Source: Siccirubricoccus phaeus (GTDB lineage: Bacteria; Pseudomonadota; Alphaproteobacteria; Acetobacterales; Acetobacteraceae). From it: a DNA stretch of 64,000 nucleotides. Both the position numbers and the translations under genes were made by a program. The notes beneath the pieces were generated by a model, which did no database searches, was not told the origin of the DNA, and worked only from the letters and a program-made list of their open reading frames with translations. Numbering within the stretch: the first letter of the stretch is position 1; every line of letters begins with the position of its first letter. Positions 1 to 64,000 of this stretch are shown here, one piece after another. The DNA lies in the NCBI RefSeq assembly GCF_008360935.1, contig NZ_SRXO01000013.1, positions 62,001 to 126,000 on the forward strand, in the 5' to 3' direction.

Positions 1-86
1 CTCCCGTCGCCCCACCCCCGGGCTTCGACATCCTGGCCGAGCGCGCCCATGGCCCCGCCCATCTGCTGCTGCTGCGCGCCCCATGA
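1..86 (+). CDS. C-terminal end of an unidentified protein (truncated by window)
   Basis: An open frame runs in from the left edge (codons from base 3) and stops at the TGA at 84-86. About 27 residues are visible, ending in a leucine run and RAP. The stop overlaps the ATG of the next gene as ATGA, so the two are probably translationally coupled in a glycan operon. Too little is present to name a family. Confidence 0.5.
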   Translation, partial: PVAPPPGFDILAERAHGPAHLLLLRAP

Positions 87-1180
87 CGCGCCGGCTGCGC
101 CGCCTGCTCATCGCCTTTCCCTCCGCCGGGCTGGGCGGGGCGGAGCTGCAGACCGCCATGCTGGCCGAGGACCTGGCCGAGGCGGGCATGGAACTGGCCC
201 TGGCCATCGACCCGGCGCTGCTGCCGCGCTTCGCCCGGATGGTCGGCCCCCGCCTCGCCCCCCTGTTGCACCCGGCGGAGATCGCCTGGCGCGGCGAGCG
301 CGGCGCCGGCGAGAACATCGCTCGCCAGGCGCGGGAGGCGGCGCTGCTGCGCGACCTGCTCCGCCCCGATGCGGTGCTGCTGCCGCTGCCCTGGCCGAGC
401 CATGGCCTCGGGCTGCTGCATGGCTTCGCCGGCCTGCCCCTGCTGGCCGTCGCCCATCTGGCGCCGGAGGCCCTGCCGCACGAGGAGGAAGCCGCCGCCC
501 GCGCCGCGCCGCCGGCGCAATTCGTCGCCGTGGCGGCCCCCACCGCCGCCCGCCTCGCCCGTGCCTTCGGCCTGCCGGTGGCGGCGGTGACGGTCATCCC
601 CAACGGCGTCCCGGTCCCGCCGGACAGCCCCGCCGCCCGCCGCGCCGCCCGCGCCGCCAAGCGCGCCATGCTCGAACTGCCGGATACGGCGAAGCTGCTG
701 CTCTTCGCCGGCCGGCTGGACCCGGCCAAGGGGGCCGACCTGCTGCCCGGCATCGCCCAGGCCCTGCGCGGCCGCGCCAGCCTAGCCGTGGCCGGGCAGG
801 GCGGGTTGCGCCCCGCCCTGCAGGGCCAGGGCCTCTGGCTGCTCGGCCAAGTGCCGGATGTGCCGGACTGGCTGCTGGCCGCCGATGCGCTGCTGCTCCC
901 CTCCCGCCACGAGGGCTGCCCGCTGGTCTTCCTGGAAGCCGCCGCGCGGCATTGCCCGGTCATTGCCACCGAAGCGGCGCTGGAAGCCTTCCCGGAGCCC
1001 GCAACCCTCGCCGCCCTTTCCCGCGGCCCCGGCATCGCCCGGCTGGCGGCCCTGGCTGTCGAGGCGCTGGACCGCCCCGACCCGGCCCGGATCGCCGCCG
1101 CCCACCGCCTGGCCTGCCGGCAGGACCGCGCTGCCATGCTCGGCCAGTATCGCGCGCGGCTGCGCGCGCTCATCGCTTGA
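83..1180 (+). CDS. Glycosyltransferase family 4 (GT-B fold)
   Basis: This 365-residue protein should transfer a sugar from a nucleotide-activated donor at the cytoplasmic face of the membrane, probably in surface polysaccharide or glycan assembly. The N-terminus has the GT-B opening pattern with a glycine-rich loop (GLGGAELQ, about residues 16-23). The C-terminal Rossmann domain holds FAGRLDPAKG (about 210-219) and the donor-binding EX7E motif EGCPLVFLE (277-285). Length is normal for the family. The start is the ATG of an ATGA overlap with the upstream gene. A GT2-GT4 fusion follows after 71 bp on the same strand. Donor and acceptor cannot be deduced. Confidence 0.9.
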   Translation: MTRRLRRLLIAFPSAGLGGAELQTAMLAEDLAEAGMELALAIDPALLPRFARMVGPRLAPLLHPAEIAWRGERGAGENIARQAREAALLRDLLRPDAVLLPLPWPSHGLGLLHGFAGLPLLAVAHLAPEALPHEEEAAARAAPPAQFVAVAAPTAARLARAFGLPVAAVTVIPNGVPVPPDSPAARRAARAAKRAMLELPDTAKLLLFAGRLDPAKGADLLPGIAQALRGRASLAVAGQGGLRPALQGQGLWLLGQVPDVPDWLLAADALLLPSRHEGCPLVFLEAAARHCPVIATEAALEAFPEPATLAALSRGPGIARLAALAVEALDRPDPARIAAAHRLACRQDRAAMLGQYRARLRALIA

Positions 1181-1251
1181 TCGGCGCGTGATGCCGGTGC
1201 ATTCCAGCCCGCGATGTTGCGGCCACGAGACAGGCAGAATGCACGCTGAAA

Positions 1252-3939
1252 ATGCAGGCTGAAGTCGCCGTCATCATCCCCGCCTACCGGCAGCCGGCGC
1301 TGCTGGCCGAGGCGATGCTGTCCGTCCTCACGCAGGAGGGCGCACCGGAAACCGCCCTGGTGGTGGTGGATGATGGCTGCCCCTTCGCGGCGACGCGCCG
1401 CACCGTGGCGGAGCTGGCGGCGCTGCATCCCGGCCGGGTGCACCTGCTGCGGCAGCGCAACCAGGGGCTCTCCGCCGCGCGCAATGCCGGCATCGAATTC
1501 GCCCTCGCCGCCTTCCCCGACTGCCGCGCCCTCTATTTCCTCGATGCCGACAACCGGCTGCTGCCGCGCTTCCTCGGCCGCGCCATGGCGGCGCTGGCGG
1601 CGGCGGCGCCCGAGGTGGGGTGGATCTACCCGGATATCGACGAATTCGGCGGCCGGGAGAATTGGGGGCTGCCCGGGGAATTCTCCCTGCTCCAGCTCCT
1701 GCTGACCAATTACTGCGAGGCCGGCAGCCTGGTGCGGCAGGCGCTCTTCGCTGCCGGGCTGCGCTTCGACACTGCCATGCGCCAAGGCTTCGAGGATTGG
1801 GATTTTTGGCTCGCCGCCGCGGCGCGGGGCTGGCGCGGGCAGCATCTGCCGGCCTCCGGCTTCCTCTACCGCCGCCGGCCGGAGAGCATGCTGGCGGCCT
1901 CGGAGCGCATCCGCCCGCTGCTGCTGGGCGAGCTGTACCGCAAGCATGCGCCGCTGCTGGCGCCGCGGCGCCTGCTGGCGCTGGAGGCGGCGGAGGCGCC
2001 GCGCCATGCCATCCACCTGCTGGATGCCGGCGTGGTGCGCTGGACCCTGGACCCGGCGGAGAAGGGCGAGGAACTGCCCCCCGCCACCGCCCGCCGCCGC
2101 CTGGCCGCGGCGCTGGAGGCACAAGGCGCCCGCTTCGCCCCGCCCATCGCCGCCTTCCTGGACAGCGCGACCCTGGCCTTGCTGGCACGCTTCGGCGTGC
2201 TGCACCTCGTCTTCTGGTGGGCCGGGCGGCTGCTGGAGAAGACGGAGCATGTCGCCCTGGACATCCTGCCGACCGACCGGCCGGAGATGGCGCTGGAACG
2301 GGCGGGGACGGCGCTTCTGGCGCCCGACCGCGCCGCCGCCCTCTTCCTCCGCGCCGCGGCGCTGGCCCGGCCGGTGCCGGAGCTGCCGCCCGGCACGGCA
2401 CCAGAGGTGGAGAGGTCCGAGGCCGCCCTGCTCCGGCTGCGCCTGCCGCTGGAAGGGGCGGAGGTCCCGGCAAGCCGCGCCCCCTGGCAAGCCGCGGCGC
2501 TGGAGCAATCGGCGATGGCCGCGCTCCGCCATGCCCGCCGCCCGGGAAGCGGCGAATGGAAGCGGGAATACCGCCCGCCGCGCGCCGGCATGGCTGCGGC
2601 CGCCGCCGCCCTGGCGGGGCTCGGCCCTGCCTTGCCTTTGGCTCCGGGCGGGGGGCGGCGCATCGGCTTCCTGCTGCCGCTCTTCTCCTTCGCCGGGCTG
2701 GAGAAGGTGGTGCTGAACCAGGCCATGGTGCTGCGCGCCCGGGGCTGGCGCTGCATCCTCTTCGTGCTCGGTGCCGGGCGGGTGGAGCGCGGGCCGGATT
2801 TCGCCGCCGCCTTCGATTCGGTGGTGCCGCTGGACGGGCTCGGCGAGACCGCCGTCGAGTGGCAGGGCGGCTATTTCGGCGCCGGCTTCTCCCGCTTCGA
2901 CCGGGAAGCCGCCTCGCCCGAGGTGCTCGGGTTGCTGGCCGGGATGGATGTGGTGGTGAACGTGCATTCCCTGGCCGGCCAGGCGCTGATGGCCTCGCTC
3001 CGCCGCCTCGGCACCCGCACCTATGGCGGGCTGCACTTGGTGGAGCGCGGCCCCTGGGGCGAGCCCCAGGGCACGCCGCATATCCAGCTCGCCTATGAGC
3101 ACGCCTATGACGGGGTGCTGGTCATCTCCGAGCAGCTCCGCGACTGGTGCCGGGCGGCCGGCATTCCGGGGGAGAAGCTGCACCTCATCCGCAACGCGCC
3201 GGGCCATCGCACCCCGCCCGCCCGGGTGGCGGCTGCGCTCAGGGCAAGGCGGCTGCGCCCGGCAGGGCCGCTGCGCGTGCTCTATCTCGGAAGGCTGGAT
3301 GCGCAGAAGGGGATCGACCGGCTGGCGGCGATGATCGCCCGGACCCAAGGGGCGGAGCAGAGGGAGGAGATCGCCTGGCGAGTGGTCGGCCGCGCCGTGC
3401 TGGGGGAGGCGGAGCTGCCGCTGCCGGTGCCGGTGGAGCCGCCGGCGCTGTCGGCCGAGGCGCTGGACGCGCTTTACGCCGAGGCGGATGTGCTGCTGCT
3501 GCCCTCCCGCTACGAGGGGGTGCCGCTGGTGGTGCTGGAAGCCCAGCGCATGGGCTGCGTGCCCGTGGCGACCGATGTCGGGGCGGTGGCGGAGGCGATC
3601 GCCGATGGGGTGGATGGGGTGCTGATCCGGCATGACGCGCCGGAGGAGGTGGTGGTGGCCGATGGCCTCGCCGCGTTGCGCGGGCTGGCGGCGGACCGGG
3701 CCAGGCTGCGGACGATGGCGGAAGCGGCGGCGGCGCGCATCGCCGCCCTGGGGTGGGAGGAGGCGATGGCGGAATTCCTCGGGCATCTGGAGGCGGTCTG
3801 CCCAAGGGAGCGGCCAGGGGAACGCCGTGGGGAGCGCCCCGGGGAATCCCCGGCGCCCCCGCCGACCTCCCACCCGGCAGACCACCCCGGGGCGGTCCCC
3901 CTTGGGGCCTGGCCGCCCGCCGCCGGAGCCGCGCCGTGA
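1252..3939 (+). CDS. Two-domain glycosyltransferase: GT2 fused to GT4
   Basis: An 895-residue fusion. Residues 1 to about 230 are a GT2 (GT-A) domain: VAVIIPAYRQ at the start, VVVDDG, and a metal-binding FLDADN with D98 and D100. A linker of roughly 230 residues follows. From about residue 468 a GT-B module begins (RIGFLLPLFSFAGLEKV), with YLGRLDAQKGIDRL near 675 and the EX7E motif EGVPLVVLE at 755-763. Two sugars could therefore be added by one polypeptide. The tail from about 850 is low-complexity, with repeated RPGE units and prolines, and looks like extension by slippage. The stop overlaps a GTG (GTGA) that opens a 28-codon duplicate of the next gene's start. Substrates unknown. Confidence 0.88.
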   Translation: MQAEVAVIIPAYRQPALLAEAMLSVLTQEGAPETALVVVDDGCPFAATRRTVAELAALHPGRVHLLRQRNQGLSAARNAGIEFALAAFPDCRALYFLDADNRLLPRFLGRAMAALAAAAPEVGWIYPDIDEFGGRENWGLPGEFSLLQLLLTNYCEAGSLVRQALFAAGLRFDTAMRQGFEDWDFWLAAAARGWRGQHLPASGFLYRRRPESMLAASERIRPLLLGELYRKHAPLLAPRRLLALEAAEAPRHAIHLLDAGVVRWTLDPAEKGEELPPATARRRLAAALEAQGARFAPPIAAFLDSATLALLARFGVLHLVFWWAGRLLEKTEHVALDILPTDRPEMALERAGTALLAPDRAAALFLRAAALARPVPELPPGTAPEVERSEAALLRLRLPLEGAEVPASRAPWQAAALEQSAMAALRHARRPGSGEWKREYRPPRAGMAAAAAALAGLGPALPLAPGGGRRIGFLLPLFSFAGLEKVVLNQAMVLRARGWRCILFVLGAGRVERGPDFAAAFDSVVPLDGLGETAVEWQGGYFGAGFSRFDREAASPEVLGLLAGMDVVVNVHSLAGQALMASLRRLGTRTYGGLHLVERGPWGEPQGTPHIQLAYEHAYDGVLVISEQLRDWCRAAGIPGEKLHLIRNAPGHRTPPARVAAALRARRLRPAGPLRVLYLGRLDAQKGIDRLAAMIARTQGAEQREEIAWRVVGRAVLGEAELPLPVPVEPPALSAEALDALYAEADVLLLPSRYEGVPLVVLEAQRMGCVPVATDVGAVAEAIADGVDGVLIRHDAPEEVVVADGLAALRGLAADRARLRTMAEAAAARIAALGWEEAMAEFLGHLEAVCPRERPGERRGERPGESPAPPPTSHPADHPGAVPLGAWPPAAGAAP

Positions 3940-4093
3940 CGTCCCACATCAAGCCCACTCTGCTCGCGGACCTCCACCGCCCCGCCCCGCTGCTGCTGGC
4001 CGTCGCCGGAGCCGCGCCATGACGCCGCGCATCGAACCCGCCTTGCTGGCCGAGTTCCACCGCCCCGCCCCGCTGCTGCTCGCCGCCGCCGGG
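3918..4093 (+). repeat. 83-bp imperfect tandem duplication carrying a spare gene start
   Basis: Copy A (3918-4000) and copy B (from 4001) are adjacent direct repeats with an 83-bp period. Both contain GCCGGAGCCGCGCC, then GTG (3936, copy A) or ATG (4019, copy B), then codons for T-x-x-I-x-P-x-LLA-x-x-HRPAPLLLA. Copy A therefore encodes a 28-residue mini-ORF (3936-4022, GTG start) whose TGA overlaps the ATG of the full gene. Because 83 is not a multiple of three, the mini-ORF cannot fuse to the downstream gene. Both junctions are 4-bp overlaps, so copy A could act as a translational relay between flanking genes. Confidence 0.85.
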
Positions 4094-6001
4094 CTGCCGG
4101 GGCTGGAGGCGCTGGCCCTGCCCGGGCTCGGCCTCTGGCTGGTCGATGCCGAGGGGCGGCTGCACCGGCCGGGGGGCGACCCGGCGCGCGCCACCCAGCC
4201 TTTGGCGGCGGTGCCGGGCGAGGTGCTGGCGATGATCGGCCCGCCTGCGGCGCTGGACGGGCTGCGCGGCTGGTGGGCCGGCGTGGCGCCCGAATTGCCG
4301 CCTTTGCTGCCGGCCGGGACCGGGGCAGAGGCGCTGCCCGGCCTGCTGCCTCTGCTGGCCGCCGCCCTCGCCCCGCGCAGCGCCGCCGCGGGCGAATGGC
4401 AGCGGGCCCTGGTGGCGGCGCGGCAGGAGGCGGAGGCGCTGCGCGAGGCGATGCACGCCCTGCTGACCGAGGCCGGCCCGCCCCCCAGCCTGCCGCCCCC
4501 CGCGCTGGCCCGCGCCGCGGAGCCCGACCCGCGCGCCGCGCTGGCGCCTGCGGGCGGACGGCTGGTGGCCGGCCAGGCGCTCGGCCTGCCGCTGTCCGGC
4601 CTTACCGCCCTGGCGCTGCATCTGGCGGAGGCGGCGGTCGGCGGGCTCGGCCGCCTGCGGCTCCGCCTGCATGGCGCCGAGAGCGGCCGGGTGATGGCCG
4701 CCTGGGACATCCCTGGGGAGGCGCTGGCGCCGGGCTGGCTGGCGCTTGACCTGCCCCAGCCGCTCGGCCCGGTGCGCGAGGGGGCGGTGCTGGATTTGGC
4801 GGCGGAGCTGGGGCCGGGGGATGCGCTGCGCCTCTCCCTGGAGGACCGGGAGAGCGACCTTCCCGTGGCCAGCCCGGCGGCCGCGCCCGGCGTCCCGCCC
4901 GACCGTACTCCCGACGGTGCCCCCGGCCGCGCCCTGGCGCTGCGCGCCTGGACCGCTTCGCATGGCCGCCGCTTCGTCCAGCCGCTGCACTGGGATGCGG
5001 AGGCGGTAGGGCTGGACGTGGCGCCGCATGGGGTGCGGGTGGCGCTGCCGGAAAGCCTGCTGCTCGGCGCCCGGCTGCCGCTCGGCCGGGTGGAGCGGCG
5101 GGCGCTGGGGCGGGAGGCGCCACGGCTCACCGCCCGGCTGCGCGGCGGCGAGGCGGCGCTGATCCTGCTGCCCGCCGTGCCGCTCAACGGGCTGGATCTG
5201 CTGACGGTGGAGTTCGCCCCGGCCCTCGGCGATGCCATGGGGCTGGAGGCGGCGCTCTGGTTGCAGCCCGAGGGGGCGCTGGTGGCGGGGCTGGAGGAGC
5301 TGAGCCTGGAACCGCCCGGCGCGCGCTGGTCCGGCTGGCGCGGCGCCCCGGCGGGGGAGGGGCTGACCATCAGCCTCGCCTTGCCGCTGGCGGCGCCGCG
5401 CGCGGCGATGGTGGCCCTGGCGCTGCGCCATGGCGGCGCGCCGGAGGCGGAGGCGAGGCTGGAGCTGGCGGCGCTGTACGGCAGGCGGGTGGCGCAGCCG
5501 AGCGCGGTGAAGCCCCGCCGCCGTGCCCGGCTGCCGGAGACGCCGGAGGAGGCGGGCCGGCCCCGCCTGGCCGCGGCGCGGCTGGAGGACAGCATGGTGC
5601 TGGGCGGCGGCAGCTACCGGCATTTGGACATCTCCCTGGAGGGGGTGCGGGCCGGCGGCGAGGCCTGGCCGCGGCTGCGCTTCAAATTCGTCATCAGCGG
5701 CGGGGCGCCGGTGCTGGAATTCCGCGCCCGGCCGGACTGGCCCGCGATGTTCGAGCAATGGCCGGAGGACAGCGCGGCGATGCGCAGCGACAAATACGGC
5801 CCCTATCTCTGGCTGACCGAGGCGGCGCTGGCCGAGGGGCTGCTGGACGGGCTGGCCCTGCCGCGAGACCGGGCCATGCTGGCGGCGGTGCTGACCCTGC
5901 TGCCCGGCGCCGTCGCCACGGTGGCGCGGGATGCCACGACGGACCCGGTGGAGTTCGATCTGCTGCTGGGCAAGGCGCGGCGGCTGGCGGCGGCCTTGTG
6001 A
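4019..6001 (+). CDS. Large uncharacterised protein of the glycosyltransferase cluster (possibly DUF6212)
   Basis: A 660-residue protein with no recognised catalytic motif. It is rich in Ala, Leu and Gly, lacks a signal peptide and has no clear membrane segment. A leucine-rich N-terminal half (to about 190) with an Ala/Glu-rich helical stretch (REAMHALLTEA) is followed by long beta-rich segments resembling two lectin-like or jelly-roll repeats. A conserved-looking C-terminus contains FKFVISGGAPVLEFR and WPEDSAAMRSDKYGPYL. The ATG at 4019 is chosen because it overlaps the preceding mini-ORF stop and lies after the duplicated leader. Proteins of this size occur beside glycosyltransferases in Acetobacteraceae, and DUF6212 is a tentative match from memory. 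A role in glycan assembly is inferred only from position. Confidence 0.7.
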   Translation: MTPRIEPALLAEFHRPAPLLLAAAGLPGLEALALPGLGLWLVDAEGRLHRPGGDPARATQPLAAVPGEVLAMIGPPAALDGLRGWWAGVAPELPPLLPAGTGAEALPGLLPLLAAALAPRSAAAGEWQRALVAARQEAEALREAMHALLTEAGPPPSLPPPALARAAEPDPRAALAPAGGRLVAGQALGLPLSGLTALALHLAEAAVGGLGRLRLRLHGAESGRVMAAWDIPGEALAPGWLALDLPQPLGPVREGAVLDLAAELGPGDALRLSLEDRESDLPVASPAAAPGVPPDRTPDGAPGRALALRAWTASHGRRFVQPLHWDAEAVGLDVAPHGVRVALPESLLLGARLPLGRVERRALGREAPRLTARLRGGEAALILLPAVPLNGLDLLTVEFAPALGDAMGLEAALWLQPEGALVAGLEELSLEPPGARWSGWRGAPAGEGLTISLALPLAAPRAAMVALALRHGGAPEAEARLELAALYGRRVAQPSAVKPRRRARLPETPEEAGRPRLAAARLEDSMVLGGGSYRHLDISLEGVRAGGEAWPRLRFKFVISGGAPVLEFRARPDWPAMFEQWPEDSAAMRSDKYGPYLWLTEAALAEGLLDGLALPRDRAMLAAVLTLLPGAVATVARDATTDPVEFDLLLGKARRLAAAL

Positions 6002-6047
6002 AATCCCCACGGCAGCAGCGCGGCATCACCGGCGCGTAGGCTGGACC

Positions 6048-6068
6048 CCCTCCCCCCGCGGGGGAGGG
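6048..6068. terminator. GC-rich hairpin between convergent genes
   Basis: A perfect 9-bp stem of CCCTCCCCC and GGGGGAGGG with a 3-nt loop lies between the plus-strand uncharacterised gene and the minus-strand mutL. It has no T-run but its place suggests a two-way terminator. Confidence 0.5.
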
Positions 6069-6138
6069 TTGGGGTGGGGGGTGGCGCACCCGAAGCGGCG
6101 CAACGCCCGCCGCGCCGGCGGGCAGGCCTTTCCTCGGA

Positions 6139-7941
6139 TCACCGCCTTCCGAACAGCTTCTCCAGCTCCGCCGCGCCGAGCCTGAGGAAGGTGGGGCGGC
6201 CATGGGAGCAGGTGGCGGCGCGGGGCGTCGCCTCCATCTGGCGCAGCAGCGCATCCATCTCCGGCGGGGTCAGGCGCCGCCCGGCCCGCACCGAGCCATG
6301 GCAGGCCAGCCGGGCGATCGCTGCATCCAGCCTTTTCTCCAGCGCCACCGCCTCGCCCTCGGCAGCCAGCTCCGCCGCCACGTCCCGCAGCAGGGGCCCG
6401 GGATCGGCCGGGCCGAGCAAAGCGGGCAGGGCCCGCACCAGCACCGCGCCAGGGCCGAACCCCTCGATCTCGAGGCCCAGCCGGGCGAGATCCGGCGCGG
6501 CCTCCAGCAGCCGGGCGGCCTCGGCCTGCGGCAGATCCACCACAGCGGGCAGCAGCAGGGGCTGGGCGCGGACGCCGCCTGCCAGCAACTGCGTCTTCAG
6601 CGCCTCCTGGGTCAGCCGCTCATGCGCCGCATGCTGGTCTACCAGCACCAGGGCGCCGTCCGGCGCTTCGGCCAGGATGTAGGTGTCCAGCAACTGCGCC
6701 AGGGCGCGGCCGAGCGGATGGTCGGCCGGGGCGGGCGGTGCCTCGGGCGCTGCGGCCGGGCGGGGCGGGGCGAAGCCGAGGGGCAAGGGCGCCGGCCGGG
6801 GCGCCGCCGCGCCGGGCGCGCCGGCCAGGGCGAGCTGCAGCTCCGCGAAGCCGCCGGCCGCCGGCAAGGGCGCCGGGCCAGCCATGGGATGGCGGGACCA
6901 GCCGCCCCAGCCCGGGCTCGGGCGGTACTGGGTGAGGGCGGGGGCGGGCGTCGCCACCCCGGCCCCGGCCGAGAGCGCCCGCTTCAGCGCCGAGATCAGC
7001 ACCCCCCGCACCGCCGCTTCCTCGCGGAAGCGCAATTCCGTCTTCATCGGGTGGACGTTCACGTCCACCGCCTCTGGCGGCAGCTCCAGGAACAGCGCGG
7101 CGACGGGGTGGCGGCCAGCGGCGATCAGCTCGCGATAGGCGACGCGCAGCGCGGTGCGTAGCAAGGGGTCCCGCACCGGGCGGCGATTGACCACCAGATG
7201 CTGCTCCGTGCCCGTCGCCCGGGTGAAGGCCGGCTGGGCGGCGAGGCCGGAGAGGCGCAGCGGGCCGGACTCGGCGGTGACGGGCAGGGCGGCGGCAGCG
7301 AATTCGGCGCCGAGCAACGCGGCGATGCGGTCCTCGCGGGAGGCGGGGGCGAGGGACAGCACCTCCCGCCCTTCCAGCGTCACGCGGAAGCCGGTCTCCG
7401 GCCAGGCCAGGGCGAGGCGGCGCACCGCCTCCACGGCCTGGTCGCCCTCGGCGCGGGGGGATTTCAGGAATTTGCGGCGGGCGGGGACGGCGTAGAACAG
7501 GTCCCGCACCTCGATGCGGGTGCCGGGGGCGCCGGCGGCCGGCCTCACCTCCCCCTTGCGGCCGCCCTCGACGGCGAGGGCATGCGCATCGCCGCCGGCG
7601 GGGCGGGAGGTGATTTCCATGCGGGCGACGGCGCCGATGGAGGGTAGCGCCTCGCCGCGGAAGCCCAGCGTGGCGATGCGGAACAGCATCGCCTCCTCGG
7701 CCAGCTTCGAGGTGGCATGGCGCTCGACGCAAAGGGCGAGGTCGGCGGGGGCCATGCCATGCCCGTCATCCTCGACCAGGATGCGGCCGATGCCGCCTTC
7801 CTCCAGCGTGACGGAGATACGAGAGGCGCCGGCATCGAGAGCGTTCTCCACCAGCTCCTTCACCACCGCGGCCGGGCGCTCCACCACCTCGCCGGCGGCG
7901 ATGCGGTTGGCGGTGGTTTCGGGGAGGAGTCTGATCCCCAT
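6139..7941 (-). CDS. mutL: DNA mismatch repair protein MutL, endonuclease type
   Basis: A 600-residue MutL that couples MutS mismatch recognition to strand incision and excision. The N-terminal GHKL ATPase is complete: IAAGEVVERP, ELVENALDAGA, DDGHGM and GFRGEAL. The C-terminal domain carries DQHA-x2-E-x4-E (DQHAAHERLTQE, about 434-445), ACHGSVRAG and CSHGRPTFLRL. These are the metal-binding motifs of MutL proteins that nick DNA themselves, as expected where MutH is absent. The start MGIRLLPETTANRIAAGEVV is the usual MutL N-terminus. In-frame ATGs at 7956 and 7977 are possible, and ATGGGGAT is duplicated 15 bp apart here. The linker (about 335-410) is Pro/Ala-rich. Confidence 0.96.
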   Translation of the reverse strand: MGIRLLPETTANRIAAGEVVERPAAVVKELVENALDAGASRISVTLEEGGIGRILVEDDGHGMAPADLALCVERHATSKLAEEAMLFRIATLGFRGEALPSIGAVARMEITSRPAGGDAHALAVEGGRKGEVRPAAGAPGTRIEVRDLFYAVPARRKFLKSPRAEGDQAVEAVRRLALAWPETGFRVTLEGREVLSLAPASREDRIAALLGAEFAAAALPVTAESGPLRLSGLAAQPAFTRATGTEQHLVVNRRPVRDPLLRTALRVAYRELIAAGRHPVAALFLELPPEAVDVNVHPMKTELRFREEAAVRGVLISALKRALSAGAGVATPAPALTQYRPSPGWGGWSRHPMAGPAPLPAAGGFAELQLALAGAPGAAAPRPAPLPLGFAPPRPAAAPEAPPAPADHPLGRALAQLLDTYILAEAPDGALVLVDQHAAHERLTQEALKTQLLAGGVRAQPLLLPAVVDLPQAEAARLLEAAPDLARLGLEIEGFGPGAVLVRALPALLGPADPGPLLRDVAAELAAEGEAVALEKRLDAAIARLACHGSVRAGRRLTPPEMDALLRQMEATPRAATCSHGRPTFLRLGAAELEKLFGRR

Positions 7942-8289
7942 GACGCTAATCCCCATGACGTCGCTGCGCGCCGTCATGGGGGCCCCGAAGGGGGGTTCCC
8001 GAGCGGCGACTCGCACAGGCCGTCGCGGCGAAGCCGCGACGGCGGAACGGGCGGCGCCGGGCGGGGCCGGGGGGCAGGGCGGACGGCGTGGGGCGTGCGG
8101 GGACGGGACATGGGACTCGGCGGGAGTCTAGCATGGCCGGCGGGAAGAAGGGGGCCGGCTCGGCACGGCCGCCGGCCCTGGGGGCTGCCCGGTGCCCCGC
8201 CGCAGCTTGGCCGTGGTGGGAAGTGCGTCGTCCTGGGCGTGGCGCGATTCCCGGGGCCTCCCTGGAACCGCGCAGCGGCTTCGGGGGGA
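7942..8289. other. Intergenic region without a gene
   Basis: These 348 bp separate mutL from the broken DUF29 gene, both on the minus strand. The region is extremely GC-rich with several self-complementary stretches. Near 8252-8289 it holds a degenerate copy of the GCGCAGCGGCTTC hairpin also found at 10707 and 13987, just past the DUF29 stop. It should also contain the mutL promoter, but no clear -35/-10 pair is visible. Confidence 0.5.
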
Positions 8290-8772
8290 TTACCCGCGGG
8301 GATCAAGCCGCGCCGCGAGGGGGCGAGGCTCGGACGCCTCGGCGAGGAGGTCGTCCAGGATGAAGGGGCAATCCGCCGGCAGGGACGGCGCGGCGTGGCC
8401 GTCATCGGCGAGATCGGCCAGGGCCAGGCGGCGGGCATCGGTCCAGAGTCCGGCGAGGTCGATCGCCCGGCGCATGGAAGGGCGGTAGCGGCGGCGGGCA
8501 TTCAGCAGGACGGCGCGGCTCTCCTTCGCCCAATGCCAGGCAGCGTCATCCTCCGGCAGGGCAGGCAGCTTGATGAGATGGGTCAGGGCCTGGAGGAGAT
8601 GGCTCTCGGTGGCGAAACGCCGCTCATTCCCGACCGCCTCGATCTCCTCGGCGACATGCGCCAGGTCGAGATCGCCGGGCAGGCGATAGGAGGAGGCAAG
8701 GCCGCGCAGCAGCCGCGCCTGGTGCTGCGACTAGGCATGGATGTCCTCCTCATAGAGCGCCGGCTGGTCCAT
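8290..8772 (-). pseudogene. DUF29 family protein broken by a nonsense codon
   Basis: Read from the ATG at 8772, the frame gives MDQPALYEEDIHA, a TAG stop (8733-8731), then SQHQARLLRGLASSYRLPG and a clean frame to the stop at 8290. The whole matches the layout of DUF29, a family of about 150-residue proteins of unknown function common in alphaproteobacteria and cyanobacteria. Its N-terminus normally reads (D/Y)xxAWxxxQAxLLR. The stop falls exactly at the expected tryptophan, so a single TGG-to-TAG change explains it. The rest (about 146 codons) has no further stop or frameshift, suggesting recent loss or a sequencing error. No alternative start restores the N-terminus. Confidence 0.82.
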
Positions 8773-8809
8773 GACCGCCAGCCTGCCTTGTCCGCCCCGG
8801 GGCGGTCCA

Positions 8810-10450
8810 TCATGCGTTGCGCCAGGCCTCTGAAATGGTGCGCAGCAGCCCCTCCGTCGAGCCGTCATGCGCCCCGGGCTTCGGCTCTCCGGCTTCCAGC
8901 TCGGCCAGGATCGGCCCGGCGAGCTGCTTGCCCAGCTCCACCCCCCATTGGTCGAAGGCGTTGATGCCCCAGAGGGCGCCGAGGCAGAACACCTTGTGCT
9001 CGTACAGCGCCACCACCTGCCCCAGGGTGAAGGCGTCCAGATGCGGCAGCAGCAGGGTGGCGCTGGGACGGTTGCCGGGGAAGATGCGGTGCGGCAGCAG
9101 CCGGGCGATCTCCGCCGGCGCCACGCCGGCCTTCGCCATCTCCGCCTCCACCTCCGCGGCCTCCTTGCCGCGCATCAGCGCCGCGGCCTGGGCCAGCCCA
9201 TTGGCGAGCAGCTTGCGGTGGCTGTCGGCATGGGCGTGGTCGGGTTTCGCCACCAGGAGGATGTCGCAGGGCACGGGCCGGGTCCCCTGGTGGATGAGCT
9301 GCATGAAGCTGTGCTGCGCATTGGTGCCGGGCTCGCCGAACACCACCGGGCCGGTGGCCTGCGCCACCGCGCTGCCATCCAGCGCCACCCGCTTGCCGAG
9401 GCTTTCCATCTCGAGCTGCTGCAGATGCGCCGGCAGCCGGGCGAGGCGCTCGTCGTAAGGCAGCACGGCGCGGCTGGGGTAGCCCAGGCCGTTGACATGC
9501 CACACCTCCGCCAGCGCCAGCAGCACCGGCAAATTGGCCTCCAGCTTCGTGCCGAGGAAATGCGCGTCCATGGCGCGGGCGCCGGCGAGCAGCCGGGTGA
9601 ATTCCTCCCAGCCCAGCGCCAGGGCGATGGACAGGCCGATCGCCGACCACAGGCTGAACCGCCCGCCGACCCAGTCGCGGAAGGGGAAGACGCGCTCCGG
9701 CGGGATGCCGAATTCGGCCGTCGCCTTCATATTGGTGGAAAGGGCGGCGAAATGCTGCGCCGCGCCCTCGCCCAGCGCGCCTTGCAGCCAGTTCCGCACC
9801 AGGGTGGCGTTGGTCATCGTCTCCTGGGTGGTGAAGGTCTTGGAGGCGACCAGCACCAGGGTCCGTGCCGGGTCCAATTGCGGCCGCATCGCCTCCCAGG
9901 CATGGGCATCGACATTGGCGAGGTAGTGGGCGCGCATCGGCGCCGTGGGCGTCCAGAGCGCTCGTGTCACCATGGCCGGGCCGAGATCGGAACCGCCGAT
10001 GCCGATATTCACCACATCGGTGAAGCGCTCGCCGGTGGCGCCGAGCAGGCCGCCGCCATGCACCAGCCGGGTGAATTGCCCCATCCGCCCCAGCACGGCA
10101 TGCACCTCGGCCGAGGCGTCCTCGCCGCCGGTGCGGAAGCCCGCCGCGCGCGGGGCGCGCAGCGCCATGTGCAGCACGGCGCGGCGTTCGGTGGCGTTGA
10201 TCGCCTCGCCCGCCGCCATGGCATCCCGCCGCGCCGCCAGCCCCGTGGCATGGGCCAGGCCGAGCAGGGCGGCGAGCCGGGCCTCGTTCAGCGAGGTCTT
10301 GGAAAGGTCCAGCAGCAGCCCGTCCACCGACCAGGAGAAGCGGTCGAAGCGGCCGGGATCGGCGGCGAAGAGGGGCCGGATCGCTGCCGCCTCAGGTGCG
10401 GAAGCGAGGTTCGTGATCTCCGCCCAGGCCGCCCGGATCGCTTCCTTCAT
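8810..10450 (-). CDS. pgi: Glucose-6-phosphate isomerase
   Basis: A 546-residue cytoplasmic enzyme interconverting glucose-6-phosphate and fructose-6-phosphate for glycolysis, gluconeogenesis and sugar-nucleotide supply. Diagnostic segments are NIGIGGSDLGP, VASKTFTTQETMTNA, the PGI signature region GGRFSLWSAIG (about residue 260) and GTNAQHSFMQLIHQGTR (about 372-388). The C-terminal region contains INAFDQWGVELGK with the catalytic lysine. Length and domain order are normal. The ATG at 10450 follows GGGAGGCAGGGC. The gene lies 37 bp downstream of the DUF29 start on the minus strand, with its own upstream intergenic space. Confidence 0.97.
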   Translation of the reverse strand: MKEAIRAAWAEITNLASAPEAAAIRPLFAADPGRFDRFSWSVDGLLLDLSKTSLNEARLAALLGLAHATGLAARRDAMAAGEAINATERRAVLHMALRAPRAAGFRTGGEDASAEVHAVLGRMGQFTRLVHGGGLLGATGERFTDVVNIGIGGSDLGPAMVTRALWTPTAPMRAHYLANVDAHAWEAMRPQLDPARTLVLVASKTFTTQETMTNATLVRNWLQGALGEGAAQHFAALSTNMKATAEFGIPPERVFPFRDWVGGRFSLWSAIGLSIALALGWEEFTRLLAGARAMDAHFLGTKLEANLPVLLALAEVWHVNGLGYPSRAVLPYDERLARLPAHLQQLEMESLGKRVALDGSAVAQATGPVVFGEPGTNAQHSFMQLIHQGTRPVPCDILLVAKPDHAHADSHRKLLANGLAQAAALMRGKEAAEVEAEMAKAGVAPAEIARLLPHRIFPGNRPSATLLLPHLDAFTLGQVVALYEHKVFCLGALWGINAFDQWGVELGKQLAGPILAELEAGEPKPGAHDGSTEGLLRTISEAWRNA

Positions 10451-10599
10451 GCCCTGCCTCCCCTGTGCATCCCCTCAATATGGCAGGGCGGATGCGGCGA
10501 AAATCCGACGATCCGGTTGCAGCCGGTCACAGGCAGGGGATCGGGCGCGCCGCCCTCGGCGTCGGGCCTTGCCGTGCCATGCCGCAACCGGACCGCCCG

Positions 10600-10738
10600 T
10601 TGACTTGGCGCGGCCTTACCGCGCCAGGCTGTGCCGCAGCGCCGATCGCCAAACGTCCATCGGGCCCCGCAAGCCGCAGAGCGGTCTGCGGGGCGTGACC
10701 CGGGGCCCCCGCGGAGCCGCGCAGCGGCTTCGTGGGGA
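10600..10738. repeat. Intergenic hairpin element, family A copy 1
   Basis: Within the 289-bp gap 10451-10739, a stem built on TGGCGCGG/CCGCGCCA lies at about 10614-10629. A second hairpin at 10707-10737 has 12-nt arms CCCCGCGGAGCC and GGCTTCGTGGGG around GCGCAGC. The second ends 3 bp from the stop of the minus-strand M16 gene, fitting a terminator role. The same two-part arrangement recurs at 13921-14018. No gene is visible in the gap. Confidence 0.6.
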
Positions 10739-10739
10739 G

Positions 10740-12023
10740 CTATAGCCCCTGCGGCTCCCCGGCGATGATGGCGGCGAGCGCGGCCGGCTGCAGCACCCGC
10801 TGCGCGACCGCGGCCAGCCTCTCCCGCCCCAGCGCCCGCAGCCGGGCCGGGCGTGCCGCCAGCCAGTCCGGCGGCCGGCCATTCTGCCGCATGCCGAGCA
10901 GCGTATCGGCGATGCGCCGGCTGTCGGTGAAGGCGAGCGGCAGGGAGCCGGTGAGATAGGCGACGGCATCCGCCAGCTCCGCCTCGGTCGGGCCCTCGCT
11001 GGCCATGCGGGCCCATTCCTCGCGCGTCACCGCCAGGGTCTCGGCCACCCTGGCATTCTCCGTGGCGACGCCGCCGATGATGATGCCGCGGCGGAACAGC
11101 ACCTCCAGCCCGCCGCTGATGCCATAGGCCAGGCCCCGCTGCTCCCTGACCGCCTGCATGAGGCGGGAGGCGAAGCCGCCGCCGGAGAGGATGCGCAGCA
11201 CCACCTGCAGCGTCTCCCAATCCGGGTCCTCCGCCGCCAGCCCCGCCTGGCCGAAGATCACCGCGGATTGCGGCGAGGCGACCGGCACGACCTGCTGGCC
11301 GAAGGCGTGGAATTCCGGCAAGGGCGGCACGGCGGGCGGCTCCCCCGCCGGCAGGCCGCCGAACAGCTCCGGCAGCAGGGCGGCGAGCTGCGGCGCGGTG
11401 ATGTCGCCGGCCACGGCCAGCAGCAGCCCCTCCCGCCGCACCTGCCGGGCGAGGGCGGCGCGGATCGCCTCCGGCCGCAGCGCGGCGAGGCTTTCCGCCG
11501 TGCCGGTGGCCGGGCGGCCGACCGGATGGCCGGGGAAGGCGGCGGCCCAGAAGGCGCGGTTCGCCTGGCCGCGCGGGGTTTCCAGGCTGCGCCGCGCATT
11601 GGCGATGCCGCGGGCGCGCACCCGCCCCACCGCCTCTTCGTCCAGCCGCGGCTCCGCCATGGCCAGCCGGGCGAGGCGGAGCGCCCGGGGCAGCGCCTCG
11701 GTCAGGCTGCGCAGGCTGCCCTCGAAGGCATCGCGCCCGGTGGAAAAGCCGAGATTGATGGCGTCGTCGCGCAGCGCATCGGCGAATTGGGTGGCCGGCA
11801 GCGGGCCGGCGCCCTCGGTCAGCAGGGCGCCGGCCATGGCGGCGGCGCCTTCCTCGCCCTCCGGGTCCAGGCTGGCGCCGCCGGCCCAGGACCAGGAAAG
11901 GGAGACGACCGGAACGCTGTGATCCTCCACCAGCCAGGCGGTGAGGCCGCCGGCCGCCACCAGCTGGATGGGCAGGGAAAAGCCGGCAGGCTGGCCGCTC
12001 TCCACCGGGGTGGCGGCGGTCAC
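10740..12023 (-). CDS. M16 family peptidase homologue, catalytically inactive partner
   Basis: A 427-residue M16 (insulinase/MPP-like) protein. The fold is recognisable from GLTAWLVEDHSVPVVSLSW, EGLLLAVAGDITAPQLAALL and SRLMQAVREQRGLAYGIS. The HxxEH zinc site of active M16 peptidases is absent: the equivalent helix reads EGAAAMAGALLTEGAG. It is therefore a structural or substrate-binding subunit, as in the two-subunit bacterial M16B enzymes. No convincing signal peptide is seen at the chosen ATG, which overlaps the stop of the active partner (12020-12023, ATGA). Co-translation supports heterodimer formation. A hairpin follows directly after its stop. Confidence 0.9.
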   Translation of the reverse strand: MTAATPVESGQPAGFSLPIQLVAAGGLTAWLVEDHSVPVVSLSWSWAGGASLDPEGEEGAAAMAGALLTEGAGPLPATQFADALRDDAINLGFSTGRDAFEGSLRSLTEALPRALRLARLAMAEPRLDEEAVGRVRARGIANARRSLETPRGQANRAFWAAAFPGHPVGRPATGTAESLAALRPEAIRAALARQVRREGLLLAVAGDITAPQLAALLPELFGGLPAGEPPAVPPLPEFHAFGQQVVPVASPQSAVIFGQAGLAAEDPDWETLQVVLRILSGGGFASRLMQAVREQRGLAYGISGGLEVLFRRGIIIGGVATENARVAETLAVTREEWARMASEGPTEAELADAVAYLTGSLPLAFTDSRRIADTLLGMRQNGRPPDWLAARPARLRALGRERLAAVAQRVLQPAALAAIIAGEPQGL

Positions 12024-13405
12024 GAGGCGGAGCCCGGCAGCAGCCAGCCGGTGGTGCTGGGCGCGCTGCCCAGCAGGGAGCGGCCGGCGGCGGTCACCTG
12101 CTCCAGCGTCACGGCGCGCAGCCGGGCGGGCCAGAATTCCACGGTTTCCAGTTCCAGGCCGATGGCCAGCGCGCCGCCCAGCATGCGCGGCGCGGCGCCG
12201 ATGCCGTCCAGCGCCAGCAGCGCGCCGGCGGTGAGTTGGCGGGCGGCACGGGTGCGTTCCGCCTCGGCCGGGCCCTCCTGCAGCAGCTTCGCCAGCACGG
12301 CATCCACCGCCGCCTCCAGCGCTTCCGGCGTGGTGCCGGGGCGGGCGGTGGCGCTGAGGGTGAAGCTGGCGACGCCCATCGCCTCACTGTCATAGGAGGC
12401 GCTGGCGGAGGTGGCGAGGCCGGTTTCGACCAGCGCCCGGTACATCCGGCTGCCCGGGCCGCTGCCCAGCAGATGCGCCAGCAGCTCCAGCGCCCAGGCC
12501 GCGTCCGCATCGCCCCAGGTCAGGCTGGGGGCCATGTAGGCGCGGAGGAAGGTGGCCTCCCGCACCGTCGGGTCGCGGCGGGTGAGGCGGGGTTCCACCG
12601 CGGCCTCGGGCGGCGCGGCGCGGTCGCGCGGCAGGGCGGGGCGGGCGGGGATGGGGGCGTAGAATTCCTCCACCAGCCGGCGCAGCTCGGCTTCGCGGAC
12701 ATCGCCCGTTACCACCAGCACGGCATTCGCCGGGGCGTAGCGGCGTTCGTAGAAGGTATGCAGATCCTCGCGCGTCAGGGCGCGGATCTCCTCCTCCCAG
12801 CCGATGATCGGGCGGCCGCGCCAATGCTGGCGGCCATAGAGCGCCGCCTCGAAGGCTTCGAAGAAGCGGGCGCGGGGGTTGCTGTCGGTGCGCTGGCGGC
12901 GCTCCTCCAGCACCACGGCGCGTTCCGGCTCCACTGTCTCCGGCGGCAGCAGGGGGCCGGCGAAGCGGTCCGCCTCCATGCGCATGACGAGGGGGAGGCG
13001 GGAGGCCTCCACCGTCTGGTGGTAGGCGGTGACGTCGCGGGAGGTGAAGGCGTTGTCCTGCCCGCCTTCCCGCGCCACGGCCAGGCTGAAGGCGCCGGGC
13101 GGCACGTGCGGGCTGCCCTTGAACATCATGTGCTCGAGGAAATGGGCGAGGCCGGAGCGGCCGGCCGGATCCTCCCCGCCGCCGGCGGCGTAGAACAGGT
13201 AGTGGGAGACCACCGGCACCCGGCGGCTTTCCGCCAGCACCACGCGCAGGCCATTGGGCAGGCTCCAGGCCGTAGCGCCGAAGAGCGGCCGCGCCGCCGG
13301 CGGGGGTGGCGGGGCCAGGGCGGGGGTGGCGGGCTGCGCCGGGGCGGGGCCGGCGAGGGTGGTGGGGAGCAGGCCGGCAGCGGCAATGGCGGTGCGGCGG
13401 GTCAT
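12020..13405 (-). CDS. M16 family zinc peptidase, active subunit, exported
   Basis: A 461-residue M16 peptidase carrying the inverted zinc motif in GLAHFLEHMMFKG (HFLEH near residue 86-90) and the downstream glutamate region ERAVVLEERRQR. A hydrophobic N-terminal export signal (MTRRTAIAAAGLL, then ALA/Pro-rich) suggests it works in the periplasm, degrading peptides. The ATG at 13405 is preferred because GGAG lies about 10 nt upstream; an ATG at 13414 is an alternative. The frame stays open upstream but that part is intergenic repeat. It is co-translated with an inactive M16 partner. The physiological substrate is unknown. Confidence 0.92.
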   Translation of the reverse strand: MTRRTAIAAAGLLPTTLAGPAPAQPATPALAPPPPPAARPLFGATAWSLPNGLRVVLAESRRVPVVSHYLFYAAGGGEDPAGRSGLAHFLEHMMFKGSPHVPPGAFSLAVAREGGQDNAFTSRDVTAYHQTVEASRLPLVMRMEADRFAGPLLPPETVEPERAVVLEERRQRTDSNPRARFFEAFEAALYGRQHWRGRPIIGWEEEIRALTREDLHTFYERRYAPANAVLVVTGDVREAELRRLVEEFYAPIPARPALPRDRAAPPEAAVEPRLTRRDPTVREATFLRAYMAPSLTWGDADAAWALELLAHLLGSGPGSRMYRALVETGLATSASASYDSEAMGVASFTLSATARPGTTPEALEAAVDAVLAKLLQEGPAEAERTRAARQLTAGALLALDGIGAAPRMLGGALAIGLELETVEFWPARLRAVTLEQVTAAGRSLLGSAPSTTGWLLPGSAS

Positions 13406-13420
13406 CTCGGGCATGCTCCA

Positions 13421-13668
13421 GCATGTGGGGTGGGCATGGCCCGGTGCAAACCTAATCGGTGGCGGCGCCGGGCCCCCTGGCCGATCGGGCAGGGGGGACG
13501 GCCGGAGCACTCCGCCCCTTGCCCTGGCGTGGGGTTGCCGCGCCAGGCGGTGCGGGGCCTGCCTGTCCGGCGCTCCCCATCCCCGGCGAAGCCGCGCGGC
13601 GGCGTCACCGGCGCGGGAAGCATGCGGGCAGGGATGCGCCGGTGCAAATTCTATCGGCAGCGCCGGGC
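13421..13668. repeat. Imperfect direct repeats upstream of the M16 operon
   Basis: Two segments of about 50 bp, 13421-13473 and 13620-13668, share GCATG, GGG, CCGGTGCAAA, TATCGG/TAATCGG and GCGCCGGGC in the same order about 200 bp apart. Between them lies a GCC(C)TGGCG / CGCGCCAGG stem like that of the family-A elements. On the minus strand the second copy contains TAGAAT, which could be a -10 box, but no paired -35 is evident. Confidence 0.45.
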
Positions 13669-13682
13669 TTCGCCCCGCCTGC

Positions 13683-13892
13683 CTAGAGCGTGATCGGTTG
13701 AGGTCGAATCGACCGAAACCGTGAATCACGCGACCGAACAATGAGCTAGAGCGGGGCGGTTGAGCGCAGCTCAACCGATCCCGCTCTAGAGCAGATCGCT
13801 GGCGGGCGGCATCGCCCGGAGGCGTGAAGCTGCTCTACAATCCATAAGCTAGAGCGGTTTCGCGCTGCACAGTCAGCGTGAAACCGCTCTAG
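13683..13892. repeat. Cluster of CTAGAGC palindromic repeats, family B copy 1
   Basis: Three or four palindromic units bounded by CTAGAG/CTCTAG are packed here. One unit covers about 13685-13730 (GCGTGAT...ATCACGC), one 13745-13789 (GGTTGAGC/GCTCAACC), one 13786-13837 and one 13849-13892. The 107-bp part 13786-13892 is, by direct comparison, the reverse complement of 21055-21161 with only four differences. These look like REP-type mobile intergenic repeats. The full gap 13406-14021 contains no gene. Confidence 0.8.
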
Positions 13893-13920
13893 GGCCTCGA
13901 TGGCCGAAGCGACCCGCCCG

Positions 13921-14018
13921 CTGCCCCTGGCACGGCTTCGCCGCGCCAGGCTGTGCGAAGCCTGACCTACCCGGCGACTCCGGGGCCCCCATGAAGCCGC
14001 GCCAGTGGCTTCATGGGG
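13921..14018. repeat. Intergenic hairpin element, family A copy 2, with terminator stem
   Basis: A stem around CCTGGC...CGCGCCAGG (about 13926-13950) is followed by a perfect 12-bp inverted repeat at 13987-13998 and 14007-14018 (CCCCATGAAGCC and its complement, 8-nt loop). The hairpin ends 3 bp before the stop of the minus-strand lipoprotein gene, so it is probably its terminator. Confidence 0.65.
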
Positions 14019-14021
14019 AAA

Positions 14022-14609
14022 TCAGAAGATGCTCTCGAGCAGCCGGCGGACGGGGTTGCTGCTCTGGCTGCGCTGGATGATGGGGGTCTCGCCATCCGTC
14101 ACGTCGCGGCCGAGCGCGGCGTTCTCCCGCAGCCGACGGGCTTCGCGATTGGCATCCAGCGGCGTGCCGGGCGGGTCGGGCTGGCGCCAGAAGATCAGCC
14201 GGTCCGCCAGGCCGCGCTCCGGCTGGTCGAGGCGGAGGCTCTCCTCATCCACCCGGCGGCGGATATCGTCGGAAACCGGGCGGCCGGTCTGGGCCAGCAG
14301 GGCCGCCTCGCCGCTGCTGCGCGGGCCGGTGGCCGGGCCGGCGAGGGCCGCGCCGGGCACCAGCGCGGCCTCCGCGGCCTGGCGCTGCGTCAGCTCCTGC
14401 GGCCGCTCCGCGCCGGGGCGGGGCACCGGCAGTTCGCCCAGAGAAGGGGGCATGGAGAGCGGCGCCCGGGTGGTGACCTGGAATTCGTCCGGCGCATCCC
14501 GGGTGAAGCCGAAGCTGCGCGCGGTATCCGGGCCGCAGCCGGCCAAAGGGGCAAGCATGGTGGCCAGCAGCGGCAGGCAAAGGGCCAGGCGAGGGGCAGG
14601 CGGGCTCAT
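14022..14609 (-). CDS. DUF3035 (BamF-like) outer-membrane lipoprotein
   Basis: A 195-residue lipoprotein: a type II signal peptide ends in LAPLAGC, placing the lipidated cysteine at about residue 25. Shortly after comes DAPDEFQVTTRAPLSMPP, the hallmark of alphaproteobacterial DUF3035 proteins, related to the BamF subunit reported in the Caulobacter outer-membrane assembly machinery. The remainder is Pro/Ala/Arg-rich and probably extended. The start overlaps the lspA stop (ATGA, 14606-14609), so a lipoprotein is co-translated with the signal peptidase that would process it. A BAM role is inferred from family and lipidation. Confidence 0.8.
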   Translation of the reverse strand: MSPPAPRLALCLPLLATMLAPLAGCGPDTARSFGFTRDAPDEFQVTTRAPLSMPPSLGELPVPRPGAERPQELTQRQAAEAALVPGAALAGPATGPRSSGEAALLAQTGRPVSDDIRRRVDEESLRLDQPERGLADRLIFWRQPDPPGTPLDANREARRLRENAALGRDVTDGETPIIQRSQSSNPVRRLLESIF

Positions 14610-15115
14610 GCGCCTTCCTTAAGGCCGGAAGGGCGGCGGAACAAGGCATCTGCGAGGAGGGCGGCCACCCCGCAGACGATGCCGGCATCGGCCACATTGA
14701 AGACGTACCAGTGCCAGACCTGGCCGGAGAGGGCGAGGTGCACATCGACGAAATCCACCACCGCGCCGAAGCGCAAGCGGTCCAGCACATTGCCCACCGC
14801 CCCGCCCACCACGGCGCCGAGGGCATAGGCCACCAGCCTGGTCTCCGCCCGGGCCATCCAGCGCAGCAGCACCAGGGCGATGACGCTGGCCAGCACGGCG
14901 AGGATCAGGTGGTTGGTCGGCCCCTTGCCGGAGAGCAGGCCGAAGGTGACGCCGCGATTCCAGACCATGGTGAGGTCGAGGCCGAGCGGGCCGAGCTGGA
15001 GCAGCGGGACATTGCGCAGCTCCGGCAGCTTCAGCCCTTCCAGGATCCAGTATTTGCTGGCCTGGTCGGCAGCCAGCAGCAGGGCGGCGGCCGGCAGGCC
15101 GAGGCGGAGGCTCAT
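14606..15115 (-). CDS. lspA: Lipoprotein signal peptidase (signal peptidase II)
   Basis: A 169-residue inner-membrane aspartyl protease that cleaves prolipoproteins after lipidation. Four hydrophobic segments are visible. Catalytic aspartates lie in GNVLDRLRFGAVVDFVDVH (about residues 109-127), the NxxDR...D pattern of LspA. The N-terminal DQASK and the WNRGVTFGLLS loop are also typical. The ATG at 15115 gives the normal family length; the longer open frame upstream is non-coding. It is 139 bp downstream of ileS, the classic ileS-lspA order, and overlaps the lipoprotein gene after it. Confidence 0.95.
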   Translation of the reverse strand: MSLRLGLPAAALLLAADQASKYWILEGLKLPELRNVPLLQLGPLGLDLTMVWNRGVTFGLLSGKGPTNHLILAVLASVIALVLLRWMARAETRLVAYALGAVVGGAVGNVLDRLRFGAVVDFVDVHLALSGQVWHWYVFNVADAGIVCGVAALLADALFRRPSGLKEGA

Positions 15116-15254
15116 GCCGGCCACCCTGGCAGGCGGCCGGCATGGCCATGTCCTGGCACGCAGCCGCCAGGCCGGGGTCCCCTGCAAGGCTCTCCTTGCA
15201 GCGGTGCCCGGCAACCCTGCGCGCATGATCCCGGCATGCTGCCGCCCACCGGGA

Positions 15255-18125
15255 TCAAGCAGCGCCCTCCACCACCGCCTCGCAGCGGCGGCAGAGGGTG
15301 GGATGGGCGGCGGAGAGGCCGACCTCCGGCAGGACGCGCCAGCAGCGGTCGCATTTCTGCCCGGGGGCAGGGGCGAAGAGGGCGGCGATGCCGCCCGAAT
15401 CGGGGAGGACGAGCGCCCCCTCCGGCGGCGGCCCGGCCGAGAGGGTGAGGCCGGAGGTGATGCAGATCTCCGCCCAGCCCTCCGCCGGCAGCAAGGCGAG
15501 ATCGGCCGCCGGCCCGTAGAGCACCGGCGCGGCCTGCAGCGAGGCGCCGATGGTGCCGTCGGCACGCGCCTTTTCCAGCACGCCGGTGACGGCGCGGCGG
15601 ATGCTGCGGATGCGCGCCCATTGCTCCGCCAGCGCCTCGTCCCGCCACTCGCCGGGCAGCACCGGCCAGTCGCGCAGATGGATGCTGTCCGCCGCGCTGT
15701 CTGCCGCCCCGTCCCCGGCGCCCCAGCGCGCCAGCCAGGCTTCCTCCGCGGTGAAGACCAGCACCGGCGCCAGCCAGGCCGTCAGGCAGCGGTGCAGCGC
15801 ATCCAGCACCGTCCGTACGCTGCGGCGGCGATGGTCCGTCAGCGCGTCGCAGTAGAGGCTGTCCTTGCGGATGTCGAAGTAGAAGGCGCTGAGGTCGGTG
15901 GCACAGAAATTATGCAGCTCTGGGTAGACCCCGGCCCAGTCGTAATCCGCCGCCGCCTTCCTGATGCGTGCATCCAGCTCGCTCAGCCGATGCAGGATGA
16001 AGCGTTCCAGCGGCGGCAGCTCGGCATGCGGCACCGTCTCAGCATCCGTGAAGCCGGCGAGGTTGCCGAGCAGCCAGCGCAGCGTGTTGCGGATGCGGCG
16101 ATAGAGTTCCGCCTGCTGCTTCAGGATCTCCGGCCCGATGCGGAGATCCTCCGCCGTGTCGGAGTTCATCACCCAGAGGCGGAGGATGTCGGCGCCGTAT
16201 TGCTGCATCACCGCCTGCGGGGCGGTGACGTTGCCGAGGGACTTCGACATCTTCCGTCCCTGCTCGTCCAGCACGAAGCCATGCGTCAGCACCGCCTTGA
16301 AGGGGGCGACGCCGTTGGTGCCGACGGATTCCAGCAGCGAGGAATGGAACCAGCCGCGATGCTGGTCCGAGCCTTCCAGGTAGAGATCGGCCGGGAAGGG
16401 CAGGTCGTGGTCCGGCAGGACGAAGGCGTGGGTGGAGCCGGATTCGAACCAGACATCGACGATGTCCATCACCTGCTCATAGTCGTCCGGATTGCGTTCG
16501 TTGCCGAGGAAGCGGGCGGCGGCGCCGGGCTGGTACCAGGCATCCGCGCCCTCCACGCGGAAGGCGGCGACGATGCGGTCCATCACCGCCGGGTCGCGCA
16601 GCGGCTCGCCGCTCTTCTTCTCGACGAAGACGGCGATCGGCACGCCCCAGGCGCGCTGCCGGCTGATGCACCAGTCGGGCCGCGCCGCCACCATGCTGCC
16701 GATGCGGTTGCGGCCGATATCCGGGACGAAATGCGTCGCGTCGATCGCCGCCAGCGCCTTGGCGCGGATCTGGTTGGCATCGTCCATGGCGATGAACCAT
16801 TGCGGCGTCGCCCGGAAGATGACCGGCTTCTTGGAACGCCAGCTATGCGGATAGCTGTGCGTCAGCTTCGATTTGGCGACGAGGGTGCCGGCCTTCTCGC
16901 AGGCGGCATAGACCGCGTCATGCGCTTTGAAGACGTGGATGCCGGTGAAGCCCGGCGCCTGCACGGTGAAGGTGCCGTCGTCGTTGACGGTCTCGGGGAT
17001 CGGCAGGTTGTGGGCGCGGCCGAGGTTGAAATCGTCCTCGCCATGGCCGGGGGCGATGTGGACGAAGCCGGTGCCGGCCTCGGTGGTGACGAAATCGCCG
17101 GCGAGCAGCGGTACGTCGAATTCATAACCCGCGCCGCGCAGCGGATGCGCGGCGATGGCGCCGGCGAGCTCCGCGCCCTTCAGCACGCGCTTCACCGTGT
17201 GCGCGCCGAGCTTCGCATCCTTCGCGAAGGCAGGCAGCAGGGGCAGGGCGACGAGCAGCGTCTCGCCGGGCACCAGGTAGCTGCCCTCGCCGACGCCCTC
17301 CACATGCACCAGCGCGTAGTCGATCTCCTCGCCGTAGGCGACGGCGCGGTTGCCGGGAATGGTCCAGGGCGTGGTGGTCCAGATGACGACGCTGGCGCCG
17401 ACCAGATCCGCCGCCGCGGCGCGCAGCAGGCGGAAGCGCGCCCAGAGCGTCGGCGAGACATAGTCGTGATACTCGATCTCCGCCTCGGCCAGCGCGGTCT
17501 TCTCCACCGGGCTCCACATGACGGGGCGGAGGCCGCGATAGAGCGAGCCATTCATCAGGAATTTGCCGATCTCCGCCACGATCACCGCCTCGGAGGTGAC
17601 ATCCATGGTGGCGTAGCGGCCTTCCCAATCGCCGAAGACGCCGAGGCGCTTGAACTCCTCCCGCTGCACGCCCAGCCAGTGCTCGGCATAGGCGCGGCAT
17701 TCGGCGCGGAATTCCAGCACCGGCACGGCATCCTTGTCCTTGCCGCGGGCGCGGTACTCCTCCTCCACCTTCCATTCGATGGGCAGGCCGTGGCAGTCCC
17801 AGCCCGGGACGTAATCCGCGTCCTTCCCCGCCATCTGGGCGGCGCGGTTGATGACGTCCTTCAGGATCTTGTTCAGCGCGTGGCCGATATGCAGCGGGCC
17901 GTTGGCGTAGGGCGGGCCGTCATGCAGCACGAAAGACGGGCGGCCCTTGGACTGGGCGCGCAGCTTCCGCCAGAGGTCGAGGCGCTGCCAGCGCTCCAGC
18001 CATTGCGGCTCCCGCTTCGGCAGGTCGCCACGCATGGGAAAGGGCGTGTCCGGCAGGAAGACGGTGCCGCGGTAGTCGCGGGGGGCCGAGGAGGCTTGGG
18101 GCGCGGCTTGGGTTTCGGTGCTCAT
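15255..18125 (-). CDS. ileS: Isoleucine-tRNA ligase
   Basis: A 956-residue class Ia aminoacyl-tRNA synthetase charging tRNA-Ile. The ATP-binding HIGH motif is in [13 protein letters not shown] (about 70-82) and KMSKS is at 625-629 ([10 protein letters not shown]). The editing insert contains [16 protein letters not shown]. The C-terminus ends in a zinc-binding pair CDRCW...CRRC, so this is the bacterial IleS1 type. Length is full. The ATG at 18125 precedes a short Ala/Ser-rich lead-in before [18 protein letters not shown]. The next upstream gene, ribF, ends 183 bp away on the same strand, matching the frequent ribF-ileS-lspA arrangement. Confidence 0.98.
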
Positions 18126-18308
18126 TTCGGGGGCATCTCCGGCCGCCCTGGCGCCGGGCGGCGGGTCGGTGGTGGCAAGCGCGTGACGTCCCGGCCCTTA
18201 GATAAGGGCCGGGCCGGTAATTCGCAGCGGGACCGCTCGAAGCTTGACCACCGGGCGCGACATGGCCGGGTTATGGGGAGGGGAAGGGGGCAGGGTCAAG
18301 CGGGGGCT

Positions 18309-19244
18309 TCACAGCCCGGCGAGCGCCGCCCGCGCATCCGCCGCATCCTGGGCGATGGCCACCTTCAGCGCCTCCAGCCCGTCGAATTTCGCGTCCGCCC
18401 GCAGGAAGGTGCGGAGGCGGACACCGATTTCCTTGCCGTACAGATCCTCGTTGAAATCGAAGATATAGGTCTCGAGCCGCGTCTCCGGGTCGCCGCCCAG
18501 GGTCGGGCGGCGGCCGATATTGGAAACCCCCTTCACCTCCCGTCCATCCGGCAGGCTGACGGTCACGGCATAGACCCCCCGCGCCGGCTCCAGGTGCCGC
18601 CCCAGCCAGAGATTGGCGGTCGGCCAGCCCAGCACCCGGCCGAGCTTGTCGCCATGCACCACCTCGCCGCGGATCTCCCAGGGCCGGCCCAGCAAGGCCG
18701 AAGCGCGTTCCGGATAGCCGTCCTGCAGCAGCCGGCGGATGCGGGTGGAGGAGATCGGCCCCTCCGCATCCCCCACCGGCGGCACCACCGTGATGCCGAT
18801 GCCGGCTGCCTCCGCCATGGTGGCCAGGGTCCCGGCATCCCCGCCGCGGCGGTGGCCGAAGGCGAAATCCTGGCCGCAGGAGAGGTGCACGGCGCCCAGG
18901 CCGCGCTGCAGCACCTCGGCGAAGAAGGTCTCGGCCGGCATGGCGGCCAGCGCCGCGTCGAAGCGCAGCGCCAGGACGAAGCGCGCCCCCGCCGCCCCCA
19001 GCGCCGCCGCCTTGGCGGGCAGCAGGGTCAGGCGGAAGGGCGGGTCGTCCGGGCGGAAATGCTCGCGCGGATGCGGCTCGAAGGTCAGCACGCCGAGGGG
19101 GGCGGCCGGCCGGGCCGCATGCGCCGCCCGCAGCACGGCGACATGGCCGCGATGCACCCCATCCATATTGCCCAGCGCCAGGGTGGCGCCGTGCAGCGCC
19201 GCCGGCACCTCCTGCCAGGCGGAGAAGATCAGCGGCCCGCTCAT
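18309..19244 (-). CDS. ribF: Bifunctional riboflavin kinase / FAD synthetase
   Basis: A 311-residue enzyme that phosphorylates riboflavin to FMN and adenylylates FMN to FAD. The N-terminal nucleotidyltransferase shows LGNMDGVHRGH (about 25-35), FEPHP, and the late ISSTRIRRLL motif. The C-terminal kinase domain has GEVVHGDKLGRVLGWPTAN with the GxPTAN substrate loop, then GVYAV and ETYIFDFNEDLYGKE. Its start overlaps the stop of the MaoC gene (ATGA, 19241-19244), and ileS follows downstream. Many flavoprotein dehydrogenases in this window would use its product. Confidence 0.97.
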   Translation of the reverse strand: MSGPLIFSAWQEVPAALHGATLALGNMDGVHRGHVAVLRAAHAARPAAPLGVLTFEPHPREHFRPDDPPFRLTLLPAKAAALGAAGARFVLALRFDAALAAMPAETFFAEVLQRGLGAVHLSCGQDFAFGHRRGGDAGTLATMAEAAGIGITVVPPVGDAEGPISSTRIRRLLQDGYPERASALLGRPWEIRGEVVHGDKLGRVLGWPTANLWLGRHLEPARGVYAVTVSLPDGREVKGVSNIGRRPTLGGDPETRLETYIFDFNEDLYGKEIGVRLRTFLRADAKFDGLEALKVAIAQDAADARAALAGL

Positions 19245-19690
19245 GCCCTGGCCGCGATGGCGGCGCGCTGCGCCCGGCTGGGGACGGAGACCAGCGCCTC
19301 GCCTTCCATCACCACCTTCCCGGCCACGGTGCAGCGGGTGGAAAGCGTGGCGCGGCGCTTCTCCGCCTGCAGCGCCACCACCTCCACCGTTGCCGTCACG
19401 GTCTGGCCGATCCGGACCGGGGCGCGGAATTGCAGGCTTTGCGAGAGGTAGATGGTCCCCGGCCCGGGCAATTGCGTGCCCAGCACCTTGGTGATGAGGC
19501 CGGCCGCCAGCATGCCATGGGCGATCCGCTCGCCGAAGATCGTTCCGCGGGCGTAGTCGGCGTTCAGATGCATCGGGTTGGTGTCGCCGGTGACGGCGGC
19601 GAAGAGGACGATATCCGCCTCCGTGACGGTCTTGCCGAAGCTGGCGCTCTGGCCGACCGACAATTCCTCGAAACTCATGCCGTCCGACAT
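19241..19690 (-). CDS. MaoC-like (R)-specific enoyl-CoA hydratase
   Basis: A 149-residue hot-dog fold protein. The catalytic hydratase-2 motif is visible as GDTNPMHLNADYA followed by ERIAHGMLAAGLI, giving the Asp and His dyad of PhaJ/MaoC enzymes. It probably hydrates trans-2-enoyl-CoA to (R)-3-hydroxyacyl-CoA, linking beta-oxidation to other pathways. The start chosen is the ATG at 19690 (MSDGMSFEELSVGQ); the ATG at 19678 is an alternative. It is the first gene of the MaoC-ribF pair and diverges from the M20 peptidase, with a gap of about 145 bp. Confidence 0.88.
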   Translation of the reverse strand: MSDGMSFEELSVGQSASFGKTVTEADIVLFAAVTGDTNPMHLNADYARGTIFGERIAHGMLAAGLITKVLGTQLPGPGTIYLSQSLQFRAPVRIGQTVTATVEVVALQAEKRRATLSTRCTVAGKVVMEGEALVSVPSRAQRAAIAARA

Positions 19691-19834
19691 TCCGGTCCTG
19701 CTCCTGAGCCTGGATTCGGTCCTAGCCCCCGCGCCCCAAGGGGACAAGCTTGGGGGGACAAGCTCGGGGGACGAGCGTGGTGGACAAGCGCCGGCATGGG
19801 CGCCCTTATGGCGGCGCAGCAGAAGGAGCCCGCC

Positions 19835-20965
19835 ATGCCCGCCACCGAGATCGGCCCCGCCGACCGCCTGCTGGAAGAGCTGCGGGGCTGGGTGGAGCGG
19901 GAGACGCCCTCCACCGATGCCGCGGCGGTGAACCGGCTGCTGGATGTGGCGGAGGCGGAATTGCGGGCGGCAGGCGCGGCCATCACCCGGCATCCGGGGC
20001 GGGACCGCTTCGGCGATACGCTGGTGGCGAAGACGCCGGGCGAGGGCCCGCCCGTCGTCATCGCCGGCCATGTCGATACGGTGTGGGACCATGGGGTGCT
20101 GGCCGGCGCCATGCCCTTCCGGGTGGCGGGCGACCGCGCCTATGGCCCCGGCATCTACGACATGAAGGCGGGCAGCTTCCTCGCCTTCCACTGCGTGCGG
20201 GAGATCCTCCGCCAGGGCACGCCGACCCGCCGCCCCATCACCCTGCTGCTCACCCCGGATGAGGAGGTGGGCAGCCCCACCAGCCGCGCGCATATCGAGC
20301 GGGAGGCGGCGGGCGCCGCCGCCGTGCTGATCCCGGAACCGGCCGGCGGGCCGCGCGGAAGCTGCGTGACCAGCCGCAAGGGCACCGGCAGCTTCACCGT
20401 GCAGGTGGAGGGGAAATCCGCCCATGCCGGCGGCAATTGGGCGGAAGGGCGGAGCGCCGTCGTCGCCCTCTCCCGCCTCATCCTCGAGATCCATGGGCTG
20501 ACCGATCTGGAGCTGGGGGTGACGACCAATTGCGCCCCGATCTGGGGCGGCACCCGTTCCAACGTCATCCCGCCCGAGGCCGGGTGCCGCGTCGATTTCC
20601 GGGTGCCGAGCCTGGCGGAAGCCGAGCGGGTGGTGGCGGCCATCCGCGGCATGGCGGGGGAGGCGGATGGCATCCGCATCACCATCACCGGCGGGCTGAA
20701 TCGCCCGCCTTTCCCGGAGACGCCGGCGGGGCTGGCGCTGTACGAGAGGGCGAAGGGCATCGCCGCGCGGCATGGCTACGACCTGCCACGGCAGCATCGC
20801 GGCGGCGGCTCGGACGGGAATTTCACCGCGGTGATGGGGATTCCGACGCTGGATGGCCTCGGCTGCACCGGCGCGGGCGCGCATGCGCCGGAGGAGCATA
20901 TCCGCTGGGCGGAGCTGGCGTCGCGCGGGGCGGTGCTGTGCGAGCTGCTGGAGACGCTCGGCTAG
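19835..20965 (+). CDS. M20 family metallopeptidase, carboxypeptidase G2-like
   Basis: A 376-residue di-zinc amidohydrolase. Metal ligands are in VIAGHVDTVWD, YGPGIYDMKAG and LLLTPDEEVGSPTSR, the last with the catalytic EE pair. KSAHAGGNWAEGRSA lies in the dimerisation domain and AGAHAPEEHI supplies the final histidine. The pattern is closest to glutamate carboxypeptidase-type (CPG2) M20 enzymes that release C-terminal amino acids. No signal peptide is seen, so it is cytoplasmic. The start at 19835 is fixed by AAGGAG six nucleotides upstream; earlier in-frame ATGs (19796, 19808) lack a good site. A GTTCGCTGG/CCAGCGAAC hairpin lies 16 bp past the stop. Confidence 0.92.
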   Translation: MPATEIGPADRLLEELRGWVERETPSTDAAAVNRLLDVAEAELRAAGAAITRHPGRDRFGDTLVAKTPGEGPPVVIAGHVDTVWDHGVLAGAMPFRVAGDRAYGPGIYDMKAGSFLAFHCVREILRQGTPTRRPITLLLTPDEEVGSPTSRAHIEREAAGAAAVLIPEPAGGPRGSCVTSRKGTGSFTVQVEGKSAHAGGNWAEGRSAVVALSRLILEIHGLTDLELGVTTNCAPIWGGTRSNVIPPEAGCRVDFRVPSLAEAERVVAAIRGMAGEADGIRITITGGLNRPPFPETPAGLALYERAKGIAARHGYDLPRQHRGGGSDGNFTAVMGIPTLDGLGCTGAGAHAPEEHIRWAELASRGAVLCELLETLG

Positions 20966-20980
20966 CGCCCTGCCCGCAAA

Positions 20981-21002
20981 GTTCGCTGGATTTCCAGCGA
21001 AC
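20981..21002 (+). terminator. Hairpin after the M20 peptidase gene
   Basis: A perfect 9-bp stem GTTCGCTGG/CCAGCGAAC with a 4-nt loop begins 16 bp past the stop. There is no T-run, so termination would be weak or Rho-assisted. Confidence 0.5.
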
Positions 21003-21054
21003 GCAGCGGACGAGCAATCGCCGGACGACTCGAAAAGTCCGACAGAACAAAGAG

Positions 21055-21161
21055 CTAGAGCGGTTTCACGCTGACTGTGCAGCGCGAAACCGCTCTAGCT
21101 TATGGATGGTAGAGCAGATTCACGCCTCCGGGCGATGCCGCCCTCCGGCGATCTGCTCTAG
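21055..21161. repeat. CTAGAGC palindromic repeat, family B copy 2 (inverted)
   Basis: This 107-bp element matches the reverse complement of 13786-13892 at 103 of 107 positions. It has two palindromic units: 21055-21098 (19-nt arms with one mismatch) and 21110-21161 (arms starting TAGAGCAGAT). The surrounding gap 20966-21564 has no convincing gene. The part 21170-21530 is less GC-extreme and carries a GTGCCGTGCATT doublet near 21340-21363, but nothing recognisable. Confidence 0.85.
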
Positions 21162-21564
21162 TGTCCTGCCCTCACGCTCCCGGCGCCCTGCATGGCCGCG
21201 TGATCACGCTTTGCCGCGGACGGGTTTTCAGCCCCAGGCCGGGCCGGCACCGGCGCCCGGCGCCGCGCGGCTGGGCGATGGCCGCAGCAGGATTGCGTCG
21301 CAGGCGAAGGCAGGCGGCCGGATCGGCATGCCGCACACCATGTGCCGTGCATTGTGCCGTGCATTTGAAGGATTGGACCTGGTCGGGAACATTTCCGCCC
21401 AAGGGTTTGGGGCAGGCGATGCGTTTTCCGCGATGTGGCTGAACATTTATCCAGCTTCGCCAAGGAGATGAGCCGGCACCCTCGCTCCCACCTTCCGGTC
21501 GCCTACAACGCCTGACGGTAGAGGCCTAGCGTCCGTCCACCGCCCGGACGCGGAGGAAGCTGCC

Positions 21565-22461
21565 ATGGCCACGCCGCTGATCAGCATCGTCATCCCCTTC
21601 CATTCCAGCTACGCCGCCTACCTCCCGGAGTGCCTCGAGAGCCTCCGCCAGCAGGGCTGCACGGCGTGGGAGGCGATCATCGTGGATGACGCCTCCCCCG
21701 AGCCGGGCTGGGAGGCGCTGGTGACCGGGCTGGCCGATCCGCGCTTCCGCGTGCTGCGCCACACGGCCAATCGCGGCCAGGCGGCCGGGCGGAACACCGG
21801 CATGCGGGAGGCGCGGGGCGAGTTCCTGGTGGCGCTGGATTGCGACGATCTGCTGGCGCCGGCGCATCTCGCCGCCCTGTCCGAAGCACTGCGCGCCAAC
21901 CCGGCGGCCGGCGCCGCCTATTCCGATTATCGCCTGTTCGGCGCGGAGGAGGGCGTGCTGCGCTTCCCGGAAAGGGATTTGCCCAGCCTGCTGACCGAGC
22001 AATGGATCCCCCACCCCGGCACCATGGTCCGCCGCGCCCTGTTCGAGGCGAGCGGCGGCTATTGCGAGGAGCCGGTCTTCCGCGCCGGCAATGAGGATTG
22101 GGACTACTTCCTGAGCCTCGCCGAGCTGGGCCTGCAGGCGGTGCGGGTGCCGCAGCCGCTGTATTTCTACCGCCAGCATGCCGGCTCCATCACCACCCAG
22201 CGCTTCGCCCGCGCGGATGCGGCGATGCGGGAGCGGATGGTGGAGCGGCATGCGGCGTTGTTCGCCCGGCATGGCAGGCGGCGGGCCTTCCTGGCCGGCG
22301 GCTACCGCACCAGCGGCAAGGCCTTCTGGCGGGATGGCGAGCGCGGCCGGGGCCTGGCCTGCATGGCCCGGGCGGCGGCGCTGGACCCGGCGGGGCTGGT
22401 GGAGGTGCTGGCGCGACGGGTGCGGGGCGGGGCGGGCGGGCCGCAGCCGGCGGCCGCCTGA
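21565..22461 (+). CDS. Glycosyltransferase family 2
   Basis: A 298-residue GT-A fold transferase. The N-terminus ISIVIPFHSSYAAYLPECLE and IIVDDASPEPGW bind the nucleotide-sugar. NRGQAAGRNTGM and the DxD-type VALDCDDLLAPAHL follow, then the acceptor-side NEDWDYFLSLAELG. The ATG at 21565 is preceded by GGAGGAAG. It stands alone on the plus strand between a 600-bp repeat-bearing gap and a minus-strand Bug gene. The C-terminal 60 residues are Arg/Ala/Gly-rich without a membrane helix. Sugar and acceptor unknown; a role with the glycan genes at the left of the window is only a guess. Confidence 0.88.
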   Translation: MATPLISIVIPFHSSYAAYLPECLESLRQQGCTAWEAIIVDDASPEPGWEALVTGLADPRFRVLRHTANRGQAAGRNTGMREARGEFLVALDCDDLLAPAHLAALSEALRANPAAGAAYSDYRLFGAEEGVLRFPERDLPSLLTEQWIPHPGTMVRRALFEASGGYCEEPVFRAGNEDWDYFLSLAELGLQAVRVPQPLYFYRQHAGSITTQRFARADAAMRERMVERHAALFARHGRRRAFLAGGYRTSGKAFWRDGERGRGLACMARAAALDPAGLVEVLARRVRGGAGGPQPAAA

Positions 22462-22587
22462 AAAGCCGGCATGCCGGGCCTTGCGCCGCAAGCGCGAGGC
22501 TGGCCGCCGAGCGGCCCCGATAGGCGCCGAAGAGGGGCGCGGCGCCGGTCGGCCTCCCGGCACCGCCGGACCCCGTCGCTCTCCGGC

Positions 22588-23556
22588 TCAGTCCATCGTG
22601 ATATTCGCTTCCCGCACCAGCGCCTTCATCGCCTCCCGCTCCTTCGCCAGCCAGGCGGCGAATTCCGCCGGCGGGGTGCCGAGGCCGATCGCCCCGAGCG
22701 CCGCCAGCCGCTGCTGCACCCCGGCATCCGCCAGCGCCGCGCGGCAGGTCTCGTACAGCCGCTCCGCCGCCGGTGCCGGCAGCCCGGCCGGGGCGTAGAG
22801 CGCATTCCATTCCGACTGGTCGTAGCCGGGGAAGCCCAGCTCCGCGATGGTCGGCACCTCCGGCAGCGCCGGGATGCGTTCCGCCGTGGAGGCCGCCAGC
22901 GCCCGCACCCCGCCCTGCTGCGCCAGCGCGCCCGCGGCGGCCACGGTGGCGAAGCCGAAATCCACGTCGCCGGCGAGGATCGCCTGCAGCGCCGGCCCGC
23001 CGCCGCGATAGGGCACATGCACCAGATCCAGCTTCGCCCGGCTGGCCAGCACCGCCGCGGCGATGTGGTTGGAGACGGTGTTGCCGGAGGAGGAGTAGGT
23101 GACCCGCCCGGGCTGTGCTCGCGCCCGGTCCAGCAGCTCCGCGAAGCTGCGCAGTGGGCTGTCCGGCTTCACCACCACGATCAGCGGATAGATGGTGACG
23201 CGGGAAATCGGGGTGAAGGCGGTGAGGTAGTCGAAGCCGAGGTTGCGGAAGACGAAGGGGATGATGGCCTGGCCCGCCGCATCCATCAGCAGCGTCGCGC
23301 CGTCCGGCGCCGCTCGCGCCGCCTCCGCCGCCCCGATGGTGCCGCCGGCGCCCGGCCGGTTCTCCACCACCACCGGCTGGCCGAGCAGGCTGGACATGGT
23401 GGGGGCGAAGAGCCGCGCCGTGGTGTCCGCCCCGCCGCTCGGCGGGAAGGGGACCAGCATCCGCACCGGCCGCGGCGGTGCCCATTGCGCCCGGGCCAGC
23501 GAGGGAATGGCCAGCGGGGAAAGCAGCCCGGCGGCCAGGATCGCGCGGCGCCTCAT
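22588..23556 (-). CDS. Bug-family tripartite tricarboxylate receptor, periplasmic (1 of 4)
   Basis: A 322-residue periplasmic binding protein of the Bug/TctC family, which captures small carboxylates for TctAB-type membrane carriers. It has a signal peptide ending ARAQ, then RPVRMLVPFPPSGGADTTAR, VVVENRPGAGG and VPYRGGGPALQAILAGDVDF, the standard family landmarks. The ATG overlaps the stop of the upstream alpha/beta hydrolase (ATGA, 23553-23556), so the two are co-expressed. No TctA or TctB gene is present in the window. The ligand may be a substrate or product of the hydrolase. Confidence 0.93.
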   Translation of the reverse strand: MRRRAILAAGLLSPLAIPSLARAQWAPPRPVRMLVPFPPSGGADTTARLFAPTMSSLLGQPVVVENRPGAGGTIGAAEAARAAPDGATLLMDAAGQAIIPFVFRNLGFDYLTAFTPISRVTIYPLIVVVKPDSPLRSFAELLDRARAQPGRVTYSSSGNTVSNHIAAAVLASRAKLDLVHVPYRGGGPALQAILAGDVDFGFATVAAAGALAQQGGVRALAASTAERIPALPEVPTIAELGFPGYDQSEWNALYAPAGLPAPAAERLYETCRAALADAGVQQRLAALGAIGLGTPPAEFAAWLAKEREAMKALVREANITMD

Positions 23557-24407
23557 GACCCGAACCTCCTCTGCAGCATCTCGTCCAGCATGGCATTGAA
23601 GGCGTTAGCGGCCTCATAAGCCACCCAGTGGCCGGCGCCGGGAATCACCCCGGTCCAGGCCTCGGGCTGCACCTCGCGCAGGGCGACGAAGCGCTTCTCC
23701 ACCTCCGGCCAGGCGATGGCGTCACGCTCGCCGTACAGCAAGGCCACCGGGCAGCGCGCCCTCGCCACCGCGTCCTTCAGCGAGGAGGTGCTGGCGAAGC
23801 CGCGGCTGCGGAAGCGGGCATGCTGGGTGTTCCATTCCTGGATGGTCAGCGCGAGGTCGTCGATCCCGGCCGGGTCGGCGAACATCAGGCTGGCCAGGTT
23901 GTGGCGGTGGGCGGCGATGCGAGCCTCGCCCTGCACGGTGCGGACCTTCACCAGCTCCGTCACCTGGCGCGGCAGGCCGAGGGCGCCGGCGCCGACCAGC
24001 GTCAGGCTGCGCAGCTCCGGCCCGGCCTGGGCGGAGATATGGCCGGAGAGCAGGGCGCCGAAGGAGAAGCCGCAGAGGTCATAGCGCGTGCCCTCGCCCA
24101 GCAGGGCGGTGAGGCCGGCGCGGACCTCGGCGGCGACGGGGCCGGGATTGTCCGCCGGATGCGGCATGGCGCTTTCGCCGAGGCCGGGCAGGTCCGGGCA
24201 GATCAGCAGGCGGCGGGCGGAGAGCGCCTCGATATTGCGGATCCAGTGGCGCCAGGAGCCGGAGCCGCCATGCAGCAGCACGAGGGGCGGCAGGGGGCCG
24301 CCAGGGCTGCCCCAGAGGCGCCAGACCATGCTGCCCTCGCCGCAGGGGGTCTCCCGCCGCTCCGCCGCTGCGTCCAGCCGGGCCAGCCTGGCTTCCGATT
24401 GCTGCAT
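23553..24407 (-). CDS. Alpha/beta hydrolase
   Basis: A 284-residue alpha/beta hydrolase. The oxyanion loop is LVLLHGGSGSWRHW, the nucleophile elbow is GFSFG (serine near residue 112), the acid is in LYGERDAIAW and the histidine in IPGAGHWVAYE. The MhpC/meta-cleavage-product hydrolase subgroup is a reasonable comparison, but substrate is not readable from sequence. No signal peptide. It is the first gene of a two-gene unit with a Bug receptor, suggesting uptake and cleavage of one organic acid or ester. Upstream lie 248 bp of hairpin-rich spacer. Confidence 0.88.
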   Translation of the reverse strand: MQQSEARLARLDAAAERRETPCGEGSMVWRLWGSPGGPLPPLVLLHGGSGSWRHWIRNIEALSARRLLICPDLPGLGESAMPHPADNPGPVAAEVRAGLTALLGEGTRYDLCGFSFGALLSGHISAQAGPELRSLTLVGAGALGLPRQVTELVKVRTVQGEARIAAHRHNLASLMFADPAGIDDLALTIQEWNTQHARFRSRGFASTSSLKDAVARARCPVALLYGERDAIAWPEVEKRFVALREVQPEAWTGVIPGAGHWVAYEAANAFNAMLDEMLQRRFGS

Positions 24408-24470
24408 CCTCGTGCCGCTCCAAATCCCACTCCCGTCCTTGTCGGACGGGGCGGGCGGGAGGGCAAGGGC

Positions 24471-24540
24471 GGGGGCTCTGCCCCCACGCCCCCGCCAGGG
24501 GCGCTGCCCCTGGACCCCGCCGGGGACCGGACCGGTCCCC
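24471..24540. repeat. Three consecutive GC hairpins, family C copy 1
   Basis: The gap 24408-24655 contains GGGGGC/GCCCCC (24471-24485), CCAGGGGC/GCCCCTGG (24495-24513) and GGGGACCGG/CCGGTCCCC (24522-24540), each with a 1-3 nt loop. A weaker GGGGC-GAA-GCCCC follows at 24638-24650 near the greB stop. The block is similar, in reverse orientation, to 46156-46232. It probably terminates greB transcription. Confidence 0.65.
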
Positions 24541-24655
24541 GGACCCCGGTGTGAGTTTGCGGTTCAACCCGCCGACTCCGTCCGGGGTAGGTCCTGGCCG
24601 GCGGGAGTGCAGAGGGCAGAGCCTTCCTGGGGGCTGGGGGGCGAAGCCCCGTCCT

Positions 24656-25180
24656 TCACCCCCCCGGATACCGGATCGCCACCACCTCGATCTCCTCCAC
24701 CCCCTGCGGCGTCCGCAGCCGGCGGAGATCGCCGACCCGGCCGCCGAGCAGGGCACGCGCCACCGGCGCCACCCAGGAGATGCGGCCGGATTTGCTGTCC
24801 GCCTCGTCCACCCCGACGATCGTCACCGTCACCTCGGTATCATCCGCCCGCGCATAGGTAACGGTGGCGCCGAAGAAGACCTGGTCGCGCTTCGGCGTCC
24901 GCGCCGGGTCCACCACCTGCACCTTCTCCAGCCGCTTGCGCAGGAAGCGCACCCGGCGGTCGATCTCCCGCAGCTTTCGCTTGCCGTACTGGTAGTCGGC
25001 ATTCTCGGAGCGGTCGCCCAGCGAGGCGGCCCAGGAGACCACCTCCACCACCTTCGGCCGTTCCTCGGTCCAGAGCCGCTTCAGCTCCGCCTCCAGCGCC
25101 GCGGCGCCGGCGGGGGTCATGTAGAAGGGCGTGCCGGGGGGCAGGCCGGGCGGGCCGGCCTCCGCATCCTCCTCGGTCAT
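24656..25180 (-). CDS. greB: Transcription elongation factor GreB
   Basis: A 174-residue Gre factor that stimulates RNA cleavage in backtracked RNA polymerase. The N-terminal coiled coil contains the acidic tip and the GreB-specific GDRSENADYQYGKRK and REIDRRVRFLRKRLE, which separate it from GreA. The C-terminal FKBP-like domain has VFFGATVTYA and SWVAPVARALLGGRVGD. It carries an unusual 15-residue Pro/Gly-rich N-terminal extension. Its ATG overlaps the 5'-nucleotidase stop (25177-25180), making it the last gene of a four-gene minus-strand operon, an unexpected partner for periplasmic and catabolic enzymes. Confidence 0.93.
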   Translation of the reverse strand: MTEEDAEAGPPGLPPGTPFYMTPAGAAALEAELKRLWTEERPKVVEVVSWAASLGDRSENADYQYGKRKLREIDRRVRFLRKRLEKVQVVDPARTPKRDQVFFGATVTYARADDTEVTVTIVGVDEADSKSGRISWVAPVARALLGGRVGDLRRLRTPQGVEEIEVVAIRYPGG

Positions 25181-26682
25181 GGCGCCAGGGCGCGGATGCG
25201 GCCATCCGGGCGGATGTCCAGCGTGTCGGCGCGCTGCACCGCCTCCGCCACCACCGTCACCAGCAGCATGGCGCCGCTGGCATCCACCAGCACCGGAAGC
25301 TGTGCCATCAGCTCGTAGCCATCCTTGCCGGCGTAGAGGTAATCCGTCGTCGCCAGCCTGTAGCGCCGATCCTCCCGCAGCGGTTGCCCGCCCACCCGCA
25401 CCTCCCGCACCCGGCGGCCGCGCGGCGCGCGCGGGTCGTAGGTGAAGGACATGCCGGAGATCTGCGGGAAGCGGCCGTCCAGATTCTCCACCTCGCTCAC
25501 CCCGTTCTCCAGCAGGCGGCGCAGCTCCTCGCCCGTCGCCTCCAGCAGCATCACGACATTGCCGAAGGGCGCTTCCGCCACCAGGTCGCGCCGCGTCAGC
25601 GCATGGCCCGCCGGATATTCCCGGTTGCCGCGCAGCCCGCCGCCATTGATCAGTGCCACATCGGCGCCGAGATGCGCCCTGAGCGCATCGGCGAAAAGGT
25701 CGCCGATCGCCGCTTCTCGCCCGCGCACCATGGCGGTGCGACTGTCGAGCGGGGCGGCGAGGGTGGCCAGCCGCTCGCCCAGCGCCGCGTGCAGCTTCGT
25801 CTCCACCGCCGCGACCAGCGGTGCGATGGCGGGGGAGGGCGGGATGCCGGCATTGGGCAGCATGCGCCAGCCGATGGAGGCGATGCGCGCCCGCTGCCCC
25901 GGCTGCTTCTCCACGCTCAGCTCCACCACGCCGAGCCAGAAGGCGTCCGAGCCCGCCTTCAGCACCAGCGCGCCGCCTTCCAGCAGCGCCGCCGGGTCAT
26001 GGTCATGGCCGCCGAGGACGAGATCGACGCCGGCTCTGCGCTGGATCTCCTTATCCTGCTCCAGGTCGAGATGGGTGAGGGCGACGACGAGATCGACGCC
26101 CGCGGCGCGGAGCGCGGCGGCGGCTTCCTGCACCGCCTGGACCTCCGGCAGGAAGGTGATGCCGGGCGCGTTGGAGACGCGCGCGGTGGAGCCGGTGAGG
26201 ACGCCGACGAAGCCGATGCGGAGCGGCCCCGCCTGGCGGATGACGGTGGCGACGGCGCCGCCGAAGATCTGCCCGTCCGGCCCCAGCACATTGGCGCCCA
26301 GCCAGGGGAAGCGCGATTCGGCGATGCGCCGCGCCGCCACCTCCGGCCCGAAATCGAATTCATGGTTGCCCAGCACGGCGACGTCGGTGCCGAAGGCGTT
26401 GAAGATCTCGATCATATGCGCCCCCCCGGTGATGGAGGACGCGAGGGAAGGCGAGATCAGGTCGCCGCCGAAGGTGAGGAAGACCGGGCCGGGCGCCGCT
26501 CCACGCTCGCGCTCGATGAGCGTGGCGATCTCCGCCAGCCCGCCATGGCCGTCGCGCGGCAGGTGCTCATAGATGTCGTTCAGGTGCAGGAAGGTGAGGC
26601 GGGTGGTCTCCGCCGCTGCCGGCAGCGCCAGCAGGCAGAGCAGGGCGGCGCGGAGCAGCAGCCGCCGGGCGGGAGGGAGCAT
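25177..26682 (-). CDS. Periplasmic 5'-nucleotidase / 2',3'-cyclic phosphodiesterase family (UshA-like)
   Basis: A 501-residue exported metallophosphoesterase. The signal peptide is MLPPARRLLLRAALLCLLAL with a PAAAE cleavage site. The N-terminal dimetal domain shows FLHLNDIYEH, TFGGDLISPS, LGNHEFDFGP and GGHDHD; the C-terminal nucleotide-binding domain has INGGGLRGN, EAPFGNVVM and TTDYLYAGKDGYE. It should release nucleosides and phosphate from nucleotides outside the cytoplasm. The ATG at 26682 is chosen because it begins the signal peptide; the upstream frame is open but non-coding. The preceding gene ends 52 bp upstream. Confidence 0.92.
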   Translation of the reverse strand: MLPPARRLLLRAALLCLLALPAAAETTRLTFLHLNDIYEHLPRDGHGGLAEIATLIERERGAAPGPVFLTFGGDLISPSLASSITGGAHMIEIFNAFGTDVAVLGNHEFDFGPEVAARRIAESRFPWLGANVLGPDGQIFGGAVATVIRQAGPLRIGFVGVLTGSTARVSNAPGITFLPEVQAVQEAAAALRAAGVDLVVALTHLDLEQDKEIQRRAGVDLVLGGHDHDPAALLEGGALVLKAGSDAFWLGVVELSVEKQPGQRARIASIGWRMLPNAGIPPSPAIAPLVAAVETKLHAALGERLATLAAPLDSRTAMVRGREAAIGDLFADALRAHLGADVALINGGGLRGNREYPAGHALTRRDLVAEAPFGNVVMLLEATGEELRRLLENGVSEVENLDGRFPQISGMSFTYDPRAPRGRRVREVRVGGQPLREDRRYRLATTDYLYAGKDGYELMAQLPVLVDASGAMLLVTVVAEAVQRADTLDIRPDGRIRALAP

Positions 26683-26734
26683 CGGAAAGCCGGGTCCAGG
26701 AATCACCGCAGAGTTGCGGCGGCGGCGAGAAGGG

Positions 26735-27562
26735 TCAAGCGTTGCGATCATCCGGTGGGGCGAGCAGCCGCGCCAGCGCATGGCCGAGCGGCACCATTCC
26801 CGGGATGACCTGGCGGGTGAAGAGGTCGAGCACCGCCGCCAGATGCGCCGCATGGCCGCCAGGCACCGCGCCCGGCGGGGCGAGGCGGGGGCGCAGCGCA
26901 TCCGCTGCGTGCTCTGCCAGACGAATCGCGGTCTCCCTCGCGGCGGGGAGGCGGGCAGGGGAGAGATCCTCGCCCAGCCAGGCGGGCAGCGCCGCCAGCA
27001 GCGGCGGCCAATGGGCGAGGTGGAGATAGAGGCTCGGCACCACGCCAGCATCGCCGTGCCGGGCGGCGAGGCCCTGCACCAGCGACGCGACCTCCGGCGC
27101 CAGCGAGTCGAGGCGCGGCAAGGGCGGTGGCGCGGGCAGCATGGGCGGCGGCGGGATCGGCGCCGGCGGTGCGATGGCCGCGCGCGGCAGGCCGGCCAGC
27201 TCGCGGCGCAGCGCGGTCAGCAGGATGAGGTTGGTGAGGTTGCCGCGGGTGTAGACGGCGACGAGGTCGCGGATGGGCGCCCGCGCTGTCGGCGCGAGCC
27301 CGGCCGCGACCCAGGCGGCGGCAGGGAGCGGCGCGGGCGGGGCGGGCAGCGCCGCCGCCAGCCGCTCCCGCGCCGCGGCGAGGGTGCCGTCCTCCAGCGG
27401 CGGGCGGATGGCGGCCCAGGCCCAGGGCAGCACGCCGGGCAGGGTGGCGAGGTGCCGGTGGATCAGGTTCACCAGCGGCACCCCGCTCGCCCGCTTCAGC
27501 GCCGCGTAGAGCGCGGCGATGTCGGGCGGCGCCTCCGCCTCGCGCAGCTCGGGGAGGACCAC
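26735..27562 (-). CDS. DehI-type halocarboxylic acid dehalogenase-like protein
   Basis: A 275-residue all-helical protein. Its N-terminal ALYAALKRASGVPLVNLIHR and HLATLPGVLPWAWAAIRP resemble group I 2-haloacid dehalogenases (DehI), built from two related helical repeats. A second repeat starts about residue 145 (SLVQGLAARHGDAGVVPSLY, HLAHWPPLLAALPAWL). Whether the active-site aspartate is kept cannot be judged here, so dehalogenase activity is uncertain. A proline-rich linker (about 130-145) joins the halves. The start is GTG at 27562, only 10 bp after the MBL hydrolase stop, indicating translational coupling. Confidence 0.6.
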   Translation of the reverse strand: MVLPELREAEAPPDIAALYAALKRASGVPLVNLIHRHLATLPGVLPWAWAAIRPPLEDGTLAAARERLAAALPAPPAPLPAAAWVAAGLAPTARAPIRDLVAVYTRGNLTNLILLTALRRELAGLPRAAIAPPAPIPPPPMLPAPPPLPRLDSLAPEVASLVQGLAARHGDAGVVPSLYLHLAHWPPLLAALPAWLGEDLSPARLPAARETAIRLAEHAADALRPRLAPPGAVPGGHAAHLAAVLDLFTRQVIPGMVPLGHALARLLAPPDDRNA

Positions 27563-27572
27563 CCGTGGCGCC

Positions 27573-28568
27573 CTACAGCGTGGTGACGTTCATCGGCGCC
27601 GGCATCCAGGCATAGCCGCTGCCCTCCTTCGCCACATGGCCGAGGCCGGGCCAGGGGAAATGGTAGGAGAGGACCGCGTGCTTGTCCGTCGCCAGCCGGT
27701 CCAGCATGCGGCTGCGGCTCTGCGCCGAGAGCTTCGGATCGGTGTCGAAGGAGAATTCCCACAGCGGCTGGCGCAGCAGCAGGATGTGGTGATGCGCCAT
27801 GTCGCCGGTGTTCACCACCGTGGTGTTGCCGGAGGTGATGGCATAGACGGTGTGGCCCAGCGTATGGCCGGGGACGGAGATGGCGGTGACGCCCGGCACC
27901 ACCGGCTGCTCGTCCCGCACCATCACCATGCGGTCGCGATAGGCGCTGAGGTTCTTCTTCGCGCCGTCGATGAAGGGCACCATGAAGTCCGGGCCGCGCT
28001 TGTTGGCATCGTCGGTCCAGAATTTCAGGTCCACCTCGCTCAGCGCCACCTGGGCGTTGGGGAAATTGCGGTTGCCATTGGCATCCACCAGCGCCCAGCA
28101 ATGGTCGCAATGGGCATGGGTCAGCACGACCAGGTCGATCTGCTCCGGCTGGATGCCGGCGGCGCGCATGTTCTCCAGCAGCTTGCCGGTGGTGGGGCCG
28201 AACATCTTGCTGGCGGCGCCCATGCTCTCGCCCATGCCGGTGTCGAACAGGATGAGCTGGCGGCCGGTGTTCAGGACAAGGGCGTTCTGCTCCAGCGTCG
28301 CCGTTTCGGGGTCGAGGAAGTTGGAGGTGAGGAGCTGGCGGATCTGGTCGGGCGGGGAGGCGGGGAAGGCAGGTTCCGGCTTGCCGAGGGGCAAATTGCC
28401 GTCGGAGACGATGGTCGCCTCGAACTCGCCGATCTTGAAGCGGTGCCAGGCAGGCGGCAGGCGGTTCTGCATCGGCGCCGCGGCCCGGGCGAGGCCGGGC
28501 GGCAGCAGGGGCAGGGTTGCAGCGGCGGCGGCCGCGCCGAACAGGCTGCGGCGGGTGATCTCGGACAT
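27573..28568 (-). CDS. MBL-fold metallohydrolase with Tat-like signal
   Basis: A 331-residue metallo-beta-lactamase-fold hydrolase. The zinc-binding LTHAHCDHCW (HxHxDH) lies mid-protein, and VPGHTLGHTV and NTGDMAHHH provide further ligands. The N-terminus MSEITRRSLFGAAAAAATL is a twin-arginine-type export signal, so the folded metalloenzyme probably reaches the periplasm. The ATG at 28568 follows GGGAGGAACAACA. It opens a minus-strand operon with a DehI-like protein, a 5'-nucleotidase and greB. The family includes lactonases, sulfatases and phosphodiesterases; the exact substrate is open. Confidence 0.88.
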   Translation of the reverse strand: MSEITRRSLFGAAAAAATLPLLPPGLARAAAPMQNRLPPAWHRFKIGEFEATIVSDGNLPLGKPEPAFPASPPDQIRQLLTSNFLDPETATLEQNALVLNTGRQLILFDTGMGESMGAASKMFGPTTGKLLENMRAAGIQPEQIDLVVLTHAHCDHCWALVDANGNRNFPNAQVALSEVDLKFWTDDANKRGPDFMVPFIDGAKKNLSAYRDRMVMVRDEQPVVPGVTAISVPGHTLGHTVYAITSGNTTVVNTGDMAHHHILLLRQPLWEFSFDTDPKLSAQSRSRMLDRLATDKHAVLSYHFPWPGLGHVAKEGSGYAWMPAPMNVTTL

Positions 28569-28722
28569 TGTTGTTCCTCCCCCATCGGTCTGGGCCGCAA
28601 CATGGTGCGGAGCATCAGCATGGCACAACCGGAGCGGGTGTTGTCCATCGGCGTGGGATGAAATTCGTCTCACCTGACGCGGCTGGAGGCTTTTCCCTCC
28701 CCGCTTGCGGGGGAGGGCCAGG

Positions 28723-28758
28723 GTGGGGGTGGTTGAGTGCGTGGGGGTGGTTGAGTGC
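28723..28758. repeat. Perfect 18-bp tandem repeat, two copies
   Basis: GTGGGGGTGGTTGAGTGC occurs twice head-to-tail in the 237-bp gap 28569-28805 upstream of the MBL operon. Nearby at 28695-28717 is a CCCTCCCCGC/GCGGGGGAGGG hairpin. Confidence 0.85.
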
Positions 28759-28768
28759 GTCGAGCCCG

Positions 28769-28800
28769 CGCCCCTTCTCCGCAGAGCGGAGAAAGGGGCG
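28769..28800 (-). terminator. Hairpin terminator of selO
   Basis: A 14-bp stem CGCCCCTTCTCCGC paired with GCGGAGAA(A)GGGGCG, one bulged A and a 3-nt loop, sits 5 bp past the selO stop on the minus strand. No strong T-run follows. Confidence 0.6.
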
Positions 28801-28805
28801 GCGTC

Positions 28806-30251
28806 TCAGGTGCCGCAGAAGGTTTGCAGCACGCGCTCCTCCGGCTGGGGCGGCAGGCGGTAGCGGTCGGGCGTTTCCGGCTGGTCCTCGTAAGGGCGGG
28901 CGAGGACGGCGAGCAGCGCCTCGAAGGGTGCGAAGTCGTTGCGCGCGACGGCGGCGGTGATGGCCGCTTCCACCAGATGGTTGCGCGGGATGAAGGCCGG
29001 GTTCACCGCGCGCATGCGGGCGGCGCGGTCGGGCAGGGGCTCGGCGGCCAGGCGTTCGCGCCAGCGCGCGGCCCAGGACTCGTAGCGGGCGGGCTCGGGG
29101 AAGTATTGGCGGGGGGCGTCGCTGCCCTCCGCGGCCTCGCACAGGGCGCGGAAGGTGAGGGTGAAATCCGCCTGGCTCTCCGCCATGGCCTGCAGCAGAT
29201 CCTGCACCAGCACCGCGTCGCCCTCCTGCGCGGCGAACAGGCCGAGCTTGGCACGGAGGCCATCCAGATACCCCGCCTGGAAGCGCGGCGCGAAGGCGGC
29301 GAGCGCTTCCTGCGCCTGCTCCAGCGCCGCTTCCTCGCTTTCCGCCAGCAGCGGCAGCAGGGCTTCCGCCAGCCGTGCCAGATTCCACTGCGCGATGCGC
29401 GGCTGGTTGCCATAGGCGTAGCGGCCGCCCTGGTCGATGGAGCTGAACACCGCCGCCGGGTTGTACTCGTCGAGGAAGGCGCAGGGGCCGTAGTCGATGG
29501 TCTCGCCGGAGACGGCGCAATTATCGGTGTTCATCACGCCGTGGATGAAGCCGAGCAACAGCCAGCGCGGGATGAGATCCGCCTGCGCCGCGACCACCCT
29601 GCCGAAGAAGGCGAGGTAGGGGTTGGGGGCTTCGGCCGCTTCCGGATAGTGCCGGGCGATGGCGTGGTCGGCGAGCGCCCGCACCGCCTCCTGGTCGCCG
29701 CGGGCGGCGAAATACTGGAAGGTGCCGACGCGGATATGGCTGGCGGCGACGCGCAGCAGCACGGCGCCGGGCAGCACCTCCTCGCGGAACACGTATTCGC
29801 CGGTGGTTGCGGCGGCGAGGCTGCGGGTGGTGGGTACGCCGAGGGCGTGCATCGCCTCCGAGACGATGTATTCGCGCAGCACCGGGCCGAGCGCCGCGCG
29901 GCCATCGCCGCGGCGCGACCAGGGGGTAGGGCCGGAGCCCTTCAGTTGCAGGTCGCGCCGGCGCCCGTCGCGGCCGACGACCTCACCCAGCAGGATGGCG
30001 CGGCCATCGCCGAGCTGCGGGGTGAAATGACCGAATTGGTGGCCGGCATAGGCCTGGGCGATGGGCAGGGCGCCTGCGGGGATGCGGTTGCCCGCGACCA
30101 CCTCGGCATCGATATCCGCCGGGTCGATGCCGAGCTCCGCCGCCAGCGCCGCATTCACCTTGATGAGGGCGGGCGCCTTCACCGGCGTCGGATCGAGCCG
30201 GGCATAGAACCGCTCGGGCAGGCGGGCGTAGGTGTTGTCGAAGGCGATCAT
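28806..30251 (-). CDS. selO: Protein adenylyltransferase SelO (YdiU/UPF0061)
   Basis: A 481-residue pseudokinase-fold enzyme that transfers AMP from ATP onto protein hydroxyls; in other species it tunes redox proteins under oxidative stress. Landmarks are [57 protein letters not shown] and [20 protein letters not shown] with the catalytic aspartate region. The C-terminus ends VLQTFCGT; a cysteine close to the end stands where some family members carry selenocysteine. Length is normal for bacteria. Repeat family D lies just upstream, and a hairpin follows its stop. Confidence 0.95.
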
Positions 30252-30283
30252 GGGGGGGATGTGGGGCCAGAGGGCCGCGCTTT

Positions 30284-30442
30284 CGAGAGGGGCTCTGCCC
30301 CTCTCGAGCTTACCCCGCCAAAGGCCGAAGGGCCTTTGGAAACCACGAGTCTCGGACCCGTCGGTCGAGACGCCGAACTCAAGGGTTCAAAAGGCCCTTC
30401 GGCCCTTTGCGGGATGGAGGAAGGGCAGAGCCCTTCCTCAAG
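30284..30442. repeat. Composite hairpin repeat, family D copy 1
   Basis: An element of about 160 bp with four stems: GAGAGGGGC/GCCCCTCTC (30284-30306), CCAAAGGCC/GGCCTTTGG (30318-30339), AAAGGCC/GGCCCTTT (about 30389-30409) and GGAAGGGC/GCCCTTCC (30419-30437). The last abuts the stop of the racemase gene and would terminate it. The whole matches the reverse complement of 56001-56163, and its left half matches 44893-44957. Confidence 0.8.
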
Positions 30443-31550
30443 CCAGCAGCGCCGCGATCTCCTCTTCGCTGAACCCCGCCTCCGCCAGCACCGCCCCGCC
30501 CTGCTCGCCACGCAGCGGCGGCGGCCCGCCCGCCTCCGCCGGCGTTCCGCTGAAGCGCGGCGCCGCCGCGGGCTGCACCGCCCCGTCCCGCGCCAGGAAG
30601 GTGCCGCGCGCCAAATTGTGCGGATGCGCCGGCGCTTCCTCCATATCCAGCACCGGCGCGACGCAGCCATCGCTGCCCTCGAACACCGCCGCCCAATCAT
30701 CCCGCGTGCGCGTCCGGAAGGCGGCGGCGATCTCCGCCTTCAGCGCCGGCCAGCAGGATTTCTCCATCCGGTTCGGCCAGCGCGCCGCATCCAGGCCGAG
30801 CTTCGCCATCATCACGGCGAAGAATTGCGGCTCGATCGGCCCCACCGCGAGCCAGCGGCCATCGGCGCATTCATAGGTGTCGTACCAGGGGGCGGCGCCA
30901 TCCAGCATGTTGGTGCCGCGCGCATTGTCCCAGCGGCCGCAGGCCTTCATGGCGTAGATCGGCGCCATCAGCAGCGCCGCGCCATCCACCATGGCGGCAT
31001 CCACCACCTGGCCCTGGCCGCCGCGCTGCACGGCAAGCAGCGCCGCCAGCACACCCATCGCCAGCAGCATGCCGCCGCCGCCGTAATCGCCGACGAGGTT
31101 CAGCGGCGGCACCGGCCGCTCCCCCGGGCGCCCGATGGACCAGAGCGCGCCGGTGAGGGCGATGTAGTTCATGTCATGCCCCGCCGCCTGGGCCAGCGGC
31201 CCTTCCTGCCCCCAGCCCGTCATGCGGCCATAGACCAGGCGGGGATTGACGCCGAGGCAGGTCTCCGGTCCCAGCCCCAGCCGCTCCATCACGCCGGGGC
31301 GGAAGCCTTCGATCAGCGCATCGGCGCGGGCGACCAGCCGCAGCACCGCCGCCACCGCCGCCGGGGATTTCAGATCCAGCGCCAGGGAGCGGCGGCCGCG
31401 GCCGATGAACTCCCGCCGATCGCCCGGCGGCCCCTCCTTCCGGTCGATGCGGATGACGCTGGCGCCGAGATCGGCCAGCACCATGCCGCAGAAGGGGCCC
31501 GGGCCAATGCCGGCGAATTCCAGGATGGTGAGGCCATGCAGCGGACCCAT
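30438..31550 (-). CDS. CaiB/BaiF family protein, alpha-methylacyl-CoA racemase type
   Basis: A 370-residue member of the family III CoA-transferase fold. The N-terminal [20 protein letters not shown] and [10 protein letters not shown] bind CoA. The three residues used by alpha-methylacyl-CoA racemases appear in context: His in [13 protein letters not shown], Asp in [10 protein letters not shown] and Glu in [10 protein letters not shown] racemase epimerising 2-methyl-branched acyl-CoAs is therefore more likely than a plain CoA-transferase. The ATG at 31550 follows GGAGGAGTTCCGC. It diverges from a Bug receptor gene across a 397-bp gap. Confidence 0.88.
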
Positions 31551-31947
31551 GCGGAACTCCTCCCGTTTGCCGCAGCCTATCACCTGCGGCGGGATTTGAC
31601 AGGAATCCCCCAGAGACCCGAATTTGGCGGCAAATCAGGGAGGAGGGTCCGAATGGCCCGTCACAGCGCCGTGCATGAGCTGCCGGAGGGGCCTGGCGGG
31701 CTCGGGACCGCCCCGGTGCCGTGCCGGGGGCGGTGGCCGTGAAGCCGGGTGGTGCGCCCCATGCCCGCAGCGCCGGCCGCATCGGCGGCGGCGCGCTGAC
31801 CCGGATCGTCCGGCGGCAGCGCCTGGCGGCCGCCGGGCCGGGCGCTGGCATCGCTATCTCCCGCCATAGCAGCCAGGCCGAAGGCGCGGCAGCGCCGGCG
31901 GCGGAGGCGGCCACCGCCCGCGGAATTGCGGCCCCGGCGACGCCGCT
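31551..31947. other. Divergent intergenic region, no convincing gene
   Basis: This 397-bp gap separates the racemase gene (minus) from a Bug gene (plus). The only coding-like signal is a 29-codon plus-strand ORF at 31653-31742 (MARHSAVHELPEGPGG...) with a strong GGAGGAGGG site 5 nt before its ATG. It resembles nothing recognised and could be a leader or remnant. The stretch TGACAGGAATCCCC near 31597 is less GC-rich and could hold the racemase promoter. Confidence 0.4.
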
Positions 31948-32916
31948 GTGATCAGCCGCCGTGCCTTGGCCGCTGCCGCGCTGCCCCTGGCCCTGCCCCG
32001 GGGCAAGGCCCGCGCCCAGGGCTGGCCGTTGCGGCCGGTGCGTCTCATCCTCCCCTACGCCCCCGGGGGGACCAACGACATCCTGGCGCGGCTCTACAGC
32101 CAGCGCCTGGCGGAACGGCTCGGCCAGCCTTTCACGGTGGAGAACAAGCCGGGCGAGCAGGCGATTCCCGGGACGGCGCTGGCGGCCCGCGCCGCCCCCG
32201 ATGGCTACAGCCTGCTGGTCGGCGCCAGCGGGCCCATCGTCTTCAACCCCGCCACCCATGCGCATCTGCCCTATGACACACAGCGGGACCTGGCGCCGAT
32301 CTCCATCCTCGCCGCCTTTCCGCTGGTGGTGGCGGTGGCCCGCGATGCGCCCTTTCCTACCTTCCAGGATCTGATGGCCTTCGCCCGGGACCATCCGGCG
32401 GGCACCAGCTACGGCGCCAGCGCCGCCAGCTTCCGCCTGCCGACGGAGCTGCTGAACCAGCGCGCCGGCACGCGCTTCGCCTACACCGCCTTTGACGGCA
32501 GTGCGGAGACGGTGGAGGCGGTGGCGAAGGGTGAGGTGACGATGGCGCTGGTCGATTCCGGCTCGGTCTCCGGCGCCTATGCAGCCGGGCGGGTGCGGGT
32601 GCTGGCGGTGACGGCGCCGCACCGCCTGCCCGCCTGGCCGCATTGCCCGACCATGGCGGAGCTGGACTACCCGGACCTGACGCTGCGCCTCTGGAGCGGC
32701 ATGCTGGCGCCGGCCGGCACGCCGGCGCCCATCCTGAACCGGCTGGCCACGGAGCTGGCGGCGATTACGCGGGAGCCGGCGGTGCTGCAACGGCTGCGGG
32801 GGCTGTCGCTCGATCCTGTCGGGTCCTCGGCGGAGGAATTCCAGCGGGTGATCGAGACGGAGCTGCCGCTCTGGGCAGAGGTGGCGAAGAAGGGAGGGAT
32901 CAGGCTGGAAAGGTAG
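31948..32916 (+). CDS. Bug-family tripartite tricarboxylate receptor, periplasmic (2 of 4)
   Basis: A 322-residue Bug/TctC-type binding protein. The signal peptide ends KARAQG; then come RPVRLILPYAPGGTNDILAR, FTVENKPGEQAIPGTALA and PDGYSLLVGASGPIVFNPAT, aligned to the family's ligand loops. The VPYRG motif of most Bug proteins is altered here (FAYTAFDGSAETVEA), so this copy may bind a different ligand. The start is GTG at 31948; no ATG gives a signal peptide. It is a single-gene unit, divergent from the racemase, and ends in a very strong hairpin. Confidence 0.88.
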   Translation: MISRRALAAAALPLALPRGKARAQGWPLRPVRLILPYAPGGTNDILARLYSQRLAERLGQPFTVENKPGEQAIPGTALAARAAPDGYSLLVGASGPIVFNPATHAHLPYDTQRDLAPISILAAFPLVVAVARDAPFPTFQDLMAFARDHPAGTSYGASAASFRLPTELLNQRAGTRFAYTAFDGSAETVEAVAKGEVTMALVDSGSVSGAYAAGRVRVLAVTAPHRLPAWPHCPTMAELDYPDLTLRLWSGMLAPAGTPAPILNRLATELAAITREPAVLQRLRGLSLDPVGSSAEEFQRVIETELPLWAEVAKKGGIRLER

Positions 32917-32930
32917 GGGCGGCCACCCCC

Positions 32931-32967
32931 GCCCCTTCCTCCCCCGCAAGGCGGGGGAGGAAGGGGC
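32931..32967. terminator. Perfect 17-bp hairpin between convergent genes
   Basis: GCCCCTTCCTCCCCCGC and its exact complement flank a 3-nt AAG loop, 15 bp after the Bug stop and 27 bp before the lactonase-like stop on the other strand. Probably a two-way terminator. Confidence 0.75.
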
Positions 32968-32993
32968 CCGCGCCCAGGGGGGCGTGGAGGGGG

Positions 32994-33776
32994 CTACTCG
33001 CTCGGCGGCACGTCCAGCCGGCAGACGATGCCTTCCAGCCCCGGCACCGCCGGGTAGCGCCGCATCACCTCCGGGTCATGGCCCGGGACGATGTGCTGCG
33101 GGCTGGGGGCCAGCTTGCGCAGCTTGTCGAAGCCCTCCAGCATCTCGCCGATATGGAAGGCGGTGGTGAAGGGTCGGCCGGCTTCCATGTTCTCGTAGAA
33201 ATGCGTGACGTCGGAGGCGAGCACCACCGTGCCGCGCCGGGTCTCCACCGTCACGCATTGCAGGCCGGCGGAGTGGCCCTTCACCAGGTAGGTCCTGATC
33301 CCCGGCGCGATCTCCGCATCCCCGCCCAGCATGTGCACGCGCTTGCCGAAATTCAGCTTCACCATGCCGGCGATGTCGTCCGGCTCGAAGCTGTGGGACA
33401 GCTTCGGGTAGCGCATGTAGCGGCCGCAGGCGTAGTGCATCTCGGATTCCTGCAGGTGGAACTCCGCCTGCGGGAATTTGTCGAAGCTGCCCACATGGTC
33501 GTAGTGCAGATGGGTGAGGATCACATCCTTCACCGTGGCGGGGTCCAGCCCCACCAGCTTCAGGCTCTCCGCCGGGCAGCGCAGCCATTGCCGCTTGCGG
33601 CGCTTGGCCACCGCCTCGGTGAAGCCGGCATCGATGACGAAGCTCCGCTCCTTCCCCACCGCGGCCCAGACGAAATAATCCATCGGCATCGGCGCGTCGT
33701 GCGGATCGCCGCCGATGAAGTGCTCCGTACGCTTCGCGTCGCGATGGGCGTAGCGGATGGCATAGACCTCGTACAT
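32994..33776 (-). CDS. MBL-fold hydrolase, N-acyl homoserine lactonase-like
   Basis: A 260-residue cytoplasmic metallo-beta-lactamase-fold hydrolase. The dimetal motif is ILTHLHYDHVGS; later ligands are in LVKGHSAGLQ, LASDVTHFYEN and VPGHDPEV. Overall layout is that of the AiiA/AttM-type lactonases annotated as N-acyl homoserine lactonase family, which open lactone rings. No LuxI or LuxR homologue is nearby, so a metabolic lactone is as likely a substrate as a quorum signal. Its ATG overlaps the stop of the dehydrogenase (TGATG at 33774-33778). It is the last gene of a three-gene operon. Confidence 0.85.
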   Translation of the reverse strand: MYEVYAIRYAHRDAKRTEHFIGGDPHDAPMPMDYFVWAAVGKERSFVIDAGFTEAVAKRRKRQWLRCPAESLKLVGLDPATVKDVILTHLHYDHVGSFDKFPQAEFHLQESEMHYACGRYMRYPKLSHSFEPDDIAGMVKLNFGKRVHMLGGDAEIAPGIRTYLVKGHSAGLQCVTVETRRGTVVLASDVTHFYENMEAGRPFTTAFHIGEMLEGFDKLRKLAPSPQHIVPGHDPEVMRRYPAVPGLEGIVCRLDVPPSE

Positions 33777-34711
33777 CAGGTCTTGTCCGCGTCCAGCACG
33801 GCCTTCACCGCGGCCTTGTCCACGGCGATCTTCACCCCCGCTCGCTCATTCTGCATCAGCATGGGCACCCGGCTGTCGCGATGGCCCCAGCCGCGGTTCA
33901 TCGCCTCCTGCATCTCCTCCAGCACCAGGTGGGAGAGGCGCATCGGCACGCCATGCTTGCGCCCGAGGTTCAGCGCCAGGGTCACGTCCTTGCAGGCGAG
34001 CTTCAGGGAAAAGGCCGGCGGGTCGTAGCTGTCCACCAGGTACTGGTCGCCGATGCGGTCGAACATCCGCCGGCGGCCGAGCGCGCCCTGGCGGATCGCC
34101 TTCCACAGATGCAGCGGGTCCATCCCCGCCTTCACGCCCATGCTGAACGCTTCGGCGACCACGGTCTGGATGGCGTAGCCGGAGAGGTTGTGCACCAGCT
34201 TGGCGACGGTCGCCGTGCCGATCGGGCCGATATAGGCGGCCTGGTCGCCGAAGCTGTCGAGCACCGGCTTCAGCTTGTCATAGGTCGCCTTGTCGCCGCC
34301 CACCCAGATGGCGAGCTTGCCGCTGGCCGCGCCGGTCGGGCCGCCGGAGACCGGCGCGTCGAAGACCTGCACGCCCTTTTCCGCCAGCGCGTCATGGGCG
34401 CGGCGCATCAGGTCCTGGCTGTTGGTGGAGAGGTCGAAATAGGCGGTGCCGGCGCGGGCGCCGTGGATCAGCCCATCCTCGCCGAAGATCACCCCCTCCA
34501 CCTCCATCGGGCCGGGCAGCGAGGTGAAGATGACGTCGGCGCGCTCCGCCACCTCCTTCGGCGTCGCCGCCCAGTCGGCGCCGGCATCGAGGAAGCGCTG
34601 GGCGTTCTGCCGGGCGATGTCGTTCACCACCAGCTTGTACTTGCCGCGCTGCTGCAGGTTGTTGGCCATGCCGGCACCCATGGTGCCGAGGCCGATGAAC
34701 CCGATGATCAT
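33776..34711 (-). CDS. NAD(P)-dependent 3-hydroxyisobutyrate dehydrogenase-family oxidoreductase
   Basis: A 311-residue beta-hydroxyacid dehydrogenase. The Rossmann motif GLGTMG is at residues 7-12, the substrate loop is [16 protein letters not shown], and the catalytic lysine is in [15 protein letters not shown]. The C-terminal helical half contains the family-typical [11 protein letters not shown]. It would oxidise a 3-hydroxy acid to a semialdehyde or ketone. It starts within the end of the carboxymuconolactone-type gene (34708-34711) and overlaps the lactonase-like gene downstream. Together the three suggest a hydroxy-acid/lactone degradation step. Confidence 0.92.
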
Positions 34712-35040
34712 GCCTTCTTCCCTTCCCCCTCATAGACATCGCTGGCGATATGCGCGGCCGTCATCGCTGCCGGCCAGCCGGCATAGATCGCGAGATGCGT
34801 GACGATTTCGCCGATCTCCTCCCGCGTCACCCCATTGCCGAGGGCGCGGCCGAGATGCGTCGCAAGCTGCTCCTCCCGCCCCAGCGCGATCAGGGCGGCG
34901 ACGGTGATCATGGAGCGGTCACGCTTGGAGAGGCCCGGGCGCTCCCAGATATCGGCATAGGCGAATTCCTCGGTCATCGCGACCAGTTTGGGGAAATTCG
35001 CCTTCAGCCGCTCGCGGCGGGCTGAGGGTGGTGCGGCCAT
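34708..35040 (-). CDS. Carboxymuconolactone decarboxylase family protein
   Basis: A 110-residue AhpD-like helical protein. It keeps the PcaC-type layout: YADIWERPGLSKRDRSMITV, AALIALGREEQLATHLGRA and GVTREEIGEIVTHLAIYAGW. The CxxC of redox-active AhpD is absent, so a decarboxylase or isomerase-like role is favoured over peroxidase. The ATG at 35040 has AGAGAGGAC just upstream; longer in-frame starts lie in spacer. It is the first gene of the three-gene operon with an HIBADH-like dehydrogenase and a lactonase-like hydrolase. Confidence 0.9.
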   Translation of the reverse strand: MAAPPSARRERLKANFPKLVAMTEEFAYADIWERPGLSKRDRSMITVAALIALGREEQLATHLGRALGNGVTREEIGEIVTHLAIYAGWPAAMTAAHIASDVYEGEGKKA

Positions 35041-35105
35041 GTCCTCTCTCTCCGTTTCTCCCGGGCGCGATCCTGCGTCCGGCAGCGGGAGAGGGCAAGG
35101 TGGGC

Positions 35106-35139
35106 AAAACAAAACGGGCCGGCCTTGCGGCCGACCCGT
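35106..35139 (-). terminator. Rho-independent terminator of the KGG gene
   Basis: On the minus strand, ACGGGTCGGCCGC-AA-GGCCGGCCCGT forms a strong stem followed by TTTTGTTTTG, a textbook intrinsic terminator about 50 bp past the KGG gene stop. It is the clearest such signal in the window. Confidence 0.85.
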
Positions 35140-35188
35140 CCCGCTCCCGCCCCCTTGCGGGGGCAGGCCATATCGGCGCCATCAGGCG

Positions 35189-35488
35189 CTAGCTGCGGTT
35201 GCCGCCGTGGCTGGACTGGCCACCCTTGCGGCCGGCCTCGCTGGCCTTCTCGCGATCCTGGGCGAAATTGCCCGGATTGTGCTCGGCGCCGCCGCCGCCA
35301 TGGCTGTGCTGGCCGCCCATGCGGCCGGCTTCGCGGGCCTTTTCGCGGTCATTCGCGAAGTTGCCGGGGTTGTTTTCCTTCCCCTGATGGGTCCCGCCGA
35401 CATGACCCGCCTCACGGGCCTTCTCGCGGTCATTCGCGAAGTTGCCGGGGTTGGTGTTCTGGCTGCCGCCCTGATTGCTATTCGCCAT
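35189..35488 (-). CDS. KGG-repeat general stress protein
   Basis: A 99-residue hydrophilic, glycine-rich protein with three repeats of NPGNFAxDREKAxEAG followed by HVGGT, RMGGQ or RKGGQ (about residues 14-38, 40-65 and 70-95). This is the KGG/YciG stress-protein motif, seen in proteins of unknown mechanism induced by salt, desiccation or starvation; only the third repeat keeps a true KGG. It is predicted disordered and cytoplasmic. The ATG at 35488 has GGAAGGAA about 8 nt upstream. An AT-rich stretch near 35590-35630 and a strong terminator downstream suggest independent expression. Confidence 0.88.
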   Translation of the reverse strand: MANSNQGGSQNTNPGNFANDREKAREAGHVGGTHQGKENNPGNFANDREKAREAGRMGGQHSHGGGGAEHNPGNFAQDREKASEAGRKGGQSSHGGNRS

Positions 35489-35610
35489 GTGCGGAGTTCC
35501 TTCCGTTGTTGGCGCTCGGCCGCCCGTAGGCGACCTGCCCAGCCCCAACGTCGCAAGCCCGGCAGGGATGCAGCATCGACCCCGGTCGGGCAAACAAATC
35601 CATATCTGTT

Positions 35611-35802
35611 TCAATAAGATAACGCGGTCGGAGGAGGCATTTCGCGGGGCCCTGGAGGGGTTTGCGGCGGCAATTCCGGACCCGGTCCGGGGATGGGCGG
35701 CAACGGGTCCGGGCCGGGGTCGGGGCGGGGCCCGGGCGGCTGGGGCGGGATCTCCGGGCCGGGAAAGCCCGGCGGGGGCGGGGTGGGGGGATCAGCAGGC
35801 AT
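35611..35802 (-). CDS. Small proline-rich protein, function unknown
   Basis: A 63-residue protein of almost nothing but Pro, Gly, Asp and Glu (MPADPPTPPPPGFPGPEIPP at the start, PGPDPLPPIPGPGP in the middle). Its composition is real peptide-like rather than frameshifted Ala/Arg shadow, and GAGGA stands 8 nt before the ATG. Similar short acidic proline-rich proteins are annotated as hypothetical in related genomes. It is presumably disordered and acidic. It lies upstream of the KGG gene on the same strand, separated by 122 bp, and diverges from another small gene. Confidence 0.55.
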   Translation of the reverse strand: MPADPPTPPPPGFPGPEIPPQPPGPRPDPGPDPLPPIPGPGPELPPQTPPGPREMPPPTALSY

Positions 35803-35864
35803 GTGGCGTCCTCATCTTGCTTGGGGCCTGCCGCCGCAACGCACCCCCGGGGGCGATGTTGCCC

Positions 35865-35880
35865 GGTGACCCGGGTTACC
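35865..35880. promoter_or_regulatory. 16-bp imperfect palindrome between divergent small genes
   Basis: GGTGACCC/GGGTTACC forms a near-perfect palindrome with one mismatched pair, centred in the 131-bp gap between the proline-rich gene and the small exported protein. It could be an operator shared by both; there is no direct evidence. Confidence 0.35.
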
Positions 35881-35933
35881 GCGCGGCGCCGGGCGGCGGC
35901 GCTTCCCTGGCGACACGGCCAGGGAGCCTCGCC

Positions 35934-36134
35934 ATGGAGCAATTCATCCTCGTGCTGCTGGTCCTTCGCGGCGTGAGCGGGCCGGTGCCGCCGCCGCCGC
36001 ATGACCACCCGCCCTTCCCGAGCCTCGCGGCCTGCGAGGCGGCCGCAGCGCAGAAGCCGGTGCCGCCGGGGATGCGGCTGGTCTGCCTGCCAGTGGCGGC
36101 GGGCCCACCGGTGATGGGGGCGATGCACTATTAA
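35934..36134 (+). CDS. Small hypothetical exported or membrane-anchored protein
   Basis: A 66-residue protein beginning MEQFILVLLVLRGVSGPVPP, a short hydrophobic stretch that could be a signal or anchor. It is followed by a His/Pro patch and a compact segment ACEAAAAQKPVPPGMRLVCL with two cysteines that might form a disulfide. The ATG is preceded by AGGGAGCCTCGCC. No family is recognised. It lies alone on the plus strand next to the stress-protein cluster. Confidence 0.55.
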   Translation: MEQFILVLLVLRGVSGPVPPPPHDHPPFPSLAACEAAAAQKPVPPGMRLVCLPVAAGPPVMGAMHY

Positions 36135-36281
36135 AGTGGGGGGTAAATTGAGGGGAACTCCGGCGGGCAGCGGCGCGGCGGTGCGCGGCGCCGTGACGCC
36201 ACCCTGTCCCGCCGCATCGCCCTGCCCCCTGCAGCCGCGGCAGCGCCGGCCTTCATGCTCCAGCGAAGGGGGAGGAGAGCC

Positions 36282-37106
36282 CTACCGCGTCCGCCGCCCC
36301 AGCATCGCGCCGCCGATGACGGTCAGCGTCAGCGTCACCGCCAGCAGCAGAAAGGCGAGCGCCGCGCCGAAGGGCCAATTGGTACCCTTGACGAATTGGT
36401 CATAGACCGCCGGCGCCATCATCTTGAATTGCGGCCCGCCGAGCAGGACGGGGGTGGCATAGGCGTTCATGCAGAGGATGAAGACCAGCACGCAGCCGGC
36501 GGCGACGCCCGGGGCGGCCAGCGGCAGCACCACGCGGCGGAAAGCAGTCAGCGGCCCGGCGCCGAGATTGGCCGCGGCTTCCTCCACCTGGCGCGGAATG
36601 CCCTCGATGACCGCTGCCAGCGTCAGGATCATGTAGGGCGCCACCACGGCGAGGATGCCGGCGATGACGGCGCCCCTGGTGTAGAGCAGCGTCAGCGGCT
36701 CGCCACTCAGCCCCAGCCCCTGCAGCGCGGCGTTGATGGCGCCGTCGCGGCCCAGCAGCGCCATCCACCCCGCCGCGCGCACCACATTGCCGACCAGCAG
36801 GGGGAAGAGCGTCAGGATCATCGCCAGGCTCTTCCACCGGCTTTCCATCCGCGCCAGCCAATAGGCGGGGGCGAGGCCGAGCAGCAGGGCGAGGAGCGTA
36901 CAGGAAAGGGCAACGGTCATCGTCGTCGCCATCACCTCCTGGTAATAGGGGTCGGCGACGGCGCGCAGGTAATTGGCGGGCGACAGCGCCTCCACCATGA
37001 GCTGGGTCGGGCTGTACTCGTTCAGGCTGATGCGCAGCAGCAGGGCGAGCGGCGCGACCAGCAGCAGCAGGACCAGCAGGGTGGCGGGGAGGATGAGGGC
37101 CGCCAT
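36282..37106 (-). CDS. ABC transporter permease, PotB-like
   Basis: A 274-residue inner-membrane permease with six hydrophobic segments. The EAA loop that contacts the ATPase reads EEAAANLGAGPLTAFRRVVL. Architecture matches the spermidine/putrescine and iron-type importers (PotB/PotC family). The ATG at 37106 lies 4 bp after the stop of the binding-protein gene. It is the last gene of a seven-gene operon that also encodes a second permease, an ATPase and binding proteins. The substrate is probably a cation or small organic compound, judging only by family. Confidence 0.9.
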   Translation of the reverse strand: MAALILPATLLVLLLLVAPLALLLRISLNEYSPTQLMVEALSPANYLRAVADPYYQEVMATTMTVALSCTLLALLLGLAPAYWLARMESRWKSLAMILTLFPLLVGNVVRAAGWMALLGRDGAINAALQGLGLSGEPLTLLYTRGAVIAGILAVVAPYMILTLAAVIEGIPRQVEEAAANLGAGPLTAFRRVVLPLAAPGVAAGCVLVFILCMNAYATPVLLGGPQFKMMAPAVYDQFVKGTNWPFGAALAFLLLAVTLTLTVIGGAMLGRRTR

Positions 37107-37110
37107 GATC

Positions 37111-38190
37111 TCAGCCCTTGAACTCCTTGGTCCAGAATTCCAGCACCTGCGGCACCATCCGCGCCATGTAGCCGTAATCCGGCGCACGCAGCTTCGCCTG
37201 GTCCTCTGGCGAGAGGTTGATCTCCTTCGCCAGCTCCGGCGGCAGGGGCGCATCCGTCACCGTCGGCACATAGCCCATGCGGTCGGCGAAGGCGGATTGC
37301 GCCCGCACATCCAGCATGGCGTCCATGTAGCGCCAGGCCTGCTCCTTGTTCCGCGCATTCCTCGGCACCGCCATTTCATAGGTGATGGAGGTGGCGCCCT
37401 CGCTCGGCACCACATGCTCCAGCGGGATGCCGGATTTCTTCCACATGAAGCCGCGGGCGAGCCACATCACGGTCAGCCACACCTCCTCCGACTTCAGCGC
37501 CGCCGCCAGCGCCTCATTGGAGGGGTAGACGCGGGCGCCGAGCCGCTTCCAGTCGCGCAGCTTGCCCCAGGCAGGGGCGAAATCGCCGTTGCCGCCGCCG
37601 CCGACGATCGCTGCGGTTTCCACATACTGCGCATAGAGCAGGTCCGAGAGGCCGATGCGGCCCTGGTATTTCGGGTCCCATAGATCGGCATAGCTGCGCG
37701 GCGCGGGGGAGACCTTGTTCGGGTTGTAGAGGATGACGCGCGCCGAATAGATATGCGGCAGGGCGTATGGCTTGCGCAGGGCGGGGATGATGGCGGATTG
37801 GCGGCGCACGCTGTCCGGCACGGGGTCGAACATGCCGTGCTGGGCAAGCTCGTACATGTCCACGTCGGAGAGGGCGGCGACATCCATGCTGCCGCGCCGC
37901 GCTTGGCGTTCCGCCAGCAGCTTGGCCTTGCGCGGCGGGGCGGGCGCCACGTCCTGCACCGGGTCCAGGCCGGCGGGGCGGGCCACCGGCTCGTCCACCG
38001 CCTGGCGCAGGATGTCTCCATAGTCGCCGCCCCAGGTGCCGACCACGAGCTGCGTGCCCTGGGCGCACGGCAGCCGGGGAGCCCCGGCCGTCAGCGCCGC
38101 GACGGCCAGGGCCAGCTTCCGCCTGCCGACCGGTTGCCGGAGGGCGGCAGGGCCTGCAAGCGCCAGGCGGTTGGCCAGAACAAGGCTCAC
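37111..38190 (-). CDS. ABC transporter substrate-binding protein, PotD-like (tandem copy 3)
   Basis: A 359-residue exported binding protein. After a signal-like N-terminus (Ala/Leu-rich, ending PCAQG) comes QLVVGTWGGDYGDILRQAV, the start of a type-2 periplasmic binding fold of the PotD/polyamine or Fe class. The middle has SYADLWDPKYQGRIGLSD and a conserved KSEEVWLTVMWLARGFMWKK. The start is GTG at 38190, forming GTGA with the upstream paralogue's stop. It is clearly a duplicate of the next gene, with many identical blocks, implying ligand broadening or dosage. Confidence 0.9.
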   Translation of the reverse strand: MSLVLANRLALAGPAALRQPVGRRKLALAVAALTAGAPRLPCAQGTQLVVGTWGGDYGDILRQAVDEPVARPAGLDPVQDVAPAPPRKAKLLAERQARRGSMDVAALSDVDMYELAQHGMFDPVPDSVRRQSAIIPALRKPYALPHIYSARVILYNPNKVSPAPRSYADLWDPKYQGRIGLSDLLYAQYVETAAIVGGGGNGDFAPAWGKLRDWKRLGARVYPSNEALAAALKSEEVWLTVMWLARGFMWKKSGIPLEHVVPSEGATSITYEMAVPRNARNKEQAWRYMDAMLDVRAQSAFADRMGYVPTVTDAPLPPELAKEINLSPEDQAKLRAPDYGYMARMVPQVLEFWTKEFKG

Positions 38191-39242
38191 CGCTTGAACT
38201 CCTTGTTCCAGAAATCGACGAGCGCCGCCTGGTTCCTGGCGATGTAGTCGTAATCCGGCGCGCGCAGCCTTGCCTGCTGCTCCGGCGTCAGGCTGATCTG
38301 CCGGGCGAGGTCGGGCGGCAGCACGGCATCCGTCACCGTCGGCGCATAGCCCATGCGGTCGGCGAAGGCGGTCTGCGCCCGCGGATCCAGCGCGGCGTTC
38401 AGATAGGCCATGGCGCCGTCGCGGTTGCGGGCATTCTTCGGCACGGACATCTCGAAGCAGATGCTGGTCGCGCCCTCTGCCGGCACCGCATGCTCCACCG
38501 GGATGCCGGCCTTCTTCCACATGAAGCCGCGGGCCAGCCACATGATGGTCAGCCACACCTCCTCGGATTTCAGCCCGGCCGCCAGCGCCTCGTTCGAGGG
38601 ATAGACCTTGGCGTCCAGGCTGCGCAGCTCCATCAGCTTGCGCTTGCCCGGCTCGTAGTCGCTCTGACTGCCGCCGCCGGCCAGGGCGGCGGATTCGATG
38701 TTCTGCAGGTAGAGCAGATCCACCAGCCCCACCCGGCCGCGATATTTCGGGTCCCACAGATCGGCATAGCCCTGGGGCGGCGCCGAGACCTTCGCCGGGT
38801 TGTAGAGGATGACCTTGGCCGAATAGATATGCGGCACCGAGTAATCCCGCTTCAGCGTCGGAATCGCCCTGGCCAGGTTCGGCACGCCTGCGTCCGTCGC
38901 CGGTTCGAACACCCCCTGCTGCGCCATGGTGTACATGTCGATGTCGGAGAGACAGCAGACATCCATGCTGCCGCGGCGGGATTGCCGCTCGGCGATCAGC
39001 TTCGCCTTGCGCGGATCCTGCGGGCCGACATCCTGCACCACCTCCACCCCCTGCGGGCGGAGCAGCGGGCGGTCGATATGGCCGGCCAGCAGCTCGGCAT
39101 AGTCGCCGCCCCAGGTGCCGACGACCACCTGCCCGGATTGCGCGCGGGCGAGGCCGGGCAGGCCGGCGGTGAGCGCCGCGGCAAGGGTGGAGCGGCGGGT
39201 GAGGCGCATGGCGGCGGGGCGGGTCGGCTCGTCCTGCATCAT
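38187..39242 (-). CDS. ABC transporter substrate-binding protein, PotD-like (tandem copy 2)
   Basis: A 351-residue paralogue of its downstream neighbour. The signal peptide with twin Arg (MRLTRRSTLAAALTAGLPG) ends ARAQSG; QVVVGTWGGDYAELLAGHID and GYADLWDPKYRGRVGLVD follow, and the C-terminus is YDYIARNQAALVDFWNKEFK. The binding cleft residues differ from copy 3 at several places, for example SMDVCCLSDIDMY versus SMDVAALSDVDMY. Start choice: ATG at 39242 overlaps the stop of the deleted copy (ATGA); ATG at 39209 would also encode the full signal peptide. Confidence 0.9.
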   Translation of the reverse strand: MMQDEPTRPAAMRLTRRSTLAAALTAGLPGLARAQSGQVVVGTWGGDYAELLAGHIDRPLLRPQGVEVVQDVGPQDPRKAKLIAERQSRRGSMDVCCLSDIDMYTMAQQGVFEPATDAGVPNLARAIPTLKRDYSVPHIYSAKVILYNPAKVSAPPQGYADLWDPKYRGRVGLVDLLYLQNIESAALAGGGSQSDYEPGKRKLMELRSLDAKVYPSNEALAAGLKSEEVWLTIMWLARGFMWKKAGIPVEHAVPAEGATSICFEMSVPKNARNRDGAMAYLNAALDPRAQTAFADRMGYAPTVTDAVLPPDLARQISLTPEQQARLRAPDYDYIARNQAALVDFWNKEFKR

Positions 39243-39472
39243 CCCTTGAACTCCCGGGTCCAGACATCGAGGGTCGCCGCATTGGTGCGGGCGAGATAGT
39301 CATGTACCGGCTGCAGGCCCCTGGGGCGCAGCAGGGGCTGCTCGATCTCGCCGATCAGCAGCGCCGCGCAGCCGCCGCCCCAGATGCCCACCACCAGCTC
39401 CCCCGTCTGGGCCTGGGCGAGGGCGGGTGCGGCCGAAGGCGCCGGCAGCAGGGTGCGTCGGGCGGGGCTCAT
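39239..39472 (-). pseudogene. Internally deleted substrate-binding protein (tandem copy 1 remnant)
   Basis: A 77-codon open frame consisting of the two ends of the same binding protein. Residues 1-56 match the signal peptide and N-terminus of copies 2 and 3 (GELVVGIWGGGCAALLIG, QPLLRPRGL). Residues 57-77 match their C-terminus (HDYLARTNAATLDVWTREFK). About 260 residues have been lost in one in-frame event, near where copy 2 has residue 69 and residue 331. Both ends keep 4-bp overlaps with flanking genes, so operon reading is preserved. It cannot fold as a binding protein but may still be translated and exported. Confidence 0.88.
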
Positions 39473-40554
39473 GCGGGCGTCTCCGGGGCGGGCAGGTCGC
39501 CGGGCGCGGCGCAGAGCAGCCGGGCGAGCGCCGGATCCCATTCGGCCATCACCCGGTCGCCGACGGCAAGGGCGCGCATGGCGCTGCCTTCCGCCGGCGT
39601 CGGACGGATGGCGAAGAGGCGCGCGCCGGCGAGGTCCAGATGATATTCCGTCTGTGCCCCGAGATAGGTGATGGCCGACACCCGTGCCGCCATGCCGTCC
39701 GCCCCGGCCGGGGTGATGGCGATGGCTTCCGGCCGCAGCGCCAGCATGTTGGCGCCCGGCGGGCCGGACAGGGCGCAAGGCAGCACGGCGCCGGCGGCGG
39801 TGCGGAACAGCCCCTGCCCCTCCACCGCGCCGGGGACGAGGTTGCAGCGGCCGATGAAGCCGGCAACGAAAACATCCGCCGGACGCTCATACAGCTCCTC
39901 CGCGCTGCCCACCTGACGGACGCGGCCGCGGTCCATCACCACCAGCCGGTCGGCCATGGTCAGCGCCTCCTCCTGGTCATGCGTCACGAACAGGGTGGTG
40001 AGGCCGAGGCGCTGCTGCAAAGCGCGGATCTCGACGCGCACTTCGGCGCGCAATTTGGCGTCGAGATTGGAAAGCGGCTCATCCAGCAGGAACACCGCCG
40101 GGTTCACCACCAAAGCGCGCGCCAGCGCCACGCGCTGCTGCTGGCCGCCGGAAAGCTGGCGCGGCAGGCGCTCGGCATAGCCATCGAGGCGCACCAGGCG
40201 CAGCGCCTCCTTCACCCGCGCCTCGCGCTCGGCGCGGTTCACCTTGCGCATCTCCAGGCCGAAAACGACGTTCTGCGCCACGCTCATATGCGGGAAGAGG
40301 GCGTAGGACTGGAACACCATGCCGGTGTCCCGCGCATAGGGCGGCAGGCGCGTGACGTCGCGGCCGGCGATCAGCACGCGTCCCTCGCTGGGCGGAACGA
40401 AGCCGGCGACCATGCGCAAGGTGGTGGTCTTGCCGCAGCCGGAGGGGCCGAGCAGCGCCACCAGCTCCCCCTGCGCCACCTGCAGATCCACGCGCTCCAC
40501 CGCCATGGTGGCGCCGTAGCGGCGGGAGAGGCCGTCAAGGGTCAGCGTGCCCAT
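39469..40554 (-). CDS. ABC transporter ATP-binding protein, PotA-like
   Basis: A 361-residue ATPase energising import. Walker A is GPSGCGKTT (36-44), the Q-loop VFQSYALFP, the signature LSGGQQQR (134-141), Walker B FLLDEP (155-160) and the switch histidine in FVTHDQEE. The C-terminal third is a TOBE-type domain (FIGRCNLVPG, LALRPEAIAI), as in PotA, FbpC and UgpC. It overlaps the deleted binding protein by ATGA, and the second permease ends 3 bp upstream. It should serve both permeases of this operon. Confidence 0.95.
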   Translation of the reverse strand: MGTLTLDGLSRRYGATMAVERVDLQVAQGELVALLGPSGCGKTTTLRMVAGFVPPSEGRVLIAGRDVTRLPPYARDTGMVFQSYALFPHMSVAQNVVFGLEMRKVNRAEREARVKEALRLVRLDGYAERLPRQLSGGQQQRVALARALVVNPAVFLLDEPLSNLDAKLRAEVRVEIRALQQRLGLTTLFVTHDQEEALTMADRLVVMDRGRVRQVGSAEELYERPADVFVAGFIGRCNLVPGAVEGQGLFRTAAGAVLPCALSGPPGANMLALRPEAIAITPAGADGMAARVSAITYLGAQTEYHLDLAGARLFAIRPTPAEGSAMRALAVGDRVMAEWDPALARLLCAAPGDLPAPETPA

Positions 40555-40557
40555 GCG

Positions 40558-41367
40558 TCAGACCACTCGGCTCAGCTTCACGAAGCGGTCGGTGATGAGC
40601 ATCAGCGCGCCGACCAGCGCGATCTGCACCGTGGCAACGGCGGCAAGCGTCGGGTCCACGCGGAACTCCAGGTAATTGAGCATGGCGACCGGCAGGGTGA
40701 CGCGGCCCGGGCCGACCAGCAGCAGGGTGAGCTCGAGATTCTCGAAACTCTGGATGAAGCTGAACAGCGCCGCGGCGACGATGCCGGGGCGCAGCATGGG
40801 CAGGGTGACGCGGCGGAAGACGGTGAAGGGCCGCGCGCCGAGATTGGCCGCCGCCTCCTCCGCCGCCCGGTCCAGCCCGGCGAGCGAGGCGGAGACCAGC
40901 CGCACCGTCCAGGGAATGGTCAGCAGCACATGCGCGGCGACGAGGCCGGCCAGCGTGCCCTTGATGTCGTCATCCACCCAGAATTCGGCGCGGACGTAGA
41001 AGAGGTAGAGGGCGGTGCCCGCCACCACCCCCGGCACCGCCAGCGGCCCCAGCAGCAGCGTGTTCAGCGCCTGCCGCCCGCGCCAGGCGCCGCGGCTGAT
41101 GGCCAGCGCTGCCGCCGTGCCGCAGGGCACGCCGATGACGGTGGCGGCCAGGGCAAGCTGCAGGGAGGTGACGAAGCCCCGGGCGAATTCCCGCTTCTCC
41201 CAGGCATTGGCGTACCAGTCGAAGGTCAGGCCCCGGGGCGGGAAGCTGACGATCTCCTGCGCGAAGACGCTAATGACGACGACGGCAAGCACCGGCGCCA
41301 GGATCAGCCCATAGGCCCCGGCCACCGCCAGGGCGAACAGCATCCGCCGCATCCGCGACCCGCCCAT
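40558..41367 (-). CDS. ABC transporter permease, PotC-like
   Basis: A 269-residue permease with six hydrophobic spans. The N-terminal segment MLFALAVAGAYGLILAPVLA is the first. The cytoplasmic EAA motif is EEAAANLGARPFTVFRRVTL, nearly identical to that of the other permease gene. It pairs with the PotB-like protein as a heterodimeric channel. The two permease genes sit at opposite ends of the transporter cassette, with ATPase and binding proteins between them. It is 49 bp downstream of the amidohydrolase. Confidence 0.92.
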   Translation of the reverse strand: MGGSRMRRMLFALAVAGAYGLILAPVLAVVVISVFAQEIVSFPPRGLTFDWYANAWEKREFARGFVTSLQLALAATVIGVPCGTAAALAISRGAWRGRQALNTLLLGPLAVPGVVAGTALYLFYVRAEFWVDDDIKGTLAGLVAAHVLLTIPWTVRLVSASLAGLDRAAEEAAANLGARPFTVFRRVTLPMLRPGIVAAALFSFIQSFENLELTLLLVGPGRVTLPVAMLNYLEFRVDPTLAAVATVQIALVGALMLITDRFVKLSRVV

Positions 41368-41416
41368 CCCGCCTCCGTCTCCCGCGCCGCAGCATGCGGG
41401 GGGACGGGCCGGGTGG

Positions 41417-42655
41417 TCAACGATTCAGCCGGTCGATCAGCGCCTCGCCGCCCTTCATGACGAAGGGGATGCGTTCCCCCTGGCCGGTCAGCACGCCGAT
41501 ATCGGCGAGCGGGTCGCCCTCCACCAGGATGAGGTCGGCGAGCGCCCCCGGGGCGATGACGCCCAGCTCCCCCTCCTTGCCCAGCAGCGCGGCGTTGATG
41601 CTGGTGGCGCTGCGCAGCACGTCGGCGGCCGGCAGCACCTGGCGGCGGATGGTGAACTCATCCGACTGGCGGCGATGCATCTCCGCCAGCAGGTCGGTGC
41701 CGAAGCCCATGCGGACGCCGGCGCGGGAGAGGATTTCCAGGCTGCCGAGGCCGGCGCCCTTCACCTCTGCCAGCTTCCGCATGCTCTCGGGCGGCAGGCC
41801 GAGCGAATCACCCTCATCCTCCAGCGCCTCGTAAGTAACGAGGGTGGGGACGGCGAAGGCGCCCTTTTCCGCCATGAAGGCGGCGGTCGGCGCGTCGATC
41901 AGGTTGGCATGCTCGATGGAGTGGACGCCGAGGCGAACGGCCCGGTGGATACTCTCCGGCGTATAGGCGTGCGCGAGGACATAGCTGCGCCAGGCGGAAG
42001 CTTCCCAGACGGCGCAGGCGATCTCCTCATCGCTGTATTGCAGCGCGTAGATCGGATCGGAGGGCGAGGCGACGCCGCCGCTCGCCATGATCTTGATGGC
42101 ATGCGCGCCGCGCTTCAGCTCGCCGCGCACCGCCTTGCGCACCTCATCCACGCCGTCGGCGATGACGGCAATGGCCTGGGTCGGCGCGCAGCAGCCGCAG
42201 AATTGCTCCAGGAACACGTTCGGCCGCATGTCGCCATGCCCACCGGTGGGGGAGAGGGCGCGGCCCGGATAGAACAGCCGCGGCGCGGCGATCAGCCCGG
42301 TCTCGACGGCGATGGCCAGCCCCCAATCGGCGCCGCCGGCATCGCGCAGCGTGGTGAAGCCGCGTTGCAGCGACTGCTTCAGCCGCTCCGCCGCGCGCAG
42401 CGCCTGCAGGCTGCGCGGCAGCCTATCCAGCCGGCCGAGATCGGCATCCACGCCATAGGCGTGCACATGCGCGTCGATCAGCCCCGGCATCAGGGTGCGG
42501 CCGCCGCATTCCACCAGCCGCGCCGCGGCGCTGCCGATCGGCCGGTCCGCCACCTCCTTGATGCGCCCGTCCTCCACCAGGACCTCGAGCCCTTCGGCCA
42601 GCGCATCGGCCTTCCCGTCCCAGAGCCGGAGATTGCGGAACAGCGTCGTCGTCAT
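41417..42655 (-). CDS. Amidohydrolase, imidazolonepropionase/Xaa-Pro dipeptidase-like
   Basis: A 412-residue metal-dependent hydrolase. Metal ligands lie in PGLIDAHVHAYG, a carboxylation-type lysine in AHAIKIMASGGV, histidines in VLAHAYTPESIHRA and SIEHANLID, and the terminal aspartate in GFGTDLLAE. The pattern is COG1228, whose members hydrolyse amide or peptide bonds in cyclic compounds, organophosphates or Xaa-Pro dipeptides. Start: ATG at 42655 after AGGAGGCCGGC. It is the first gene of the operon with the ABC importer and so probably acts on the imported compound. No signal peptide, hence cytoplasmic. Confidence 0.9.
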   Translation of the reverse strand: MTTTLFRNLRLWDGKADALAEGLEVLVEDGRIKEVADRPIGSAAARLVECGGRTLMPGLIDAHVHAYGVDADLGRLDRLPRSLQALRAAERLKQSLQRGFTTLRDAGGADWGLAIAVETGLIAAPRLFYPGRALSPTGGHGDMRPNVFLEQFCGCCAPTQAIAVIADGVDEVRKAVRGELKRGAHAIKIMASGGVASPSDPIYALQYSDEEIACAVWEASAWRSYVLAHAYTPESIHRAVRLGVHSIEHANLIDAPTAAFMAEKGAFAVPTLVTYEALEDEGDSLGLPPESMRKLAEVKGAGLGSLEILSRAGVRMGFGTDLLAEMHRRQSDEFTIRRQVLPAADVLRSATSINAALLGKEGELGVIAPGALADLILVEGDPLADIGVLTGQGERIPFVMKGGEALIDRLNR

Positions 42656-42791
42656 GCCGGCCTCCTGGCGTGCTGCGCGGAAAGCATCGCGGATCGCGCC
42701 GGCTTGCGCCAGAGGCTCGGGCAATACATGCTAACTATCTGAAAATAAACATAAATACCTCGACACCTCTACAGGAATCGAAAGTGAAGAG
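42656..42791. promoter_or_regulatory. AT-rich divergent promoter region
   Basis: Between the amidohydrolase/ABC operon and the TonB-dependent receptor lies a 136-bp gap. Its right half (42722-42790, with ACTATCTGAAAATAAACATA) is strikingly AT-rich against the surrounding DNA. Divergent promoters and a regulator site are expected here. No convincing Fur box or -35/-10 pair can be assigned by eye. Confidence 0.6.
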
Positions 42792-44897
42792 ATGAACATC
42801 CATTCAAAGATCATCGCCCTGCTCTGCCTCGCCTTGCCCAGCGCCGCCGCGGCGCAGGAGCCGCAAGCGGCCGGACCGGCAGAGGTGGAGCTGCCGCCTA
42901 TCGTCGTGCAGTCCCGCGCCTTCGAGGCTGCACGCAACGCCATCGCCCCCGCCCTCGGCGCCAGCCGCTATGAGATCGACCGCGCCGCCATCGCCACCCT
43001 GCCCCAGGGCGAGAATGCCCGGCTGACCGACGTGCTGCTGCAGGCGCCCGGCGTGGTGCAGGAGGCCTTCGGCGATCTGCATGTCCGCGGCGACCACCGC
43101 AATTTGCAGTACCGGCTGAACGGCGTGCTGCTGCCGGAGGCGATCAGCGGCTTCAGCCAGCTTTTCGATGCGCGGGCGCTGCGCAGCGTCTCGCTCATCA
43201 CCGGCGCGCTGCCGGCGCAATTCGGCTACCGCACCGCCGGCATCGTGGACATGGTGCTGCGTTCCGGTGTCGAGGATGCGGGCGGCGCCGTGAGCCTCTA
43301 TGGCGGCAGCTTCGGCACCCTCCAGCCTGGCTTCAATTACGGCGGCATGGCCGGTCCCGTGGAGTATTTCGCCAGCCTCTCCGGCCTCGCCAGCGACCGC
43401 GGCTTCGAGAACCCGACCCGTGGCCCGGACGGCATCCACAACGAGACGCGGCAGGTGCGCGGCCTGATGCAGGTGGCGGTGCCGGTGGGCGAGACCACGC
43501 GGCTTTCCTTCATCGCCGGCACGGTGCAGGCGCGCTACCAGGTGCCGAACACGCCCGGGCTGGTGCCGGAATTCACCGCCTTCGGCCAGTCCAGCTTCGA
43601 CAGCGCCAGGCTGAACGCCAGGCAGGTGCAGCGCAGCAGCTTCGCCATCCTCGCCGCGCAGCATGCGGCGGGGGAGGTGGATCTGCAGCTTTCCGCCTTT
43701 CTCCGCTCCTCCTCCGTCCGCTACCGGCCGGACGGGCTGGGCGACATTCTCTTCGACGGCTTCGCCAGCGCCGTCCGCCGCGAAAGCCTGGCCTACGGGC
43801 TGCAGGGCGACGCCGCCTGGCGCGTGGCGGAGGCGCATACCCTGCGCGGCGGCCTCTTCCTTTCCGCCGACACCACCCGCAGCGCGACGGACAGCACCGT
43901 GCTGCCGCTGGACGGCCTGGGCGGCACCTTCGACGCCCCCTTCGGCATCCGCGAGCGCAGCCGGTCCGAGCAGCTTCTCTACGGCCTCTACGCCCAGGAT
44001 GAGTGGCGGCTGGCGGAGAGCCTGACGCTCAATCTCGGCGCCCGCTTCGACGTGGTGGCGGGCACGCTGGAAGCCTCCCAGCTCAGCCCGCGCGCCAATC
44101 TCGTCTGGCAGCCGGACGAGGCCACGACCGTCGCCCTGGGCTATGCGAATTACTTCACCCCGCCGCCGGCGGAGCTGCTGGGGCGCGTGGACATCCCGCG
44201 CTATCTCGGCACGACGCTGGAACCCTCCACCCTGCGCGCCGATCCGGTGAAGGCGGAGCGCTCGCACTATCTCAACCTCGGCGTCCGCCGCCGCTTCGGC
44301 GAATCCCTGACCCTCGGCGTGGAAGCCTATGCGCGCACGGTGCGGGACATGCAGGACCTCGGGCAATTCGGCCGGGCCTACATCTTCTCGCCCTACAACT
44401 ACGCCAAGGGCCGCGCCTATGGCGTGGAGTTCACCGCAGATTGGCGGGAAGGGCCCTGGCGGCTCTACGGCAACCTCTCCATCAGCCGGTCCGAGGGCAA
44501 GGGCCTCGTCTCCAACCAGTATTTCTGGACCGCCGAGGAGCTGGCGCAGGTGCAGCGCAAATGGGTGCGCACGGACCACGACCAGCTCCTCACCGGCTCC
44601 GCCGGCGCCAGCTACGAGGCCTGGGAGGGCGGCACGCTCTCCGCCTCGCTGGTCTATGGCAGCGGCATGCGGCGGGGCTTCGCCAACAGCCAGGTGATGA
44701 CGCCCTATGCCACGGTGAATCTCGGCCTGTCGCAGCGCCTGACCCTGCCGGATGGTGGGGAATGGACCTTCCGCGTCGATATCCTGAACCTGTTCGACCG
44801 GGCCTACCTGCTGCGGGACGGCACGGGGATCGGCGTCGGGGCACCGCAATATGGGATGCGGCGGGGATTCTTTGCGGGCATCTCGCGGGCGATTTGA
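42792..44897 (+). CDS. TonB-dependent outer-membrane receptor
   Basis: A 701-residue receptor for energised uptake through the outer membrane. The signal peptide is MNIHSKIIALLCLALPSAAA. A plug domain follows (RLTDVLLQAPGVVQEAFGD, LHVRGDHRNLQYRLNGV, VSLITGALPAQFGYRTAGIV), then a beta-barrel with alternating aromatic strands and a C-terminal strand ending in GFFAGISRAI. The plug is of the general ligand type rather than a siderophore-specific one. It diverges from the amidohydrolase/ABC operon across an AT-rich gap, so it may deliver that transporter's substrate to the periplasm. The stop codon lies inside a hairpin of repeat family D. Confidence 0.93.
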   Translation: MNIHSKIIALLCLALPSAAAAQEPQAAGPAEVELPPIVVQSRAFEAARNAIAPALGASRYEIDRAAIATLPQGENARLTDVLLQAPGVVQEAFGDLHVRGDHRNLQYRLNGVLLPEAISGFSQLFDARALRSVSLITGALPAQFGYRTAGIVDMVLRSGVEDAGGAVSLYGGSFGTLQPGFNYGGMAGPVEYFASLSGLASDRGFENPTRGPDGIHNETRQVRGLMQVAVPVGETTRLSFIAGTVQARYQVPNTPGLVPEFTAFGQSSFDSARLNARQVQRSSFAILAAQHAAGEVDLQLSAFLRSSSVRYRPDGLGDILFDGFASAVRRESLAYGLQGDAAWRVAEAHTLRGGLFLSADTTRSATDSTVLPLDGLGGTFDAPFGIRERSRSEQLLYGLYAQDEWRLAESLTLNLGARFDVVAGTLEASQLSPRANLVWQPDEATTVALGYANYFTPPPAELLGRVDIPRYLGTTLEPSTLRADPVKAERSHYLNLGVRRRFGESLTLGVEAYARTVRDMQDLGQFGRAYIFSPYNYAKGRAYGVEFTADWREGPWRLYGNLSISRSEGKGLVSNQYFWTAEELAQVQRKWVRTDHDQLLTGSAGASYEAWEGGTLSASLVYGSGMRRGFANSQVMTPYATVNLGLSQRLTLPDGGEWTFRVDILNLFDRAYLLRDGTGIGVGAPQYGMRRGFFAGISRAI

Positions 44898-44957
44898 GAG
44901 GGGCTCTGCCCCTCTCAAACTCTCCCCGCCAAAGGCCGAAGGGCCTTTGGAAACCAT
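44893..44957. repeat. Composite hairpin repeat, family D copy 3 (half element)
   Basis: Two stems, TTTGAGAGGGGC/GCCCCTCTCAAA (44893-44919) and CCAAAGGCC/GGCCTTTGG (44929-44950), match the left half of 30284-30442. The first stem includes the receptor's TGA (44895-44897). Lying between convergent genes, it probably terminates both. Confidence 0.8.
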
Positions 44958-44960
44958 GAA

Positions 44961-45914
44961 CTAGAACAGGAGGCCCTTCCTCAGCAGCCCATGCACGCCC
45001 TTCTCGCCGTTCACCGTCTGTGTCACATGGAAATCCACGGCCAGGGAACAGAAGCCATAAACCTGCTCGCGCGAGAGATTGGTGCGGGAGGTGATGAAGG
45101 CGATCATCTCGCGCAGCGCGGTCTTCATCGCCTGGTCCAGATCCTCATGCATGCCCATGCTGATGTAGTGCGTGGGCGTCTCGGCACGGGGATAGGCCAG
45201 GGCAGGCTTGCCGCCCTCCGCCTTGTGCAGGACGAAGGTGAAGACGCCGTTCAGGCAGGTCTCCAGCGCCGTCACGCAAACCTCGCCATCCCCCTGCACG
45301 CCATGGCCGTCGCCCACCGAGAAATTCGCTCCAGGTACATGCACCGGCAGGAACAGCGTGCTGCCCTGCTGCAACTGCTTGTTGTCCAGGTTGCCGCCAT
45401 GGATCCGCGGCTCCTTGGAAGAGATCCGGCCGAAGGCGGGCGGCGGCGCCACGCCCATCACGCCGAAGAAGGGCGCCAGCGGCAGCTCCGTGCCCCAGGG
45501 CAGCCGGCAGACCCGCCGTGCCTTGTCCACCGGAATGACCATGAGATGCGGCTCGTGGAAATCCTCCGGCAGGGTGCCGGCCAGCGGGCGGATCATGTTC
45601 CAGCCCCAATCGCTGCCCGGCTCGATGCTCTCGATCCGGATCTCCAGCATGTCGCCCGGCATGGCGCCGGCGATGGCGATCGGCCCGGTGCAGATATGCC
45701 CGGCCGTCATGCCCGGATTGGCCTCGATGATCGCCGCCAGCGCCGGCGGGATGGTCATGCCGCTGCCCGGCTCCGGCAGCACGCCCGGCCGGCCGGAGAC
45801 GCATTCCACCGCCACCGTGTCGCCGGAGGCGATGGTGAGAACCGGCGGGAAGACGGCGTCGAAGACGCCGAGGCGGACGGTCTCGGGCGTGGCGCGCAGG
45901 GAATGGCTGGCCAT
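44961..45914 (-). CDS. Acetamidase/formamidase family amidase
   Basis: A 317-residue FmdA/AmdA-type amidase releasing ammonia from short amides such as formamide or acetamide. Conserved blocks are GRPGVLPEPGSGMTIPPAL, GHICTGPIAIAGAMPGDMLE, IHGGNLDNKQLQQGSTLFLP and the metal-site region GDGHGVQGDGEVCVTALE. The ATG at 45914 follows GGAGAGAG; the upstream extension of the open frame is non-coding. It is a lone minus-strand gene convergent with the TonB receptor. A link to the nearby amidohydrolase is possible but unproven. Confidence 0.9.
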   Translation of the reverse strand: MASHSLRATPETVRLGVFDAVFPPVLTIASGDTVAVECVSGRPGVLPEPGSGMTIPPALAAIIEANPGMTAGHICTGPIAIAGAMPGDMLEIRIESIEPGSDWGWNMIRPLAGTLPEDFHEPHLMVIPVDKARRVCRLPWGTELPLAPFFGVMGVAPPPAFGRISSKEPRIHGGNLDNKQLQQGSTLFLPVHVPGANFSVGDGHGVQGDGEVCVTALETCLNGVFTFVLHKAEGGKPALAYPRAETPTHYISMGMHEDLDQAMKTALREMIAFITSRTNLSREQVYGFCSLAVDFHVTQTVNGEKGVHGLLRKGLLF

Positions 45915-46155
45915 GGGCGGCTCTCTCCGGGGCGTTGGGGGTGGGGCTGAGGGTCTACTTGCAACCGCCATGCCGCCCTCGGCAAGCCTGGCCCGCCGGC
46001 AAGTCATGGCGCTGCGCTCGGCATGCGTGGCGTCCGAAGGGGACGGTGCGTCCCGGCTGAACCCCGAGGCAGGCGGCCAGTACGGCAACCTCACCTATGG
46101 GCACCTGGCGTAAGCCGGTTGCATCGGGTGGGCGATTGAACCTGCAAACTCAGGG

Positions 46156-46232
46156 CGGGGTCCGGGGGGAAGCTCTTCCCCCCGGCAGGGTCCAGGGGCA
46201 GCGCCCCTGGTGGTGGTCTGGGGGCGAGCTCC
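46156..46232. repeat. GC hairpin block, family C copy 2
   Basis: The 320-bp gap 45915-46234 contains no gene. Its right end has GGGGGGAAGCT/AGCTCTTCCCCCC-like and CCAGGGGC/GCGCCCCTGG stems (about 46162-46210) resembling the reverse complement of 24495-24550. It abuts the cupin stop at 46235 and probably terminates that operon. Confidence 0.6.
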
Positions 46233-46234
46233 CG

Positions 46235-46645
46235 TCAGGCGACCGGCTCTGCCTTGTAGTCCGCGTCGGACACCGGCTCGAACCACGCCGTGCTCTCGCC
46301 GTTCGGCCCGTCCTCGGACATCGCCAGGTGGGAGAAGATGCGGTCCGGCGCCGCGCCGTGCCAGTGCCGCACGCCCGGCGGGATCACCACCGTATCGCCG
46401 GGGTAGAGCGCCTGCACCTGCTCGCCTTCCTTCTGGATGCGGCCGATGCCGGTGAGGCAGTAGAGCGTTTGCCCCACCGGGTGGGTGTGCCAGTTGGTGC
46501 GCCCGCCCGGGGTGAAGGTGACGACGCTGCCGCGCATGCGGGAGGGCGGGGTGACCTTCAGCACCTCATCCGAAAACACCGTGCCGGTGAAGTTCGAGGC
46601 CGGCGCCGATTTGGTGGCGCGGGACTCGGCACGCAGGATCTTCAT
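46235..46645 (-). CDS. Cupin-domain protein
   Basis: A 136-residue single-domain cupin. Cupin motif 1 is WHTHPVGQTLYCLTGIG with two histidines and a glutamine; motif 2 is YPGDTVVIPPGVRHWHGAAP. The metal site H-x-H...H fits iron or manganese. It is close to small cupins annotated as carboxymuconolactone- or mandelonitrile lyase-like, but activity is not known. Last gene of a six-gene catabolic operon, 12 bp after a Bug receptor gene. Confidence 0.88.
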   Translation of the reverse strand: MKILRAESRATKSAPASNFTGTVFSDEVLKVTPPSRMRGSVVTFTPGGRTNWHTHPVGQTLYCLTGIGRIQKEGEQVQALYPGDTVVIPPGVRHWHGAAPDRIFSHLAMSEDGPNGESTAWFEPVSDADYKAEPVA

Positions 46646-46657
46646 GGTTCGCTTCCT

Positions 46658-47635
46658 TCACTCCAGGCGCAGATTGGCGGCGCGGATCACCGTGCCCCAT
46701 TTCTGCAATTCCTCGCCGATCAGCACGGCGAATTCCGCCGGGTTGCGGGTCCACACCGTGGCGCCGGCGCGGCGGATGCGTTCCGCCGTCTCCGGGCCGG
46801 TGGCGATGCGGATGATCGCGTCCCCTAGGCGGTCGCGGATCGGCGCCGGCAGCCGCGCAGGGCCGACGAAACCGAACCACACATAGACTTCGTACCCCGG
46901 AAACCCGGCTTCCTGGAAGGTGGGCACGTCCGGCATGGTCGGGTCGCGCTCGCTGCCGGTGACGCCGAGCGCCCGCAGCCTGCCGCCTTCCACATGCGGC
47001 AGGGCGTTGGGGATGTTGTCGATGAAGAATTCCAGCCGCCCGGCGATGAGGTCGGCGAGGCCAGGCGCGCTGCCGCGATAGGGCACATGGGCGATGTCGG
47101 TGCCCGTGCGGTACTTGAACAGCTCCGCCGCGAGGTGCGGGGAGCTGCCGGCGCCGGAGCTGGCGTAGCTGAGCTTGCCGGGCGCGGCCTTCGCCGCCGC
47201 GACCAGATCGGCGAGCGTCCGGTAGGGGCTGTTCGCCGGCACCACCAGCGCATTCATCACCCGGGCGCAGACGGCGAGCGGCGTGAGGTCCTTCTGCGGG
47301 TCATAGCCGGTATGGGCGAAGAGGAAGGGGTTCATGGTGAGGTTGGCGGTATTCGCCACCACCATGGTGGCGCCGTCCGGCGCCGCCTGCGCCGTGGCGG
47401 TGATGGCGACCGACCCGCTGGCGCCCGGCCGGTTCTCCACCACGCCGAGCTGGCCAAGCATGTCGCCCATCTTCTCGCCGATCAGCCGCGCCAGCGTGTC
47501 GTTGATCGCGCCCGGGGGGTAAGGCACCAGGATGCGGATGGGCCGGTCCGGGGACCATTGCTGGGCGCGGGCCGACCCGTGGCGCAGGAGAGGGGCGAGC
47601 AGGGCAGGGGCGGCAAGCAGGGCACGGCGGTGCAT
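46658..47635 (-). CDS. Bug-family tripartite tricarboxylate receptor, periplasmic (3 of 4)
   Basis: A 325-residue Bug/TctC-type receptor. The signal peptide ends in SARAQQ; DRPIRILVPYPPGAINDTLA, VVENRPGASGSVA and HVPYRGSAPGLADLIAGRLE are standard. It keeps the VPYRGSAP ligand motif. The ATG at 47635 has GGAGGAAACCACC upstream. It lies 37 bp downstream of the CoA ligase, so the receptor may capture the acid that the ligase activates. No membrane subunit TctA/B is nearby. Confidence 0.93.
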   Translation of the reverse strand: MHRRALLAAPALLAPLLRHGSARAQQWSPDRPIRILVPYPPGAINDTLARLIGEKMGDMLGQLGVVENRPGASGSVAITATAQAAPDGATMVVANTANLTMNPFLFAHTGYDPQKDLTPLAVCARVMNALVVPANSPYRTLADLVAAAKAAPGKLSYASSGAGSSPHLAAELFKYRTGTDIAHVPYRGSAPGLADLIAGRLEFFIDNIPNALPHVEGGRLRALGVTGSERDPTMPDVPTFQEAGFPGYEVYVWFGFVGPARLPAPIRDRLGDAIIRIATGPETAERIRRAGATVWTRNPAEFAVLIGEELQKWGTVIRAANLRLE

Positions 47636-47672
47636 GGTGGTTTCCTCCCATTCGTTGAACGGAAGGCTACAC

Positions 47673-49283
47673 TCAACGCAGCCGCTGGCGCAGTTCGAAT
47701 TTCTGGATCTTGCCGGTGGAGGTCTTGGGCAGCGGGCCGAAGGTGATGCGCTTCGGAGCCTTGAAATGCGCCAGGCGGTCGCGGCACCAGGCGATGATCT
47801 CCGCCTCGGTCGGCGGGTTCGCTCCATCCACGGGGGTGACGAAGGCGTGCGGCACCTCGCCCCATTTTTCGTCCGGCGCCGCCACCACCGCGGCTTCCAT
47901 CACGCCGGGATGGGCGTAGAGCACCTCCTCCACCTCCAGCGTCGAGATGTTCTCGCCGCCGCTGATGACGATGTCCTTGGCGCGGTCCTTCACCTCGATA
48001 TAGCCGTCGGGGTGCATCACGCCGAGATCGCCGGTGTGGAACCAGCCGCCGGCGAAGGCCGCCGCATTGGCCTTGGGGTTGCGCAGATAGCCCTTCATCA
48101 CCGTATTGCCGCGCAGCATCACCTCGCCGAGCGTCGTGCCATCCGCCGGCACCGGGGCCATGGTGGCGGGGTCCAGCACCGCGGCCTCTTCCAGCATCGG
48201 GTGGTTCACGCCCTGGCGGGCTATGAAGGCGGATTTTTCGGGCAGCGGCATCTCGTCCAGCCCGGGCTGCCAGAGGCAGATGGTGGCGGGGCCGTAGCAC
48301 TCCGTCAGGCCGTAGAGATGCGTCACGGCGAAGCCCATCGCCTCCATCCCCGCGATGACGGTGGAGGGCGGCGCGGCGCCGCCGGTGGCAATGGCGACCT
48401 GGTGGGGCAGGGGGCGCTTCTTCTCCGCCGGCGCGTGGATCAGCATGGTCAGCACGACCGGCGCGGCGCACATATGCGTCACGCCATGCTCCGCGATGGC
48501 GGCGAAGATGGCGCCGGCCTCGACGCGGCGAAGGCAGACATGGGTGCCGCCCTGCAGCGTGACCGCCCAGGTATAGGTCCAGCCATTGCAGTGGAACATC
48601 GGCAGCGTCCACAGATACACGCTGCGCGGGGTGAGGCTGAAGGCCAGCGCATTGCCGCTGGCATTGAGATAGGCGCCGCGATGGTGGGCGACCACGCCCT
48701 TCGGGTCGCCCGTGGTGCCGGAGGTGTAGGAGAGCGAGATCGCCTCCCACTCATCCGCCGGCAGGCGCCAGGGCGTGGCCGGATCGCCAGTTTCGAGGAA
48801 GGCTTCATACTCGGTGCCGCCGATACGCTCCGGGCCGGGTGCCTCGCTGTCCACGATGTCGATCAGCACCGGCGGGTCCGGGACATCCGCCAGGGCGACG
48901 CGGGCGATCGGCGCCCACTCGCTGTCCACCAGGAAGGCGCGCGCGTGGGAATGCCGCAGGATGAAGCCGATGGACGCCGCATCCAGCCGGATATTGATGG
49001 TGCAGAGGACGGCGCCGGCCAGCGGCACGCCGTAATGCGCCTCCAGCATCTCCGGCGTGTTCGGTGCCAGGATCGCGACGACATCGCCCGGCCGGATGCC
49101 AGCCTGCGCCAGTGCCGAAGCGAGCCGCTGCGCCCGCTCCGCCATCTGCGCATAGGTAATGCGGCGCGCGCCATGAATGACAGCGGTGCGATGCGGGTAG
49201 ATGCGCGCCGCCCGCGCCAGGAAGGACAGCGGCGAGAGCGGAACGTGGTTCGCGCTCAGCCTCGGAAGGTCACCGTCATCCAC
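47673..49283 (-). CDS. Acyl-CoA synthetase (AMP-forming)
   Basis: A 536-residue adenylate-forming ligase converting a carboxylic acid to its CoA thioester with ATP. The P-loop is SLSYTSGTTGDPKG, the aromatic loop YGLTECYGPAT, the hinge WFHTGDLG...RAKDIVISGGENIS, and the catalytic lysine is in KTSTGKIQKFELR. It is nearest to medium-chain or FadD3-like ligases; exact acid unknown. Start is GTG at 49283 (VDDGDLPRLSANHVPLSPLS), overlapping the acyl-CoA dehydrogenase stop by 8 bp. No ATG in frame gives a complete N-terminus. Confidence 0.92.
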   Translation of the reverse strand: MDDGDLPRLSANHVPLSPLSFLARAARIYPHRTAVIHGARRITYAQMAERAQRLASALAQAGIRPGDVVAILAPNTPEMLEAHYGVPLAGAVLCTINIRLDAASIGFILRHSHARAFLVDSEWAPIARVALADVPDPPVLIDIVDSEAPGPERIGGTEYEAFLETGDPATPWRLPADEWEAISLSYTSGTTGDPKGVVAHHRGAYLNASGNALAFSLTPRSVYLWTLPMFHCNGWTYTWAVTLQGGTHVCLRRVEAGAIFAAIAEHGVTHMCAAPVVLTMLIHAPAEKKRPLPHQVAIATGGAAPPSTVIAGMEAMGFAVTHLYGLTECYGPATICLWQPGLDEMPLPEKSAFIARQGVNHPMLEEAAVLDPATMAPVPADGTTLGEVMLRGNTVMKGYLRNPKANAAAFAGGWFHTGDLGVMHPDGYIEVKDRAKDIVISGGENISTLEVEEVLYAHPGVMEAAVVAAPDEKWGEVPHAFVTPVDGANPPTEAEIIAWCRDRLAHFKAPKRITFGPLPKTSTGKIQKFELRQRLR

Positions 49284-50481
49284 GATGCACGCCCCACTGG
49301 AAGAATTCCTTGCCCTGGCGGCGGAGGAAATTCGCCAGCACCATGCGGTGCACCTCCGAGGCGCCATCCACCAGCCGTGCCTGGCGGGCGTAGCGGTACA
49401 TCCACTCCACCGGCGTGTCCTTGGAATAGCCGCGGGCGCCGAGCAATTGCAGGGCCGTATCCACCGCCTTGTGCAGCGCATCCGCGGCGACGATCTTTGC
49501 CATGGAGATCTCCTTCCGCGCCAGGCTGCCATTGTCCAGCAGCCAGGCGGCGCGCATGGTCAGCAGCCGACCGATATCCAGCTCCATCGCCGCCTGGCCG
49601 ATCATCTGCTGCACGCTCTCCTTCTCGGCCAGCGTCGTGCCGAAGCTGCGGCGCTGCTCGATATGGGCGGAGGCGATTTCCAACGCCCGGCGGCCCATGC
49701 CGCCCCAGCGCATGCAGTGGGTGAGACGGGCCGGGCCGAGGCGGATCTGGGTGACGCGGAGGCCGTCGCCGACGCCCATCAGGACATTCTCATCGGCGAT
49801 CTCGAGGCCATCGAATTCCAGCTCGCAATGCCCGCCATGCTCCTCCGGCCCCATGATCGGGATGCGGCGGATGATGCGCCAGCCGGGCTGGTCGGCATGG
49901 AAGAGGAAGGCGGTCAGGCCGTTGCGAGGATCGTCGCTGGTCCGCGCCATGAGGATGAAATGCTTCGCCGTCCCGGCACCGGTGATGAAGTGCTTGCGGC
50001 CGGTGATGATCCAGCGGTCGCCCTTCCGCTCGGCCCTGGTGAGGGTCATGGAGGGGTCGCTGCCGGCGCCGTTCGGCTCGGTCATGGCGAAGCTGCTCTG
50101 CACCTCGCCATCGATGATGGGCTGCAGCCAGCGTTCCTTCTGCGCTTCCGTGCCGACCATGTTCAGCACGCGCATATTGCCGTCATCCGGCGCCGCGCCG
50201 TGGAACACCACCGGGCCGAAGATGCTGCGGTTCATTTCCTCATAGCAGGCCGCCAGGCCGACCATGGGCAGCCCGCCGCCGCCCCGTTCCTGCGGCATCT
50301 GCAGGGCCCAAAGGCCCTGCGCCTTGGCCTCGGCGCGTAGCTTATCCAGCAGCGGCTTCGCGATGTTCTCGTGCTCGTCATAGCTCGCCGGGTCGGCTTC
50401 CAGCGGGATCAGCCTGGCCTCGACGAAGGCACGGATGCGCTGCGCGATCTCGGTGATCTCGGGAGAAAGGCTGAAATCCAT
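49276..50481 (-). CDS. Acyl-CoA dehydrogenase, ACAD11-like
   Basis: A 401-residue FAD enzyme introducing a 2,3-double bond in acyl-CoAs. Key segments are FAMTEPNGAGSDPS (flavin/substrate loop), GRKHFITGAGTAKHFILMA, RRSFGTTLAEKESVQQMIGQ and the C-terminal RLVDGASEVHRMVLA. The latter pattern is typical of the ACAD10/11 branch, linked to unusual or hydroxylated fatty acids. It overlaps the CoA ligase and follows the SDR by 11 bp, so ligase, dehydrogenase and SDR form one beta-oxidation-like unit. Confidence 0.93.
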   Translation of the reverse strand: MDFSLSPEITEIAQRIRAFVEARLIPLEADPASYDEHENIAKPLLDKLRAEAKAQGLWALQMPQERGGGGLPMVGLAACYEEMNRSIFGPVVFHGAAPDDGNMRVLNMVGTEAQKERWLQPIIDGEVQSSFAMTEPNGAGSDPSMTLTRAERKGDRWIITGRKHFITGAGTAKHFILMARTSDDPRNGLTAFLFHADQPGWRIIRRIPIMGPEEHGGHCELEFDGLEIADENVLMGVGDGLRVTQIRLGPARLTHCMRWGGMGRRALEIASAHIEQRRSFGTTLAEKESVQQMIGQAAMELDIGRLLTMRAAWLLDNGSLARKEISMAKIVAADALHKAVDTALQLLGARGYSKDTPVEWMYRYARQARLVDGASEVHRMVLANFLRRQGKEFFQWGVHRG

Positions 50482-50492
50482 CGGCGGGAGTC

Positions 50493-51260
50493 CTAGAGCG
50501 CGTTGACGGAATGGCCGCCATCCACCGCCAGCACCGCGCCGGTCATATGCGCGCCGGCGGCGGAGGCGAGGAGGAGCAGCGGGCCGGTGAGGTCCTCAGG
50601 CTGGCCGAGGCGGCGCTGCGGCACCCGCTTGACCACGGCCTGCCCGGCCTCCGAGGCGAAGAATTCGCGATTGATCGGCGTTTCGATATAGCCGGGGCAG
50701 AGCGCGTTCACGCGGATGCCATGCCGCGCCCATTCTACCGCGAGCTGCTTCGTCAGTTGCACCAGCCCGGCCTTGGAGGCGGTGTAGCCGGCGACGCCCA
50801 TCAGGATGCGCAACCCGCCGATGGAGGCAATGTTGACGATGCTGCCGGGCCGCTTCGCCGCCACCAGCCGGCGCGCCGCCTCTCCGGCGACGAGGAAGCA
50901 GCCGCGCAGGTTCACGTCCAGCACGCTGTCCCAATCCTCGGCGCTCTGCTGCAGGGCCGGCTTGGTCACCGCGATGCCGGCATTGTTCACCAATATGTCG
51001 CAGGGGCCGAAACCGGCCTCCGCCGCGTCGAAGGCGGCGGCGATGCTGGCGGGGTCCGTCACGTCCAGCGGCACGGCCAGGGCACCCTCGCCGAGTTCGG
51101 CGGCCAGCGCCGCCAGGGCCTCCGCCCGCCGTGCCGCCAGCACCACCCGGGCGCCTGCTGCATGCAGCACCCGGGCGAAATGCGCCCCCAGCGCCCCCGA
51201 GGCGCCGGTGACGAAAGCCGTATGGCCGGCCAGCGAAAACAACGACGCTGGATCGTTCAT
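50493..51260 (-). CDS. SDR family oxidoreductase
   Basis: A 255-residue classical short-chain dehydrogenase. Cofactor motif TGASGALG (18-25), NNAG in DILVNNAGIAV, the serine in NIASIGG and YTASK with the catalytic Tyr and Lys are all present, and CPGYIETPINREFF closes the substrate pocket. It probably oxidises a 3-hydroxyacyl or other secondary alcohol in the operon's pathway. The ATG at 51260 follows GGGAGGACGCGC. It is the second gene of the operon, 69 bp after a Bug receptor. Confidence 0.93.
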   Translation of the reverse strand: MNDPASLFSLAGHTAFVTGASGALGAHFARVLHAAGARVVLAARRAEALAALAAELGEGALAVPLDVTDPASIAAAFDAAEAGFGPCDILVNNAGIAVTKPALQQSAEDWDSVLDVNLRGCFLVAGEAARRLVAAKRPGSIVNIASIGGLRILMGVAGYTASKAGLVQLTKQLAVEWARHGIRVNALCPGYIETPINREFFASEAGQAVVKRVPQRRLGQPEDLTGPLLLLASAAGAHMTGAVLAVDGGHSVNAL

Positions 51261-51329
51261 GCGCGTCCTCCCGGAAAGGCATATGGCCATCCCCGGGAGG
51301 GGGACGCAAGCCGAGGCGGCGTCAGCCCC

Positions 51330-52292
51330 TCAGCCGGGGGACAGCTTCATGGCGGAGACCACCGGCGCCATGCGCGCGATGTCCGCCGCCAGCACGGCGG
51401 AAGCGGCAGCGGGCGAGGACTCCGGCCAGGGCTCGCAGCCCACGCTCGCCAGGCGCTGGGCGAAGCCGGGCTCGGCGATCGCCTTTCGCGCCGCCTCCTG
51501 CAGCGTGGCCAGCACCTCGGGCGGCGTGCCGGGCCGGGCGAAGAGGATCTGGTAGACGGTCATGTCGTAGCCGGCGATCCCTGCCTCGGCGAGGCTGGGC
51601 AGGCCAGGCACCAGGGCGGAGGCAGTCTCGGTGGAGACGGCGAGGCCGCGCACCCGGCCGTCCCGGATCAGCGGCAGCAGCATGGTCGGGCTGTCGACGG
51701 TAAGGTTGACTCGCCCGGCCACCAGATCCTGCACCGAGGCGGCGGCGGCGCGATAGGGCACGATGGTGAAGGTGACGCCGGCGCGCTGGCGGAATTGCTC
51801 GCCCGCCATGTGGTTGCTGCCGCCGGGATTGGCGGCGCCGTAATTCGCCGCCTCCCCCTGCGCCTTCAGCCAGGCGAGGAGCTCCGGCACGTCCCGCGCC
51901 GGCACGTCCGGATGCACCGCCAGCACGAAGGGCTGGCGCGCGACCAGCGCCAGCGGGACGAAATCCGCCACCGGGTCGAAGGGGATCTGCGGATAGATCG
52001 CCTTCATGACCGAGTGGTTGTTCGTGGCGATGAAGAGCGTGTAGCCGTCAGCCGGGGTGCGCTGAAAGGCGGCGGCGGCCACCGTGCTGCCGGCGCCGGC
52101 GATGTTCTCCGCCACCACCGGCCGGCCGAGGATGCTCGCCATCCCCTCCGCCAGGATGCGGCCGACGATATCGGTGACGCCGGCGACGGCGACCGGGATC
52201 ACCAGGCGGATCGGCCGGTTGGGGAAGCGGTCCTGCGCCCGGGCGGGGAGGGGCAGGAGCAGCGGGGTGGCGAGGAGCGATCGGCGCAGCAT
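51330..52292 (-). CDS. Bug-family tripartite tricarboxylate receptor, periplasmic (4 of 4)
   Basis: A 320-residue Bug/TctC-type receptor. The signal peptide MLRRSLLATPLLLPLPARAQ is followed by NRPIRLVIPVAVAGVTDIVG, VVAENIAGAGSTVA and IVPYRAAAASVQDLVAGRVN. The usual PxPPGG loop reads PVAVAGV, so ligand contacts differ from the other three Bug proteins. It is the first gene of the operon with SDR, acyl-CoA dehydrogenase, CoA ligase, a second Bug and cupin. It diverges from an NMT1-like gene over 60 bp. Confidence 0.92.
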   Translation of the reverse strand: MLRRSLLATPLLLPLPARAQDRFPNRPIRLVIPVAVAGVTDIVGRILAEGMASILGRPVVAENIAGAGSTVAAAAFQRTPADGYTLFIATNNHSVMKAIYPQIPFDPVADFVPLALVARQPFVLAVHPDVPARDVPELLAWLKAQGEAANYGAANPGGSNHMAGEQFRQRAGVTFTIVPYRAAAASVQDLVAGRVNLTVDSPTMLLPLIRDGRVRGLAVSTETASALVPGLPSLAEAGIAGYDMTVYQILFARPGTPPEVLATLQEAARKAIAEPGFAQRLASVGCEPWPESSPAAASAVLAADIARMAPVVSAMKLSPG

Positions 52293-52352
52293 GGCGGATG
52301 GTCCCGGGAGGAATTGCGTGCCAGCCTAGCAATCCCTACGCCGGAGTGCGCC

Positions 52353-53255
52353 ATGCCCGCCATCACCCTGCAGGAGCCCTTCCGCGGCGTCTTCTATGCG
52401 CCCTTCTACGCGGCGCTGGCGCGCGGCGACTACGCGGCGGAGGGGGTGGAGGTGGTGCTGCGCAGCGGCACCATCCCGGCCAATGCCAAGGATGCGGTGC
52501 TGGCGGGGGCGGCGGACCTCGCCTGGGGCGGGCCGATGCGCATCCTGCTGGCGCATGAGGCCGACCCTGCCAGCCCCCTGCGCAATTTCGGCGCGGTGGT
52601 GATGCGGGACCCGTTCTGCCTGCTGGGCCGCACGCCACGGCCGGATTTTCATCTTTCTGAGATGGCGAAGCTGACGCTGGGCAGCGTTTCCGAAGTGCCG
52701 ACGCCCTGGTGGACCTTGCAGGAGGATATTCGCCAGGCCGGGCTGGATCCGACCACGGTAAAGCGGGTGACGGACCAGGGCATGGCGGCGAATCTGGAGG
52801 CGCTGGCGGCAGGCCGGCTGGACGTGGCGCAGCTCTTCGAGCCCTTCGTCACCCTGGCGGAGGACCGCGGCTGCCATGTCTGGTACGCGGCGGCCTCGCG
52901 CGGCGTGACGGGCTACACCACCTTCACCACCACCACGGCGCTGCTGCGCTCGAAGCGCGCCGAGTTCAAGGCGATGATCCGCGGGCTGGCGAGGACCCTT
53001 GCCTGGGTGGCGGCGAACCCGCCGGAGGCGCTGGCGGCGTGCATCGCAGGGTATTTCCCCGACCTGCCGCAGCCGCTGCTGGCGCGCTGCCTGGCGCGGT
53101 ACAAGGCGCTGGGGACCTGGACGCAGGACCCCTTCTACCCGGAGGACGCCTTCACGCGGCTGGAACACGCGATGTTCACGGCCGGGGCGATCACGCGGAA
53201 GCCGGGCTTCGCGCGGACGGCGGATAACCAGATCGTCGCGGAGGCGCTGGGTTAG
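52353..53255 (+). CDS. NMT1/THI5-like substrate-binding protein lacking a signal peptide
   Basis: A 300-residue protein with the ABC-type SsuA/THI5-like binding fold: FRGVFYAPFYAALARGDYAA, the Gly/Ala-rich AGAADLAWGGPMRILLA, and GRLDVAQLFEPFVTLAED. Most relatives are periplasmic, but this one starts directly with MPAITLQEPFRGVFYAPFYA and shows no signal peptide or lipobox, so it may be cytoplasmic. The start follows GCCGGAGTGCGCC. No permease or ATPase accompanies it. Its stop overlaps the stop of the G3E GTPase by four bases on the other strand. A THI5-like biosynthetic role is conceivable but not shown. Confidence 0.8.
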   Translation: MPAITLQEPFRGVFYAPFYAALARGDYAAEGVEVVLRSGTIPANAKDAVLAGAADLAWGGPMRILLAHEADPASPLRNFGAVVMRDPFCLLGRTPRPDFHLSEMAKLTLGSVSEVPTPWWTLQEDIRQAGLDPTTVKRVTDQGMAANLEALAAGRLDVAQLFEPFVTLAEDRGCHVWYAAASRGVTGYTTFTTTTALLRSKRAEFKAMIRGLARTLAWVAANPPEALAACIAGYFPDLPQPLLARCLARYKALGTWTQDPFYPEDAFTRLEHAMFTAGAITRKPGFARTADNQIVAEALG

Positions 53256-54226
53256 CTGTCCCGCACCTCCGCCTCGATCGCCGCCAGCAGGCGGGCCGGC
53301 AGATGGCGGGGGATGCCCTCGCCAATGAGCACGATGCGGCTGCGGCGGTCGGTGCCGGGCCAGGAGTCCAGCCATTCCAGCGGATGCAGCAGATGCTGCA
53401 CGGCATGCAGCGCGACAGGCTTCTCCGGCGCCTCCGCCAGCGCCACCAGCCCCTTCAGCCGCAACAGCCGGGGACCGCAATGTTCCACCAACCCCTGTAG
53501 CCACAGCGTCAGAGCCAGGGCCGGAAGCGGCGTCTCCCGCTCCAGCACGATGCTGGCGACGCCCTCCGTATGGCGCGCATTCGCCTCCAGGAATTCGGGC
53601 AGGCTGCCCGGGGCGAACAGCCATGCCGGGTCCACTTCCCCATGCGACGCCGCAAGCCGCGGCGCCGCCGGGTTCAGCGCCGTCAGCGCCGCCTCCAGCT
53701 CCGCCACCGCCGGTGCCAGATCGGTCTTCGTCAGCAGCAGCCGGTCCGCCAGCATGGCCTGGCGCTGCGCTTCCGGATGGCGGGCCAGCACCGCCGCGCC
53801 GGTCGCCGCATCCACCAGCGTGACCACGGCGTGCAGGATGTGCCCCGTCGCCACCCGCTCATCCGCCATCAGCGCGTGCAGGATGGGGGCGGGGTCGGCC
53901 AGGCCGGAGGTCTCGATCACCACCCGGGCATAGGCGGGGACCTCGCCCGCCTCGCGGCGTCGGGCGAGATCCAGCAGCGTCTCCGTCAGGTCGCTGCGCA
54001 CCACGCAGCAGAGGCAGCCGGTGGAGACGCTGATCAGCGTGTCCTCGCTGGCGGCGATGAGGTCGTGGTCGAGCGGCACCTCGCCATACTCGTTCACGAT
54101 CACCGCGCTGTCGGCAAAGCGCGGGTCGCGCAGCACGCGCTTCAGCAGCGTCGTCTTGCCGGTGCCGAGGAAGCCGGTGATGACGCAGACGGGGAGGCGC
54201 GCCTCCGGCACGACGACGGGACTCAT
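53252..54226 (-). CDS. COG0523/G3E GTPase, CobW-like metal chaperone
   Basis: A 324-residue P-loop GTPase. Walker A GFLGTGKTT (18-26), the zinc-binding GCLCC (70-74) on the switch region, and VVIETSGLADP are diagnostic; the guanine motif reads TKTD instead of NKxD. The C-terminal CobW domain is present (GLVALAEAPEKPVALHAVQH). Such proteins insert zinc, cobalt or nickel into client enzymes. It is the last gene of a minus-strand operon, coupled by 4-bp overlaps to a small unknown gene and a hydantoinase, a metal-dependent enzyme and likely client. Confidence 0.92.
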   Translation of the reverse strand: MSPVVVPEARLPVCVITGFLGTGKTTLLKRVLRDPRFADSAVIVNEYGEVPLDHDLIAASEDTLISVSTGCLCCVVRSDLTETLLDLARRREAGEVPAYARVVIETSGLADPAPILHALMADERVATGHILHAVVTLVDAATGAAVLARHPEAQRQAMLADRLLLTKTDLAPAVAELEAALTALNPAAPRLAASHGEVDPAWLFAPGSLPEFLEANARHTEGVASIVLERETPLPALALTLWLQGLVEHCGPRLLRLKGLVALAEAPEKPVALHAVQHLLHPLEWLDSWPGTDRRSRIVLIGEGIPRHLPARLLAAIEAEVRDS

Positions 54227-54513
54227 CCCTCCGGCAACGCGACCCTGGCCCGCCGCGCTTCTCCCTCGCCCGCGCCCACCGCGTTCCGCAGCCCGCGCAG
54301 CAGCCCCAGCACCGAAGTGCAGGGCCGCCTCTGCCCCGGCCGTTCCAGCCACCAGCGGATCGGCCGGTCCTCGGCCGCCGCCGCGCGCACCGTCAGGGGC
54401 GTGCCATCCGGCGCCGCCAGCGCCACCCCGCCTGCCGCCACGCGCACCCGTGCCGGCACCTGCCACAGCGCCAGCGCGTCGGCCAGCAGATCGCGCAGCT
54501 CCGGCGGTGTCAC
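54223..54513 (-). CDS. 96-residue protein of unknown function between hydantoinase and metal chaperone
   Basis: MTPPELRDLLADALALWQVP opens a short helix, followed by a beta-like stretch (RVRVAAGGVALAAPDGTPLTV), then RPIRWWLERPGQRRPCTSVL and an Ala/Gly/Arg-rich tail. No family is recognised and no metal-binding cluster is seen (one Cys, no His). It overlaps both neighbours by 4 bp (54223-54226 and 54510-54513), so translation is coupled and a functional link to the hydantoinase or chaperone is likely. Confidence 0.75.
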   Translation of the reverse strand: MTPPELRDLLADALALWQVPARVRVAAGGVALAAPDGTPLTVRAAAAEDRPIRWWLERPGQRRPCTSVLGLLRGLRNAVGAGEGEARRARVALPEG

Positions 54514-55940
54514 AGCGCCGCGCCGGCGCGGATCTCCTCCGGCACCTTGCGGGAGAGCCAGGTGCCGCCGCGGTCATCGCCCAGCCATTTGTCGCCTTCC
54601 ACCACCACCTTGCCACGCAGGATGGTCATGGACGGCCAGGCATTTACCTCGCGCCCCTCCCAGGGGGAGTAGTCGCTCTCATGCATCACCTCGGCCCGGA
54701 CGGTGCGCTTCAGCGCAGGGTCCAGGATGCAGATATCCGCATCCGCCCCCGGCGCAATGCAGCCCTTGCGGGGATAGAGCCCCATGATGCGCGCCGCATT
54801 GGTAGAAACCGCATCGACGAACTGCCGCAGCGAGAAGCCGCGCTTGCCGACCATCTCCGAATACATCACCGCGACCCTCGGCTCGACGCCGGAATTGCCG
54901 CCGGTGGTGTCGTCGATCTGCCTGCCCTGGGTCTTCACCGCCAGCGAGCAGCACAGCTCATCCGTGGCGACGCAATTGATGCTGCCATCCATCGCGCCGC
55001 GCCACAGCTCGTCCTGGTCCGCCTGGGACTTCAGGGAAGGATAGGTGTGGTAGATCTGCCCGTTCGGGCGCTTGTAGTCCTCCTGCGTGTACAGCATGTA
55101 CTGGTGCAGGCTCTCGCCATAGATCGGCAGGTTCTTGCCGCGGGCGGCGCGGATGGCATGCACGCCATTGGCTGCCGAGACATGCAGCATGTAGAGCGTG
55201 GTGCCGGGCACATGCTCCGCCAGGCGGAGGACGCGACGGAAGGAAAGGTCCTCCGACAGCGTGTTGTGCACCTCTGCCATGTTCTCGAAGCCGGTGCGGC
55301 CCTCGCGGAACAGCTTGGCATACATGTGCATGACGATGTCGTTGTCCTCGGCGTGGATGACGCCGAGGCCGCCCTTCTTCGCCAGCACCTGGAAGACTTC
55401 CCAAATATCGCCGAAATCCACCATTCGTCCCTTGCGGCTCGGGGTGATGTCGGTGGTGAAGATTTTTACGCTGGCATGGCCGGCCTCGATCGCCTCACCG
55501 ATCTGCGGCGGAATCTCGGGCGGCAGGTCGCCTTCCACCATGGTGTGGAAGGCCCAGTCGCAGGGCGAGCCGTCGTCGCGCCAGCCGGCCATCCGCTCCT
55601 CGATGGCACCCTGCACGGTCTTGCCATGGGTCCAGCGGGTGAAGTCGATGATGGTGGTGGTGCCGCCGAACAGCGCGGCCTTGCCGACCACGCTCGGCCC
55701 CTTGGTATATTCGATGGCGCCGCCTGGGCCATAGGTGGGCCAGAGGCAGTGGGTGTGCGGGTCGATGCCGCCCGGCATCACGATCTTGCCCATGGCATCC
55801 ACGCGGCGGGCATTGGCGGAGAGCGGGAAGGCGCCGCGCTCGGCGATGGCCACGACCTTTTCGCCGGCAATGGCCACATCGGCCGGGCCGATGCTGTGCG
55901 GCGTGACGACGCAATCCCCGGAGATGACCAGATCGACCAT
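54510..55940 (-). CDS. hydA: Dihydropyrimidinase / D-hydantoinase
   Basis: A 476-residue cyclic amidohydrolase opening dihydropyrimidines or 5-substituted hydantoins to N-carbamoyl amino acids. Metal ligands are DPHTH (H62, H64), the carboxylated lysine in HASVKIFTTD (K159) and histidines in VIHAEDND and YMLHVSAANG. NCVATDELCCS replaces the usual ASDHCPF-like final loop. No N-carbamoylase gene follows. Instead a small unknown protein and a COG0523 metal chaperone are co-translated. The ATG at 55940 lies 60 bp from repeat family D. Confidence 0.92.
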   Translation of the reverse strand: MVDLVISGDCVVTPHSIGPADVAIAGEKVVAIAERGAFPLSANARRVDAMGKIVMPGGIDPHTHCLWPTYGPGGAIEYTKGPSVVGKAALFGGTTTIIDFTRWTHGKTVQGAIEERMAGWRDDGSPCDWAFHTMVEGDLPPEIPPQIGEAIEAGHASVKIFTTDITPSRKGRMVDFGDIWEVFQVLAKKGGLGVIHAEDNDIVMHMYAKLFREGRTGFENMAEVHNTLSEDLSFRRVLRLAEHVPGTTLYMLHVSAANGVHAIRAARGKNLPIYGESLHQYMLYTQEDYKRPNGQIYHTYPSLKSQADQDELWRGAMDGSINCVATDELCCSLAVKTQGRQIDDTTGGNSGVEPRVAVMYSEMVGKRGFSLRQFVDAVSTNAARIMGLYPRKGCIAPGADADICILDPALKRTVRAEVMHESDYSPWEGREVNAWPSMTILRGKVVVEGDKWLGDDRGGTWLSRKVPEEIRAGAAL

Positions 55941-56000
55941 GGCTGCGCCCCTCTACTGCCGCGCCCGGATGCTGCGGCGGAATGGCGCGGGCCGCAAGTC

Positions 56001-56163
56001 CTTGAGGGAGGGCTCTGCCCTCCCTCAAGCTCCCACCCGCCAGGGCCGAAAGGCCCTTTGAACCCTTGAGTTTGGCGTCTCGACCGTCGCGCCCAGACTC
56101 ATGGTTTCCAAAGGCCCTTCGGCCTTTGGTGGGGTGAGTTCGAGAGGGGCAGAGCCCCTCTCG
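56001..56163. repeat. Composite hairpin repeat, family D copy 2 (inverted)
   Basis: Perfect 13-bp stem CTTGAGGGAGGGC/GCCCTCCCTCAAG (56001-56029), a GGGCC/GGCCC stem (about 56043-56056), CCAAAGGCC/GGCCTTTGG (about 56108-56129) and CGAGAGGGGC/GCCCCTCTCG (56141-56163). It is the reverse-orientation counterpart of 30284-30442. The rightmost stem ends 2 bp from the stop of the 2-hydroxyacid dehydrogenase. Confidence 0.8.
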
Positions 56164-56165
56164 AT

Positions 56166-57218
56166 CTAGGCCATGGGCCGCCCGGTCTTCGCCTCGTACC
56201 GCGCCTGGAACCGCCCGACCACCTCCGGATTGATGATCCGCGGCGGCATCCGGCCGGAAGCGGCGTCGGCGAAGGCCAGCGCCGCGATGCGGCTGATGTT
56301 GGAACGGCTTTCATGCGTCACCCCGGCCGTGTGCTGGGTGACGATGACGTTCGCCATGTTCAGCAGCGGGTGGCTGGGCGGCGGCGGCTCCTGTTCCCAC
56401 ACATCCAGCCCGGCGGCGGCGATATGTCCGCTCGCCAGCGCCGCGTGCAGCGCCGGCTCCTCATGGATGTTGCCGCGCGCGGTGGTGACGAAGACCGCGC
56501 CCTTCCGCATCTTCGCGAAGCTCCCCGCATTCATCAGCCCGCGGCTTTCCGGGGAAAGCGGCAAATGCAGGCTGACGACATCGCTTTCCGCCAGCAGCTC
56601 ATCCATCTCCACCTTGCGGGCGCCGCGCGCCGCCACCGTCGCCGCGTCCAGATAGGGGTCGCAGGCCAGCACCGGGCAGGAGAAGGCCAGCCGCACGATC
56701 TCCGCCACCCGCGTCCCGACATGGCCGATGCCGACCAGGCCCACCGTGCGCCCGCGCAATTCGCGGCCCATCAACGCGACACGGTTCTTGGCCTGGCCGG
56801 CGCGCATGGCGGCCTGGGCTTCCGGCATGCGCTTCAGCAGGGCAAGCATCATGCCGACGGCGTGTTCCGCCACGCCTTCGGCATTGCCGCCGGCCTGGTT
56901 CACCAGCAGCACGCCGGCCTCGGTGCAGGCCTTGGGGTCCACCGTGTCGTAGCCCGCGCCGGTGCTGCCGACCATCAGCAGGTCCGGCAGATCCCGCAGC
57001 AGCTCCTGCCGCACATGGAAGCGCTTCGGCAGCTCATCGCGCGAGGCCATGCAGTAATAAGCGTCCACGGTTTGCAGCGCCGCCAGCACCGCTTCCTCCG
57101 GCTGGTCTAGGGGGATGCGCACCACCTCCATCACCGGGTGTTGGGCGGCGGTGTCCAGGAAACTCTGATGCGGCACATGGGACAGGTAGCCGACGCGGAA
57201 GCGGCGCAGTTCGGTCAC
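56166..57218 (-). CDS. D-2-hydroxyacid dehydrogenase (NAD-dependent)
   Basis: A 350-residue D-isomer-specific dehydrogenase reducing 2-keto acids or oxidising D-2-hydroxy acids. The Rossmann motif is TVGLVGIGHVGTRVAEIVR, with the catalytic Arg in TTARGNIHEEPAL, Glu in GLDVWEQEPPP and His in VTQHTAGVTHES. It belongs to the phosphoglycerate/glyoxylate reductase-like group. Start is GTG at 57218 after AGGAGGAAATCGCC, a very strong site; no ATG is suitable. It diverges from a TSUP exporter and its stop abuts repeat family D. Confidence 0.92.
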   Translation of the reverse strand: MTELRRFRVGYLSHVPHQSFLDTAAQHPVMEVVRIPLDQPEEAVLAALQTVDAYYCMASRDELPKRFHVRQELLRDLPDLLMVGSTGAGYDTVDPKACTEAGVLLVNQAGGNAEGVAEHAVGMMLALLKRMPEAQAAMRAGQAKNRVALMGRELRGRTVGLVGIGHVGTRVAEIVRLAFSCPVLACDPYLDAATVAARGARKVEMDELLAESDVVSLHLPLSPESRGLMNAGSFAKMRKGAVFVTTARGNIHEEPALHAALASGHIAAAGLDVWEQEPPPPSHPLLNMANVIVTQHTAGVTHESRSNISRIAALAFADAASGRMPPRIINPEVVGRFQARYEAKTGRPMA

Positions 57219-57297
57219 GGCGATTTCCTCCTGAGCTGCCCCGGTTGTATCGCGGGCCGGATCGGGCGAAAACCCAGGGTCGGACGAAGGGGTGCGC

Positions 57298-58029
57298 ATG
57301 CTGGCGCTGGTGGTGCTCGGCGCCGCATTGGCGGGTTTCGTGCAGGGCTTGTCGGGCTTCGCCTTCGGGCTGGTGGCGCTGGCCTTCTGGGCCTGGGCGC
57401 TGGACCCGGTGGTGGCGGGGTCGCTGGTGGTGCTGGGGTCGCTGGTCGGGCAGTTGATGGGCGTGCCGCTGATGCGCCTGGCGGCGCTGCCACGGGCCTT
57501 GCCCTTCATCGCCGGCGGGGCGTTGGGCGTGCCGCTGGGCGTGACTTTGCTGCCGCTTGTGGACCCGCTGCTGTTCCAGGCGGGGCTGGGGACGCTGCTG
57601 GTGCTGTGGTGCCCGCTGATGCTGGCCTCCGGCAAGCTGCCGCGCATTGCCCATGGCGGGCGGGTGGCGGATGGGGTGGCGGGGCTGGCGGGCGGCTTCA
57701 TGGGCGGGCTGGCCGGGGTGCCGGGACCGGTGCCGACTCTGTGGTGCACGCTGCGTGGCTGGGATCGGCCGGTGCAGCGCGCCGTGTTCCAGTATTTCAA
57801 CCTCTCCATGCATGTGCTGACGACCACCGGGCTGATCGTCTCCGGCCAATTGCGGCGGGAGGCGCTGAGCCTGTGCCTGATGGTGGTGCCGGTGGTGGTG
57901 GTCACCGCGATCCTCGGCGCGCGCACCTACCGGAAGCTGGGCGACCTGGGTTTTCAGCGGGTGGTGCTGGGATTGCTGGCGCTGTCCGGCGTCACGATGC
58001 TGCTGCACAGCCTGCCGCGCCTGCTGTAG
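57298..58029 (+). CDS. TSUP (TauE/SafE) family membrane transporter
   Basis: A 243-residue integral membrane protein with about seven or eight hydrophobic segments. The first, LALVVLGAALAGFVQGLSGF, carries the family-typical G-x-x-G-F pattern. A repeat at mid-protein, GLAGGFMGGLAGVPGPVPTL, matches the inverted-topology second half of TSUP carriers for sulfonates, sulfite or other anions. Start: ATG at 57298 with GAAGGGG about 8 nt upstream; GTG at 57292 is possible. Divergent from the 2-hydroxyacid dehydrogenase, so it may move a related organic acid. Confidence 0.88.
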   Translation: MLALVVLGAALAGFVQGLSGFAFGLVALAFWAWALDPVVAGSLVVLGSLVGQLMGVPLMRLAALPRALPFIAGGALGVPLGVTLLPLVDPLLFQAGLGTLLVLWCPLMLASGKLPRIAHGGRVADGVAGLAGGFMGGLAGVPGPVPTLWCTLRGWDRPVQRAVFQYFNLSMHVLTTTGLIVSGQLRREALSLCLMVVPVVVVTAILGARTYRKLGDLGFQRVVLGLLALSGVTMLLHSLPRLL

Positions 58030-58093
58030 CTCCCGAGGACGTCCCGTTCGGGCCCCTGCGCGATCGACCCCGTCGAGCGCACCTGAAACCCCA

Positions 58094-58182
58094 GCCATGG
58101 GCCGGTTTTCGTGTCAGGGACGAAGCCGCGCGAAGCGCGGTGCACCTTCGGCGCATCCTTGACACGAAAACCGGCCCATGGC
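58094..58182. repeat. Long perfect inverted repeat between convergent genes
   Basis: The arms 58094-58116 and 58160-58182 are exact complements over 23 bp (CCATGGGCCGGTTTTCGTG core). The 43-nt interior has its own stem CCGCGC-GAA-GCGCGG. The element lies midway between the TSUP stop (58029) and the PrpF-like stop (58249). It may terminate both genes, but its size also fits a dispersed mobile repeat. Confidence 0.85.
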
Positions 58183-58248
58183 CCTTGCGAATGGTCGCGT
58201 TCGACGGTGTCGAAGGCGCAGGAAAGCGCCTTGGGCAACGGGAGGCGG

Positions 58249-59385
58249 TCAGTCGGGAAGGGCGACCTGGCCCTGCATCAGCCGCCGCGCGGTGCGGAAG
58301 ACCACCGCGCTGTCGGCCTGCCAGCCCGCGCCCTCGCGCCGCACCTCGGCGCCCACGGTCAGCATGCCGGAAGGATGCGCCACGCGGATCTCCTCCGGCC
58401 TCTCGCCGCGGGTCGCCAGGGCGTGCGGGATGCTGCCCTCGATGCGACAGGCGACGGCGAGGCCCATGGCGCCGGTCATCGGTACGGCGCGGTGCGGCCG
58501 CTCCATGGACAGCATGCGCACCGTCACATCATGCTGCGCCGGGTCCAGCACCTGGCCATCCAGCGTCCGCGCCGCCAGGGGCCCGGCCACCAGCGCCACG
58601 CGTGGGCTGGCGAGCCCCACCGCCTCGGGCGTCGCCCCCAGCCCCATCGCCGCGCCCGCGATGCGGCGGATGCGGTCCAGCAGTGCCATGAGGTCGGTCC
58701 GCGCCTCGATCTCCTCCGGCGATTCCCCGCCGGTCAGCCCCAGCTCCTCCGCCGCCACGAAGGCGGCCGGGTTGGCCGCATCCACTAGGCTGGCGCGCAG
58801 CTTCCCGAAACCCGGCACCTCCAGCACATCCACCGCATTCCCGGTCGGCAGCAGCCCGGCGCATTGCGAGCCGCCGGGGGAGAGAAAATCCAGCCGGATG
58901 CGCGCGCCGGTGCCGGCCACCCCGGCAATGGCGAAACCGCCCTTCACCTCCGCCCGGCCGTCCCGCACCGGAAAGCGGGCATGGATCAGCTTCTTCGTGT
59001 TCACCTGGTGGATGCGCACCAGGGCTTCGCCATCCGGCACGCGCACCAGCCCCTCATCCACCGCGAAGGGGCCGACGGCGGAGGAGAGATTGCCGCAATT
59101 CCCCTTCCAATCCACCACCGGCTTGTCCACCGCGACTTGCGCAAAGGTGTAGTCCACATCCGCCTCCGGATGCGTCGGCGGGCCGATGATGACGCCCTTG
59201 GAGAGGGAGGAGATGCCGCCCCCCATGCCATCCAACTGCCGCCCATAGGGGTCCGGGCTGCCGAGCACCGCGAGCAGGATCGGATCGATTTCGGCGCGGG
59301 AGGTGGGCAGATCCCTCGCATGGAAGAACACGCCCTTGGAGGAGCCGCCGCGGATGAAGGCGGCGGGGATGAATCTCTGTGTCAT
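58249..59385 (-). CDS. PrpF/AcnD-accessory-type isomerase family protein
   Basis: A 378-residue protein of the PrpF family, diaminopimelate-epimerase fold. N-terminal IPAAFIRGGSSKGVFFHARD, GGGISSLSKGVIIGPP with the active-site lysine region, and NCGNLSSAVGPFAVDEGL are characteristic. PrpF isomerises 2-methylaconitate in the 2-methylcitrate cycle; relatives (4-oxalomesaconate and aconitate isomerases) act on other tricarboxylates. No prpC or acnD is near, so the substrate is open. The ATG at 59385 follows TCGGAGGCAAGCC. It follows the molybdoenzyme gene by 22 bp. Confidence 0.9.
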   Translation of the reverse strand: MTQRFIPAAFIRGGSSKGVFFHARDLPTSRAEIDPILLAVLGSPDPYGRQLDGMGGGISSLSKGVIIGPPTHPEADVDYTFAQVAVDKPVVDWKGNCGNLSSAVGPFAVDEGLVRVPDGEALVRIHQVNTKKLIHARFPVRDGRAEVKGGFAIAGVAGTGARIRLDFLSPGGSQCAGLLPTGNAVDVLEVPGFGKLRASLVDAANPAAFVAAEELGLTGGESPEEIEARTDLMALLDRIRRIAGAAMGLGATPEAVGLASPRVALVAGPLAARTLDGQVLDPAQHDVTVRMLSMERPHRAVPMTGAMGLAVACRIEGSIPHALATRGERPEEIRVAHPSGMLTVGAEVRREGAGWQADSAVVFRTARRLMQGQVALPD

Positions 59386-59407
59386 GGCTTGCCTCCGACA
59401 GGACGAC

Positions 59408-61723
59408 TCATGCCGCCTTCTTCCCTTGCAGCGCACGCCACACCTTCTCCGGCGTCACCGGCATATCGATATGCGCAATGCCCAGCGCGTCGCAGATGGC
59501 GGAGACGATGGCGGGCGGCGCGCCGCAGGCCCCACCCTCGCCGGCGCCCTTCACGCCCAGGTCATTGTTCGGGCAGGGCACGACGTGGAAGCCGAGATCG
59601 AAATCCGGCGCGTCGCTCGCCCGCGGCATGCAGTAATCCTGGAAGGTGGCGGTCAGGAATTGGCCGCTCTCCTTGTCATACACCGCATGCTCCAGCAGCG
59701 CCTGGCCGATGCCGGCCATGATGCCGCCATGGCTCTGGCCATGCACCAGCATCGGGTTGATCACATTCCCCACATCGTCCACGGCGGCGTAGCGCACGAT
59801 CTGCACCTGCCCGGTCTCGGGATCGATCTCCACCTCCGCCACGTGGCAGCCATTGGGGAAATTGCATTCGGTGCTGCGGGTGTAGAGCAGCTTCTCGTCC
59901 AGCCCGGGCGTCTCCCCCGGCGGCGGCGTCTGCGCGGCTGCCACCACCTGCGGCCAGGTGGCGGTCAGGTCGGTGCCGGCCACGCGGAACACCCCATCCG
60001 CGAATTCCACATCCTCCGCCGCCGCCTCCAGCAGATGCGCGGCCAGGCGCCGGCCCTTGGCGATGACGAGCTCCGAGGCGCGGGCGACCGCGACGCCGCC
60101 CATCTGGGAGGAGCGGGAGCCGCCTGTGCCGTTGCCATGCTCCACCACCGCGCTGTCGCCCTGGATGAAGCGCACCGCGTCGAAGGGGATGCCGAGCTTG
60201 CTGTGCAGCACCTGGGCATAGGCGGTCTCGTGCCCCTGGCCATGGCTGAAGGTGCCCACGGTCAGCGCCACCGTGCCATCCGGCTGGAACGCCACCCGCG
60301 CCCATTCGCTGGGCTGGCCGCCCGAGGCCTCGATGAAATAGCCGAGGCCGATGCCGCGGTACTTCCCGCGCGCCGCCGCCGCCGCGCGCCGCGCCGGGAA
60401 GCCGGCCCAATCCGCCAGCGCCAGCGCCTTCGCCTGGGTCTCGGCGAACAACCCGCTGTCGATCTGGCTCCCCACCACGTTGCGGTAGGGGATCTGCTCC
60501 GGCCTTATGTAGTTGCGCCGCCGGATCTCCTCCCGCCCGATCCCGAATGCCGCGGCGCCGAGGTCGAAGAGCCGTTCCAGCACATAGGCCTGTTCCGGCC
60601 GCCCGGCGCCGCGATAGGCGTCGGTGGGGGAGGTATTGGTGAAGACGCAGCTCACCTGCGCGTTCAGCGCCTGGATGTCATAAACCGTGCCCATGATGCG
60701 GCCGCCGGCGACCGTCGGCACGCGCGGCCCGAAATCCTGCAGATAGGCGCCCATGGCGGCAAAGGTGCGGATCTTCACGCCGAGCACCTTGGCCTCCACA
60801 TCGAACGCCATCTCGGCCCGCGTCACATGGTCCCGGCCATGTGGATCGCAGACGAAGGTTTCGCTGCGGCCGCTGGTCCATTTCACCGGGCGGCCGGTGC
60901 GCTTCGCGGCCCACAGCACCATGCCGGATTCCGGATGGATCTTGCCGCGCAGCCCGAAGCCGCCGCCGACATCGGGCGAGACGACGCGCAGCTTCTCCAC
61001 CGGCACCTTCAGGATCAGCTTCGCCAGCCCGTCCCGCACCCGCATCACCCCCTGGGTTGGGGAATGCAGCGTGTAGCTCCCCGTCGCCGGATTGTACTCG
61101 CCGAGGGCGACACGCGGCTCCATCGGGTTGCCGACCACGCGGTTCTGCACGAATTCCAGCGACACGGTCCTGGCTGCCCGGGCGAAGCCGGCTTCCACCT
61201 CCGCCTCCCGCCCGCTGTCCCACAGCACGCAGAGATTGCTGCCATTCTCCTCCCAGATCACCGGCGCGCCCGGGTCCAGCGCGGCGCCCGTCTCGGTGAC
61301 GCTGGGCAGGATGTCGTACTCCACCTCGATCAGCTCGGCGGCGTCCTGGGCCTGGGCCCTGGTCTCCGCCAGCACCAACGCCACCGGGTCGCCGACGAAG
61401 CGGACGCGCTGCGTCTGCAATATCTCCCGCGGCGTGGGGAACAGCTTCCGGCCGCCCTTGCCCGGCACGTCCACCATCACCGGGAAATGCCCGATGCCGT
61501 CCGCCGCCGCGTCATGCCCGGTCAGCACCGCGGCCACGCCCGGCGCCGCCTTCGCCGCCGCCGTGTCGATGGACAGGATCGCCGCATGGGCATGCGGGCT
61601 GCGCAGCACATAGGCCTGGAGCTGGCTGGGACGGTTGATGTCGTCGGTATAGGTGCCGCGGCCGGTCAGCAGCCGGACATCCTCCTTCCGCCGCACCGGC
61701 TGGCCGATCCCGAATTTGTCCAT
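59408..61723 (-). CDS. Xanthine dehydrogenase-family molybdopterin subunit, CoxL form II-like
   Basis: A 771-residue large subunit of a molybdenum hydroxylase. It shows GIGQPVRRKEDVRLLTGRGT, GGGFGLRGK, the active-site loop AYRGAGRPE, GQGHETAYAQV and the catalytic glutamate in GVKGAGEGGACGAP. AYRGAGR is the signature of form II CO dehydrogenase-like proteins; form I true CO dehydrogenases have AYxCSFR. The substrate is therefore more likely an aromatic or heterocyclic compound or aldehyde than CO. The FAD and iron-sulfur subunits are not in the adjacent window. Start: ATG at 61723. Co-directional with the PrpF-like gene. Confidence 0.93.
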   Translation of the reverse strand: MDKFGIGQPVRRKEDVRLLTGRGTYTDDINRPSQLQAYVLRSPHAHAAILSIDTAAAKAAPGVAAVLTGHDAAADGIGHFPVMVDVPGKGGRKLFPTPREILQTQRVRFVGDPVALVLAETRAQAQDAAELIEVEYDILPSVTETGAALDPGAPVIWEENGSNLCVLWDSGREAEVEAGFARAARTVSLEFVQNRVVGNPMEPRVALGEYNPATGSYTLHSPTQGVMRVRDGLAKLILKVPVEKLRVVSPDVGGGFGLRGKIHPESGMVLWAAKRTGRPVKWTSGRSETFVCDPHGRDHVTRAEMAFDVEAKVLGVKIRTFAAMGAYLQDFGPRVPTVAGGRIMGTVYDIQALNAQVSCVFTNTSPTDAYRGAGRPEQAYVLERLFDLGAAAFGIGREEIRRRNYIRPEQIPYRNVVGSQIDSGLFAETQAKALALADWAGFPARRAAAAARGKYRGIGLGYFIEASGGQPSEWARVAFQPDGTVALTVGTFSHGQGHETAYAQVLHSKLGIPFDAVRFIQGDSAVVEHGNGTGGSRSSQMGGVAVARASELVIAKGRRLAAHLLEAAAEDVEFADGVFRVAGTDLTATWPQVVAAAQTPPPGETPGLDEKLLYTRSTECNFPNGCHVAEVEIDPETGQVQIVRYAAVDDVGNVINPMLVHGQSHGGIMAGIGQALLEHAVYDKESGQFLTATFQDYCMPRASDAPDFDLGFHVVPCPNNDLGVKGAGEGGACGAPPAIVSAICDALGIAHIDMPVTPEKVWRALQGKKAA

Positions 61724-61848
61724 GCGCCTGTCTCCGGGGCCCCGCTGCACTGCATCGAAGCTCCGGCGCCCCGCCCTGTCGAGAGGGGGGTGGCGCGGCG
61801 GCGGCAAATGCGGCAGTTAGGCAGCTATCAATCGGCAGGAGGAACGCC

Positions 61849-62988
61849 ATGGGCGCGCTGCGCTTCGAGCTGCGGGACACGCCCCCCGACGCCCCCGCCC
61901 TGCGCGCCGAGTTGCGCGCCTTCCTGGCGGAGCAGGGCCGCCATTGGTCCCCGACCGTCCGCGCCTATTCCTGGATGGGCTTCGACCGGGAGTTCTCGCG
62001 GGAAGTGGGCAAGCGCGGCTGGATCGGCATGACCTGGCCGAAAGCCTATGGCGGCGGCGAGCGCACCGCCATGGACCGCTATGTGGTGCTGGAGGAGATG
62101 CTGGCGGTCGGCGCCCCGGTCGGCGCGCATTGGATCGGGGACCGGCAGAGCGGCCCGCTCATCCTCCGCCTGGGCACCGAGGAGCAGCGGCGGGAATTCC
62201 TGCCGCGCATCATCAGCGGCGAGATGGCCTTCGCGATCGGCCTCTCGGAGCCGGATAGCGGCTCCGACCTTGCCAGCCTGCGCACCCGCGCCACCAAGGT
62301 GGAGGGCGGCTGGCGGATCGAGGGGCGGAAGGTCTGGACCACCAACGCGCATCGCTGCGATTTCATGATCGCCTTGCTGCGCACCAGCCCGGCGCCCGAC
62401 CCCAGGGCGAAGCATCAGGGCCTCAGCCAGTTCCTGGTCGATCTGCGCTCCTCCGGCCTCACCATCCGCCCGATCCTCGACCTGGCGGGGGAGGGGGGGT
62501 TCAACGAGATCACCTTCGACAATGTCTTCGTCCCGGACTCCATGCTCGTCGGCAAGGAGGGCAATGGCTGGGAACAGGCGACGGCAGAACTGGCCTTCGA
62601 GCGGGCGGGGCCGGAGCGCTACCTCTCCTCCCTGCCTTTGCTGACCGCGGCGCTGGACGATCTGCGCGCGGAGCCCGCCGCGGCCGAGACGGTGGGCCGG
62701 TTGCTCGCCCGCGCCGGGACGCTGCGGCAGATGTCGCTCTCCGTCGCCGGCATGCTGCAGGAGGGCAAGACGCCGGCGCGGGAGGCGGCGCTGGTGAAGG
62801 ATGTGGGCAATGACTACGAGCAGGCCCTGCCGGAGATCCTCCGCACCCTGTTCGATGCCGCGCGCACGCCGGCGGAGGTCTGGGAGATGCAGCGGATGAT
62901 GACCATGGTGGCCCGCAGCTATTCGCTGCGCGGCGGCACGCGGGAAATCCTGCGCGGGATCATCGCCCGCCAGCTTGGGCTGCGCTGA
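61849..62988 (+). CDS. Acyl-CoA dehydrogenase (first of a pair)
   Basis: A 379-residue FAD-dependent acyl-CoA dehydrogenase. AIGLSEPDSGSDLASLRTRA forms the flavin loop, GRKVWTTNAHRCDFMI the next strand, and YSLRGGTREILRGIIARQL the C-terminal pattern. It is followed after 3 bp by a shorter acyl-CoA dehydrogenase homologue, an arrangement seen in alpha2beta2 dehydrogenases for CoA esters of sterol side-chains, cyclic or aromatic acids. The ATG follows CAGGAGGAACGCC. Divergent from the molybdoenzyme gene. Confidence 0.93.
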   Translation: MGALRFELRDTPPDAPALRAELRAFLAEQGRHWSPTVRAYSWMGFDREFSREVGKRGWIGMTWPKAYGGGERTAMDRYVVLEEMLAVGAPVGAHWIGDRQSGPLILRLGTEEQRREFLPRIISGEMAFAIGLSEPDSGSDLASLRTRATKVEGGWRIEGRKVWTTNAHRCDFMIALLRTSPAPDPRAKHQGLSQFLVDLRSSGLTIRPILDLAGEGGFNEITFDNVFVPDSMLVGKEGNGWEQATAELAFERAGPERYLSSLPLLTAALDDLRAEPAAAETVGRLLARAGTLRQMSLSVAGMLQEGKTPAREAALVKDVGNDYEQALPEILRTLFDAARTPAEVWEMQRMMTMVARSYSLRGGTREILRGIIARQLGLR

Positions 62989-62991
62989 GCC

Positions 62992-63999
62992 ATGAGCGAC
63001 GAACTCCGCACCATCCTGCTGGAACAGGTGGAGAGGCTGCTGGCCGACCAGGCCGGGCCGGATGTGCTGCGCCGCGCCGAGGCGGGCGAATGGCCGGAGG
63101 CGCTCTGGGCGGAGATGGAGGCGCTCGGCCTGCCCCTGGCCCTGGCATCGGAGGAGATGGGCGGCGCCGGCCTTACCTGGGAGGATGCCGTCGCGGTCTG
63201 GCAGGTGCTGGGCCGCCATGGCGCCCCGGTGCCGCTGGCCGAGAGCATGGCCGCCGCCGGGCTGCTGGCCGCCGCCGGCATCGCGCCGCCGCCCGGCCTC
63301 CTCGCTTTGGTGGCGCCGCAGCAGGCCGGCCTGCCCTGGGGCCGCCGGGCGCAGCATCTGGTGGCGCCTTGGGAGGGCAAGCTGGTCCTGCGCCCCGCCA
63401 CCGGGATGAAGGAGGGGCGGGACGGCTTCTCCCGCCTGCCGATGGACACCTGCCTGTTTGGCCCGGACAGCGCCTCGGCGCTCCTGCCGCCGGCGCTCGG
63501 GGAGGAGCCCACCCTGCTGGCCGGCGCCATGATCCACGCCGCGCTGATCGCCGGCGCGCTGGAGGCGGTGCTCGACACCTCGGTGGACTACGCCAACACC
63601 AGAAAGCAATTCGGCCGGCCGATCGGCGGCTTCCAGGCGGTGCAGCAGCTCCTCGCCCAGGCGGCGGGGGAGGTGGCGGCGGCCGGCGTCGCGGCGGCGC
63701 AGGCCGGGCGGGCGGCTTCGCGGCGAGGGCTGGCGGCGGCGGAATTCGAGATCGCCTCGGCCAAGGTGGTGGCGGGCGAGGCGGCAGGGAAGGTGGCGGC
63801 CATCGCCCACCAGGTGCATGCCGCGATCGGCTTCACCGATGAGCACCATCTGCACTTGTTCACGCGTCGCCTCTGGGCCTGGCGCGATGCCTGCGGCACC
63901 GAGCGCTTCTGGGCAAGGCGCATCGGCGAGGCGGCGCTGGCACGCGGCGGCGCAGCGCTCTGGCCGGACCTGACGGCGCGGGATGAGGCCACCGGATGA
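62992..63999 (+). CDS. Acyl-CoA dehydrogenase homologue (second of a pair)
   Basis: A 335-residue acyl-CoA dehydrogenase-like protein, shorter than its neighbour. The N-terminal helical domain is visible (ALASEEMGGAGLTWEDAVAV), the middle beta domain is reduced, and the C-terminal domain keeps TRKQFGRPIGGFQAVQQLLA and AHQVHAAIGFTDEHHLHLF. Partner subunits of heteromeric dehydrogenases often look like this, with active site shared across the pair. It is complete, ending at the TGA 63997-63999. Only 3 bp separate it from the first dehydrogenase, so co-expression is certain in practice. Confidence 0.9.
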   Translation: MSDELRTILLEQVERLLADQAGPDVLRRAEAGEWPEALWAEMEALGLPLALASEEMGGAGLTWEDAVAVWQVLGRHGAPVPLAESMAAAGLLAAAGIAPPPGLLALVAPQQAGLPWGRRAQHLVAPWEGKLVLRPATGMKEGRDGFSRLPMDTCLFGPDSASALLPPALGEEPTLLAGAMIHAALIAGALEAVLDTSVDYANTRKQFGRPIGGFQAVQQLLAQAAGEVAAAGVAAAQAGRAASRRGLAAAEFEIASAKVVAGEAAGKVAAIAHQVHAAIGFTDEHHLHLFTRRLWAWRDACGTERFWARRIGEAALARGGAALWPDLTARDEATG

Positions 64000-64000
64000 T
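63996..64000 (+). CDS. Start codon of a further gene cut by the window end
   Basis: ATGAT at 63996-64000 overlaps the previous stop (ATGA), suggesting another co-translated gene. Only the start codon is visible and nothing can be said of its product. Confidence 0.3.

Follow-up and report, generated by a model that had tools for sequence, protein, structure and literature searches.

Among the described ABC importers, the PotABCD spermidine/putrescine system (E. coli PotD, PDB 1pot and 8y5h) has the same permease/ATPase/receptor plan as the operon analysed here, with receptors of family PF13416, PotB/PotC-like permeases and the same fold. PotABCD has one receptor gene, while three occur here. 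Paralogous receptors that share a translocator have been reported. In Pseudomonas aeruginosa, DppA1-A5 serve the translocator DppBCDF with differing substrate preferences, as stated in an excerpt of the source (PMC4206461). That system is of the peptide family and has five receptors, and the excerpt makes no mention of a decayed copy. HisJ and LAO, according to a partial text, are different receptors using the same kind of translocator, the HisQMP2 permease; they belong to the polar amino-acid family, and one Salmonella receptor is compared there with one from E. coli (PMC5708682). For overlapping genes, the excerpted part of a further study gives strict coupling in 13 of 14 measured pairs (PMC6728339). 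Systems with termination-reinitiation at ATGA overlaps resemble our locus in its 4-bp ATGA or GTGA overlaps at three receptor junctions, but here one of the putatively coupled cistrons is most likely a dead gene.

The window, which is the whole analysed stretch of 64,000 nucleotides, carries on its minus strand six genes arranged head-to-tail. Permease A, a PotC-like inner-membrane protein (40558..41367; BPD_transp_1, PF00528, 8.1e-14; syntenic in relatives), is followed by the ATPase with its ABC_tran and TOBE_2 domains (39469..40554; PF00005, PF08402). Then come three receptor genes, namely copy 1 (39239..39472, 77 aa), copy 2 (38187..39242, 351 aa; SBP_bac_8, 8.5e-23) and copy 3 (37111..38190, 359 aa with a GTG start; SBP_bac_8, 1.3e-23). 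The PotB-like inner-membrane permease B (36282..37106; PF00528, 2.7e-12) is last. The sequence-only reading had described the three receptor ORFs with these coordinates and 4-bp overlaps, and all were found as described. Its statement that copy 1 is transcribed first holds among the receptor genes; in the operon as a whole, permease A and the ATPase gene come before it. The shared bases are ATGA for ATPase/copy 1 and for copy 1/copy 2, and GTGA for copy 2/copy 3, so that each of these three junctions has the stop/start overlap of translationally coupled genes.

Judged by its sequence, the locus encodes an ABC importer of the PotABCD type, and the importer as such looks ordinary. The NCBIfam Pot scores are below their cut-offs, most of them far below, with the ATPase coming close (TIGR01187 potA, 346.0 against 355.6). 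The best NCBIfam matches of permeases A and B are PotC and PotB, respectively, both below cut-off, and copies 2 and 3 reach 67.2 and 59.5 bits where the PotD equivalog requires 582. PotD has acidic ligand residues at D168, E171 and D257; in the aligned columns, copies 2 and 3 carry Leu/Ile, Leu/Ala and Phe/Tyr, respectively. The low Pot scores and these ligand columns would rule out a polyamine importer in the strict sense.

Copy 1 is a truncated orthologue of the first receptor copy (338 aa) of G001, a genome from the same genus. It retains residues 1-57 and the last 19-20, with one ambiguous junction codon, and lacks 261 codons (783 bp) in frame. The earlier description of 56 plus 21 residues joined in frame was thus correct as to the in-frame deletion and off by one in the split. 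When the gap is aligned against G001 copy 1, the junction (39299..39302, minus strand) has three equal placements, which leaves room for a microhomology of 2 bp. Each half resembles copy 1, and the two are joined outside any stretch common to copies 2 or 3. With an intact orthologue at the same place in G001, copy 1 is a candidate pseudogene. The start and an AxA-like signal-peptide end are kept, while three leader leucines of G001 copy 1 are Pro or Ser in the window. The remnant matched no Pfam or NCBIfam family at E up to 0.01, SBP_bac_8 included, and its predicted structure, made from a shallow alignment of 8, has no confident fold (pLDDT 53.5, pTM 0.22). Three of the seven retained invariant residues are changed, and TWGGDY residues are among the invariant ones altered. 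Because of these changes, the missing Pfam match and the missing fold, the 77-aa remnant is most likely a dead receptor. A search of the same genome with copy 2 showed no intact copy 1 elsewhere, as none of its other matches there exceeds 29% identity.

The family search covered 397 genomes drawn from a larger group, with at most five candidates scored per genome. The loci and the window yielded 74 receptor proteins. Three of them were too short for a tree (window copy 1, G006 and G261), so that the remnant was placed by alignment. In the tree of the other 71 proteins, the clades of copies 1, 2 and 3 are supported with 100/100, 100/98 and 100/100, and each holds members of three genera (g1, g61 and g16). 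The identity to window copy 2 is 55% for G001 copy 1 and 53% for G017 copy 1. As the three clades cross genus borders and G001 has three full-length copies at the same place, the three copies go back to an old triplication, and the deletion arose newly in the window lineage. The tandem triplication proposed before is confirmed and a recent date for it is ruled out. A conserved stand-alone gene of 77 residues is likewise ruled out, since the sister species has a full-length gene at that place.

We examined 17 genomes from the three genera, 16 of which have the operon. Copy 1 is intact in six of these, frameshifted in one (G268), internally deleted in the window, reduced to a stub in two and absent from six. 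Ten of the 16 genomes therefore lack an intact copy 1, and its loss has occurred repeatedly. The deletion of the window was found in no other genome examined. Genus g61 is represented by eight genomes, and six g61 genomes have the operon without any copy-1 stub. The two stub genomes, G185 and G261, have a mini-ORF in the place of copy 1 with ATGA overlaps on both sides, 13 codons long in G185 and 49 in G261. In G261, the stub also has, in another frame, a relic that resembles the C-terminus of copy 1. Both genomes are metagenome-assembled, and in G261 copy 2 is cut by the contig end.

For rows outside the window, 68 references were made (copy 1 of G006, G261 and G268 being skipped), and 55 of these together with window copies 2 and 3 form alignment A1. 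Within the retained part, ten columns are at least 95% conserved. The remnant departs from the consensus at three of them, and no departure occurs in window copies 2 and 3 or in three intact orthologues of copy 1 (Fisher p 0.030 versus the two copies of the window, and 0.0035 versus all five, the three orthologues having themselves contributed to the consensus). The contrast is weaker at the 21 columns with a conservation of 80% or more, of which the remnant has 6 changed, window copy 3 has 4 and G001 copy 1 has 3. The omega values come from an in-house script without a cross-check by standard software. With 70 codons and thus little power, the value for copy 1 on the window branch (0.196) is not significantly raised over the background of 0.095 (delta lnL 0.94), and there is a weak rejection of omega = 1 (2 delta lnL about 4.4). 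The retained codons thus seem not to evolve neutrally. On the window branch, the corresponding segments give 0.077 for copy 2 and 0.038 for copy 3. The copy 1 value would fit a decay that started late on the branch, or a slight remaining constraint. At fourfold sites, 16 of 28 are identical to G001 in the remnant, compared to 485 of 626 in the other genes of the operon (p 0.02), and this higher divergence is not explained by a very recent deletion. The suggestion of a recent deletion thus stands in that G001 keeps the segment and no other examined genome shares the loss.

The sequence-only reading had also raised the possibility that the stub is retained as a translational relay. Selection would then conserve the frame and the two ATGA overlaps while the peptide is irrelevant. 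The frame is indeed open in spite of the changed invariant residues, the mini-ORFs of G185 and G261 similarly connect ATPase and copy 2 through an ATGA on either side, none of 43 other scanned ATPase-receptor junctions has a bridge with a 4-bp overlap on each side, and the 13 of 14 strictly coupled pairs in the excerpt cited above (PMC6728339) point the same way. However, staying open needs no selection, as about 3.3% of random point changes create a stop and one-third of random deletions are in frame. At roughly one-third per deletion, the needed frame is reached by chance in three of three cases with a probability of 0.037, and in three of four, counting the frameshifted G268, with 0.11; moreover, the pattern was spotted after the fact. 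At two of the 43 junctions a short ORF does connect both genes through other types of overlap. L107 (G355) has a 10-codon bridge with 1-bp and 4-bp overlaps, and L070 (G016) has one of 10 codons from a TTG with 4-bp and 8-bp overlaps, only one receptor gene being seen at each locus; at L090 a 6-codon ORF begins just past the ATPase stop. Given these bridges, the 13-codon case of G185 may be background. Together with the six stubless g61 genomes and the metagenomic origin of G185 and G261, the latter with its contig broken off within copy 2, this leaves selection for a relay a rather doubtful explanation. It is unlikely that the window, G261 and G185 represent three separate dead genes kept as ribosome bridges, from 77 and 49 down to 13 codons. 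A limited search of titles and abstracts in the open-licence literature found no paper on dead-gene stubs as relays, and we claim no priority.

Tandem paralogues are in general prone to mis-assembly, and an assembler might have collapsed part of the array although the genome has an intact copy 1. This is very improbable, as both halves of the remnant are of copy-1 type and joined outside sequence shared with copy 2 or 3, copies 1 and 2 are too diverged to collapse (the 55% given above), the remnant has private changes at invariant residues that intact copies lack, and the contig is 187 kb long. A functional secreted mini-protein, for instance a regulator of the importer, would agree with the preserved start and signal-peptide end and with the weak rejection of omega = 1. 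The leader leucines replaced by Pro or Ser, the altered TWGGDY residues, the lack of a confident fold from the shallow alignment and the full-length gene of the sister species make it a very improbable reading.

Copies 2 and 3, as had been noted, are full-length paralogues (62-64% identical). In PF13416 (SBP_bac_8) they score 82 and 84.6 bits and G001 copy 1 scores 62, above the gathering cut-off of 27. The AlphaFold2 model of copy 2 (mean pLDDT 91.2) has a fold of the PotD/GABA-receptor type. The Agrobacterium GABA receptor Atu4243 and opine receptors are among its best fold matches (4eq7, 5l9s and 6hlz, with TM-scores by query of 0.76, 0.80 and 0.65), but identity is only 20-24%, so that the ligand is not inferable from this likeness. 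Copies 2 and 3 differ at clade-fixed columns, and differences between the copies also lie around the PotD ligand site (the column table covers 14 of 15 tree rows for the copy-2 group and 6 of 7 for the copy-1 group, G268 being omitted from each). The claim of two diverged receptors beside one permease/ATPase set is borne out, and we infer that their ligands differ, which might widen the substrate range as the sequence-only reading had proposed. It is plausible, by analogy with DppA1-A5, that both serve the one translocator. Copy 3 has an N-terminal extension of about 20 codons that is missing from eight other copy-3 genes inspected. A search for its source in the window gave, besides itself, just matches of 10-15 bases. 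Between the last receptor and permease B, no relics were seen in 14 loci read by eye.

We consider it very probable that an old triplication was followed by a single in-frame deletion in copy 1, leaving a decaying non-receptor remnant which still links the translation signals of its neighbours, with copies 2 and 3 as alternative receptors. The receptor gene would have been triplicated before the split of the window's genus, g61 (Belnapia) and g16. In the window lineage, the 783 bp would then have been removed in one event, probably by illegitimate recombination at very short homology. Copy 1 most likely makes no receptor any more and is decaying, while its start, its stop and a putative ribosome-binding region before copy 2 survive. 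The latter is a purine-rich, Shine-Dalgarno-like GGGAG, recognized by reading the sequence, in the last codons of copy 1 (39251..39255, minus strand). With these signals in place, ribosomes could still reach copy 2 through the stub, presumably passing from ATPase to stub to copy 2 by termination-reinitiation. Copy 2 also has an alternative start, an internal ATG at 39209. The leader of some g61 copies (G321, G146 and G298) begins at the matching position, and G001 lacks this ATG. Initiation of copy 2 may really occur there, in which case the annotated overlap with copy 1 would not be the initiation site. Copies 2 and 3 would persist as alternative receptors for one translocator.

In summary, this is most probably fairly ordinary gene decay, and its unusual side is that the leftover still links the translation signals of its neighbours. 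The relatives provide a graded loss series of one tandem receptor gene, which is intact, frameshifted, internally deleted, a stub or absent, in an operon with overlapping genes. With such a series, one could examine whether a dead gene within an overlapping array is maintained as an open frame because its neighbours depend on its translation.

The operon is encoded on the minus strand and has the parts of a PotABCD kind of importer according to Pfam and NCBIfam, with Pot scores below the NCBIfam cut-offs. Permease A (41367-40558) and the ATPase (40554-39469) are followed by three tandem receptor genes and permease B (37106-36282). The receptor genes are copy 1, which persists as a 77-aa ORF (39472-39239), and the full-length copies 2 (39242-38187, 351 aa) and 3 (38190-37111, 359 aa). 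Overlaps of 4 bp occur at ATPase/copy 1 and copy 1/copy 2 (both ATGA) and at copy 2/copy 3 (GTGA). An amidohydrolase gene (41417-42724) adjoins the operon and gives no firm substrate clue. Downstream there is an ORF of 141 aa (35614-35189) in which the KGG stress-induced repeat (PF10685) occurs three times. A CMD-family gene (34708-35112) and a 3-hydroxyisobutyrate-dehydrogenase-like gene (33776-34711) also come after the operon and, among 48 fetched stretches, occur together only in G001, a genome of the same genus.

The tandem receptor array with an internally deleted copy, as seen in the sequence-only reading, is real. All three copies are full length at the same place in G001, and its copy 1 has 338 codons versus 77 in the window. 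The best alignment of the two contains a single 783-bp gap with three equal placements, so that 2 bp of possible microhomology exist at the deletion. It keeps the reading frame, as one third of random deletions are expected to do. When deletions with breakpoints within 60 bases were simulated in G001 copy 1, 33.3% of the 13,915 events reached the native stop.

That reading had proposed a comparison of copy numbers across relatives, for which we used three genomes from the window's genus (including its own), eight from Belnapia and six from a third genus, the latter apparently all MAGs, in which small defects could be assembly errors. One genome, G002, had no match at E up to 1e-40. Among the remaining 16, copy 1 is intact in six (G001, G342, G017, G131, G227, G291) and absent in six, all from Belnapia, which also lack copy 3. 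The window has the internal deletion, and G185 and G261 carry a short stub in place of copy 1. In G268 copy 1 is frameshifted by a 4-bp tandem duplication, and the start frame continues into copy 2.

The copies were also aligned to date the duplications, and the array turned out to be old. A 345-column tree of 71 receptor proteins was rooted at the midpoint only. In it, the clades of copy 1 (7 rows, 100/100), copy 2 (15 rows, 100/98) and copy 3 (9 rows, 100/100) each contain members from all three genera, and thus the three copies were distinct before these genera parted. Branches joining the copy clades have bootstrap values of 86-90, and the deeper order is less sure. The remnant, too short for the tree, was placed by alignment (79% identity to G001 copy 1, 56% to window copy 2, 48% to window copy 3).

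Across the family, matches at E up to 1e-70 were found in 72 of 397 genomes sampled, including the window's own (6.55 Mb); related genomes include Belnapia rosea, B. mucosa and Acetobacteraceae MAGs. We fetched 48 stretches from genomes with matches in this search or earlier ones. As far as the contig reaches, 47 have the order permease A, ATPase, receptor(s), permease B; contig ends cut the operon in G342, G291 and G261, and only a partial receptor gene and permease B are visible in G006. In G092, an insert of about 2.3 kb separates the first and second receptor genes; we take it to carry an alpha/beta hydrolase-like ORF and an oppositely oriented BenE-type transporter-like ORF. G167 has about 1.4 kb of extra sequence between ATPase and receptor. 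In the G186 stretch, the ATPase match (2811-3909) is split into two pieces that overlap and lie in different frames, as a frameshift would produce.

The predicted model of copy 2 (mean pLDDT 91.2, pTM 0.84) matches the folds of 4edp, the GABA receptor Atu4243, opine receptors and PotD. Copy 2 is set apart from copy 3 by 19 columns that are fixed within each group (14 copy-2 and 9 copy-3 rows). These include columns 174, 179, 181 and 263, aligned with the PotD ligand region, where the PotD residues presumably touch the ligand. The column of PotD D257 has Ser in copy 1, Phe in copy 2 and Tyr in copy 3. Such differences would fit three receptors with different ligands, a proposal that resembles the several receptors with differing ligands described for DppA1-A5 in PMC4206461. 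Copy 3 of the window is extended at its N-terminus by about 20 codons (38190-38116) ahead of an RR-containing leader; this extension is absent from the 8 other copy-3 genes compared, and a search within the window did not find its source.

Seven columns kept by the remnant are invariant in all other rows reaching them (six of the TWGGDY stretch at 68/68, one Trp at 69/69), and the remnant alters three. It is altered at 3 of 10 columns conserved to at least 95%, where the two full-length window copies and the intact copy-1 genes of G001, G342 and G291 show no change. At 90% conservation (13 columns), four are altered in the remnant and one in G001 copy 1. The contrast is weaker at 80% (21 columns; remnant 6, window copy 2 0), since window copy 3 (4) and the copy-1 orthologues (3, 1, 1) are also altered there. 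A custom codon model (70 codons, five genomes) gave an omega for copy 1 of 0.196 on the window branch versus 0.095 elsewhere, a difference that is not significant, and omega = 1 was weakly rejected; for the same segments, window-branch values are 0.077 for copy 2 and 0.038 for copy 3. Fourfold sites of the remnant are more diverged than those elsewhere in the operon, with 16 of 28 identical to G001 versus 485 of 626 (p 0.02). AlphaFold2, with an 8-row alignment, gave a mean pLDDT of 53.5 and a pTM of 0.22. From these results together, we take the remnant to be most likely a defunct receptor whose loss came late on the branch leading to the window.

It is possible that stubs of dead genes are kept as ribosome bridges. 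Translational coupling at gene overlaps is documented for other systems in PMC6728339. Three mini-ORFs bridge the ATPase stop and the copy 2 start with ATGA overlaps at both sides: the window remnant, a 49-codon ORF in G261, where a different frame shows a short piece similar to the C-terminus of copy 1, and a 13-codon ORF in G185, which is classed as a stub on position alone, no homology to copy 1 being recognisable. In a scan of 46 ATPase-receptor junctions, which did not flag the window as the remnant was taken as a receptor, none of the 43 others had 4-bp overlaps at both ends. Short bridges without a known dead gene do exist: 10 codons in G355 (1-bp and 4-bp overlaps), 10 codons from TTG in G016 (4-bp and 8-bp), 6 codons beginning just past the ATPase stop in G092, and two within the start of an intact receptor gene (L064, L095). 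The G185 mini-ORF may therefore be such a background bridge. At one third per event, the chance of three in three is 0.037 and that of three in four, including G268, is 0.11, in a post hoc test. The operon can work without a stub, as the six Belnapia genomes have none; their copy 2 starts 13-21 bases past the ATPase stop.

In summary, the feature is real: a tandem array of receptor genes that is old and has one copy most likely in decay, which is an already known kind of thing. The possible retention of stubs as ribosome bridges is the sole point here that is worth testing.
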